Part shown: piece by piece, positions 1 through 44,449 of the stretch
Position numbering within the stretch: the stretch's first letter is position 1
Layout of the letters: every line of letters starts with the position of its first letter
Source: Desulfocapsa sp.
Lineage (GTDB): Bacteria > Desulfobacterota > Desulfobulbia > Desulfobulbales > Desulfocapsaceae
Assembly: GCA_013792135.1 (NCBI GenBank)
Contig: VMSP01000014.1
Span: 1-44,449, forward strand
Direction of reading: 5' to 3'
Length of the DNA: 44,449 nt
Made by a program: the position numbers and the translations under genes
Notes under the pieces: model-generated
Database searches by the model: none
Told to the model about the DNA's origin: nothing
Seen by the model: the letters and a program-made list of their open reading frames with translations, nothing else

Positions 1-262
1 AGGGTTCTTCAGCAAATCATAGGCCGCATTCTTCTTAAATGGTAAGTCGGCATTGGTGACTATTCCTCTGTAGAAATTGTCCCCCTCAAAAGGCAACATG
101 AAAATAGCGGAAAAAAGTGTCAGGGGCGAGATCCCTCTCAAATTTCCGTATACCGTTTTTATTGAGAAGGGTGCCGACCTGAAAGTTTCCAATGAACGAA
201 GAGATTTTACCCTGCTGTCGTTTTGCCTCTTGTTGCTCCTGATGTTGTTTTGTAATATCCAT
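1..262 (-). pseudogene. IS4-type transposase, 5' fragment, frameshifted
   Basis: Read on the minus strand, an ATG at 262 preceded by a good ribosome-binding site (AAGGAGAAAGG) opens a frame beginning MDITKQHQEQQEAKRQQ. Around 131-150 the similarity moves to another frame, which then reads GISPLTLFSAIFMLPFEGD and, further on, FKKNAAYDLLKNP. That is the N-terminal pattern of IS4-family transposases (a GI-P...LF...LPF segment, then YR..., then a K..AYD.L.NP segment). The first frame stops soon after the switch, so the copy looks frameshifted. The DDE catalytic part would lie left of the window, so neither the full length nor the outer end can be seen. The family call rests on recalled motif patterns, not on an alignment. 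An intact element would have an uninterrupted frame through 150. Confidence 0.6.
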
Positions 263-923
263 TTTAGTCCTTTCTCCTTGATATTATTGATGTTTATCGC
301 AAAACCAATATATCATGAAGCGAAGGACTTTTTAATATAAATATTTTATTATTTCATATATTTGTGTGATAACTTTACGTTTCACAGCATAAGCCGGAAA
401 GTTGAGCTCTTACATCACCCAACAACTCTCTAGCAATTAGAAATAACCCCATCCAGCGACTGCCAGCCAGGAAGAAAGAGGGAAATGCTACTGATGAAGC
501 GACAGGAAATACAAGAGACTGCGTAAGGATGAAAAAATGACAAAAAAGAAAACCGTATTGCAGAGACTTATGGACTGAACATAATCCTTCCAACCGGCTT
601 GATCAGAACAAATAAGACCATAAAAATGGATATCAGATGTCCCTCAAATATTCATTAAAAAACCCCAAAGCCATTGTTTGCATCGAAACTATTCTCTTAT
701 TTTTCCCTTGTGAAAGATCAATCCGCTTCATGTTTCTCCAGAAAATCACCACATCTATCATAGATGGCATAAAAATAGTCCCATAATAAATGAAAATCAC
801 AAAAAATTTATTCGGGCTCAACATAGAGAACAAACAATGTAATTCCACAGTCCAACAAACTACATCATGGACTGCACAAAATGAGTTAAAAAACTATTCC
901 AGATTCAAGATCAGCAGCAAAAA
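263..923. other. AT-rich stretch without a recognisable gene
   Basis: Between the transposase fragment and greA there are only short open frames of 71-72 codons on the minus strand (375-593 and 633-848). They have no good ribosome-binding site and no family I recognise. The part next to the transposase (263-420) is probably the 5' flank of that insertion sequence, but I could not identify a terminal repeat without its other end. No tRNA, CRISPR or convincing terminator was seen. Confidence 0.5.
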
Positions 924-1409
924 TTAGGCAAATGAAGAAGATGTAATTTCGACTACCTCAAACTCACGAGTTCCGCCAGGCGTCTTCGCAGTCACCTCAT
1001 CTCCTACCTCTTTTCCAAGAATACTTCTACCCAAGGGCGAAAACACAGAGATAGAACCCTTCTTAACATCAGCCTCTTCCGTGCCCAAAAGCTGATAGCT
1101 AACCTGAGCATCCGTTTCAAGATCCAGCAAGGTCACCACCGTTCCAAAGACCGCCCGTTGGGTAGGCACATCCATACAATTAATCACCTCGGCACGCCCC
1201 AGTTTATCCTTAAGTTCCATAATTCGCCCTTCTATATGCCCCTGTCGCTCCTTGGCAGCATGATATTCAGCATTCTCCTTCAGGTCACCATGAGCACGGG
1301 CAACTTCAATCGCCTTGACCACATCATTACGCTCAATTTTCTCAAGACGCTGGAGTTCATTACGAAGCTTCTGATACCCCTGAGTCGACATCGGTACTCG
1401 TTCAACCAT
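924..1409 (-). CDS. greA: Transcription elongation factor GreA
   Basis: GreA enters the secondary channel of RNA polymerase and stimulates cleavage of the backtracked transcript, releasing stalled complexes. The 161-residue product has the family's two parts. The first is an N-terminal antiparallel coiled coil with the tip region ARAHGDLKENAEYHAAKERQ, including the acidic DLKENAEY signature. The second is a C-terminal FKBP-like globular domain ending in TREFEVVEI. The frame is open further upstream, but the ATG at 1409 follows AGGAGG at a suitable distance and gives the usual GreA length, so I chose it over the longer frame from 1463. The gene lies 77 bp downstream of the large TPR gene on the same strand and may be co-transcribed with it, though no terminator or promoter was recognised in the gap. 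Confidence 0.95.
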   Translation of the reverse strand: MVERVPMSTQGYQKLRNELQRLEKIERNDVVKAIEVARAHGDLKENAEYHAAKERQGHIEGRIMELKDKLGRAEVINCMDVPTQRAVFGTVVTLLDLETDAQVSYQLLGTEEADVKKGSISVFSPLGRSILGKEVGDEVTAKTPGGTREFEVVEITSSSFA

Positions 1410-1486
1410 TATTTCCTCCTGTGAACATAAAAAAAACTGCAAATTATGGAGCAAACACCACACAATCAGCAGGAATACAAATAGAA

Positions 1487-4400
1487 TTACCAGCGATAGA
1501 CCAGCGACAAAGCAACATCTTTGCGGATCACCGGACCTCCCTGAATTATTTCGAAACTGCTACTTAATAAGAAATGACGGCTCATTTCAAGAAAAATATC
1601 ACCGCCAAAGGTATGACTGTCATACCCGCCATTATCATAACCAAAGGAATAATCGAGGGTATAGTAACTGGGAGCACTGCGACCAAGCACATCTGCAGCC
1701 AGTTGATGCTCAAAATGGGCAGAAACTAAATTCTGCCAATATTCCTTAGGACTCCAGTAGGGATGATCACCAGGCATAAACCCATTTTCATAGGAAAAAT
1801 CCCGGCCCTTATTCACCTCGGCATTATGCTGAAATTCCTGACCGTAGGTAATCTGCAGCAGGGTCGGTTCACTATGAATGATATAAGTCGCCCAGACATG
1901 ATAACGACTCTGATGATTAGCATCACTATACTCTCTGAATAAATATTCCCCACCACAAAAGAGGCGCGGCAAGATATCCATCCTGACACCACCTTCCACA
2001 TCCCGCCTGCTGATCCCCTGTTCAAGGGCTTGGACAGTATCATCCACCACATCCTGATCCAGACGGACAAAAGCATGCAGATCATCCCCTATGCGGCCAC
2101 GCATCTCCAGATGGAAGAGTGGAATAATATCAAAATTGGGTTGATTATACTCATCAACAGATTTATCCACACCAACTCGAGTAATAAAGTCAACATTATA
2201 ATGAGGATAAAAAGAATATGCTGCCAGAAATCTGTTCCGCCAGAGGGCCTGATCAGTATCCTCGGAAATGGCGTGAATGGTGCTCCAGCTGATATCCATC
2301 TCCTGACGAAGAGTCGGCAGCATCCAGACACTGGCCCCACCTCGTGTCTGTTGCATATCAAAATATCCATCGCGACCGCTGAGAGAAGAATATCCGGAGT
2401 CAATCATCCCCCGGGGTTCCCTCTTCAGACTGTTACGCTGCACAGACTCGGCTAGCTCAGGATAATCAGGATTTTCTCGTTCAATCTCTTCATAAAGCAA
2501 GGCCTCCTTCCCCAAAAACCCAAGACGGCTGTAGATCCCGGCAAGATCAAAGAGAGACTCAGGAGAAGGGTTCTTTTCAACCACCTCCTGATACTCTTTC
2601 ATGGCCTGATAATATGCGCCCTGCGCCAACGCCCGCCTGGCAGAGAGCTCCTTGGCAACTAATTGTTGCCAACGAAAATCGGCATAGAGATCAGCTCCGA
2701 TTCTACCAGCAGGCTGTCCACACTGAGTCATGACAAATGCAGGATCCATCACTACAGTCAGGCGATCAGGTTCCGCCGGATGAGTAAAGGTAATTACATT
2801 CAAGAAACTTTGCTTAGGAGGGGGTAAGTCAAGTTGGATCTGTTGTTTTTCTATCCTCTCAGTAAAAAGCCTCTCCACAGAGGGCTGCAAAACAGCATCA
2901 TACACTGCTACCGCTGCCACCCATTGCCGATCAGCCCACAGGGACCTGGCAAGGATTAACTTCTGCCATACTAACAAATGACTGCTGTCAGGAAAGGTCA
3001 TAATCCCTTTCACTAGTCCTAGCTGTTGAGCAGGAGCCAGTTTTTCTATAATTGTCCGAAAAGATGCTTGCTTAAACTCAAGCTCCAGTAATTTCCGAGT
3101 GAAACTAAGCTCCGAAGGATATTCAACAACAAGGCCCTGCAAGACAGAAAAAGATGCATCCAGGCCTCCCTGTTTCTCAAGGATATCAGCATGGACGATC
3201 CTGGCCGCAATTGAGTCAGGCACCTCTTTTAAGGCCATCAACACATGTTTATTGGCCGCTTCAATGTCTCCATATGTTTTTTCTAACTGTGCGGCCTGCA
3301 TCAGACTCTGGAATCTGTTGCCATAATTTTTACTGAGGACAGCATCAACCCTATCCCCTTTCGCCTTTTCTGACAACCCAGCGTCAAGTTGCTGTCCAAT
3401 AATCAAAGGCTCCAGATCCAGCGGATGCTCCTTGAAAAGTTTCGCTACCAGTTCTTGGCCCTTTCCATATTGTTTATCCTGCAAGTAAAAATAAGAAAGT
3501 AAAAGATCTACCTGATACTTCATTTCGGAATTTCGAGGGCAATGCTGGACAAGAAGTTTCCGATATTCCAGGATACTCGCGACTGCCTTACCCAATTTTC
3601 CACTAGCGGCCAGCACCCTTGCTCGGAGTAAGACAAAATCATGTTCGTTTTCCTCGCAGGTTGCAGGAATGACAGGATACCCTGTTTGCTCAGACAATAA
3701 CGTAACCCACGTCCAGGCCAGATCAGGTTCATTACTCTCCAGAGAGAATTCAACCAATTTACGAAGGACAGATCCAATTGCCACACCATCCACCAACATC
3801 TGCCTCAAACCCTGTTCGGCCTCAAAAATATTTCCTTCCCTGTACAAAGCATCAGCCAGGGCAAGACGTATCTCGGCAATGCGTCCAGTTTTCCCCTGCC
3901 CTACCTCAATCAATTCTTGATAGATTTTTTTGGCCTCTGCTGCCAGTCCTGTTTCCAACAAGACCCTGGCGTACCGCATATCTATGTTTAACCGCTCCGG
4001 ATCTGACTTTGCATCCCGGCGCAGCATATGATAATGCTCCTGATACTGACTGATCAAACCAAGCTGTGCCGCCAAATCCATACAACGTAGCCGAATATCC
4101 CGATCGCTTAGTCTCGTCTCCAGATAGCGGTTATACCAGACTAATGCCTGCTCGGAGAGTCCACGCAGATCAGCAAGTCGCGCACTGGTCAACAGGAATC
4201 TTGGTTCCTCATCCACAGTTTCCACCATTCCTGACTCCAGCGGCATCGAGCCACCATCTGAGATCATCACGTCCTGAGGCAATAGCCCCAGGAAATGGTC
4301 AACCTGGCCCGTTTCCTTCTGTTCAAGAAACAGTTCAGCAAGTCGCAGAATAACTTCCTTGTTCCCCGGTTCATGCTGGTGAATAATGGCAAGCACCTCA

Positions 4401-5620
4401 CGCAGTTCTTTGCTGTTACCATGTTTTTCAAGGAGCTTGGCCAGGGATGAATAAATGGCCAGAGGGTTGGAAGTAATCTGTACAAGTTCCTTCCACAATG
4501 GCAAGGCTCCGTCATGTTCTACTCTGGACAATAGATTACGGGCAAGCAGGGCATGCATCTTTATAATTTCCTGCCCAATCATCTGATTTCCAGGATGACG
4601 TTGAAAGTACTCCTCGTAAAAAGAGAGCGCTTTATCAGGTTTCCCTAGATCAAAGAGATAAATAGCACCAATCTGCAGAAGACGTTCATCACGTTGTTCG
4701 TCCTGATCTAATAATATCAGGAGATGGGGCAATGCCGTCTCCTTCTCACCCCGGGCAATAAAATAACCAGCAATCTTTTCCTGAAACGGTCGGTAATTTG
4801 GATACCGCTGTAAATATTTTTCCCAGCAGGATAGAGCTCTGGCTTTCTCACCAGATTTTTCAAAGACTTCAGCCGCCTCCAGCAGCACCTGATCCTCCAC
4901 CATAGCCTGAGAAATAAGGTTTGCATAATAGACCAAGGCCTTTTCCCGCCGACCTGACTTGACTGCATGGATCGCCAGTTGATGAAGCAGTAGACTATCT
5001 TCAGGCCGGTACTGAATGAGTTGTTCCATGTACGGATAAGCCACCTCAGTCTTTCCCTGTCCGTGCAATGCAATGACCAGACCCGTCAGTGCCTCTATTA
5101 CCTGAGTCTCCTCCAGAGTGGCTTTTTTCTTGTACACAAGGCCATAATAGGTGGAGGCCCTGGTATACTCTTTCTTGTTCAGAGCCACCAGACCAGCGCT
5201 TATCAGATACTCTGTGCGCTGCGGATCTGCTTCCAGAAGATCTGCCACAAGGACTGAGGCGTGATCCCAATCAGAGAGAGCGATCAGAACCAGACAATAT
5301 TCCCATGAGGCCTCCTCAATATTCTTTTTCAGGGAAAGAAGATGAGAATAAGTCCGGGCTGCCTCAATATATTTCTCCTGTCGCGTCAGTTCTCGAGCCT
5401 CATCCCAGAGAAGTTTCCAGCCAGGTTCTTTACTGGTATCACTGATAACGACATCACGTTCAGGAGTAATCGCTGCAGGAGTAGCAAAGACGAAAGAAGG
5501 GAGAAATAAAAGAAAGGAAAAAGTGACGATAATCTTACAGGAAAAGATGCCTACCTGCTGACCAGCCACTTGTTGAGATACGAAAGCCATCAGAAAATTC
5601 TGCCAAGAATCCTTCACCAT
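1487..5620 (-). CDS. Giant TPR / outer-membrane beta-barrel protein (PelB/PgaA/BcsC-like architecture)
   Basis: A 1377-residue secreted protein. A hydrophobic signal segment (IIVTFSFLLFLPSFVFA) near residues 29-45 is followed by about 1000 residues of helical tetratricopeptide-like repeats, with many A..Y..L....P and LA.IY..LG patterns. The last roughly 300 residues are rich in alternating aromatic/polar strands (RGGASVWML, YHVWATYII, YTLDYSFGYDNGGY) and end in SLVYRW, the aromatic C-terminus typical of outer-membrane barrels. Periplasmic TPR plus C-terminal barrel is the layout of exopolysaccharide exporters such as PelB, PgaA and BcsC, so polysaccharide export is the best guess. No synthase or deacetylase gene is adjacent, and the substrate is unknown. 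The start at 5620 is chosen because GGAGG lies 7 bases upstream; an in-frame start at 5683 would add 21 residues before the signal peptide. It follows the sugar aminotransferase gene by 76 bp. Confidence 0.75.
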   Translation of the reverse strand: MVKDSWQNFLMAFVSQQVAGQQVGIFSCKIIVTFSFLLFLPSFVFATPAAITPERDVVISDTSKEPGWKLLWDEARELTRQEKYIEAARTYSHLLSLKKNIEEASWEYCLVLIALSDWDHASVLVADLLEADPQRTEYLISAGLVALNKKEYTRASTYYGLVYKKKATLEETQVIEALTGLVIALHGQGKTEVAYPYMEQLIQYRPEDSLLLHQLAIHAVKSGRREKALVYYANLISQAMVEDQVLLEAAEVFEKSGEKARALSCWEKYLQRYPNYRPFQEKIAGYFIARGEKETALPHLLILLDQDEQRDERLLQIGAIYLFDLGKPDKALSFYEEYFQRHPGNQMIGQEIIKMHALLARNLLSRVEHDGALPLWKELVQITSNPLAIYSSLAKLLEKHGNSKELREVLAIIHQHEPGNKEVILRLAELFLEQKETGQVDHFLGLLPQDVMISDGGSMPLESGMVETVDEEPRFLLTSARLADLRGLSEQALVWYNRYLETRLSDRDIRLRCMDLAAQLGLISQYQEHYHMLRRDAKSDPERLNIDMRYARVLLETGLAAEAKKIYQELIEVGQGKTGRIAEIRLALADALYREGNIFEAEQGLRQMLVDGVAIGSVLRKLVEFSLESNEPDLAWTWVTLLSEQTGYPVIPATCEENEHDFVLLRARVLAASGKLGKAVASILEYRKLLVQHCPRNSEMKYQVDLLLSYFYLQDKQYGKGQELVAKLFKEHPLDLEPLIIGQQLDAGLSEKAKGDRVDAVLSKNYGNRFQSLMQAAQLEKTYGDIEAANKHVLMALKEVPDSIAARIVHADILEKQGGLDASFSVLQGLVVEYPSELSFTRKLLELEFKQASFRTIIEKLAPAQQLGLVKGIMTFPDSSHLLVWQKLILARSLWADRQWVAAVAVYDAVLQPSVERLFTERIEKQQIQLDLPPPKQSFLNVITFTHPAEPDRLTVVMDPAFVMTQCGQPAGRIGADLYADFRWQQLVAKELSARRALAQGAYYQAMKEYQEVVEKNPSPESLFDLAGIYSRLGFLGKEALLYEEIERENPDYPELAESVQRNSLKREPRGMIDSGYSSLSGRDGYFDMQQTRGGASVWMLPTLRQEMDISWSTIHAISEDTDQALWRNRFLAAYSFYPHYNVDFITRVGVDKSVDEYNQPNFDIIPLFHLEMRGRIGDDLHAFVRLDQDVVDDTVQALEQGISRRDVEGGVRMDILPRLFCGGEYLFREYSDANHQSRYHVWATYIIHSEPTLLQITYGQEFQHNAEVNKGRDFSYENGFMPGDHPYWSPKEYWQNLVSAHFEHQLAADVLGRSAPSYYTLDYSFGYDNGGYDSHTFGGDIFLEMSRHFLLSSSFEIIQGGPVIRKDVALSLVYRW

Positions 5621-5696
5621 CCAAGAACCTCCATGGCAAAGACATTTCTTATTCCAGAGCACATTAGAAAAGGGGAATCTCACGAAATCAATACGT

Positions 5697-6902
5697 TTAC
5701 TGCCGATAAAATTCGACTATTTTGTCCACCACATACTCCTGCATCTCCGCAGTCAATTCCGGGTAAATTGGTAGAGCAATGGTCTCAGAGGCAGCTTTCT
5801 CCGCCTGATGAAACGACTGCACCGGAAAACTTGCACCTAAACATTTCTGCTGATGCAGAGCCACCGGATAATAAACTTCACAGCCGATATCCTGGGAACG
5901 AAGCCAGTCAAGCAAGGCATCACGCCGGTTGACCCGCAGGACATACTGATTATAGATATGAAAATTTTCTCCAGCTCCACTCATGTTACCTTCAAGTTGT
6001 TTCTTAAGATAAACAGCCTGTGGCAAAGCCAGGAAATTGTTCTGAACAAGATCGGTTTCAGTAAACATTCTATTGTAACGATCAGCATTTTCTCGCCTGG
6101 CCCGATGCCATTGACCCAGATAGGTCATCTTGATTCGCAGCACTGCTGCCTGTATGGGATCAAGACGAAAATTGCCCCCCACCTGTCCATGATAATATTT
6201 CGGCGAAGCCCCATGATTAAGTAAGATTCGAATCTTATCGGCAAAAGCACCATCATGGGTCACAACCATTCCGCCATCGCCAATACCCCCAAGATTTTTA
6301 CTGGGAAAGAAAGAAAAACATCCGGCAAGCCCCATGGATCCAGCCTTCTTCCATTGAACCTTCATCCCATCACCCGTATCTCTATTCATCGGATATTCAG
6401 CACCAATGGCTTGAGCCGCATCTTCAATAACGGGCAATTCATATTGATGTGCCGACTTCATGATCGCCTCCATATCCGCACATTGTCCGTAGAGATGGAC
6501 TGGCAGGATGGCCTTTATTTTTCTGTCATGGTCACGAGAAAGAACCTCTTCCATTGCCACGGGATCAATATTAAAGGAGACAGGATCAATGTCTACAAAA
6601 ACAGGAATGGCCCCCAACCGAAGGACAACTCCCATAGTGGCAAAAAAAGAATAAGGTGTAGTCAGAACCTGATCGCCAGGTCCTATCCCCAAGGCCATCA
6701 AGGAAACTAACAGGGCATCGGTGCCACTTGAAACCCCCACCCCGTTTTCCACACCACAATAAGCGGCAATTTCATGCTCCAGAAAAGAAACTTCTGGCCC
6801 CTGAATATATGTCGTTGAATCAATAACCCTGGTGACCGCCTTCAGGATGTCTTCCCGAAGATAGTTCAATTGTTGTTTAAGGTCGAGCAAAGGTACTTTC
6901 AT
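5697..6902 (-). CDS. DegT/DnrJ/EryC1/StrS-family PLP-dependent sugar aminotransferase
   Basis: The 401-residue product has the complete fold of PLP-dependent sugar aminotransferases, which convert nucleotide-linked keto-sugars to amino-sugars for surface glycans, O-antigen or secondary metabolites. Visible are the N-terminal VPLLDLKQQ, the substrate/PLP segment VSSGTDALLVSLMALGIGPGDQV, the aspartate of VIEDAAQAIGA (D161) that contacts the PLP ring nitrogen, and the Schiff-base lysine K202 in FFPSKNLGG. The length is normal for the family. It lies 70 bp downstream of rpoH and just upstream of the giant TPR/barrel gene on the same strand. That suggests, by context only, a role in making or modifying an exported glycan. 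The exact sugar cannot be read from the sequence. Confidence 0.9.
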   Translation of the reverse strand: MKVPLLDLKQQLNYLREDILKAVTRVIDSTTYIQGPEVSFLEHEIAAYCGVENGVGVSSGTDALLVSLMALGIGPGDQVLTTPYSFFATMGVVLRLGAIPVFVDIDPVSFNIDPVAMEEVLSRDHDRKIKAILPVHLYGQCADMEAIMKSAHQYELPVIEDAAQAIGAEYPMNRDTGDGMKVQWKKAGSMGLAGCFSFFPSKNLGGIGDGGMVVTHDGAFADKIRILLNHGASPKYYHGQVGGNFRLDPIQAAVLRIKMTYLGQWHRARRENADRYNRMFTETDLVQNNFLALPQAVYLKKQLEGNMSGAGENFHIYNQYVLRVNRRDALLDWLRSQDIGCEVYYPVALHQQKCLGASFPVQSFHQAEKAASETIALPIYPELTAEMQEYVVDKIVEFYRQ

Positions 6903-6972
6903 TATTCAGATTTTGATCCTAATCAAACTTTATATTTTAGAAAAAGGAAGAACCGCTATCAAAAATAAGTAG

Positions 6973-7992
6973 TTATTTGTCAGAACTTCCTTTAATCACT
7001 ATGGTTTCTCCATCAAAGAAATCCTTGATATCCGGCATTTCTATCTCAAAAAACTTCTTCATTTTTTTCAGCAGATTCACCTCAATCTGCCTGACCCTTT
7101 CCCGGGAGATATCAAACTTATCAGCAATATTCTGGAGAGTAAGGGGCTCATCGGTGAGTAGTCGCTCTTCCAGAATCATCGTCTCTTTGGCATTGAGATT
7201 TTCTTTTAAGGTCAGAATCATTTCGGCAAGCTTGGCCTTCATCTGACCGCTGGCCACCATTTCCTCAACCCCTGGCCCCTCACTGGGCAAAAAGCTTTTC
7301 TGCTCATCTTCCGAGTCCGCCCGGACCGGGCTTTCAAGAGAGACATCGCTGCCTCCCATGCGTTGACTCATCTCAATAACTTCACTTTCCTTGACATTCA
7401 GACGCTGTGCCAGCAATTTTGTTTCAGCCTGAAATCCTTGAGATTCAAGAAGTTTCTTTTCTTTGTTCAGACTAAAAAAAAGCTTCCGCTGGGCCTGAGT
7501 GGTGCCGATCTTGACCAAACGCCAATTATCCATAATAAACTTCAGGATATAAGCCCGAATCCAATAAGCGGCATAATAGGAAAACTTAACACCGCGATAA
7601 GGATCAAACTTCTTGGTGGCCTGTACCAACCCCACATTTCCCTCCTGAATGAGATCCATAAAGTTCTGCATCCAATATTTCTGGAAATCCATGGCCACCT
7701 TGACGACCAGACGTAAATTAGAAGAAACCAGCCTGTAAGCGGCATCTTGGTCGCCATTTTCCCTGAATCTAACCGCCAGCTCATCCGCTTCTTCCCGCGT
7801 CAAGAGCTCATACTGACTGATTTCCTGCAGATAACGATGTAAAGCAGGATTACTCAGAGCAGGCAAATGCTCCTCGTTGGAAAGGGAGACAAGGGGATGC
7901 TCATACTGATCGGTTTCCTCCCGGTCAGATTCAGACACATCCAGCAGATCGGATGAATCTGAGGTGTCAATTATATTTTTTTTTGAGGTCAT
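6973..7992 (-). CDS. rpoH: RNA polymerase sigma factor, RpoH (sigma-32) type
   Basis: A sigma-70 family factor of 339 residues without region 1.1, directing RNA polymerase to a gene subset, by family the heat-shock response. Region 2 is visible as FMDLIQEGNVGLVQATKKFDPYRG then VKFSYYAAYWIRAYI. Region 4 is visible as the helix-turn-helix LTLQNIADKFDISRERVRQIE. Between them, TTQAQRKLFFSLNKEKK matches the RpoH box (QRKLFFNLR in E. coli) that separates RpoH from RpoD/RpoS, so I call RpoH rather than a general sigma factor. The product has a roughly 60-residue acidic N-terminal extension. The frame opens at a TTG at 8022, but the ATG at 7992 is preferred although its ribosome-binding site is weak. 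It is first in a minus-strand series with the aminotransferase, the TPR protein and greA. Confidence 0.85.
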   Translation of the reverse strand: MTSKKNIIDTSDSSDLLDVSESDREETDQYEHPLVSLSNEEHLPALSNPALHRYLQEISQYELLTREEADELAVRFRENGDQDAAYRLVSSNLRLVVKVAMDFQKYWMQNFMDLIQEGNVGLVQATKKFDPYRGVKFSYYAAYWIRAYILKFIMDNWRLVKIGTTQAQRKLFFSLNKEKKLLESQGFQAETKLLAQRLNVKESEVIEMSQRMGGSDVSLESPVRADSEDEQKSFLPSEGPGVEEMVASGQMKAKLAEMILTLKENLNAKETMILEERLLTDEPLTLQNIADKFDISRERVRQIEVNLLKKMKKFFEIEMPDIKDFFDGETIVIKGSSDK

Positions 7993-8335
7993 ATAGGGCT
8001 CTGTTTGCCAAGACAATATCAATTATAGAAACTTTTTATTATTACCCCAGTTCCATCAAAGTGCAATCATTATATCTCTCATGCAAAATACCACACAGAC
8101 CATACTACTCTTCTTTCAAGCCACTTATCCATAGGAAATAAAGGAGAATTCTATTTTCTTCTTGATCCTTTTATGCTACAAGAGAGTCTTGAAAAATCAG
8201 GATTTTCATTCACGTTAACGAATTGACCTCTTCCTGAACGAAAAAACGATTTCTTAAGGTTTCTTTAAAAGCTAATTTTTCAAGCATATTGAGCCATTTC
8301 CTTCTTCAGCATTTCATAAAATTCCCCCGAAAGCA
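7993..8335. promoter_or_regulatory. Divergent control region between rpoH and lepA
   Basis: This 343-bp AT-rich stretch separates the divergent rpoH and lepA starts and must carry promoters for both. I could not fix either -35/-10 pair with confidence. No riboswitch, repeat or small open frame stood out, and the lepA start at 8336 has only a weak purine-rich ribosome-binding site. Confidence 0.4.
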
Positions 8336-10132
8336 ATGAAACACATACGAAATTTCTCCATTATCGCCCATATTGATCATGGTAAATCTACCCTTGCCGA
8401 CCGCATGATCCAGCTATGCAATCAGGTCTCTGTTCGTGAATTCAAAGATCAGATGCTTGACAACATGGACATCGAACGTGAACGTGGCATCACCATAAAA
8501 AGCCAGACCATTTGTCTGCCATACACCGCTAAAGACGGGAAAACATATGAACTGAACCTGGTGGATACACCTGGCCATGTTGACTTCAGCTACGAGGTCT
8601 CACGGGCTCTCAGTTCATGTGAAGGTGCCCTGCTTCTCGTTGATGCCGCCCAGGGAGTTCAGGCCCAGACCCTGGCTAATTTGTACCTTGCAATGGAAAA
8701 CAATCTGGAGATCATCCCGGTTATCAACAAGATCGATCTCCAATCTGCAGAGCCGGAGAAAGTGGCAGAGCAGATCGAGGACGACCTGGGACTGGACCGA
8801 GATCACATCCAGCTTTGCTCAGCAAAAACAGGAAAGGGTGTCGATGATATTCTTGAGGCCATCGTCAAATTCCTTCCCCCCCCAAAAGGAGACCCTGTCA
8901 GCGAACTTCAGGCCCTCATTTTTGACGCCCATTATGATGCTTTCAGGGGCACCATCATTTCCTGCCGCCTTATTAATGGTACTATCAAGGCAGGAGAGAT
9001 GATAAAGTTCATGTCCAACAACGCCACATACAAGGTCGAGGAGGTAGGTCTGTTCAGAGGAGTCAGCAAGGAGCCACAAAAACAACTCTCCGCCGGGCAA
9101 ATTGGTTATATCCTGGCCGGTATAAAAACCATCAGTGACACCCGGCCAGGCGATACCATCACCCATAAAGACCGACCTTGCGCCCAGGCCCTGGCCGGTT
9201 TCAAAATGGTCCAGCAGGTAGTCTTCTCTTCCATCTACCCTATTTCCACCGATGACTACGAGAATCTGGCCACCGCCATTGAAAAACTACAGCTCAATGA
9301 TGCAGCCCTGACCTATCAAAAAGACTCATCAGTAGCCCTTGGTTTTGGCTTTCGCTGTGGTTTTCTTGGACTTCTGCATCTGGAAGTCGTTCAAGAGCGA
9401 CTGGAACGTGAATTTGACATTTCTCTCATCCTGACCGTCCCTTCCGTTAAATACAACTTCTATCTCAATGATGACAGTATGGTGGAAGTTGACAACCCGG
9501 CCCATTTCCCGGATCCATCCAAGGTTAGCCGGGTAGAAGAACCCTACATCAAGGCCACCATCCTCATGCCTGAGAGATATATGGGGGTGGTGATGGCGCT
9601 ATGCATGGAACGACGTGGCGATAATACCCACTACCATTACCCAATGCCTGGTAGAATCGAGCTCACCTGTGAACTGCCGCTAGCAGAAGTAATCTATGAT
9701 TTCTATGATAAATTAAAATCAGCCACCCAGGGATATGGCTCATTTGATTACTCCCTCTATGATTATCGCAAGAGTGACTTGGTCAAACTGGACATCCTTG
9801 TCAATGGTGAACTGGTGGACGCCCTCTCCCAGCTGGTTCATCGAGTAAATTCCAGGGCCAGAGGCCTGCATGCCTGTGAACAGCTCCAGCGTGAGATTCC
9901 CAGACAGATGTTCAAAATCGCCATTCAGGCCGCTATCGGTGGATCAATTGTCGCCCGAACCACCATATCGGCCCTGAGAAAAGATGTCATTGCAAAATGT
10001 TATGGCGGTGATATCTCCAGAAAAAGAAAACTCCTGGAGAAACAAAAGGCGGGCAAAAAAAGAATGAAGACCGTGGGCAATGTTGAGATTCCCCAAAAGG
10101 CCTTTTTAGCGGTGCTCAAATCTGAGCAATAA
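8336..10132 (+). CDS. lepA: Elongation factor 4 (LepA), ribosome back-translocating GTPase
   Basis: LepA/EF4 binds the ribosome and remodels translocation or initiation intermediates, mainly under ionic or cold stress. All GTPase motifs are present near the N-terminus: G1 AHIDHGKSTLADR, G2 in RERGITIKSQT, G3 DTPGHVDF, G4 NKIDL and G5 SAKTGKG. EF-G-like domains II, III and V follow, with the conserved GFGFRCGFLGLLH and YHYPMPGRIELTCELP segments. The LepA-specific C-terminal domain includes GGSIVARTTISALRKDV and the basic KRKLLEKQKAGKKRMK. The 598 residues match the family length. The gene stands alone on the plus strand, diverges from rpoH and ends just before a palindromic terminator. Confidence 0.97.
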   Translation: MKHIRNFSIIAHIDHGKSTLADRMIQLCNQVSVREFKDQMLDNMDIERERGITIKSQTICLPYTAKDGKTYELNLVDTPGHVDFSYEVSRALSSCEGALLLVDAAQGVQAQTLANLYLAMENNLEIIPVINKIDLQSAEPEKVAEQIEDDLGLDRDHIQLCSAKTGKGVDDILEAIVKFLPPPKGDPVSELQALIFDAHYDAFRGTIISCRLINGTIKAGEMIKFMSNNATYKVEEVGLFRGVSKEPQKQLSAGQIGYILAGIKTISDTRPGDTITHKDRPCAQALAGFKMVQQVVFSSIYPISTDDYENLATAIEKLQLNDAALTYQKDSSVALGFGFRCGFLGLLHLEVVQERLEREFDISLILTVPSVKYNFYLNDDSMVEVDNPAHFPDPSKVSRVEEPYIKATILMPERYMGVVMALCMERRGDNTHYHYPMPGRIELTCELPLAEVIYDFYDKLKSATQGYGSFDYSLYDYRKSDLVKLDILVNGELVDALSQLVHRVNSRARGLHACEQLQREIPRQMFKIAIQAAIGGSIVARTTISALRKDVIAKCYGGDISRKRKLLEKQKAGKKRMKTVGNVEIPQKAFLAVLKSEQ

Positions 10133-10153
10133 ATGGCTTCCACTATATTGTAC

Positions 10154-10202
10154 AAAAAAAAGGGGCTAAATCAGGCTGGTGAACTTTATTTATCCCCTTT
10201 TT
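10154..10202. terminator. Bidirectional rho-independent terminator after lepA
   Basis: An A-run and GGGG (10154-10165) pair with CCCC and a T-run (10194-10202). Just inside, TAAAT (10167-10171) pairs with ATTTA (10188-10192). The stem is flanked by A on one side and T on the other, so it can work for lepA (+) and for the small two-CW gene arriving on the minus strand. The GC part is only four pairs, so strength is uncertain. Confidence 0.6.
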
Positions 10203-10268
10203 CATCTCTATCGAGACGTAAATGTCGTTCTATATCTCTTCAATGTCCTTAAATTGCGGACAAGTATA

Positions 10269-10514
10269 TTAATTTCGATCTAGGACATCAATTCCTTTCT
10301 GAACCATGATACTGCGAATTTCTTCCTTACTAAACTTACAATCTTTCTGCCGACTCACATAAACGAGACAATCTTTACAGATATTAAAAGAATATGTGTT
10401 CCTTTCCTGAACAATCTCCCAACATAATTTAGCAGACGGTTCCTTTGCAGGACACTTTTTACCCTCATCACACTTCATAATTTCCCAGCATGGCCATTCA
10501 GAACGAAGTGACAA
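10269..10514 (-). CDS. Small two-CW cysteine-rich protein, copy A
   Basis: An 81-residue soluble protein with two Cys-Trp motifs, CWEIMKC and CWEIVQE, plus a CP dipeptide and an ICKDCLVYVSRQ segment, giving about seven cysteines. This pattern occurs in small proteins and sensor proteins of sulfate reducers and relatives and suggests a metal- or redox-binding fold; the function is unknown. The start is a TTG at 10514 preceded by GGAGG nine bases upstream, and homology to copy B (11539-11886) begins at the same point (SLRSEW versus SIRSEW). The two copies share most positions up to GIDVLDRN, where copy A stops. The two genes are separated by an IS30 element. Confidence 0.75.
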   Translation of the reverse strand: MSLRSEWPCWEIMKCDEGKKCPAKEPSAKLCWEIVQERNTYSFNICKDCLVYVSRQKDCKFSKEEIRSIMVQKGIDVLDRN

Positions 10515-10570
10515 GATGCTTTACCTCCGACAACTATTTATATTTTTTATCTGATGTTTAACGAAGACGC

Positions 10571-10593
10571 GGATTCAACTTCGAAGTGCAACT
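10571..10593 (+). repeat. IS30 left terminal inverted repeat
   Basis: A 23-bp end beginning GGATTCAACTTCGAAG, perfectly complementary to the right end at 11547-11569. The first bases of the element follow a GC dinucleotide that recurs just outside the right end. Confidence 0.9.
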
Positions 10594-10600
10594 TTTATAG

Positions 10601-11565
10601 GTTTTTAAGATTTCAGGGTTAAAGAAAGCAGGTTTTAATCATTCGAAAATCGCGACAAACCTAAGCATACATAAATCGACGATCTGTCGAGAGCTTAAGA
10701 GGAACATAGGGCAACGGGGCTGGAGGCCTCGGCAGGCGCAAGAAAAGGCCACAGAGCGTCGCCGGAGATGTGTAAGTGCCAAAAAGTTCACACATGAGGA
10801 CTGGCTGGCAGTTGACAAGCTGATTCTCCAAGATTTTAGCCCGGCACAAATTTCAGGACGCATGGCTTTGGAAAACACTTTACGGATTAGCCACGAAACC
10901 ATCTACCAGCATATTTATGATGACAAACACGCCCATGGTGATTTGTGGCGGCATTTGCGTTGCCAGAAGTCATGTCGAAAACGATATGGGAGCGGCCAGG
11001 AGCGCAGGGGCATGCTCAAAAATAAAATCAGTATAGATGAACGTCCAGACATTGTTGAAAAAAAAGAACGAATTGGGGACTGGGAAGGTGATACTGTGAT
11101 CGGCAAGGGTCAAAAAGGCGCCTTGGTCACCCTGACAAAGAGGGTATCACGATATATACCCTTGCCAGCATGCTTCCCCGCAAGCATACCGAGGGAGTAA
11201 CGGTAACAATAATTGGCTTGCTTGGCCCCCACAAGGGGAAGCGCCATACGATGACGTTCGACAATGGTAAGGAGTTCGCCGTTCATGAAAGCATTACGAA
11301 AAACCTCAAAATGGCGGTCTACTTTGCACATCCGTATCATTCCTGGGAACGGGGATTGAACGAAAATACAAACGGCTTGTTACGGCAGTATTTCCCCAAA
11401 GGTTCAAGCTTTGAAAAAGTTACCGAAGTTCAGGTGCAATCGGCAGTTGATAGCCTCAATCATCGGCCTCGTAAAATCTTGGGATTCAAAACCCAATTTG
11501 AGGTGTTTTTTGGTAAGACGATGCGCTATAGTGCATCATCACTGGGAGTTGCACTTCGAAGTTGA
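10601..11565 (+). pseudogene. IS30-family transposase, N-terminal loss and frameshift
   Basis: The frame starting at 10601 reads SGLKKAGFNHSKIATNLSIH, then STICRELKRN. This is the N-terminal helix-turn-helix of IS30 transposases, but a TAG immediately precedes it and the usual first dozen residues (M...LT.EQRY) are missing. The DDE domain starts at ERIGDWEGDTVIGKGQKGA. After VSRY the frame is lost at TATATA (11153-11158); removing one AT restores ..RYTLASMLPRKHTEGV, so a two-base expansion of an AT repeat is the likely lesion. The second frame carries the remaining catalytic residues in TFDNGKEF and NENTNGLLRQYFPKG and stops inside the right inverted repeat. No intact transposase can be made unless by frameshifting. 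Confidence 0.88.
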
Positions 11566-11886
11566 ATCCGCCAGAGAATTCCCCTTCGCACTAAGAGATA
11601 CAATTTTATTATTTAACTGACGCTGGGGACATCTGCATCCATTTCGACGTTCCATGACATTAATGCCCTTCTGGGTCATGATCCTGAGGATGTCTTCCCT
11701 AGTAAATCCGTTATCCTCCTGCCGACTCACATAGACCAGACAGTCTTGGCAGATATCAAAAGAACGGGCATCCATCTCCTGAGTAATTTCCCAGCACATT
11801 TTATCAGGCTGTTGCCTCGCTGGACACTTGTTGCTCACATCACACTTCATGATCTCCCAACACGACCATTCAGAACGAATTGACAT
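11539..11886 (-). CDS. Small two-CW cysteine-rich protein, copy B, 3' end inside IS30
   Basis: This paralogue of the gene at 10269-10514 has SEWSCWEIMKCD, a CPARQQ segment, KMCWEITQEMD and DICQDCLVYVSRQED followed by QKGINVMERR. The conserved part ends there. The frame then runs about 34 residues further and stops within the IS30 right end. Removing the element and one GC predicts an older tail reading NSLASSLNIR, so the insertion replaced only the last few residues. The ATG at 11886 is chosen because it aligns with copy A and follows GGGAG; a GTG at 11907 is open but not supported by homology. Function unknown, probably metal or redox binding through the cysteines. Confidence 0.65.
   Translation of the reverse strand: MSIRSEWSCWEIMKCDVSNKCPARQQPDKMCWEITQEMDARSFDICQDCLVYVSRQEDNGFTREDILRIMTQKGINVMERRNGCRCPQRQLNNKIVSLSAKGNSLADSTSKCNSQ
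11547..11569 (-). repeat. IS30 right terminal inverted repeat
   Basis: Perfect 23-bp inverted match to the left end at 10571-10593. It also contains the last codons of the transposase reading frame and, on the minus strand, lies inside the 3' end of the copy B two-CW reading frame. Confidence 0.9.
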
Positions 11887-11996
11887 AGTGTTTTTATCTC
11901 CCAACACCGATGTGAATCTTTATCATCTGATGGTCAATAAAAAAACTCCCACCAAACGAAGAAAATTTACGTATTTCTACCCAAACAAACAAAAAG

Positions 11997-12584
11997 TTAA
12001 TCTACTTTAGAAAAAGAAGCAAGAGTCCTTTCAAGCTCATCCTTTCCTTGTCCTGTCACCGCCGAGAACAGAATCCGCTGCCCAGGGTCAATAGCATGGC
12101 CGGCATCAAGAATCCTGGCATTCTTGATCCTCTCATTCCCTGACAATTTATCCATCTTGGTATAAACCGGCAGAAAAGGAATATTTTTCCCCCGTAGCCA
12201 GCCAATAAGCTGGGTATCGTACTCCTTGGCTTCATGCCGCAGGTCCATAATGACCACAACACAACAAAGCGTCTTCCGGCTCTCCAAATAAGAAGTGATA
12301 AGGGCCTGCCAGTTATCCTGCATCCCCTTGGCGACCTTGGCATAGCCATATCCGGGCAAATCCACAAGGTAAACCTTATCTGCCACTTCAAAAAAATTGA
12401 GTCCCTGAGTCTTTCCTGGACGGCCACTTACCTTGACCAGGCTTTTCCTGCCCACCAGGGTATTCATCAAACTCGATTTCCCCACATTAGAGCGCCCGGC
12501 AAAGGCAATCTCCGGCAGTGATGGTACTGGCAACTGGGACAGGCTATGGACGCTTAAAAGAAATTGAATATCAACAAAGTTCAT
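11997..12584 (-). CDS. engB: Ribosome biogenesis GTP-binding protein EngB/YsxC/YihA
   Basis: A 195-residue circularly compact GTPase needed for assembly of the 50S subunit in bacteria. G motifs in order: AFAGRSNVGKSSLMN (G1), a TQG threonine after GRPGKTQGLN (G2), DLPGYGYAK (G3), YTKMDK (G4) and FSAVTGQGKDEL (G5). The length is normal for the family. The start at 12584 follows an AAGGGA ribosome-binding site. It lies 88 bp downstream of hisG on the same strand, and a co-transcript with the his genes is possible. Confidence 0.95.
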   Translation of the reverse strand: MNFVDIQFLLSVHSLSQLPVPSLPEIAFAGRSNVGKSSLMNTLVGRKSLVKVSGRPGKTQGLNFFEVADKVYLVDLPGYGYAKVAKGMQDNWQALITSYLESRKTLCCVVVIMDLRHEAKEYDTQLIGWLRGKNIPFLPVYTKMDKLSGNERIKNARILDAGHAIDPGQRILFSAVTGQGKDELERTLASFSKVD

Positions 12585-12672
12585 ATGATGTGTCCCTTCA
12601 CTGGATTATACAAGAACTAGAAGACAATGCCAGCCACAAATAGCCCAGGCCTTAATTTCCACTGAAAAAAAA

Positions 12673-13554
12673 TCAAATAACCTTGTTCAGGGCATATTCG
12701 ATAATACCCTCTGCGCCATTCTTCTTCAGTTTTGGAATAAGATCCCGAACCGCATCCTCTGAAACAACGGTCTCCACTGAATACCAGTCCTGCTGATAGA
12801 GACCCGCCACCGTTGGTGCATTAAGGCTGGGAAGCAGCTTGATGATCTGATCGAGAAGAGCATGAGAGACATTCATCTTCAGGCCAACAATCCGATCAGC
12901 ATTCAGCGAGCCCTGCAGGAGCATGGCAACATTTTCCATCTTTTCCCGCTTCCACGGATCGGCCCAAGCCTCTTTATTGGCAATAAACTGGGTATTTGAC
13001 TCCATTAGTTCATGGATAATGCGCAGACCGTGGGCCCTGATCGTACTCTCGGTCTCAGTCACCTCAACAATCGCATCCGCAAGCCCGGAAACCACTTTGG
13101 CCTCGGTGGCTCCCCAGGAAAACTCAATATCGACGTTGATCTTCCTCTGCTCAAAAAACTCCCTGGTCACATTCACCAATTCCGTAGCAATCTTCTTTCC
13201 TTCAAGATCTTCAAGGGTATGGATTTCAGAATCACCGGCCACCGCTATCACCCAGCGTGTCGGCCTCCTGCTCACCTTTGAATAAACCAGATCACAGACG
13301 ATCACCGCCTCTGATTTATTCTCCATAGTCCAGTCCTTGCCTGTAATCCCGGCATCAAGCATCCCACTTTCAACATATCTGGACATTTCCTGGGGCCTGC
13401 AGATGGAACAAACCAGTTCATGGTCATCAATTTCAGGAAAATAGTTACGAGACCTTGGTTTGATCAACCATCCTGCTTTTTCAAACAACTCTATGGTTGC
13501 CTTCTCCAGGCTTCCCTTAGGAAGTCCCAATTTAAGTTGTTGTATCGTCTCCAT
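12673..13554 (-). CDS. hisG: ATP phosphoribosyltransferase, long form (histidine step 1)
   Basis: HisG joins ATP and PRPP to give phosphoribosyl-ATP, the committed and histidine-inhibited step of histidine synthesis. The 293-residue length and the C-terminal segment ([38 protein letters not shown]) mark the long form with its own regulatory ACT-like domain, so no HisZ is required. The PRPP-binding region reads [20 protein letters not shown] and [24 protein letters not shown] at 13557 directly precedes the ATG at 13554; the ATG is better spaced from GGAGAG and is used here. hisI lies 151 bp upstream on the same strand; the other his genes are not in the window. Confidence 0.95.
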
Positions 13555-13705
13555 CACATCTCTCCACTCATTCTTTTTTTGTACTGTTCAGATTATTGAG
13601 ACTGCAGCTTGTCAGGAAGGCTAAAAAAAAAATCAAAGACTGCCCTATCCTCTTCAACACCCACAGTCTATCTCTCTGAATAATCACTCTATTAATTATA
13701 ACAGG

Positions 13706-14098
13706 TTATTTTTTACCATACACCATGTCCGGATCAAACACTCTGGTTCCAATAACAGAAACCTCCCCACCTTCAACTCGACGGTAAAAACATGAACGAT
13801 GCCCTGTATGACAGGCAGCACCTCCAAGTTGTTCTACCTTGAACACTACAGTATCGGCATCACAATCAACCAGAATCTCACGAATAAGCTGAACATGGCC
13901 CGACGATTCACCTTTGAGCCACAATTTATTGCGTGAACGACTCCAGTAATGGGCCTTTCCAGTCTCCAGAGTTTTTTCCCATGACTTACTATTAATATAG
14001 GCAAGCATCAGCACTTCGCCACTCTCATAATCCTGAGCAATTGCCGGCAGCAGACCACTTTCAGATTTCTCAAAACACAATTGGAAATTATTCATCAT
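13706..14098 (-). CDS. hisI: Phosphoribosyl-AMP cyclohydrolase (histidine step 3)
   Basis: HisI hydrolytically opens the adenine ring of phosphoribosyl-AMP in histidine synthesis and uses zinc and magnesium. The 130-residue product is the single-domain form without the HisE pyrophosphohydrolase fusion. Family signatures are ARYINSKS-like [16 protein letters not shown], the motif [11 protein letters not shown], the metal-binding [14 protein letters not shown] and the cysteine motif [13 protein letters not shown]. Two adjacent ATG codons at 14098 and 14095 are both possible starts. It is followed by hisG on the same strand. Confidence 0.95.
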
Positions 14099-14433
14099 AT
14101 TCCGAGTATCCTGAACCCCTATGAGTCCCTGGACAATCCTCCCTATTGTTTTTTACTCTACTCTAAAAAATCAGTGCATCCATTTAAAATACTACGAAAA
14201 AAAATGACTTTATGCCGATCGCCGTTCTTTGTCAAGCTTACAGCTTTTTTTTCACCAAAAAAACATTCACTATTACCCTCAACTGGTCTACTCTCATCAA
14301 TGTGCGCAACTCGTATTGCCAAATAATGGACAATGGGATAACATATGTGCAATAGTTGCAATATTCGATATATTTTTTATAACCAAACATCACGTATCAA
14401 TTCTCTTTTTTCTTTTACAGGAACAAGCCTCTT
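14099..14433. promoter_or_regulatory. Divergent control region between hisI and the FKBP gene
   Basis: A 335-bp AT-rich intergenic region between divergent genes, expected to hold the promoters of both. No T-box, his leader peptide with a histidine run, riboswitch or strong hairpin was recognised. The FKBP start follows AGGAAC a few bases upstream of 14434. Confidence 0.4.
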
Positions 14434-14883
14434 ATGAAACACGTACAACAAAACGACATAGTCACAATCAGCTGTACCGGGAAACTTGCAGATGGAACAA
14501 CTTTCCATGACTCTAATGAGTCTGAGCCATTAGTCATTACCATTGGCAGCCATGACATCCCCCCCACCCTTGAGCAAGCCCTTTTAGATATGTCTCCAGG
14601 CGAACAAAAACGGGTAAAGATTGAACCTGATGAGGGATATGGCCCACGGCGTAAAGACCTGCTACAGACACTCGACAGAACCACCCTCGGTAACACAATG
14701 ACCCCTCAGATTGGGATGGTTCTCTCACTGAAAGTAGCAAAAGATGGTCAGGATCATCAAATCCCAGCTACAATCGTTGAGATTAATAATGATACCATTA
14801 TCGTTGATTACAATCATCCCCTGGCAGGACACAACCTTTTTTACGATATTTCTGTAATTTCCATAGAGAAAGGACCGCGATAA
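14434..14883 (+). CDS. FKBP-type peptidyl-prolyl cis-trans isomerase, SlyD/FkpB-like
   Basis: A 149-residue cytoplasmic-type FKBP (no signal peptide) that catalyses proline isomerisation and acts as a folding chaperone. The FKBP half is split by the IF chaperone insert, as in SlyD and FkpB/SlpA. The first part is VTISCTGKLADGTTFHDS with LEQALLDMSPGEQKRVKIEPDEGYGP. The insert covers roughly residues 70-120. The closing signature is IIVDYNHPLAGHNLFYDISV. It lacks the long histidine/cysteine-rich metal-binding tail of E. coli SlyD, so a role in nickel insertion is not supported. The gene stands between hisI and the chemosensory cluster with its own upstream region. Confidence 0.88.
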   Translation: MKHVQQNDIVTISCTGKLADGTTFHDSNESEPLVITIGSHDIPPTLEQALLDMSPGEQKRVKIEPDEGYGPRRKDLLQTLDRTTLGNTMTPQIGMVLSLKVAKDGQDHQIPATIVEINNDTIIVDYNHPLAGHNLFYDISVISIEKGPR

Positions 14884-15170
14884 TCTGTCACTAATCTGAG
14901 CAGTAATATCAAAAGGCAACTCAAGGCTATTTCCCCAATATCATTTTCTACGATTTGTGAATCTAAGGTCGATACAACCTGCAGTGTTTTTTACTCTTCT
15001 TGTTTCTTTTTAAATGCACTATACATAAAGGTACAGATGCGATAAAATTATATTTTGAGTATGGAGATACCTTCATCCTAAAGGGCAGAACCCATTCCAT
15101 TTTTTTAACATCTGTGTACTTGGTGATAATCGTTTTTATTTTTCAATTTCTCCCAGAAGGAGCCAAATAA

Positions 15171-18020
15171 ATGCAAATTGAAGATGATGAAATACTTCAG
15201 GGTTTTATCGAAGAATCCCTTGAGCATCTTGCTGACATTGAAACTGATCTTCTGGCAATTGAAAAAGCAGGGGCCGATATAGATGAAAACTTGGTAAACA
15301 AAGTCTTCAGGGCCGCTCACTCCATCAAAGGTGGAGCTGGTTTTATGGGACTTACAGTGATCCAGGAGTTGTCTCACGCCATGGAAAATATCCTGGGGAT
15401 GATACGCAGCAGAAAACTCGTACCGAATCCAGAAATTGTCAATGTCCTTCTCCAAGGTTCTGATAAGCTGGAGGCGATGATCAACAATATTCAGTCCAGC
15501 AATGACGAAGACATTACAGAACATCTCATCCCTTTGAATGCCATCGCAGAGGGCAATGCGGTCCAGGCTGCCGCACCAAAACCAAAGCCGGCACTAAAAC
15601 CCACTGTTGAAGTAGTACCAGAACCAGTAGTACCAGCACCTGTTGTCAGCGAAGCTGTCGCTCCAGAGCCAGTGCCAGAACCTGTGACACCGGTCCCGGA
15701 GCCAATAGCTCCCCCTGTCAGCCCAGCGCCAAAATTAACTCCGCCAGCAGCTGCGTCACAGCTTACATCAACCGCTACTACTCCTAAGGTTAAGGCCGAT
15801 ACCAGCCTCAGGGTCCATGTCAGCCTGCTTGATTCACTCATGACCTTGGCCGGAGAACTTGTACTCAGTAGAAATCAACTCCTGCAAACCATTGGTTCAA
15901 ACGACCTGCGCAATGCCGAGGCAGTGGGGCAACGGATCGACCTGATCACCTCTGAACTGCAAGAAGCCATCATGTTGACCAGGATGCAGCCCATTGGCAA
16001 TGTGTTCAGCAAGTTTCCACGGGTGGTACGCGACCTCTCCAAACAGCTTAACAAGACCATTGAGTTGACCATCGTTGGCAATGATGTTGAACTGGACAAG
16101 ACCATTATTGAATCCATTAATGATCCACTGACCCATCTGATACGTAACTCAGTTGATCATGGTATTGAAATGCCCGCAGACAGAAAACTGATGGGCAAGA
16201 CTGAGAAAGGGATCATCATCCTGAAAGCTTACCATGAAGCAGGGCAGGTTGTAATCCAGATCCGTGATGACGGTAAAGGTCTTGATGGTGAGGCGCTTGC
16301 TGCAAGCGCGATCAGCAAGGGTCTGATCACAGCCGAGCAGGCTCTGATCATGTCAGATAAAGAAAAGGTCAATCTCATTTTCCTGCCAGGTTTTTCCATG
16401 GCCAAAAAGGTTACCGACGTCTCTGGACGTGGTGTTGGTATGGACGTAGTAAAAACCAACCTCGACAAACTTGGTGGTCAGGTGGAAATCGTTTCTGAGG
16501 TCGGAAACGGAACCATCATTTCCATTAAACTTCCCTTGACCCTTGCCATTATTCCCTGTCAAATCATCACCACCAGCGGCGAACGGTATGCCATCCCCCA
16601 GGTCAATCTGGAAGAGCTCCTGCGTATCCCCGCAAATCAGGTAAAAAAACGGGTGGAACGAGTCGGTACTGCAGAGGTTGTCCGCTTACGCGGCAATCTT
16701 TTACCCCTAATCAGGCTGGCTGACGTCATAGAAACAGAACGCACCTACTGGGACCAAGAAGAAGCAGGGCGTAAAGAAGACAGACGTGGGAGTATTGCCG
16801 ACCGCCGAGGCAAGACATCTCCCGTTTTCCACACTAACAGAGATGACAAGGGAGAAAAAAATAAATCCGCAACAGATGAACGCTCTGTTACAGATCGCCG
16901 TTTCGCTGCCTCAAGCGCCCTGAATATCGTAGTCGTCTCTACCGGTTCCATGAAATATGGTCTTATTGTTGACCGACTGCAGGATTCAGAGGAGATTGTC
17001 ATAAAACCTCTGGGCAGACATCTACAGCAGTGCAAAGGGTACGCCGGTGCCACAATTATGGGTGATGGCCGCATTGCCTTGATTCTTGATGTAAGCAATC
17101 TGGCAAGAATGGCGCGCCTTACATCCATTGACGGCACAGATAGGGCAAATGAGGTTGCTTTGGCTGCCGCAGAACTCATGCGGGCTCAAAAAGATAAACA
17201 GGCCTTACTTATCTTCCGTAACTCAGAACATGAGCAGTTTGGCGTTCCCTTGAATCAAGTGGAACGCATTGAAAAGATCAAACGATCAGAGATCGAAGAC
17301 ATGGGTGGCAGACGGGTCATGCAGTACCGAAGCGGAAGCCTTGCCCTGATTACTGTTAATGATATTGCATCAGTCCATCCCTTGGCCGATCACGACGACC
17401 TACTGGTTATCGTCTTTAACATCTGTTCAAAGCCCATTGGCCTCTTGGCCATTGGTCCCATTGATGCCATCGAAATAACCTCTGAGATTGATGGCGTAAC
17501 CCTTAAACAACCTGGAATCATGGGCTCCATAATCATTGATGCCCACACCACCATGCTTGTTGATGTCTTTGAGATCGTCCAAGCTCTCTATCCAGAATGG
17601 TTTGCCGACAAACTAGTTTTTGAAGTTGATAAAACCAGCGGTGTTATACCCACAATCCTTATCGCTGAAGACTCAAACTTCTTCCGTAATCAGGTCAAAA
17701 GCTACATGACTGAGTCAGGATACAAGGTCATTGAAGGAGCAGACGGGGCCATTGCCTGGGACCTGCTACAAAAACACGCTGACGAAATCTCCATGGTGGT
17801 AACCGACATTGAGATGCCAAACATGAATGGCTTTGAATTAACAGAAACCATCAGGAAAGATTCCAAGTATAACAAAATTCCTATTATTGCCCTGACCACA
17901 CTGGCTGCAGACGAGGATATAGCCAAAGGCAGGGCCGTTGGTATTGATGAATATCATATTAAACTGGATAAAGAAAAGTTAATGACCTGTGTCCATGATT
18001 ACATCAAACGTCTTTTCTGA
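15171..18020 (+). CDS. cheA: Hybrid chemotaxis-type histidine kinase CheA with two CheW domains and a receiver
   Basis: CheA autophosphorylates on a histidine in its HPt domain and passes the phosphate to receiver proteins. Domains in order: HPt with the phosphohistidine H50 in RAAHSIKGGAG; a proline/valine/alanine-rich linker (about 125-205); the dimerisation helices (SLLDSLMTLAGELVLSRNQ); the HATPase with N box HLIRNSVDHGIE, G1 DDGKGLD and G2 SGRGVGMDVV; and a CheW-like domain split by a hydrophilic, arginine-rich insert (about residues 525-585). A second CheW-like domain (about 675-815) and a C-terminal receiver (827-949) with phospho-acceptor D879 in VVTDIEMPNMNG complete the protein. The usual separate CheY-docking P2 domain is not obvious. 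AAGGAG precedes the start. It opens the chemosensory cluster; no chemoreceptor gene is in the window. Confidence 0.93.
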   Translation: MQIEDDEILQGFIEESLEHLADIETDLLAIEKAGADIDENLVNKVFRAAHSIKGGAGFMGLTVIQELSHAMENILGMIRSRKLVPNPEIVNVLLQGSDKLEAMINNIQSSNDEDITEHLIPLNAIAEGNAVQAAAPKPKPALKPTVEVVPEPVVPAPVVSEAVAPEPVPEPVTPVPEPIAPPVSPAPKLTPPAAASQLTSTATTPKVKADTSLRVHVSLLDSLMTLAGELVLSRNQLLQTIGSNDLRNAEAVGQRIDLITSELQEAIMLTRMQPIGNVFSKFPRVVRDLSKQLNKTIELTIVGNDVELDKTIIESINDPLTHLIRNSVDHGIEMPADRKLMGKTEKGIIILKAYHEAGQVVIQIRDDGKGLDGEALAASAISKGLITAEQALIMSDKEKVNLIFLPGFSMAKKVTDVSGRGVGMDVVKTNLDKLGGQVEIVSEVGNGTIISIKLPLTLAIIPCQIITTSGERYAIPQVNLEELLRIPANQVKKRVERVGTAEVVRLRGNLLPLIRLADVIETERTYWDQEEAGRKEDRRGSIADRRGKTSPVFHTNRDDKGEKNKSATDERSVTDRRFAASSALNIVVVSTGSMKYGLIVDRLQDSEEIVIKPLGRHLQQCKGYAGATIMGDGRIALILDVSNLARMARLTSIDGTDRANEVALAAAELMRAQKDKQALLIFRNSEHEQFGVPLNQVERIEKIKRSEIEDMGGRRVMQYRSGSLALITVNDIASVHPLADHDDLLVIVFNICSKPIGLLAIGPIDAIEITSEIDGVTLKQPGIMGSIIIDAHTTMLVDVFEIVQALYPEWFADKLVFEVDKTSGVIPTILIAEDSNFFRNQVKSYMTESGYKVIEGADGAIAWDLLQKHADEISMVVTDIEMPNMNGFELTETIRKDSKYNKIPIIALTTLAADEDIAKGRAVGIDEYHIKLDKEKLMTCVHDYIKRLF

Positions 18021-18246
18021 TCATCAGGAAATGAACGCGGTTATGAAACAACTCAATAGTCCTTTTTTCCCTTCTGAGCCGTTGTTCACAATCACATCAT
18101 GATTTTTTAAATGGCAAGAATCAAATAATAACAGACCGTAAAAATAGACCTGAAGAATACAACTCATTACTGAACGGCCTCAGCCTCACCGAAATGATCA
18201 GCACTTGCTCTTTATCAATTCATACTGCTTTGTTAAGAGGGATTAT

Positions 18247-18711
18247 ATGAACGAATCAAAAGGTACTACCAATAAATCACTTGTCGAACTGGCTACATTT
18301 TTTGTCGGCGACGCCTTATGCGGAATGGATATCCTGAAAATCCAGGAGATCAACAAACTGATGGATATGACAAAAGTTCCCCAAGCACCTTCCTACGTCA
18401 CTGGAATCCTGAATTTGCGGGGACAAATTGTGACCATCATCGATCTTGGCAAGAAACTCGGCCTCGGGTCCACGGATACCACTCTCAGTTCGAGAAACAT
18501 TATTGTAAGTTCACCAGGTGAACATGTAGGGCTTCTTGTCACCCGGTTTAGCGATGTTATTTCAGCAGACACAGCAAAAATTGAACGTGCCCCTGCCAAT
18601 ATGGGGGGAATACAGGGAGAATTTTTTTCTGGAGTCTATAAGACTGATGACAAGCTTATTGGAATTCTTGATGTCAATAAAGTCTTACGCATCGAGGAAC
18701 AAGGTCACTGA
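18247..18711 (+). CDS. cheW: Chemotaxis adaptor protein CheW
   Basis: CheW couples chemoreceptors to CheA in signalling arrays. The 154-residue product has the full CheW fold: LVELATFFVGDALCGMDI, the receptor-interface segment NKLMDMTKVPQAPSYVTGI, LNLRGQIVTIIDLGKKLG and a C-terminal LIGILDVNKVLRIEE. The ATG at 18247 follows AGAGGG and gives the family length, so the 14-residue extension to 18205 is not used. It lies 226 bp after cheA and its stop is two bases from the cheB start, implying translational coupling of cheW and cheB. Confidence 0.95.
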   Translation: MNESKGTTNKSLVELATFFVGDALCGMDILKIQEINKLMDMTKVPQAPSYVTGILNLRGQIVTIIDLGKKLGLGSTDTTLSSRNIIVSSPGEHVGLLVTRFSDVISADTAKIERAPANMGGIQGEFFSGVYKTDDKLIGILDVNKVLRIEEQGH

Positions 18712-18713
18712 TA

Positions 18714-19844
18714 ATGCTTGCCAGAAAACTACGCGTTTTAGTTGTAGACGACACCATTGTTTACCGGAAGGCTGTCAGTGATATCCTGGCTGAGATTCCA
18801 GGAGTAGAGGTTGTAGGCATTGCCCATAATGGCAAGATTGCCATGTCTAAGATTGCGACCTTAAAACCTGACCTGCTCACCCTCGATATTGAAATGCCGG
18901 AGATGAATGGACTTGAGGTCCTGGCCGAATTACAAAAGAACCATACAGATGTCGGCGCGATCATGCTCTCAACGCTCACTGCCGACGGAAGCCACATGAC
19001 CATGAAGGCCTTGGAGCTTGGTGCCTTTGACTTTATTCTCAAACCACAAAGCAGCGCCAACCTGCAAGAAGGAAAGGATCAAATAAAAAGTGCCCTTCTG
19101 CCAATGCTCGAGGCATTCAGCAATTCAGGCAATGCACGCTCATTACTTGGCACAAAGGGAGTACTTACTCGACCCAGAACTCTTTTTGGAAAAAACACGG
19201 ACTCTCCCTTGCGTCCTCAAGCAACCACTGGTGCGAGCACTACACCTAGAACTTCCATACGAAGAGGAAAGTCAGAGATTGTAACCATCGGCATCTCAAC
19301 CGGAGGGCCAAACGCCCTTAACCAAATGTTGCCGCTGCTTCCTGGTGATCTTGGTGTCCCGGTGGTCATAGTCCAGCATATGCCACCGATTTTCACCAAA
19401 TCTCTGGCCGCAAGCCTCGATGCCAAATGCGCCCTCACCGTAAAAGAAGCAGAAGATGCTGAGCTGATTCAACCCAACACTGTCTACATTGCACCAGGTG
19501 GGAAGCAAATGAAACTTGTGGCCAGCGCTGATGGAAAAAATCGAATCATCAAGATCACCAATGATCCTCCTGAAAATTCCTGCAGACCATCAGCCGACTA
19601 TCTTTTTCGTTCAGTAGGTGATTACTATGTTGGTCGCACAACTGCCGTTATTATGACCGGAATGGGTTCAGATGGCACAAAGGGATTGCAACTCCTGAAA
19701 CAAAAAGGGGCTTTTATCATTGCCCAAGACGAGGCCACCTGTGTGGTTTATGGAATGCCAAAGGCTCCCATTCAGCAGGGCCTGGCTGACGTAATTGCCC
19801 CTTTAAATAAAATTGCCAATGAAATTACCAAAAGTGTCAAATAG
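18714..19844 (+). CDS. cheB: Chemoreceptor glutamate methylesterase/deamidase CheB
   Basis: CheB demethylates chemoreceptor glutamates and is activated by phosphorylation from CheA. The N-terminal receiver has VLVVDDTIVYRKA and the phospho-acceptor D58 in LLTLDIEMPEMNG. A linker of about 40 residues leads to the esterase domain with its catalytic triad segments: serine in GISTGGPNAL, histidine in VIVQHMPPIF and aspartate in MTGMGSDGTKG. The 376 residues match the family. The start is two bases after the cheW stop. Presence of CheB and CheR shows that the system uses methylation-based adaptation, so at least one methylatable receptor must be encoded elsewhere. Confidence 0.96.
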   Translation: MLARKLRVLVVDDTIVYRKAVSDILAEIPGVEVVGIAHNGKIAMSKIATLKPDLLTLDIEMPEMNGLEVLAELQKNHTDVGAIMLSTLTADGSHMTMKALELGAFDFILKPQSSANLQEGKDQIKSALLPMLEAFSNSGNARSLLGTKGVLTRPRTLFGKNTDSPLRPQATTGASTTPRTSIRRGKSEIVTIGISTGGPNALNQMLPLLPGDLGVPVVIVQHMPPIFTKSLAASLDAKCALTVKEAEDAELIQPNTVYIAPGGKQMKLVASADGKNRIIKITNDPPENSCRPSADYLFRSVGDYYVGRTTAVIMTGMGSDGTKGLQLLKQKGAFIIAQDEATCVVYGMPKAPIQQGLADVIAPLNKIANEITKSVK

Positions 19845-19898
19845 TATCCTTCAGAAAAATGTCTTATTCCTCTTTACTGTGATCGCACTTTTGACAGC

Positions 19899-20735
19899 AT
19901 GTTAAAAATATCACCAGACGAACTGAAGCTTGTTGCTCAATATATTCATGACATCTCGGGAATATATCTTGAGCAGAGCAAATCTTACCTCTTTGAGACA
20001 CGCTTGGGTTCTATCGCCACTGAACATGGCTGCAATACTTACAAAGAACTCTACCAGAAAGCCAAGACTGAACCCAGCAAGATCATTGAACGTAAAATCA
20101 TTGATGCCATCTCCACCAATGAAACCCTCTTCTTCCGTGACAAAGGCCCCTTTGAGCTCCTGCAGCACAAGCTGCTGCCCGAACTGATCGATGCCCGTAC
20201 CCCTGGCTCTCCGGCCCTGAAAACCAATCTCAAGATATGGAGTGCCGCCTCATCGACAGGACAGGAACTCTATTCGATCGCTATCATCATCAACGAGCTT
20301 ATCCCTAATATTTCCAAATACACTATCAAACTTCTCGGTACTGATATTTCAGATGGAGCAGTTGCTCAAGCCAGCCGTGGAAAATATAACAAATTTGAGA
20401 TGGAACGGGGACTTCCTGGTGATAAACTGCAACGTTATTTTACCATGTTTGGTGATTCCTGGACAATTAAGGATGAGATCCGAGCCATGGTCCAATTTAG
20501 AAAACTTAATCTCATGTTACCTTTTTCCGGTCTCGGGAAATTTGACATCATTTTCTGTCGTAATGTTGCTATCTATTTCACCCTCCCCGACCGCCAGAAA
20601 CTTTTCAACAAAATAGCTGACAGTTTAGCTGATGACGGCTATCTCATCATTGGCTCCACAGAATCACTCACTGGTATCTGTCCTCGTTTTATACCCAAGA
20701 GACATTTACGATCAATCTTTTATCAGAAAAAATAA
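19899..20735 (+). CDS. cheR: Chemoreceptor glutamate methyltransferase CheR
   Basis: CheR methylates glutamates of chemoreceptors using S-adenosylmethionine. The 278-residue protein has the N-terminal helical CheR domain (IHDISGIYLEQSKSYLFETR) and the methyltransferase domain. The latter carries the SAM-binding segments IWSAASSTGQELYSIA and LLGTDISDGAVAQASRG, with FDIIFCRNVAIYF downstream. The active arginine region NETLFFRD is intact. No C-terminal pentapeptide-binding extension or TPR is present. It follows cheB by 54 bp and precedes the response regulator by 14 bp, within one apparent transcription unit. Confidence 0.95.
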   Translation: MLKISPDELKLVAQYIHDISGIYLEQSKSYLFETRLGSIATEHGCNTYKELYQKAKTEPSKIIERKIIDAISTNETLFFRDKGPFELLQHKLLPELIDARTPGSPALKTNLKIWSAASSTGQELYSIAIIINELIPNISKYTIKLLGTDISDGAVAQASRGKYNKFEMERGLPGDKLQRYFTMFGDSWTIKDEIRAMVQFRKLNLMLPFSGLGKFDIIFCRNVAIYFTLPDRQKLFNKIADSLADDGYLIIGSTESLTGICPRFIPKRHLRSIFYQKK

Positions 20736-20749
20736 ATGAGGCTTCTTGC

Positions 20750-21334
20750 ATGAGAAATATGACCATACTCGTTGTTGACGATGATCCTGTTATCAGAAGA
20801 ATGCTGGAAAAACGCCTTGAAAAAGAAGGGTATGAGGTGTTGATCGCTGAAGATGGTTATCAGGCGAGAAAGATTATTCCCCAACAGCATATTGATGTGG
20901 TCCTGACCGACCTGATGATGCCTGGTACAATCGGTGGTATTGAGGTTCTTGAAATTGCCAAAAGTATCAGCCCCAATATTGAGGTTATCCTGATCACTGC
21001 TCACTCGTCAGTTGATACTGCGGTTGAGGCAATGAAGAAAGGCGCTGCCGACTACCTGGAAAAACCGATTAATTTTGATGAACTTTTTCTACGCCTCGAA
21101 AAGATTGCCAATGTTCAGTCAATCATGCGTAACGCCCTGGATCTCAGTCAGGCAATGGATACTACAGAAAGTGCAGCGGCGGTAACCATTCAAAATCTGG
21201 AGATCAGAACCGCCGTATTACAAAGCCGGATAGAGAGTATCATATCAATTCTTCGCGATGAACAGACCCCACCCTATGAACGGATTTACAAGGTACTCGA
21301 CTTGCTCACCGACCAAAATGATTTCCTTACATGA
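20750..21334 (+). CDS. Response regulator, receiver domain with helical C-terminal region
   Basis: A 194-residue protein with an N-terminal receiver domain: acidic pocket VVDDDP, phospho-acceptor aspartate in VVLTDLMMPG (about residue 55), the conserved threonine in LITAHSS and the lysine in YLEKPINFDE. The receiver resembles those of NtrC-type regulators, but no AAA or DNA-binding domain follows. The last roughly 70 residues are predicted helical (AAAVTIQNLEIRTAVLQSR), with no family I recognise. As last gene of the che cluster it is the natural phosphate acceptor of the CheA upstream, either as output or as phosphate sink. A start three codons later (20759) is equally possible. Confidence 0.85.
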   Translation: MRNMTILVVDDDPVIRRMLEKRLEKEGYEVLIAEDGYQARKIIPQQHIDVVLTDLMMPGTIGGIEVLEIAKSISPNIEVILITAHSSVDTAVEAMKKGAADYLEKPINFDELFLRLEKIANVQSIMRNALDLSQAMDTTESAAAVTIQNLEIRTAVLQSRIESIISILRDEQTPPYERIYKVLDLLTDQNDFLT

Positions 21335-21360
21335 TATCCAAAACAAATCCCTGAGTTCAT

Positions 21361-21390
21361 GAGCTGATACTAAATATCAGCTTCCTTTTC
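21361..21390. terminator. Hairpin terminator between convergent che and pentapeptide genes
   Basis: AGCTGATA (21362-21369) pairs with TATCAGCT (21375-21382) around a 5-base loop and is followed by a short T-rich stretch (TCCTTTTC). It sits between the response regulator stop and the stop of the pentapeptide gene on the other strand. The T-run is short, so efficiency is uncertain. Confidence 0.6.
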
Positions 21391-21423
21391 ACCTACCGAC
21401 CAGTCATTATGTTATTTCAGAAC

Positions 21424-22887
21424 TCACTGCCCCTCTTTCTGTTCATATCCAAGAGTATCAGTTAATTGAGCATCATCAAGCAGAGTTCCATCTAACTTGG
21501 CACCGGTTAAATCAGCCCCTGAAAGATTTGCTTTATAAAGATCAGCTCCCTCGAGATTCGCGTTTCTGAGATTTACCCCTACCAGTATAGCCCCTTTCAA
21601 ATTCGCATTCTCAAGATCAGCCCCTTCCAATATGCTTCCACTCAGGTCAGCACCTTCAAGATCAACACCATCTAAATTTTTATCAGTCAGATCTACCCCT
21701 GTGAGCCTGCAGCCATAACAACCTTTAGTATCAAGCAGACGTTGTATGTTTTTCTCTGCTTCAACCACTGACTCCGATCTACCCTCCTGAATGATATCAT
21801 TATTTTTTACAAGGCCTGCCGCTTGGTCGTTGTCCGCCGTTTGATTTCCTTCCACAACAACTGGAACTGCTGAAGATTGTGATTCCACCGGAGGCACAGT
21901 TACCTGTTCTACAACTGCAGATTCAGGAATAGACTCGTCAGGCTTTCCCGCTTCATCTACATGTTGTTCTGCCACTGTTTTATTAACGACACTTTCACTC
22001 TGCCCAAACAAGTTTTTCACACTCTCCAAGGTCTTATCAAAAAATCCTGGTTTTTCGGGTGAAGCGACCGCCTCAGCATCTCCAGCCACAGATGATTCTT
22101 CCTCTTTGACAGGAGGGATGTCTACGACAATATTTTTGTCCGCCACAGTCTCTACAGCAGGTGTTGCCTCCTCCATCACCGGAGCAGACTTTCCGGTTTC
22201 AGACACACTTTCTGCACCTGTTTTATTATCATCACGTTCACCAAATACAAACATCCCTTTTACACTCTCCAGGGTCTTATCAAAGAAACCTGGTTCTTCA
22301 ACTGGAGGGCTTACCACATTTTTTGCAATCTCAGATGGCTGATTTTGTACAGACGAATTAACCAGACCTTCTCTTTCTTCCACAACTGATGATTTTACCT
22401 GCTCATCTGAGGCGGGAACAGAATGTGCTTCACTACTATCCTGAGCGGGTACATTATCGGAGACAACTCCTTCTGACGGTTGATCCATGACGGCTTCGTT
22501 ATCAAATTGAGTGCCAACAAGATAGGCTCCGACAAAGGTCGTACCTCTCAGATCTGCTCCACGAAGATCTGCGTTTGCCAAATCAGAACCACCAAATTCA
22601 GCATCTCTCAAATCTGTATTTCGTAAATTGGCATTAGCCAAAGTAGCAAGATGCAATCTTACGTTAGAGAGGTTAGCACCTTCCAGATTAGCCCCTGTCA
22701 AATTTTCCCTGTCAAGGTTCACACCAGAAAGATCACATCCGGGACAACTGTTGGTTTCAATCAGTTGTTTCCTGTTATCCTGCACTTTTGCATGATCACT
22801 ACCTTGCCCGGCAAAGCTCAGATGATTCCAATTCAAAACCAAAATACTCACCAGCACTGCTGGAATAATTTTTTTCAACGCACCCAT
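21424..22887 (-). CDS. Secreted two-block pentapeptide-repeat protein
   Basis: A 487-residue protein with a Sec signal peptide ([22 protein letters not shown]). Two pentapeptide-repeat blocks (A/C-D/N-L-x-x pattern, right-handed beta helix) sit at its ends. Each begins with a CxxC motif, [12 protein letters not shown] in the first and [12 protein letters not shown] in the second. Between them lies a low-complexity acidic, Val/Pro/Ser-rich spacer of about 250 residues containing two copies of [12 protein letters not shown] (encoded near 22261-22293 and 22018-22050), each followed by a similar acidic tail. The ATG at 22887 follows GGAGAG; a GTG at 22902 is less likely. The function is unknown; the location is periplasm or cell surface. 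It converges on the che cluster and diverges from the redox operon. Confidence 0.8.
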
Positions 22888-23572
22888 ATTTCTCTCCACC
22901 ACAAAGGGTCATTCTCTTAACGTCATATTTTAACAAAACTTGGCATCTTGTAGCCAGAACACTTTAATAACGGGAAAGATACTCCAGACAAAGCAAACCT
23001 GTCAAGAATCATAAAGAGATGATCTTTTCATATCGATACGTCTATCATTCAAACAGAATTTTTATTTTCACATCATACGGGGTGAATCGATACTCTCTCA
23101 TGTAATACACGCCCTTACCAAAACTCCATATTTTTATATACATTTCATTATAGTATCGAACATAAGACAATATCTTCATCAAAAAATATAAAAATAAATT
23201 TATTTAATATCAAAGCGTTATTAACATCAATCTAAGATGAATTTTCATTCATTTTTGATTGATGTTATAATAAAAAAGTTTTATATAGTGTTTCAGATGT
23301 GTGGCAAGTTGTTTCATGTTTGGAAAGAAGTGTAGCAGACTATCGCACAATATCCAGTTTCACTAATCAATATTCTTCAGAATCGGCAAAATCATTGTAC
23401 ACGTGAACACACTAGGAATACAGATACATAACCATTGAATTACAACAGATTGCAGCCTGGACCAGCAATGCCTGCAACACCCTTTATATGGTGAAGAAAC
23501 AGATATTTTCTTTCTGTCTCTTCGACTCGTTTCGAAACACTTTTTCGGTGTATCAAGTATAGGAGGCTCAGA
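22888..23572. promoter_or_regulatory. Long AT-rich divergent control region with inverted repeat
   Basis: This 685-bp region separates the pentapeptide gene from the FeS/cytochrome/NrfD operon and has no gene I can support. It contains a perfect 10-bp inverted repeat, AACATCAATC (23223-23232) and GATTGATGTT (23257-23266), with a smaller ATGAA-TT-TTCAT palindrome in between. Further on is a near-palindrome centred on CACGTG (23396-23409). Together they look like operator sites or an RNA structure upstream of the operon. Neither -10/-35 pair can be assigned with certainty. Confidence 0.45.
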
Positions 23573-24343
23573 ATGAATATCGAGGACTTGGAAAAGGAAA
23601 AAAATGAAGGCATTGAAAACTTGCCTTTACTGGAACGACGCAAATTTCTGCAAATGGGACTTACCGTAACAGGTGTTTTCCTGGGAGGCTCTGTACTATC
23701 ATTGACGTCAGTATCTCATGCCAGCGATCAGAATACCGATCCGGAGATGGATATCCCGACAGATGACCAGTATCCATATCCCATACATTACGGCATGGTC
23801 ATGCGTCAGAATCGTTGTATTGACTGTGAGAGATGCGTAGAGGCCTGTAAACAGACGAACCATGTGCCTGACGGCCATGGCGCCTACAGAACTGCAATTC
23901 AAGAACGACTTACCACTGAAAACGGCTCAGAAAAGCGAGAATTCAGGCCAGTGCTCTGCAACCACTGCAATCGGCCGCCATGCGTCCGGGTTTGCCCGAC
24001 CAAAGCGACATATAAAGACCCTGAGACCGGCATAGTGGTTATGGATTACAAAAAATGCATTGGTTGCAAGACATGCATGGCAGCCTGTCCCTATAATGCC
24101 CGCTATTTCAATCATGAAAAATATGCCATCGACAAGTGTAATTTCTGCATTGATACCCGGCTGGCCGAAGGTAAAAAGGAAACCGCCTGTACAGCAGCCT
24201 GTCCTGCCAAGGTACGAATCTTTGGCGACCTGAAAGACAAGTCCACCGAGATCTATCATTTACTCCACACGCCTGACACCAAGATCTGGGTTTTACGTCC
24301 CGACACCGGGGCATTGCCCAATGTTTTTTACATGAATGCATAA
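23573..24343 (+). CDS. Tat-exported four-cluster [4Fe-4S] ferredoxin subunit (DsrO/DmsB/NrfC type)
   Basis: A 256-residue periplasmic electron-transfer subunit. An unusually long N-region of about 21 residues precedes the twin-arginine signal ERRKFLQMGL and a hydrophobic stretch ending SVSHA. Sixteen cysteines form four [4Fe-4S] sites: CIDCERCVEAC (82-92), CNHC..PCVRVCP (129-141), CIGCKTCMAACP (162-172) and CNFC...ACTAACP (189-210). This is the ferredoxin layout that shuttles electrons between an NrfD-type quinone-reactive membrane protein and a partner, here the hexahaem cytochrome. AGGAGG precedes the start. It is first in a three-gene operon. No molybdopterin catalytic subunit follows, so it is not a standard DMSO or polysulfide reductase. 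Confidence 0.92.
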   Translation: MNIEDLEKEKNEGIENLPLLERRKFLQMGLTVTGVFLGGSVLSLTSVSHASDQNTDPEMDIPTDDQYPYPIHYGMVMRQNRCIDCERCVEACKQTNHVPDGHGAYRTAIQERLTTENGSEKREFRPVLCNHCNRPPCVRVCPTKATYKDPETGIVVMDYKKCIGCKTCMAACPYNARYFNHEKYAIDKCNFCIDTRLAEGKKETACTAACPAKVRIFGDLKDKSTEIYHLLHTPDTKIWVLRPDTGALPNVFYMNA

Positions 24344-24471
24344 GACAAAACGATACAGGGAATACCGAAGGGAAAAAGAGTCCCCGAAAAAACTTACCGA
24401 CACTCCATAACATCGTGGGGCAGTCAGCAAGATCATCACTGTAATACTCGCCGACTTGTAGGAGAAGATAA

Positions 24472-25167
24472 ATGATACAAAACAGAATAAAATCAGTTGT
24501 GGCCATCCTGCTGGCAGGATCTTTTTTCCTTGCCACCAATTCAATTGCCGCAGAAGCTTATGATGAAGACAGCTATGGCCCCGAGGCCCCTATTGCCTGG
24601 GATAAACCAACTAAGGTAACGTTCAGCCATAAGGTACACACCATGGATTCTGGTCTCACTTGTGATGCTTGCCATGACGAGCTCTTTACCATGGAAACTG
24701 GAGCGGTTCTGGCCACTGGTAAAATGACCATGGCTGCAATGGCTGAGGGTAAGTTCTGTGGTTCCTGCCATGATGGAAATACAGCTTTTGCCTCAAGCAC
24801 ACAATGTGCTTCCTGCCACACAGACGTAAATCAACTGGTACCGGAAGACCCCATTGTCTGGACCAAACCGGTCCAGGCAGTGCTTTTTTATCATAAGGCT
24901 CACACTGAGGACTTTGGTCTGGAATGTGATGCATGCCATAATGACACGTTTGTCATGCAGAAGGGTGCCGCAGAAAAGGCAGACAATTTTACCATGCAGT
25001 CCCTCTATGATGGTAAATATTGTGGCAAATGTCATGATGGTTCCACCGCTTTTGCCTCGGACACCCGCTGCAACACCTGTCATATCGGGGTCAAAGGCTA
25101 TAACCGAATGACGGGCAATGAAGACTCCCACGAAAAAAATCACAAGGATACTCAGGCTGGTCATTAA
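24472..25167 (+). CDS. Periplasmic hexahaem cytochrome c (duplicated trihaem unit)
   Basis: A 231-residue c-type cytochrome with a Sec signal (SVVAILLAGSFFLATNSIAA) and six CxxCH haem sites at residues 64, 96, 112, 152, 184 and 200. They fall in two halves of three: CDACH, CGSCH, CASCH and CDACH, CGKCH, CNTCH. Each half begins with a histidine-rich segment (TFSHKVHTMDSGL and LFYHKAHTEDFGL) that supplies distal ligands, and each has KFCGSCHDG or KYCGKCHDG at the same spacing. This is a tandem duplication of a c7-like trihaem domain. It probably relays electrons between the ferredoxin/NrfD pair and an extracytoplasmic partner. The start follows AGGAGA. The tail after residue 210 is hydrophilic. 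Confidence 0.93.
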   Translation: MIQNRIKSVVAILLAGSFFLATNSIAAEAYDEDSYGPEAPIAWDKPTKVTFSHKVHTMDSGLTCDACHDELFTMETGAVLATGKMTMAAMAEGKFCGSCHDGNTAFASSTQCASCHTDVNQLVPEDPIVWTKPVQAVLFYHKAHTEDFGLECDACHNDTFVMQKGAAEKADNFTMQSLYDGKYCGKCHDGSTAFASDTRCNTCHIGVKGYNRMTGNEDSHEKNHKDTQAGH

Positions 25168-25251
25168 GACCAAAATATAGACTTTATGGGGTTTGATGGC
25201 ACATAATCCTGATACCTCTCGTCGAAGAAAATAAATCTGCAGGAGTAGAAA

Positions 25252-26445
25252 ATGACAAACAAATCAATATCAGCCATATTTGCCGAGACAGCAGAACCAC
25301 GTCTGGCAACACCTGGTATGAACAGGGCGACGATCTTTTTTCTGATTGTGACCGTAGTCGGTCTCAGTTGCGGAGTACTCTCTTTTATTTTCGGTCATCA
25401 TATCATCTATAACAATACCCGTGAAATGCCATGGGGCATGCTGATCTCCACATACGCCTTCTGGGCCATCACCTCTACCGGTCTATGTATCTATGCCGCC
25501 ATGAGTCATGTCTTTGGCGGTACCAGAATGGGGATTATCAGCAACCGTATGGTATGGATGTCCATTATATGTATCATGGGCGCGTTTGCCACCATTGGAG
25601 TGGAGATTGCCAGCCCTCACAGAATGCTGATTTACAATATCATTTCCCCCAACCCCACCTCCAACATCTGGTGGATGGGAACACTCTACGGTATGGCCGT
25701 GGGTTGCATGATCATTGAATTTGCCGGAATTGTTACCGGACTTGCCCGTATTGCTTTAATTTTAGGCGTATTTGGAGCAATTGCCGAGGTCCTGGCTAAC
25801 AGTTGCCTTGGTGGTGTATTTGCCACACTTCCAGCCCGTCCTTACTGGTATGGGGCACAATTACCCATCTACTTTCTCACTGCCGCTTTTCTCTCCGGCG
25901 CTGCCGCAACAATCCTTTTCAATGTTCTCGCTTACAAGATTCGAGGCGAAAAAATGAGTCATGCCGTTCATCTTGGAGTGAAAAGTGCTGGTAAGGCTAT
26001 GACCCTGGTGCTTATTCTCTATGCCGTTGCCACATTCTGGCGCTTGGTCAGTTTTTATGTGGGTGGGCCTGAACTTGGAAGAACTGCGGCAGATGCACTG
26101 ATCAGCGGCCCTCTCTCTATCAATTTTTGGGTTATAGAGGTCTGTGTTGGTCTTCTCATCCCCATCATACTCATAATCCTGTCGCGGCTTGAGAATGTCA
26201 ACATGATGGCATTTGCCGGATTTCTCGTCTTGGTCGGACAGTTTGTAGCCCGTTATGATCTCGTTGTTGCCGGACAGATCGTCCCTCAAAATCTTGGATG
26301 GGATGGACTTCCTCCTTTTTTCAACTATGTTCCCTCAATCTTTGAATTTGGAGTCATTGCTGGTGGTATTGGTGTTGTCGCCTTTGGTTTTCTTATGGGT
26401 GAACGGGTATTCGGTAAGACCTTTACCCAGAAAGAACATCATTGA
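25252..26445 (+). CDS. NrfD/PsrC-family quinone-interacting membrane subunit
   Basis: A 397-residue polytopic protein with about ten hydrophobic segments, among them ATIFFLIVTVVGLSCGVLSF, WVIEVCVGLLIPIILIIL and FAGFLVLVGQFVARYDLVVAG. The family binds menaquinone and exchanges electrons with a periplasmic ferredoxin such as the one encoded two genes upstream. Some relatives are thought to be energy coupling. The conserved arginine/aspartate region VARYDLVVAGQ and the loop IASPHRMLIYN near a quinone site are visible. AGGAG precedes the start. With the ferredoxin and the hexahaem cytochrome it forms a compact quinol:cytochrome oxidoreductase-like module of the kind found in sulfate- and metal-reducing deltaproteobacteria. 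The direction of electron flow cannot be read from the sequence. Confidence 0.92.
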   Translation: MTNKSISAIFAETAEPRLATPGMNRATIFFLIVTVVGLSCGVLSFIFGHHIIYNNTREMPWGMLISTYAFWAITSTGLCIYAAMSHVFGGTRMGIISNRMVWMSIICIMGAFATIGVEIASPHRMLIYNIISPNPTSNIWWMGTLYGMAVGCMIIEFAGIVTGLARIALILGVFGAIAEVLANSCLGGVFATLPARPYWYGAQLPIYFLTAAFLSGAAATILFNVLAYKIRGEKMSHAVHLGVKSAGKAMTLVLILYAVATFWRLVSFYVGGPELGRTAADALISGPLSINFWVIEVCVGLLIPIILIILSRLENVNMMAFAGFLVLVGQFVARYDLVVAGQIVPQNLGWDGLPPFFNYVPSIFEFGVIAGGIGVVAFGFLMGERVFGKTFTQKEHH

Positions 26446-26464
26446 TGCAAAATTAATTTTTTAG

Positions 26465-26508
26465 TTTAAATAAAAAAGCCGCTCATATGAGCGGCTTTTT
26501 TATTTAAA
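26465..26508. terminator. Perfectly palindromic bidirectional terminator
   Basis: A 44-bp perfect palindrome. Its core GCCGCTCATATGAGCGGC (26478-26495) is flanked by A6 and T6 and by TTTAAAT/ATTTAAA. The stem plus U-run works in both directions and ends both the redox operon (+) and murA (-). Confidence 0.93.
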
Positions 26509-26534
26509 TTCCTGAGATATTTTTCGTTTTTAAC

Positions 26535-27803
26535 TTATTCCTGCTCTTTCCAGACCGTCGCTCCCAAGGCAGTCAATTTTTCCACCATCTGTTCATAACC
26601 TCGTTCCAGATGATAAATTCGGGAGATTTCAGTTCTGCCCTCTGCTGCCAAGCCCGCAATGACCAGTGACGAGCTTGCCCGCAGATCAGTGGCCATAACC
26701 GGAGCACCATAAAATCCAGATCTACCAACGCCCTTAACCACGGCCACATGACCATCTATGGTAATATCCGCCCCCATCCGGTGTAACTCCGCCACATGCA
26801 TAAATCTGTTTTCAAAGATCGTCTCATGAACCATGGAGACCCCTTCACTCAAGGCCATCAAGGCCATAAACTGGGCCTGTAAATCTGTGGGATAGCCAGG
26901 ATAAGGCATTGTTTTAATATCAACATTCTTTATTTTTCGTCTTCCTGTGGCATCCAAGGTAATCGTATTTTCCAGCTCTTTAATCTCCATCCCGGCAGCC
27001 CGTAACTTGTCCAGCAAGGAGGGAAGATGCGCAGGATTACAATCAGTCACTGTAACCTCTCCTCCAGTGGCAGCAACCGCAATCAGATAGGTTCCGGCCT
27101 CGATCCGATCCGGAATAATCTCACTTTCAGCTGCATACAATTTCTTGACGCCATGAATGGTCAGCCTGTCTGTACAACGCCCTTCAATCTCTGCGCCCAT
27201 GGCCGTCAACATATCAACAAGATTGCCGATTTCCGGCTCCTTCGCTGCATTCTTAATAATCGTTGTTCCTTGCGCAAGCGCGGCAGCCATGACCAGATTT
27301 TCAGTACCGGTAACCGATGGAACGTCAAAATAGATGTTATTCCCCTGCATACGGCCATCAATTTCCGCATCGACATAGCCCTGCTCCAGACGGCAGGTCA
27401 CTCCTAACTGCTCAAATCCTTTGATATGAAAGTCAATAGGCCTGGCCCCAATGGCGCAGCCTCCGGGTAAAGAGACCTTAGCCTTGCCAAGACGGGCCAA
27501 AAGCGGACCTAAGACCAGAACCGAGGCACGCATAGTTTTTACCAAGTCATAGGAGGCCTCGGAATAGGTAAGATTGGTAGAATCAATTCTTAGAGTCGCC
27601 CCCTGTCTTTCCCAAGTGATACCCAGGGACTCAAGCAAACGAAGAATCGTCCGGGTATCACGCAGGTCGGGAACATTGTTCAGTGTATGAATCCCCTCTG
27701 CCAAGAGGGTTGCGGCAATCAGGGGCAGGGCTGCATTTTTGGCACCACTGATCCGCACCTGACCATACAGAGGCCTGCCGCCTTCAATAATGAGTTTTTC
27801 CAT
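26535..27803 (-). CDS. murA: UDP-N-acetylglucosamine 1-carboxyvinyltransferase
   Basis: MurA transfers enolpyruvate from PEP to UDP-GlcNAc, the first committed step of peptidoglycan synthesis. The 422-residue product has the EPSP-synthase-like two-domain fold. The substrate-binding lysine lies in [11 protein letters not shown] (K22), the catalytic cysteine is C116 in [15 protein letters not shown], and the conserved [17 protein letters not shown] segment is present. A cysteine rather than aspartate at the active site predicts fosfomycin sensitivity by family knowledge. GGAG precedes the start. It is the last gene of the minus-strand cluster rho-rpmE-prfA-prmC-murA and ends at the palindromic terminator. 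Confidence 0.97.
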
Positions 27804-27921
27804 CTACCTATCTCCATTTTATAACCATTACGAAAGAGCCGTTTAATTTCTGACAATTTCGCCACGATTCCTTATGCCAATCACGGCATATTTGCATGTT
27901 ACCATTATATTGAACGATATT

Positions 27922-28794
27922 TTAAGTCGCCATCCTGGCATGCAGGACCCTGTCCCGACCACTATAATCCTGCAGCACCTCAACACGTTCAAATATTTTT
28001 TCACCAGTATCATCACCACTAAAAAGCTGCATGACGGCAAGTCCCTGATCAGCACCAATCTCCATAAAGAAATCACCACCGGGCTTCAATACCCGAGGCA
28101 AGGTCATGCGTATACGTTGAATAATATCCAAGCCATCTACGCCACCATCAAGTGCCAAATGAGGCTCAAAATGCATCACCTCCGGTTGCAATCTATCTCG
28201 CAACTCCTGTCTACTCACATAGGGAGGATTGGAAACCACCAATCCAAAAATATGACGTGGGGAAAATGCGCTGAACAGATCCGCTTGTACTAAGGCGAGT
28301 CGATCAGCAACCTGATGCCTTATCGCATTCCGGCGTGCAACCTGTAATGCTGGAGCAGAAATATCAACCGCTGTCACCGATCTGCCCGTTTCGAGGGCAA
28401 GAATAATAGCAATCACACCACTGCCACAACAAAGATCAAGCACCAGGTCTGGTTGCCATTGTTCATTTTTGTTTAGAGCAAGAACTGTTTCAAGAAGGAA
28501 TTCGGTCTCTGGCCTGGGGATTAGTACATCAGGAGTCACCAGAAAGGGGAGGGACCAGAACTCCTTTTCACCTAAGATATAGGCCGAAGGCTCATATTTT
28601 GACCGACGAGCGAGAAGAGATAAAAATTGCTGTTCATGACGTTCATCCACCTCATCGGTTGCGGCTAGAAACAGCCCTGTTCTGTTTTTTTCAAGACAGA
28701 AGCCCAAGAGCAGCTCAACCTCAAGGGAAGCTTGTTCAACACCTGCCGATTCAAGCTGAGTTGCACCATAATGAAGAAGATCAACAACACGCAT
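27922..28794 (-). CDS. prmC: Peptide chain release factor N5-glutamine methyltransferase
   Basis: PrmC (HemK) methylates the glutamine of the GGQ motif in release factors, here most directly the PrfA encoded upstream. The 290-residue product has the N-terminal helical release-factor-binding domain and a class I SAM methyltransferase domain: VLIPRPETEFLLETVL, VLDLCCGSGVIAIILAL (motif I), VDISAPALQVARRNA and the active-site VVSNPPYVSRQEL. Its position right after prfA is the normal arrangement. No clear ribosome-binding site is visible before the ATG at 28794, which follows a T-rich run. Confidence 0.96.
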   Translation of the reverse strand: MRVVDLLHYGATQLESAGVEQASLEVELLLGFCLEKNRTGLFLAATDEVDERHEQQFLSLLARRSKYEPSAYILGEKEFWSLPFLVTPDVLIPRPETEFLLETVLALNKNEQWQPDLVLDLCCGSGVIAIILALETGRSVTAVDISAPALQVARRNAIRHQVADRLALVQADLFSAFSPRHIFGLVVSNPPYVSRQELRDRLQPEVMHFEPHLALDGGVDGLDIIQRIRMTLPRVLKPGGDFFMEIGADQGLAVMQLFSGDDTGEKIFERVEVLQDYSGRDRVLHARMAT

Positions 28795-28958
28795 GGAAAA
28801 AAAATGGGGAAAAAGAAATAAAATTAATCACTAAAAGGCATCTCTCGACAATCGCACAAAAAAACAATCAAGGAGTAATCAGCCATTTTCCAGTTTTTCT
28901 CCGACTAACCCTGACCAATACCTCCATTTCCAAGTCAACATTATCTTTGGAGAACGGG

Positions 28959-30026
28959 CTACTCAATTTCTTTTAATTTTTCCGCCTGATCATGACTGAT
29001 CAATGGGTCAATAACCTCGTCCAGCTTCCCATCCATAATCGAATCAAGACGATACAAGGTCAGGTTAATGCGATGATCGGTAAGTCGACCCTGGGGGAAA
29101 TTATAGGTCCGAATGCGTTCACTGCGATCACCACTTCCAACCTGACTTTTGCGATCCTGTGAGATCTTGTCATGATGCTCCTGTTGCACCCGGTCAAACA
29201 ACCTGGCCCGCAATACAGTCAAGGCCTTTGCCTTGTTTTTATGCTGAGATTTCTCATCCTGACAAATAACCACAAGCCCCGTTGGCAAATGAGTCACCCG
29301 TACCGCAGAATCAGTTGTATTGACGCTCTGCCCACCAGGTCCGGAAGAACGAAAGACATCAAACTTCAACTCATTCATCTTGATATCCACCTCAACCTCA
29401 TCGGCCTCAGGCAAGATGGCGACAGTCACTGCCGAGGTATGAATACGTCCCTGGGTCTCTGTCTCAGGAACCCGTTGCACCCGATGCGTACCGCTCTCAT
29501 ACTTCATCCTGGAATAGACCTGTTCGCCGCTGATCAAGGCAATAATCTCTTTAAAACCACCTGTTCCCAGGTGACTGGAGGCCATCACCTCAATTTTCCA
29601 CCCTTGAGATTCCGCAAATCGAGAATACATCCGATAGAGATCACCAACAAAAAGCGCTGCTTCATCACCACCTGTCCCGGCACGAATCTCCAGAAAAGTA
29701 TTACGTTCATCATTAGGATCTTTTGGCAGAAGCAGCAGACGGATCTCGTTTTGCAGAACGTCTTCTTTTTCTTTCAGCTCCACAATCTCTGCCTTTGCCA
29801 GCTCTTGAATTTCCTCGTCTTCGTCACCCTGAAGAAGCTGCCGATTACTCTCAATATCCAGCTCAGCCTGTCGATACTGGGAATAAAGAGTATACAGCTT
29901 AACCAATTGCGCATGTTCTCTGGCCACTTTTTGATAGGCCTTCTGATCATTCATGAGCGAGGGATCAGAAAGTCTACCTTCAAGATGCGCAACCTTTTCT
30001 TGCAACTCGTCAAACTTATCAAACAT
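28959..30026 (-). CDS. prfA: Peptide chain release factor 1
   Basis: RF1 recognises UAA and UAG and triggers peptide release at the ribosome. The 355-residue product begins [19 protein letters not shown] and contains the GGQ catalytic motif in [15 protein letters not shown] and the codon-recognition region with [16 protein letters not shown]. The ATG at 30026 gives the standard N-terminus; a TTG at 30035 is open in frame. No purine-rich ribosome-binding site precedes either start (the upstream minus-strand sequence is pyrimidine-rich), and a strong terminator hairpin ends about 30 bases upstream. Translation may thus depend on readthrough or on a leader with unusual initiation. Confidence 0.96.
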
Positions 30027-30054
30027 GGAATTCAAGAGGGAGGAGAATTACTAC

Positions 30055-30100
30055 GTGAAAAAACAAAAAGTCCACAGCAATGTTACCCATTGCTGTGGAC
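30055..30100 (-). terminator. Strong rho-independent terminator after rpmE
   Basis: GTCCACAGCAATG (30070-30082) pairs perfectly with CATTGCTGTGGAC (30088-30100) around a five-base loop. On the minus strand it is followed by a T-run (complement of 30055-30069). The 13-bp stem should end most transcripts from rpmE about 30 bases before the prfA start. Confidence 0.9.
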
Positions 30101-30138
30101 CTGAGATAGCTAAAGATTACAGATAAAATACGCTGGAA

Positions 30139-30357
30139 TCAAGACTTTTTGCTTTCGAAATGTTTTGCATAACGCTTATTAAATTTATCAATACGTCCTG
30201 CAGTATCAAGAACTTTCTGTTTACCAGTAAAGAAAGGATGACAAGCGGAACAAATTTCAACCTTCATTTCAGTCAACACCGAACCAATCTCTACTTCACT
30301 TCCACAGGCGCAAACTGCTTTTATTGTATGATATTCTGGATGGATATCTTTCTTCAT
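30139..30357 (-). CDS. rpmE: 50S ribosomal protein L31 (zinc-binding type)
   Basis: A 72-residue L31 of the zinc-binding C+ type. The four metal ligands are visible in [14 protein letters not shown] and [15 protein letters not shown], and the typical C-terminus VDRFNKRY is present as [13 protein letters not shown]31 bridges the ribosomal subunits. Being the zinc form, it could be replaced by a zinc-free paralogue under zinc limitation, but no second copy lies in the window. The gene is followed by a strong terminator and then by prfA, and is separated from rho by a MITE-like insertion. Confidence 0.97.
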
Positions 30358-30831
30358 AATTCCTCTTCCTCCGAAACAGACTCGATGACTGTTCAGGTTA
30401 TATTTATAACGCTCTCAAGCGCTCCATTCACATCTACACTTTCCACTTAAAACAGACCATCACCATATTACAAACAGAGAAAATAATATAATAAATAAGT
30501 CAGAAATTACAACAAAAAAAACCTACACACCTCAAGTATAATCATTGAGCTATCAACTCTTATCTCAAAAAAACAGTGGTTACAAAAAATCACCTAGGAG
30601 TCTGTCGGATTATGGTGATTTGTTTTTCGTAACTTGCTGATATTTAAAGAAATACTAGAAATGTTACGCAACTTGCAATTTGTGCTATATGTAGTAATAT
30701 CAATATGTTATCTTTTTTGAATTCGAATAATCCGACAGACTCCTAGAAAAGATATACATATTTCTTCAGATTGTATGTCAAGGCACCATAACATACAATC
30801 TGAATTTTTACCTTGATCCAGGAAATAAAAA
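30358..30831. other. rpmE-rho intergenic region carrying a MITE-like insertion
   Basis: A 474-bp AT-rich gap in an otherwise compact gene series. Apart from the 145-bp element annotated separately (30598-30742), no open frame or RNA gene is visible. The rpmE promoter should lie between the element and 30357. Confidence 0.5.
30598..30742. mobile_element. MITE-like non-coding element with CTAG target duplication
   Basis: A 145-bp non-coding element whose 16-bp ends are perfect inverted repeats: GAGTCTGTCGGATTAT at 30598-30613 and its complement at 30727-30742. Both ends are flanked by CTAG (30594-30597 and 30743-30746). A four-base YTAR-type duplication is typical of the IS5 group of IS5-family elements, so this is probably a miniature derivative mobilised by such a transposase. 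The interior is AT-rich without any usable frame. It separates rho from rpmE. Confidence 0.75.
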
Positions 30832-32082
30832 TTAGCTATTCATGGATTCAAAAAACTCTTTATTGGTCTTATGATGTTTCATTTTGCCAAGAAGGAACTC
30901 TACTCCATCAGCAGGATTCATAGAACCCAACAGTTTGCGCAGAATCCAGACACGATTAAGTGTATCCGCATCCATCAACAGATCTTCCTTACGGGTACCG
31001 GAGCGTTTGACATCAATAGCTGGAAAAATCCTCTTTTCAGCCATCTTCCTGTCAAGAACCAGTTCCATGTTCCCTGTTCCTTTAAATTCTTCAAAAATCA
31101 CTTCATCCATTCGGCTTCCGGTTTCAACAAGGGCAGATGCTATAATAGTCAGACTGCCGCCCTCCTCAATATTTCTGGCGGCCCCAAAAAATCGTTTCGG
31201 TTTCTGCAGGGCATTAGCTTCCACTCCACCAGAAAGAATCTTACCACTGGAGGGGGTCACAGTATTATAGGCACGGGCCAGCCTGGTGATACTATCAAGT
31301 AAAATAACCACATCTTTCTTATGTTCCACCAAACGAATTGCCTTCTCAAGGACCATTTCAGCAACCTGGATATGACGCTGAGGCGGTTCATCAAAGGTTG
31401 AACTGACAACCTCAGCCGCGAGGACTGATCTGGCCATCTCTGTGACTTCTTCCGGTCGCTCGTCAATGAGCAGGACAATCAGATAAACATCAGGATGATT
31501 TTTCACAATCGAATTGGCAATCTTCTGCATCAAAACGGTTTTTCCGGTCCGTGGAGGTGCGACAATAAGCCCGCGCTGCCCTTTACCAATAGGGGCCATC
31601 ATATCGATAAGGCGCATGGAATAATTATCAGGCTGCCATTCAAGATTTAATTTCTCATCAGGATGCAGTGGTGTCAGGTTGGCAAAAAGAGTCTTTGTCT
31701 TTGCTGCCTCAGGTGGATCAAAATTGACACTCTCAACCTTCAACAGGGCAAAATAGCGTTCCCCTTCCTTGGGCGCACGAACCAAACCCTCAATAGTATC
31801 ACCCGTACGCAGATTCAAACGTCGAATCTGTGATGGAGAGACATAAATATCATCCGGGCCTGGCAGATAATTATAATCAGGTGCTCTGAGAAAGCCAAAA
31901 CCATCAGGTAAGATCTCAAGCACACCGCCACCACGAAGCTTTCCATCTTCATCTGCCTGGGCCTGTAAAATAGCAAAGATCAGCTCCTGCTTGCGCAAGG
32001 AACTCACGCCCTCAATCTTTAAATTTCGACCAAGTTTTACCAACTCATCAATTTTCTTCAGCTTTAATTCCGCCAGATTCAT
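30832..32082 (-). CDS. rho: Transcription termination factor Rho
   Basis: Rho is a hexameric RNA-dependent ATPase that ends transcription at C-rich unstructured RNA. The 416-residue product has the N-terminal helical domain ([21 protein letters not shown]), the cold-shock-like RNA-binding domain ([20 protein letters not shown]) and the ATPase core. The core carries Walker [13 protein letters not shown], Walker [16 protein letters not shown] and the Q-loop/R-loop region [20 protein letters not shown]. There is no large insertion as in high-GC Gram-positives. GGAG precedes the ATG. The gene lies 665 bp downstream of coaE and has its own long leader. Confidence 0.97.
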
Positions 32083-32747
32083 TAAACTTTTTCTCCTATG
32101 ATGGCTATTGGCAGGGCTATTGGCAGGACAAAATTACAAAATAACAATATCTGTTAACAATTCAGTAAAACAGAGCAAAAACTACCCAAGGGACTGACAA
32201 TTGAACACAACACGCCTAATGATACAGGCAGTAGCACAAGAACAATCATTGGCATCCGAAATACACCTCAGATCACAAAGAAATAGAACTCGTTAAAACA
32301 AAACTTGAATGCAGAAACGTTAAAATGAGTTCGTTTTTAGGTCTTGGACAAATCACACCCTAAAAGAACGCTCACTTACAGGAAATAACTAAAAAGCAAA
32401 CTGAGCGATCATAAAAGATACCTATCAGTACAATAGATTATATCCAGACACTTTTTTAAGAAGATGATCAGATATGAAATATTTTTTATTTCTTAGTATT
32501 TATGTTCTAAGGGGTGGGGCAGAGATAAGATTTATACTGAAATAATTATTTTGAAGATATTCTATTTCCTTGCTTACAGTACAATCAATCACTCAAGGTG
32601 ATCTGTAAGTATGTATACTACACAGTATTTTTAGCAGATCGGTCAAAGGTAGGATTTTCTCTCTGATGATTTTGAATATATACGTACTTCAAAAAACCAT
32701 GTCAACCTTTTTCATCAACTAAAGCCACTATGAGTAAAAAAAACGAC
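32083..32747. other. Long intergenic region upstream of rho
   Basis: This 665-bp AT-rich region between coaE and rho should hold the rho promoter and leader. Next to the rho ribosome-binding site is a tandem duplication of the 12-mer GCTATTGGCAGG (32104-32127). On the minus strand a 33-codon hydrophobic frame (32154-32255, MPMIVLVLLPVSLG...) lies 71 bases before rho, but its ribosome-binding site is poor. No riboswitch or tRNA was recognised. Confidence 0.5.
32104..32127. repeat. Tandem 12-mer duplication in the rho leader
   Basis: GCTATTGGCAGG occurs twice head to tail (32104-32115 and 32116-32127), about 22 bases upstream of the rho start codon on the minus strand. It could come from simple slippage or be a protein- or RNA-binding repeat. 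Confidence 0.8.
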
Positions 32748-33338
32748 TCAAGAGCTCAATAGATGGGCCAGATGATAAACCTGAAGGATAGTCAGGGCAA
32801 GAGGACCAGAATTTTCAATCACAGAATCAGCCTGTAATGCTTTTTCCTCAAGAGAGATTTGTGCGCTGATGGCGCTTCTTCCCTCCTCCAGACTTACCCT
32901 GTCACGCCTGACAATACGTTGGACACGGCATTCATACTCAGAATAAACTACAACAATCCAATCAAAATCGTTCTGCCAGCCAACCTCAAAAAGCAAAGGA
33001 ACCTCAGCCACCATTCCTTCCAGACTCACTCTCTCTTCTGTGGCTCGACTGATTATCTCCTGACGAACAAGCGGGTGCAGGATCTGCTCTACACCTCGAC
33101 GCACCTCAGGTTCTGCAAACAAAACCTTCCGCAGAACAGTCCTATCAATATTCCCGGTCAAATCCAAAAAACGCGAGCCCCATCTCTCCTGGATCCCCTG
33201 CCATCCCGGCCTTTGCATTTGCAAGAGATCACGGCACAGAATATCCGCATTCAGGACATCCACTCCCAGCAGTCTTCCCAGAAGACCTGCAACAAAGCTT
33301 TTGCCAGAGCCCATGCCTCCCGTAACTCCGATAATCAC
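32748..33338 (-). CDS. coaE: Dephospho-CoA kinase
   Basis: CoaE phosphorylates dephospho-CoA with ATP in the last step of coenzyme A synthesis. The 196-residue product starts MIIGVTGGMGSGKSFVAGLL with the Walker A loop. It has the conserved DILCRDLLQ segment with the catalytic aspartate, the lid region RIVRRD and VAEVPLLFEVGW. The start is GTG overlapping the rluD stop by four bases (GTGA) with AGGAG six bases upstream, so the two genes are translationally coupled. Confidence 0.95.
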   Translation of the reverse strand: MIIGVTGGMGSGKSFVAGLLGRLLGVDVLNADILCRDLLQMQRPGWQGIQERWGSRFLDLTGNIDRTVLRKVLFAEPEVRRGVEQILHPLVRQEIISRATEERVSLEGMVAEVPLLFEVGWQNDFDWIVVVYSEYECRVQRIVRRDRVSLEEGRSAISAQISLEEKALQADSVIENSGPLALTILQVYHLAHLLSS

Positions 33339-34324
33339 AACCGCTCCTGCATGTCCTGTTTTGTTTCATCTGCAAGCTGATCAACAATCAACGAAAAATC
33401 AGGCCACAAAGGAGCAGAAAAAAAAAGCTTTTCCCCAGTCACAGGATGGACAAAACGCAAGTGGGAGGAGTGAAGCAATTGTCTGGGGAATTTTCTCTTT
33501 CCATGGCCGCTGCTGTAAACCATATCACCCGCTACCGGATGCCCCATGGATGCCATATGTACCCGAATCTGATGAGTACGTCCGGTCTCGATCTGAAGCC
33601 GAACAAGACTGAGTCCAGAAGAAAATTCCTGAAGCACCTGCCAGTTTGTTGCCGCGTACCTTCCATCCTCTCTGATTGCCATCTTCTGACGATGCACAGG
33701 ATGCCGGCCAATGGACGCCACAATCCTCCCTGCTTTTTTCTTCAAAATACCATGCACCAAGGCCAGATATTGCTTTTCAATGATCCTGGCTTTAAAGGCA
33801 TCAACAAGCTTTCGATGTGTCACCTCCTCTTTGGCCACCACCATAAGCCCGGATGTGTCTTTATCAAGACGATGCACAATGCCGGGCCTGACCACATCAC
33901 CACCAACCCCGGCGATAGCTTTGCAATGATAGAGCAGGCCATTCACCAGAGTACCGGAAAAATTCCCGCTGCCTGGATGCACAACCAGACCAGGAGGCTT
34001 AGAAAGGATCAGAAGATATGAATCCTCAAAGAGGACATCAAAGGGTATTTCTTCAGGCAACAGATCCATTACCGGAGTTACAAAAAGAGATCCGGCAATA
34101 CACTCTCCAGCCTTTAAGCAATAACTGCTTTTCCTTTGAAGATTATCGACCTTAATCAATCCGAGACGAACAGATTCAGTTAAAACCGAGCGGGAGGTCT
34201 CAGGGACAGCACGTACCAGAAAGTGATCCAGACGACATCCCGCCTGCTCGGACTTGACATGAAAGATAAATTGAGACCCTGAAAGAGAACTATCAGAAGA
34301 AAATTCAGAACTAAAATGACTCAT
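33335..34324 (-). CDS. rluD: Ribosomal large subunit pseudouridine synthase, RluD type
   Basis: A 329-residue RluA-family pseudouridine synthase, by family converting uridines of 23S rRNA helix 69. An S4 RNA-binding domain is present near residues 25-95 (RLDHFLVRAVPETSRSVLTE). The catalytic domain has the aspartate motif GIVHRLDKDTSGLMVVAKE, with YLALVHGILKKKAG and ETGRTHQIRVHMA downstream. The N-terminal 20 residues are serine-rich and not typical of the family, and no strong ribosome-binding site is visible at 34324. RluD rather than RluC is chosen from the S4 domain and length; the exact target uridines are inferred. Confidence 0.88.
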   Translation of the reverse strand: MSHFSSEFSSDSSLSGSQFIFHVKSEQAGCRLDHFLVRAVPETSRSVLTESVRLGLIKVDNLQRKSSYCLKAGECIAGSLFVTPVMDLLPEEIPFDVLFEDSYLLILSKPPGLVVHPGSGNFSGTLVNGLLYHCKAIAGVGGDVVRPGIVHRLDKDTSGLMVVAKEEVTHRKLVDAFKARIIEKQYLALVHGILKKKAGRIVASIGRHPVHRQKMAIREDGRYAATNWQVLQEFSSGLSLVRLQIETGRTHQIRVHMASMGHPVAGDMVYSSGHGKRKFPRQLLHSSHLRFVHPVTGEKLFFSAPLWPDFSLIVDQLADETKQDMQERL

Positions 34325-34408
34325 GACTGACAGCCATGTAAATATTTTACTACAAAACAGAATTCATATGAATGAAAGACAGCATAAGTACAAAACGTCA
34401 CATAAATA

Positions 34409-34891
34409 TCAGGAGAACATCTTTTCAATCTGATCTGCTGTTTTGGCCTCATCCATATCCCGGGCCAGAGAAATTTCTTTTACCAGAAGATTTTTTGCAG
34501 TATCCATCATCTTTCTCTCTCCATAGGAAAGTTCCTTGTCTACACTGAGAAGAAACAGATCCCGGAGCACAATCGCCACCTCAAAGATGGATCCCGTTTT
34601 AATCTTTTCCATGTAGTCACGGTAGCGTCGATTCCAGGTCTGCGCACTAATCGAGATATCTCTTTCCCGCAGAATCACCATGACCTTTTCTACCTCATTC
34701 TTGCCGATAATGGCACGAAGCCCCACATTATCGCTGTTTCCTGTGGGAATCATGATCTTCATATCATTCTCAATGATCTTCATCACATAAAATGAATGAT
34801 CCATCCCAGCAACAGTCTGAGTCTCTATGGACTCAATCACCCCTACACCATGAGCCGGATAAACGGCCATATCGCCTGCAATAAACACCAT
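34409..34891 (-). CDS. carD: CarD/CdnL-family transcription regulator
   Basis: CarD/CdnL binds the RNA polymerase beta subunit and stabilises open complexes at rRNA and other promoters. The 160-residue product has the Tudor-like RNA-polymerase-interacting domain (GDMAVYPAHGVGVIESIE, FYVMKIIENDMKIMIPTGN) and the C-terminal helical DNA-binding domain (TWNRRYRDYMEKIKTGS, LSYGERKMMDTAKNLLVKE). AGGAGG precedes the ATG. It lacks the HMGA-like tail of myxobacterial CarD, so it is the CdnL-like stand-alone form. It lies between pth and rluD as in many deltaproteobacteria. Confidence 0.93.
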   Translation of the reverse strand: MVFIAGDMAVYPAHGVGVIESIETQTVAGMDHSFYVMKIIENDMKIMIPTGNSDNVGLRAIIGKNEVEKVMVILRERDISISAQTWNRRYRDYMEKIKTGSIFEVAIVLRDLFLLSVDKELSYGERKMMDTAKNLLVKEISLARDMDEAKTADQIEKMFS

Positions 34892-35148
34892 ATCCTCCTG
34901 GTCAAGATGAATAGTTTAAACAAGAAGATCCTTTTTCACTTACAAGGCTTTTTCTATCATCCCTAATAAATGAAAGCTATTAAATGACCTTAAGGACTCC
35001 CCATGTTCTATATAAAAAACTAATTTTTACCAACCGACGAATCAATGACTTCAGCTACGGCAACAATAAAAACATGTTTTATTAGTAACATATTTTTAAA
35101 GATTACGCTCCTCAAAAAAGATCCTTTCTCTGAAGCGAGCCGTAAAAC

Positions 35149-35745
35149 TCACAGCTTTATAGTATTTAACAGATTCATTGCCTTGGCAACTCCATCACAA
35201 ACAAGATACTCCAGACCTTTTTCAATAACATCGATCCTCTGTTCCAGAAGTATTTTTTCGTCTGGAGGAAAGGGAGCCAACACATATTTCTCCACCGGAA
35301 TATCGGCGTAAATATTCAATTTCCCAGGCCTGCCAATACCCAGCTTTAATCGCAGAAAATCCTTTGTCCCTAGATATTGGACCAATGAACGGATACCGTT
35401 ATGACCACCAGTCCCTCCGCCGGCAACCAATTTCATCCGACCAGGGGCCATATCCAGATCATCATGCACAACAAGAATCTGCTCTGGCCGTACTTTATAA
35501 AAATCAACATACTTAGCGACAGACTTGCCACTCAAGTTCATAAAAGTGTCTGGCTTCAGCAAACATATCCTTCTCCCCCATAAAACAAGCTGTGTAAAAT
35601 GCGCCTGCCATTTCTCTTGATCAACAGCCCCCCCAAACCTTCTGGCAAGCTCATCAATAACCATAAATCCAGCATTATGGCGGGTTGCAGCATATTCCCT
35701 GCTAGGATTCCCCAAACCGACCACTAAAAAAATGTTTTCACTCAT
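35149..35745 (-). CDS. pth: Peptidyl-tRNA hydrolase
   Basis: Pth recycles tRNA by cleaving prematurely released peptidyl-tRNA. The 198-residue product begins MSENIFLVVGLGNPSREYAA and shows the catalytic histidine in TRHNAGFMV, the conserved asparagine in TFMNLSGKSV and the aspartate in VVHDDLDMAPG. GGGTGGHNGIRSL is also present. The ATG at 35745 fits the usual N-terminus; another ATG at 35763 in the same frame would add six residues. Neither has a strong ribosome-binding site. It follows rplY across a strong terminator. Confidence 0.95.
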   Translation of the reverse strand: MSENIFLVVGLGNPSREYAATRHNAGFMVIDELARRFGGAVDQEKWQAHFTQLVLWGRRICLLKPDTFMNLSGKSVAKYVDFYKVRPEQILVVHDDLDMAPGRMKLVAGGGTGGHNGIRSLVQYLGTKDFLRLKLGIGRPGKLNIYADIPVEKYVLAPFPPDEKILLEQRIDVIEKGLEYLVCDGVAKAMNLLNTIKL

Positions 35746-35940
35746 ACTTTCACATCTATTCATTGTAAGAAAAATGACATCTTCCCTTGAATGGCGAAAT
35801 CGACACTTGGGGTCAATTGCCTTTTAGATGCAGCACTTCCTTCGGGGCATCGAGCCATAGAAAAGACCACACCTAAGAATCGATGGCCGCTGCAATCAAA
35901 CAACCAGAAACAATCAGTTCTTTCGCAACTGCTCATAAAT

Positions 35941-35984
35941 AAAAAAATCCGGAGAGAGCTACAGCTCTCTCCGGATTTAAAAAA
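35941..35984 (-). terminator. Strong hairpin terminator after rplY
   Basis: ATCCGGAGAGAGCT (35947-35960) pairs perfectly with AGCTCTCTCCGGAT (35963-35976), with A-runs and T-runs on both sides. On the minus strand it ends the prs-rplY transcript before pth. The 14-bp stem and flanking T-run make it a convincing rho-independent terminator. Confidence 0.92.
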
Positions 35985-36006
35985 AACACAAATATATTGT
36001 ATCAGA

Positions 36007-36570
36007 TCAAGCTGCAGACGGAGCCATAATTGTTACACAAACAGCATTACCTGCTGTAATCATCTTAAGATTAGCAGGAATTTCCAAGTTGCTGACCAGA
36101 TAATCATCACCAATAGCCAGGTCAGTGACATCGACCGCCATTGTATCAGGGATATCAAGAGGATTTCCCTCTATAACCACTTTTTTGGAAACAACTTCCA
36201 AAACCCCACCGACATCAACACCTTTAGCAGCACCGGTCACAACCAGATCCACGGTGAACTGCCGAGGCTTATCCAAGGGAATCTCATAAAAATCTGCATG
36301 AATCAAGGTGTCTCGTACAGGATCCGTCTGCAATTCTTTAATCAGAACATGCCTGGAAGAATCCCCCTCGATATTGAGCGTAATCACAGCATTGCGGCGA
36401 CGAATTTTCAATAACTGTTTAACAAGTGGCAGAGTCTCAAGCTGAAGCGCAACAGGTTCACGTCCTGTTCCATAAATAACTGCCGGAGTACTGCCAGCCA
36501 TCCTCAAGCGCCGCATGGCCCCCTTCCCAAAATCTGTTCTTACTGAAGCGGACATTTCCTGTTGAAGCAT
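36007..36570 (-). CDS. rplY: 50S ribosomal protein L25 / general stress protein Ctc
   Basis: L25 binds 5S rRNA in the central protuberance. The 187-residue product is the long CTC form. It has an N-terminal L25 barrel (SVRTDFGKGAMRRLRMAG, PAVIYGTGREPVALQLE, LIKELQTDPVRDTLIHADF) and a C-terminal TL5-like domain (VDLVVTGAAKGVDVGGVLEV and SNLEIPANLKMITAGNAVC). The ATG at 36570 follows GGAGG at five bases and is preferred to the ATG at 36585. It lies 105 bp after prs and has its own strong terminator, the usual order prs-rplY-pth. Confidence 0.95.
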   Translation of the reverse strand: MLQQEMSASVRTDFGKGAMRRLRMAGSTPAVIYGTGREPVALQLETLPLVKQLLKIRRRNAVITLNIEGDSSRHVLIKELQTDPVRDTLIHADFYEIPLDKPRQFTVDLVVTGAAKGVDVGGVLEVVSKKVVIEGNPLDIPDTMAVDVTDLAIGDDYLVSNLEIPANLKMITAGNAVCVTIMAPSAA

Positions 36571-36675
36571 TTTTTCCTCCATCACGTTCCTGCATCACCT
36601 GCACAAAACAGACAATTAAAGAACTTATTTATCTAAAAAAACAATTACGCAGACTGTTAAACCAAAGTTATACAA

Positions 36676-37614
36676 TTATACAAAAAGCGAACTGACCGAA
36701 TCCTCATTATGAATACGATCAATAGCCTCAGCAAGAAGCTGAGATACTGACAACACCTTAATAATGTCACACTTCAAGGCATCTCCATGCAGAGGAATAG
36801 AGTTAGTGACCACCAGAGATTTAATACATGAGTTATTCAAACGTTCAATGGCAGGTCCCGACAAAACTGGATGTGAGCAACAGGCATGCACTTCCTTGGC
36901 GCCATGTTCAAGAAGCGTTGCCGCCCCATTACACAAGGTACCTGCAGTATCGACCATGTCATCGAGAAGAATCGCAACCTTCCCTTTTACGTCACCAATC
37001 ACATTCATGGCCTGACATTCATTGGGTCGATCCCGCCGTTTATCAATAATAGCAAGACCTGCATCAAGACGTTTAGCAAAGGCACGAGTCCGTTCAACTC
37101 CACCGGCATCAGGTGATACCATAATTACATTTTCGAATTGTTCTTTAATATATTTCAACAACACCGGGGCAGCATAGAGATGATCAACTGGGATATTGAA
37201 AAAACCCTGAATCTGGCCGGCATGCAGGTCCATGCATAATACACGACGTACCCCTACCGCCATAAACATTTCAGCGACAACTTTGGCTGAAATCGGAACC
37301 CTGGGAGCAACCTTTCTATCCTGCCGCGCATAGCCATAATAGGGAACCACTGCCGTTATCCTTCGTGCCGATGCCCGACGAAGAGCATCAACCATGATCA
37401 CTAGTTCCATCAGATGATCATTAACCGGGGTGCAGGTTGGCTGGACGACATAGACATCGTCACCACGAACATTCTCTTTTATCTCAACAAATATTTCACC
37501 ATCACTGAATTTTCTTACATCCGCCTCTGACAACGGAAGTCCAAGAAACTCGGCGATCTCACGAGCCAACTGTGGATGGGCATTTCCGGAAAATATCTTA
37601 GGGGCTTTTGGCAT
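36676..37614 (-). CDS. prs: Ribose-phosphate pyrophosphokinase (PRPP synthetase)
   Basis: Prs makes PRPP from ribose 5-phosphate and ATP for nucleotide, histidine and tryptophan synthesis; it supplies the HisG reaction encoded elsewhere in the window. The 312-residue product has the class I features: [39 protein letters not shown], the ATP-binding [37 protein letters not shown] and the PRPP loop [12 protein letters not shown]. No strong ribosome-binding site is visible before the ATG. The tRNA-Gln gene lies 57 bp upstream, so prs is probably expressed from a transcript that also contains the tRNA. Confidence 0.96.
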
Positions 37615-37671
37615 AATAGTTTTGTTAGATTTTTTAGATGTAAGGTAAAAGTATTATCCAACCCTCTGTTC

Positions 37672-37746
37672 TGGCTGGGGTGGCAGGATTCGAACCTACG
37701 AATGCCGGGATCAAAACCCGGTGCCTTACCGCTTGGCGACACCCCA
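37672..37746 (-). tRNA. tRNA-Gln (anticodon TTG), CCA encoded
   Basis: On the minus strand the acceptor arm TGGGGTG pairs with CACCCCA, followed by discriminator G and an encoded CCA (complement of 37672-37674). The D arm is GCCAAGCGGTAAGGC. The anticodon stem CCGGG/CCCGG encloses TTTTGAT, giving anticodon TTG for glutamine CAA. The T arm is GTAGG-TTCGAAT-CCTGC. The tRNA begins one base after the ispE stop codon and precedes prs, so it must be cut from a mixed transcript. Confidence 0.97.
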
Positions 37747-38631
37747 TCACACAGGTTGAGTCACAAAAACTTTTACATTATTTTGTTGTTGTAACACTTG
37801 AACAGCCTGCCGGACAAGAGCTGACACGCCGCCATTCTCATCTGGAAAAACCCCAAAAACAGTTGGTCCGCTACCAGACATCAAAACAAAAGATGCGCCC
37901 GCATTAAGAAGTTTTTGTTTAAGAACCTCTATTTCTGGATAAAAAGAAATAGTTACCCGTTCCAGATCATTGTTTCCGGCATAGGGCAAGACATGATTCA
38001 GATTTTTTTGACAATCACACAATTTAGAATCTTTATCTATCATTGTCAACGCATATTTTTCATAAACCCAACGCGTGGACACGGAAAAGCCCGGATTCGC
38101 AAGAACAACAGTACAATCCTTCAAGGATTGCACAACAATCATCCGATCCCCTATCCCTTCAGCCCGGACAGCACCATAATCTGTCACAAAAAAAGGAACA
38201 TCTGCCCCCAGTGGTCCGGCAATCGCAGTCAGTTCTTCGATTGAAAACCCTGCACCCAACAATCTGTTGAGTCCGACGAGCACAGTACCGGCATCACTGC
38301 TTCCACCTCCAAGCCCGGCAGCAACAGGGATGTTCTTCTCCAGGGTAATATCTACCCCCCCTTTTTGCCATTCACATGCCGCAAGAAAGGCCTCTGCCGC
38401 CCTCCAGACGATATTGGAGCGATCTTCCGGTAAATCCGAGTCAAGGCATCGTAAAATAATCCCCGACTCATCAGTCAGCCTCAGCGTTACAACATCACAA
38501 AGATCCAACTTCTGCATCACGGTATCAAGATCGTGATAACCATCAGAGCGTCTCCCCAGAATCCGCAGGGACAGATTAACCTTGGCCGGCGCCCGCAGCA
38601 CAAGGGAAGTCGCGGAATTTTCTAACACCAA
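37747..38631 (-). CDS. ispE: 4-(cytidine 5'-diphospho)-2-C-methyl-D-erythritol kinase
   Basis: IspE phosphorylates CDP-methylerythritol in the non-mevalonate isoprenoid pathway. The 294-residue GHMP kinase shows LRAPAKVNLSLRILGRRSDG and YHDLDTVM at the N-terminus. The ATP loop is IPVAAGLGGGSSDAGTVLV, and the C-terminal motif is FVLMSGSGPTVFGVF. The start is TTG at 38631, seven bases after GAGG; a GTG directly follows it. A tRNA-Gln begins one base after its stop codon, and prs follows. Confidence 0.95.
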   Translation of the reverse strand: MVLENSATSLVLRAPAKVNLSLRILGRRSDGYHDLDTVMQKLDLCDVVTLRLTDESGIILRCLDSDLPEDRSNIVWRAAEAFLAACEWQKGGVDITLEKNIPVAAGLGGGSSDAGTVLVGLNRLLGAGFSIEELTAIAGPLGADVPFFVTDYGAVRAEGIGDRMIVVQSLKDCTVVLANPGFSVSTRWVYEKYALTMIDKDSKLCDCQKNLNHVLPYAGNNDLERVTISFYPEIEVLKQKLLNAGASFVLMSGSGPTVFGVFPDENGGVSALVRQAVQVLQQQNNVKVFVTQPV

Positions 38632-38674
38632 TCATTTACCTCAACAAGACAACTGGAACCCGAGACCCAATCAC

Positions 38675-38995
38675 TTATTTTTTAACTGACTTCACAAAAC
38701 GCATCTTAACATCATAGAGAATACCTTTCAGCATCCCCTCTTCATCAGGAGTCAGATTACCTTTTGTCTTTTCCTGCAAAAGCATCAAGGTGTCAATTCC
38801 ATGCCGGGCTAGATCATAATCAATCTTTTTCTTTCCTGTTACCGGATCAGCAATTTCCCCCAGATGATAGATAACCGAGGTATTTAACGACATGATAAAT
38901 GCAGGAAAGGTCACATTGGGCATGACGCATTTGCCGTTTCGATCAGGAACCTTTCCCTCTCCACAAGGACAACCTTGCTCTTTTTGTTCATCCAT
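38675..38995 (-). CDS. DUF1844 protein
   Basis: A 106-residue protein of unknown function. The N-terminal 25 residues contain a CPCGEGKVPDRNGKCVMP cysteine cluster that may bind metal. The rest is the DUF1844 helical domain: FPAFIMSLNTSVIYHLGEI, DPVTGKKKIDYDLARHGID and TLMLLQEKTKGNLTPDEEGM. It is a soluble, probably cytoplasmic protein common in deltaproteobacteria, Acidobacteria and Planctomycetes. It lies 47 bp after serA and 43 bp before ispE on the same strand. Confidence 0.88.
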   Translation of the reverse strand: MDEQKEQGCPCGEGKVPDRNGKCVMPNVTFPAFIMSLNTSVIYHLGEIADPVTGKKKIDYDLARHGIDTLMLLQEKTKGNLTPDEEGMLKGILYDVKMRFVKSVKK

Positions 38996-39042
38996 AGCGC
39001 AAACCCAACTCCTTCAAAAAATTGAACCCGGCAAAGGCCATG

Positions 39043-40638
39043 TTATTTATAACTCACCATCTCCAGGGCAATAGCCCCGTCAATGTAGTCAAGGGCCTGC
39101 ACCTCAGCCAATAATTCCTTGGAAATCGGAATATTGGTATTGAGGAAAATGACATTCTGTTCACTGGACTCCTCCCGGCCAACTGTCATTCTGGAGATAT
39201 TGACGCCGGCTTTTCCCAAGGTGCTACCAAGATCACCAATAACACCGGGAACGTCTTTATTATAAACCAGAAGCATGGGTCCTGCTGGAAGCGCCTCCAG
39301 ACGAAAGGCGTTCAAGCGGACCAGCCGAGGCTCTTTTTTACCAAAGACGGTCCCCACCAGGACATTTTCGCCCTCGCTGGACTTGACCTTGATAGTCAGG
39401 GTACTGGTAAAGTCATCGGACTGTTCTGTTCTGGATTCAACCACCCTGATTCCCCGATCCTTCGCAATTACCGGGGCGTTTACATAGTTGACAGCATCCT
39501 GAAGGATGGGAGTAAACAGACCTTTCAAAAAGGCAACGGTGATGGGACTGGTGTTCATGTCTGCGAGCTCGCCACTGTATTCAATGCTCACATCCTGCAC
39601 GCTACCTTTAGCAATCTGCATATGGAGGGAACCCAACATCTCACCTAAGTTGATATAAGGGCCAACCTGAGCCAGTACATCGCCGCTGACTGATGGTACA
39701 TTCACGGCATTGGCAATAACCCCGGTTTTCAGATAATCAGCCACTTGCTCGGCAATAGTCAGGGCCACATTCTCCTGAGCCTCACTGGTGGAGGCGCCAA
39801 GATGGGGGGTACAAATAAAATTATTCAAGCCCAGCATTGGGCAATTTTCCATGTTCGTTGGTTCCACAGCAAAGACGTCAAGCGCTGCGCCCGCAATCTC
39901 GCCATCAACCAAGGCCTTATACAGAGCCTCTTCGTCGCAGACCCCACCACGCGCGCAATCAATGAACATCGCGTCTTTCTTCATATTCTTGAAGAATTCG
40001 GTGGAAAGAACCTTGTCCGTCTCCTTGGTCAGCGGCACATGCACGGTGATATAATCAGAACGTTTTGCCAGCTCTTCCAGAGTCACCAGTTCAACACCCA
40101 GCTTATCCACCAGTTCTTTGGGCATATGGGGATCATAGGCAACAACCTTCATCCGCAGCCCCTGAGCCCTGTTGGCGACAATGGCGCCGATCCGACCGAT
40201 ACCAAAAATACCCAAGGTCTTACCGGTCACCTCACGACCCATGAAACTCTTCTTCTCCCACTTCCCTGCCTTCATGGAGGCGGTGGCCTGGGGAATATTT
40301 CGTGACAGGGACATCATCAGGGCAATGGCATGCTCAGCCGCCGTGGTGGCATTGCCATCCGGCGCATTCATGACCACAATCCCTTTCTGGCTGGCAGCCG
40401 GAATATCAACATTATCAAGACCGATTCCGGCACGCCCCACCACCCGCAGCTTGTCAGCCGCAGCGATGATCTCTGCCGTCACCTTGGTGGCGCTGCGGAT
40501 AACCAGACCATCATAATTGCCGATAATCTTCTTCAACTCTTCCGGAGCAAGGCCGGTATTGATATCAACTTCCAGACCGGCATCACGCAAAATCTGTGCT
40601 CCAGCTGGAGATAGATTGTCACTAATCAGTACTTTCAT
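39043..40638 (-). CDS. serA: D-3-phosphoglycerate dehydrogenase
   Basis: SerA oxidises 3-phosphoglycerate in the first step of serine synthesis. The 531-residue product is the long type with four parts. First is the N-terminal substrate half (SDNLSPAGAQILRDAGLEVD). Second is the NAD domain (GKTLGIFGIGRIGAIVANRAQ, glycine-rich loop) with the active-site FIDCARGGVCDEEAL and histidine in CTPHLGASTSEAQ. Third is the allosteric substrate-binding domain, and last a C-terminal ACT domain (DVPGVIGDLGSTLGKAGVNI) through which serine normally inhibits. GAGGAG precedes the ATG. It is first in the long minus-strand series reaching murA; DUF1844 and ispE follow closely. Confidence 0.96.
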   Translation of the reverse strand: MKVLISDNLSPAGAQILRDAGLEVDINTGLAPEELKKIIGNYDGLVIRSATKVTAEIIAAADKLRVVGRAGIGLDNVDIPAASQKGIVVMNAPDGNATTAAEHAIALMMSLSRNIPQATASMKAGKWEKKSFMGREVTGKTLGIFGIGRIGAIVANRAQGLRMKVVAYDPHMPKELVDKLGVELVTLEELAKRSDYITVHVPLTKETDKVLSTEFFKNMKKDAMFIDCARGGVCDEEALYKALVDGEIAGAALDVFAVEPTNMENCPMLGLNNFICTPHLGASTSEAQENVALTIAEQVADYLKTGVIANAVNVPSVSGDVLAQVGPYINLGEMLGSLHMQIAKGSVQDVSIEYSGELADMNTSPITVAFLKGLFTPILQDAVNYVNAPVIAKDRGIRVVESRTEQSDDFTSTLTIKVKSSEGENVLVGTVFGKKEPRLVRLNAFRLEALPAGPMLLVYNKDVPGVIGDLGSTLGKAGVNISRMTVGREESSEQNVIFLNTNIPISKELLAEVQALDYIDGAIALEMVSYK

Positions 40639-40897
40639 TTTAACTCCTCACAAGTCATAATTCGGATCATAATTTTTAATGGATCAACCCCTTCGTTCAC
40701 AGCCATCCGAAGTGAGCAGGCACGAACAAATTCATTCCCTTTTAAGACCATACCCGGAACCACCATACAAGTATCAATAATTTCTGAATATCATAAAAAA
40801 TTTTCACAAAAATGAGATAATATACAAGTTTCAAGCAAAGAGAACAACAAAAATACTCCACCGCACAAGGAACAAGTCCCGACAGTTTATTTATTAT

Positions 40898-43603
40898 TCA
40901 TACCATTGCCGACAGAACCACCTCGTTCAATTGTTGTATGGTATAAGGTTTTTTAAGCAAACCTTTAACTCCTATAAGAAGAGCCCTTTTCACCTCGTCG
41001 CTTTACGAGTAACCGCTGACGACGATCGCCCTTTGCCTGGGATAAATCTTGACAATCTGCCCATATGTCTCGCGGCCATTCATCCCTGGATCCATCAGCA
41101 TATCAAGGAGTACCAGATCCGCCTTGTTATTTTGCAAATAGGCGATTGCCTCTTCACCAGACTTTACCGTTGCCACTGAACACCCGAACAATTCCAGAGA
41201 TTGCTTTGCAATATCAACTAATTGAGGCTCGTCATCCACCACCAGGACATGCCCTCCATTTCCTGGTATAACCTCCAACTGTTCCTTCTTATCATTGCTG
41301 GTTACTGTGTTATCATTATTGACAAGAGGGAATATCAGCTCAAAGGATGCACCTTTCTCGCTGCTGCTGACAGTAATGCTGCCCTTGTGATCCTGGATAG
41401 TATTCCAGACAACCGACAACCCCAAGCCAGTACCGCTTCTCCCCATGACCTTTTAATATAAAATGGTTCAAAAATCCGAGCCAGATCATCGGCCGATATA
41501 CCCGTTCCGCTATCTCTGACAGTGAGCACTACATAACTACCTGGTGCAAGACCCTTATTCTCTGCCATTGCTACATCAAAAGCCTGCTCGCATGTTGAGA
41601 TCGTAATACGTCCTGATCCACTTATGGCCTCGGCGGCATTTATCATCAGGTTCATCAAACACTTTTTAATATGTGTCGGAGAACAGAATATAGCACTCTT
41701 CCTGGTCTCAATATGCGATTCAAAGCGAATATCAGAATAGAGAGATTTCAACTTTTTCCCTTCCGGCGACCTGATATATTCCTCTATTAATACATTGATC
41801 TCCTTTGCTTCCCTGACACTGGCCACTCCACGGGCCACGGTCAACAGATCGGCAACAATGGCGGCAGCTCGTTTTCCTGATTCCTTGATGGGTTCAACCA
41901 AGGCTTTCAGCTTATTATCGGTGAGCCATTGCATGAGAATCAGATCGAGATAGCCAACGATGCCGGAGAGTATATTATTCAAGTCATGGGCAACCCCGCC
42001 TGCCATCAGACCTATGGCTTTCATTTTTTGAGCACGCTGCAACCGTTCTTCTATTGTGGCCTTTTCTTTCTGAACCTGTTTGATTTCTGCCAGATCAATA
42101 TCAATACCGTACATTTCCTTCTCACTTTTGGTATTGGTGAGCATGACGTGAGAAGAATAAACATCGACCAAACTTCCGTTTTCATGACACCGGATTACTT
42201 CCGACGAAGAGGGGGCGATATCCAGGTCAAGCCAGTCGCTTGTTGTTTGGACAAATTTTGCACGCTCGGATTGAGGAATAATCAGATCCTCAATCTCCCG
42301 GCCCATGGCCTCGGCAGCGGTATATCCATAGACGCTCTCACTGGCGCGATTCCAAAAAATAATATTCCGATCACAATCATAGCCCTGCACTGGGATCAAT
42401 GGCAAGTTGGCAGCCAAATGACGGAATCACTGTTCACTTTCGCCAAGCTGCGCGGCCCGTTGTACCACCTTTTCTTCCAACGTGGAGACAAGGTCTTCAA
42501 TATGTGCCGCCATGGAATTAAAGGCCCGCGCCAGTTGCCCCAATTCGTCATCTCCTGCCTCTTCACATCGTACATCCAAATTCCCTTTGGTTAACTCTTG
42601 GGCACGATCCTTCATCCTGAGAATGTTCAAGGTAATATCATGGTCAACTTTTCTGGCCAGCAACATCAAAACCACCACACAAAAAACTGACACGCCCGAC
42701 ATACCAATAAGAACCGCTTTATGGGCAAAATGTATTTTCTCGTGATTTCTGCAGGTCTCTTTCTGGGCAAATTGCAACAGAGATTGCGAGGTCATGCGCG
42801 TCGTTGCCGACTGAATGGTAAAGTCATTAAAGGCACCCTTGATTTCCTGATCAATCGCCACAATCTCTTCAGCAATTGATCGACATTGATTGAGCATGAC
42901 CAGGAGCGCTGTTTTTTCCTCAGGCAGAATAGCCTGATCATTGATAATGGCAAGATGCAATGATGACGCAACATTGAAGGCAGATTGGATAATCGGTCGT
43001 TGATGATTGATCAGATATTCCTGAAAAAATCCTTTTGCTTTAAGATGAAGAGCGAGAAGATCAGTATGCGATGCAAGAGAAGCTCCAAAGATACTGATAC
43101 TACTTGTCATCTGATCGACCAGACCATTCACCGGAATATCCCGTTTCGTAACCAGTTCTACCGCAGGAATGGATGTTTCAGTAAATCGTTTGGCCATCGA
43201 GATTCAGATCAACTTGTGGTGCCTGCTGGTTCTGGGAAGACTGTGAACGATAAAGAAGATCTCGCAGCTCATTACTTAAGGCAATGACACGCGCAGCCTC
43301 TCGCACCGAGGGTTGGGCGTACTGTTTGTGAGCCGCGGCAATGCCGACATGCTGCGCGTGCAGAAAAAAGTCCCCATTCAGCCGCCGAGCCAATTCCATG
43401 CCACTGTCTATTTCCAGCACCAATCGTTCGATATTCATACTGGTCAGGATTTTCTCTTCCATCTGACGGACATAAAAAAGCGCAAGACAACTTGCCCCAA
43501 GCATTATGGCAATAAGAAAGATCAGCAAGAAAAAAGACAGAGAGATTTTTTTCGTTATCCCTGCCCTAGGCCAGGCTCTGGTTATGGAGGGTAGCAACCT
43601 CAT
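40898..43603 (-). pseudogene. Hybrid sensor histidine kinase, decayed by four lesions
   Basis: The pieces read, N to C: a membrane segment (ISLSFFLLIFLIAIMLGASC), a periplasmic helical sensor region, a second membrane segment (VLIGMSGVSVFCVVVLMLLA), HAMP (NILRMKDRAQELTKGNLDV), PAS (DRNIIFWNRASESVYGYTAAE), HisKA with the phosphohistidine in GGVAHDLNNILSG, HATPase (DSGTGISADDLARIFEPF, then GTGLGLSVVW) and a receiver (VLVVDDEP, LVLLDMLMDPGMNG, then KKPYTIQQL). Lesions: a frame change near 43195-43215; an in-frame TGA at 42427-42429 (SEQ*FR, probably CGA originally); loss of one A at 41451-41454, breaking the HATPase; and an in-frame TAA at 41003-41005 inside the receiver. The ATG at 43603 follows the upstream binding-protein stop by three bases. 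The gene cannot produce a working kinase. Confidence 0.88.
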
Positions 43604-43606
43604 TGT

Positions 43607-44310
43607 TTAGTTTGCTCTTTTAGACGTATCAGGAAGATAGTTATAGATAATGTTGGATTCAAGCCCCACTGCACCCTGAGACGGATCAAGCAGCTGCAGA
43701 ACTTTAAAGGCGGGTTGACCGCAATCACCGAATTGGTCACAAGGCAGAGTACCGGTAACACCTTTGAAGGTCTTGATGCCATGGAGGGTGTCGCGCAATT
43801 TTTGCCATCCAATATGGAGAGTTCCATTTTATTCACGAATTGCTGTTTGCTCGATGGCATGAAAAAGCAGATTCGCGGCATCATAACCGTTCAGATAATA
43901 ACTGACGGATGCCTTCTCCCCATATTTTTTTCATAGACAGCATCCATCTGGTCAACTCCAGGGCCGGCATGACGAACCGGACCAATAAAATACATTCCCT
44001 TGGCATCGTTCCCCACCGCCTCAATGAAACTGTTTCCAATCAAAGCACCGCCACTCATCAGGACTGTCTTATTTAATGCAATATTTTTTCTGGCCTGCTG
44101 GAGAAGATGATTCCCTTCTGGCTGAAAACAGAAGAACAGAATGACCGAGGATGTGGCCGCCTCTTTTTTCAAAGGCAAGTTCCAGACCTCGCATTTGGGC
44201 TCGACCCAAAGGGGCAACCTCACCGCTCAACGCCTGAAGCACTCCGATTTTGACAGGTTTCCCGGGTGCAATGGTGACACAGCCGATACTATCGCTGCAG
44301 ACAAACAGGG
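43607..44310 (-). pseudogene. LivJ-type periplasmic binding protein, decayed and interrupted by an intron
   Basis: The pieces match the branched-chain amino acid/amide ABC-type binding protein family. The N-terminal GCVTIAPGKPVKIGVLQAL and SGEVAPLGRAQMRGLEL come first. Then, across a deletion junction near 44125-44150 that removes an estimated 150-190 residues, FQPEGNHLLQQARKN and GPVRHAGPGVDQMD. After a lost A in the A7 run (43925-43931), SYYLNGYDAANLLFHAIE follows, then an in-frame TAA at 43829-43831 and finally FKGVTGTLPCDQFGDCGQ. The 5' exon is cut off by a group II intron at 44311. The stop at 43607-43609 directly precedes the kinase ATG, so the binding protein and kinase were probably a ligand-sensing pair. 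Confidence 0.85.
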
Positions 44311-44449
44311 GTAGAGTAGGAAGCTGATTTACCAATCAACGCATGGGACTTTTGCTTGACGCCTCGCCGCTCGCGGCTACTACGTGTCAACCAGCATAAT
44401 CGTCCTTCAGCTTCCCCTCATCAAACCGGACGTGCAGTTTTCCCGCATC
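44311..44449 (-). mobile_element. Group II intron, 3' end (domains V and VI), truncated by the window edge
   Basis: Read on the minus strand from the edge, GATGCGGGAAAACTGCACG then TCCGGTTT is the distal part of a group II domain V: an upper stem with a GAAA-type loop and the CACGUCCGGUU 3' strand. Domain VI follows. GGAAGCTGA (complement of 44407-44415) pairs perfectly with TCAGCTTCC (complement of 44319-44327), then a G-U pair, a bulged A at 44317 and a GAG/CTC pairing. The element ends TACTCTAC at 44311, with AC at the 3' splice site and the branch A seven bases before the end. It runs in the same direction as the interrupted binding-protein gene. The reverse transcriptase, if present, lies beyond the window. 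Confidence 0.85.
44356..44390. repeat. Stable hairpin in the apical part of intron domain VI
   Basis: TTGACGC (44356-44362) pairs with GTGTCAA (44384-44390), with one G-T pair, and inside it GCCGC pairs with GCGGC. It lies within the domain VI stem of the group II intron and makes that domain about 100 bases long instead of the usual 35-45. Confidence 0.7.

Follow-up and report, generated by a model that had tools for sequence, protein, structure and literature searches.

A probable group II intron 3' end with an extended domain VI in a decayed lipoprotein gene, and other introns lying at YADD codons

Introduction

At the right-hand edge of the window (the whole stretch of DNA that was analysed, 44,449 nt, corresponding to contig C102 in an assembly of 4.2 Mb and 186 contigs), a substrate-binding lipoprotein gene read on the minus strand is interrupted by sequence of another kind, and 139 nt further on the contig stops. 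The locus raises the question of what interrupts the gene, exactly where the boundary lies, and what the interruption means for the gene. The reading that we favor, with a probability of roughly 0.9, is that positions 44311-44449 (minus strand) are the 3' end of a mobile, reverse transcriptase (RT)-encoding group II intron, inserted in the sense orientation just past the lipobox in a Desulfobulbaceae-type bacterium. Such an intron tail is an ordinary kind of element; its extended domain VI, and the inner introns sited at YADD codons, are above the routine.

Identity, boundary and fold of the intron 3' end

The original prediction had placed a group II intron 3' end at this position, and this part of it is borne out. 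RF00029, the Rfam model of domains V and VI, matched 44311-44449 on the minus strand with 33.9 bits (E 2.7e-5) and stopped exactly at 44311. This score does not reach the gathering threshold of 40 bits, as the contig end removes the match to model positions 1-8, and the identical sequence on contig C170 of the same genome, where domain V is complete, scored 52.4 bits. Covariation is strong, with compensatory changes in 12 of 36 consensus pairs of domains V and VI among 13 sequences from this and other genomes. The features assigned to the intron are as follows.

44311-44449, minus strand: group II intron 'B', 3' terminal 139 nt, with the remainder beyond the contig (RF00029 partial match; 100% identity with C170 and C30)
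44424-44449, minus strand: domain V, with part of its 5' strand missing beyond the end of the contig (RF00029; covarying pairs; full domain V in C170)
44311-44422, minus strand: extended domain VI and intron 3' end (outer stem 44407-44415 with 44319-44327; covariation; model R1)
44359-44385, minus strand: conserved module in which an AGUA / GAG internal loop separates two short helices (covariation, loop table, consensus pattern)
44317, minus strand: bulged A, predicted branch point (minimum-energy fold, covariation, sequence)

The intron terminus, CTACTCTAC, ends at 44311, the 3' end reading CTCTAC. The base at 44317 on the minus strand is an A that is left unpaired in the minimum-energy fold, and the predicted 9-bp stem of domain VI was drawn in the same fold, by pairing of 44407-44415 with 44319-44327. 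Both an AY 3' end and a bulged A, the predicted branch point, are present in the window. Folding energy was tried as proof of intron structure and rejected, since it is unremarkable (z -1.61, with 15 of 200 shuffles folding as low). Inspection by eye for EBS1-IBS1 pairing led to no claim. An Rfam scan of the whole window at gathering scores listed a single tRNA and not the intron. The intron had no match in the phage and E. coli collections, and all 42 plasmid records that were hit covered less than 80% of the query; among the best 20 of these 42, the match was to the domain V part only.

The interrupted gene and its decay

The coding sequences next to the intron are these.

43607-44310, minus strand: remains of an ABC-type substrate-binding lipoprotein gene, on the 3' exon side (homologue in locus L041, 5908-7191, 427 aa)
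40904-43603, minus strand: next gene, histidine kinase (908-aa ORF in L041; HAMP, HisKA and HATPase_c domains in pieces)

The binding-protein frame resumes at 44308. When 58 residues of this frame were used as a query, 6 loci were returned, the nearest of which, L041, is 93% identical and comes from a metagenome-assembled genome, Desulfobulbaceae bacterium LH_M57, where the 427-aa lipoprotein ORF is uninterrupted. All 6 homologous loci read through the insertion point without a stop, as the predicted insertion into a coding gene in the same orientation would have it. The window side matches L041 from 6001 onward and contig C182 matches L041 4485-5991 at 92.6%, so that C182 holds the 5' exon and the window the 3' exon of one gene. 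Since a same-genus relative carries the gene uninterrupted, both intron ends sit within the lipoprotein gene, the interruption falling directly behind the cysteine of the lipobox (identified as such by eye). As DNA, the first 171 bases of the 3' exon matched only this genome and G002, of the same genus, among 58 genomes searched.

It had also been suggested that the intron might still be spliced, leaving its effect on the gene mild, and this mild effect is not supported. Compared with L041, the binding-protein gene has lost nearly 490 bp (472 bp of L041 unmatched by BLAST plus a 13-base overlap of the window pieces; 488 as a MAFFT gap), carries an in-frame stop as well as a deletion of 1 nt near 43931, and on C182 reads AAG in place of the start ATG. 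Joining the flanks at the inferred intron ends (exon ...CAAGAC) loses the frame; placing the 5' end one base earlier leaves the joined flanks in frame with a shorter linker. Because of the other lesions and the loss of frame at the inferred ends, even perfect splicing would not rescue the gene, which, judged from its sequence, is dead apart from the intron. The 3' end, the boundary and the sense insertion stand, and a mild effect through splicing is not supported. The histidine kinase gene is likewise broken relative to L041, with deletions of 8 bp and 1 bp and two stops, and the two genes look like a block in decay.

Copies in the same genome and in relatives

The 3' end occurs three times in the genome, in the window, at C170:1879-2018 and at C30:6852-6990, with 100% identity over 140 nt in C170 (including one flanking base) and over 139 nt in C30 (including two flanking bases); the C30 copy lies at a contig end, and that on C170 is internal. 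The same CTACTCTAC runs on into three different flanks, which places the end of the repeat at 44311, in agreement with the boundary first proposed. Three 5' ends were likewise found, one on C170 and one (141 nt, 99%) at the end of each of the contigs C182 and C96. We infer that the contigs stop because of this repeat. By these counts, at least three intron copies are present in the genome, and their occurrence at different locations points to mobility in the past. As regards the insertion beside a terminator hairpin that characterises group IIC introns, the site on C182 lies within a gene, and that on C96 ∼60 nt past a terminator-like hairpin (by eye). The 5' boundary and domain I are found outside the window, with C182 holding a 5' end in the same gene.

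The two ends can be assigned to one intron family because both lie on one contig in G014, a genome of the same genus, in which the 3' part is 94% and the 5' part 98% identical. The full copy there, G014:C52:53990-55978, is ∼1,989 nt long, measured from a 5' end placed by eye to the 3' end, and encodes an intact 445-aa intron-encoded protein (IEP) that scores 399.1 bits against TIGR04416, the group II RT/maturase family (cut-off 300); of its 17 matches in the PDB, the best are to RTs of group II introns. An IEP with RT and maturase domains is thus known from copies outside the window, the maturase domain (GIIM) being present in C170. Domain I-IV RNA is likewise present in other copies, the window's contig ending at 44449: RF02003 matched the intron 5' end on C170 with 59.2 bits and on C182 and C96 below gathering (44.8 versus 49), and RF02005 matched the G014 copy with 72.3 bits. 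The 3' half of the intron had matches in 18 of 97 genomes searched, and a 521-base 5' part in 28 of the 257 genomes of the order, both counts including this genome.

The inferred 5' terminus, CTGACCG following CAAGAC, differs in its CTGACC from the canonical GUGYG, the start being judged by eye from comparison only; among 32 listed rows (one row, L091, aligned elsewhere), several relatives align from a GTGTCCG-like start. On C170, an intron-family 5' end and a 3' end flank a 1.7-kb segment (194-1879, locus L019) in which, by eye, two genes appear to encode a membrane protein and a small secreted protein. Short 3' remnants of the intron family, in which no domain V was recognised, lie at C134 2685-2804 (L029) and C131 ∼3352-3400 (L030).

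Inner introns at YADD codons

Upstream of the outer RT C-terminus on C170 lies part of a second intron that ends ...CTACTCGAC, comprising its own RT C-terminus and its domains V and VI. TTGTAGTC follows directly after this inner intron and, with one preceding T, encodes FVVMC, the residues that come after YADD in the intact G014 protein. The piece on C170, the one portion of this IEP available from the genome, begins only after the inner intron and, shortly after the nest junction, lacks 2 nt relative to G014. The contig ends before the 5' half of the nest, so that the 3' half alone is visible. The same inner 3' end is followed on C46 and C66 by FVVCF of another RT, and the 5' side of the junction is seen on C111, C153 and C6, as TATGC[CT]GATGATT|GTGTGCC, where the upright stroke marks the junction. 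Each of these contigs displays one half of an inner intron, and none spans a whole one; from their shared site, we infer that the inner 5' and 3' halves belong together.

A 20-base pattern of the 5' junction was found at 8 places in 5 of the 257 genomes of the order, this one included, and its reversed-pattern control gave 0 among the rows listed. A match to RF01999 follows the junction in 7 of the 8, the eighth (G025) running off its contig. As a DNA query, the 5' region of the inner intron returned 44 places in 28 of the 257 genomes; 30 of these became loci, 7 at YADD (6 by the scripted pattern and one, L121, by eye with GATGATA) and 23 without such a junction. Since 7 of 30 loci are at YADD, the habit belongs to a sub-lineage and not to the whole inner family. 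For that sub-lineage, the YADD codons are the inferred homing site.

Two further YADD loci were noted by eye. On C6 (1-330, L119), an inner intron lies at the YADD of a ∼110-nt RT scrap, beside an apparent tyrosine recombinase gene. At G116:C26 3535-3720 (L115), the inner intron is seemingly cut short internally, its domain I running straight into the downstream part of the outer RT.

The window copy could itself be a twintron, with an inner YADD-sited intron in its RT ORF as in C170. In its favor, C170 is identical to the window over the shared 140 nt and there the inner intron's end leads directly into the outer RT's FVVMC, and the same inner end precedes RT pieces on C46 and C66; against this, the window's contig ends 139 nt into the intron, before the nest site, and the uninterrupted IEP of G014 means that empty outer introns exist. 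We consider a nested insertion here less likely than not. Far less probable is that the intron persists at this locus only as an old 3' fragment: short 3' remnants such as those on C134 and C131 do occur in this genome, but a 5' junction of the same intron family lies in the same gene on C182, and the 139 nt show no difference from two other copies where they overlap. That the assembly wrongly joined an intron end to the gene is very improbable, because, although an overlap of ∼140 nt at contig ends resembles a graph break at a repeat, the same 3' end has three different flanks and the contigs on either side of the gene each stop, independently, at an end of the intron.

The extended domain VI and its inner module

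Apart from any nesting, the favored reading, that of a mobile intron's 3' end, leaves the length of domain VI to be described: 112 nt in the window (44311-44422) versus 39 nt in compact introns of G064 and G092. Between the domain VI arms the sequence reads CGTAGTAG-CCGCG-A-GCGGC-GAGGCG (spacing added by us). The module has as its consensus an AGUA facing RAR between two short, covarying helices, and the consensus pattern, with at most 1 mismatch, occurs once in the window and in 0 of 100 shuffles. Across 16 sequences, 96.4% of 336 cells of the module structure are paired and two-sided changes occur in 8 of 21 pairs, values to be read with the sequences being related and A3 having been fitted to the model, which favors structure. 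Shuffles equalled the module in 1 of 500 cases for the two-sided count, 12 of 500 for pair types and 0 of 500 for the covariation score, and slid versions of the structure scored far lower.

A covariance model, R1, was built from the 16 sequences. It scored 114.8 bits on the window's domain VI, the same sequence, taken from C170, being among its 16 training rows. Across the phylum, R1 matched 20 places in 11 of 395 genomes, this one included, the other 384 giving none under stricter filters; at 8 of the 15 new loci, RF00029 matched the same spot at gathering. When R1 was run over 42 sources, 30 matched, 2 of them compact and without the module, and 12 did not, some of these 12 being 5' pieces or running off the contig end before domain VI. 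The loop table drawn from these matches has 22 rows, the 2 compact rows and 6 rows from this genome or the training set being left out, and it includes the C134 remnant of this genome and some near-copies from one genome. In 17 of the 22 rows, the internal loop reads AGTA on its 5' side; on its 3' side, 21 rows have GAG, GAA, AAG, AAA or GAGG, and the C134 remnant is blank; a training row from G116 has AGGA facing GGG. An AGUA facing GAA between helices is what we take to be the bulged-G (loop E, sarcin-ricin) motif, and we propose this name for the module, in which the last loop base is A or G. The accessible part of PMC8450098 does not print the AGUA/GAA bulged-G consensus.

The module is present or absent among closely related introns. 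The compact G064 intron has an IEP that shares 80% identity with the G014 protein over 349 aa, and a midpoint-rooted tree of 14 IEPs, with long branches flagged, places this IEP in a clade of 8 (97/98) in which all 7 other rows are extended. At least 3 changes of the extended label are required on this tree, and its history may have been one gain and two losses; clustering of the label on the 14-IEP tree is not significant (90 of 500 shuffles as low). Outside the phylum, three rhizobial IEP relatives were not matched by R1, and the module pattern had 0 exact matches in viral contigs.

Proposed mechanism and comparison with known introns

Retrohoming is known for group II introns. In the intron proposed here, the RNA would fold and be bound in its folded form by the IEP, and the A at 44317 would attack the 5' splice site; the excised lariat would then reverse-splice into new DNA sites and be copied by the RT. 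The extra module of domain VI may act as a docking piece for the IEP or for the intron RNA. With the gene also broken otherwise, the insertion might have cost little.

The intron resembles bacterial group II introns with an RT/maturase IEP of the TIGR04416 type in its domains V and VI, bulged A and AY 3' end, in the RT and maturase domains of its IEP, in being multicopy and in its sense insertion, and differs from them in a domain VI of 112 nt with a conserved inner module and in an inferred 5' end of CTGACC instead of GUGYG. An extra conserved 3' RNA module in divergent introns is also a property of Bacillus introns with a domain VII, as far as the accessible part of PMC3261151 describes them. 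In those class B introns, domain VII lies beyond domain VI and displaces the 3' splice site (PMC4424553, accessible part), whereas here the extra RNA lies between the domain VI arms and the flanks diverge right after CTCTAC. We therefore rejected membership in this class, the extension being inside domain VI and not after it.

Nesting within group II introns, of which halves are seen here, would be shared with the prokaryote twintrons of Thermosynechococcus elongatus, Trichodesmium and Methanosarcina, as presented in the accessible portions of the reports cited in this paragraph. The T. elongatus site lies between the first two ATGs (PMC2882425) and that of Trichodesmium in domain I (PMC4649490), whereas the inner intron here lies at the YADD codons of several different RTs. 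Methanosarcina introns tend to insert into the RT genes of other introns (PMC1712230), and their twintrons, reported by Dai and Zimmerly in 2003 and described in PMC1712230 and PMC4424553, may use the same sites as the YADD sites here. The presence of one inner intron in two different outer introns is common to the Porphyridium plastid twintrons (PMC4476101), which differ in their domain IV target site, their truncated IEP remnants and their plastid location. The open-access literature that was searched, mostly as listings and abstracts, described neither a domain VI module like that of the window nor bacterial introns sited at YADD codons.

These observations may be combined in a tentative proposal, which we think rather unlikely to hold in both its parts. 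Domain VI of several lineages in the phylum would contain a bulged-G (sarcin-ricin-like) module, gained or lost, that sets the position of the branch helix by way of the IEP or of the intron's core; and an inner lineage, nesting in these and other introns, would have adopted the catalytic YADD codons of their RTs as its homing site, becoming a hyperparasite that always finds its target, as the site cannot mutate away. The module would be a natural add-on to the branch-point domain, and its presence or absence among close introns makes its effect on branching testable by deletion. The YADD-sited introns would be a clear-cut example of selfish elements exploiting the catalytic core of others of their kind as a target that is both safe and permanent.

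Other reverse transcriptase and intron sequences in the genome

RT matches on C86, C67 and C6:7205-7438 were set aside by eye as other RTs or fragments. Another group II intron of this genome lies on C71 (∼1372-1665, minus strand, L032), where domain I matches RF02001 and RF01998. On C40 (∼160-965, L022), a group II intron 5' end is followed by a short stretch and then by an RT C-terminus and domain V, most of the RT seeming to be missing (by eye). In the same locus, a c-di-GMP-I-GGC riboswitch was matched at 3085-3157 on the minus strand (71.1 bits).
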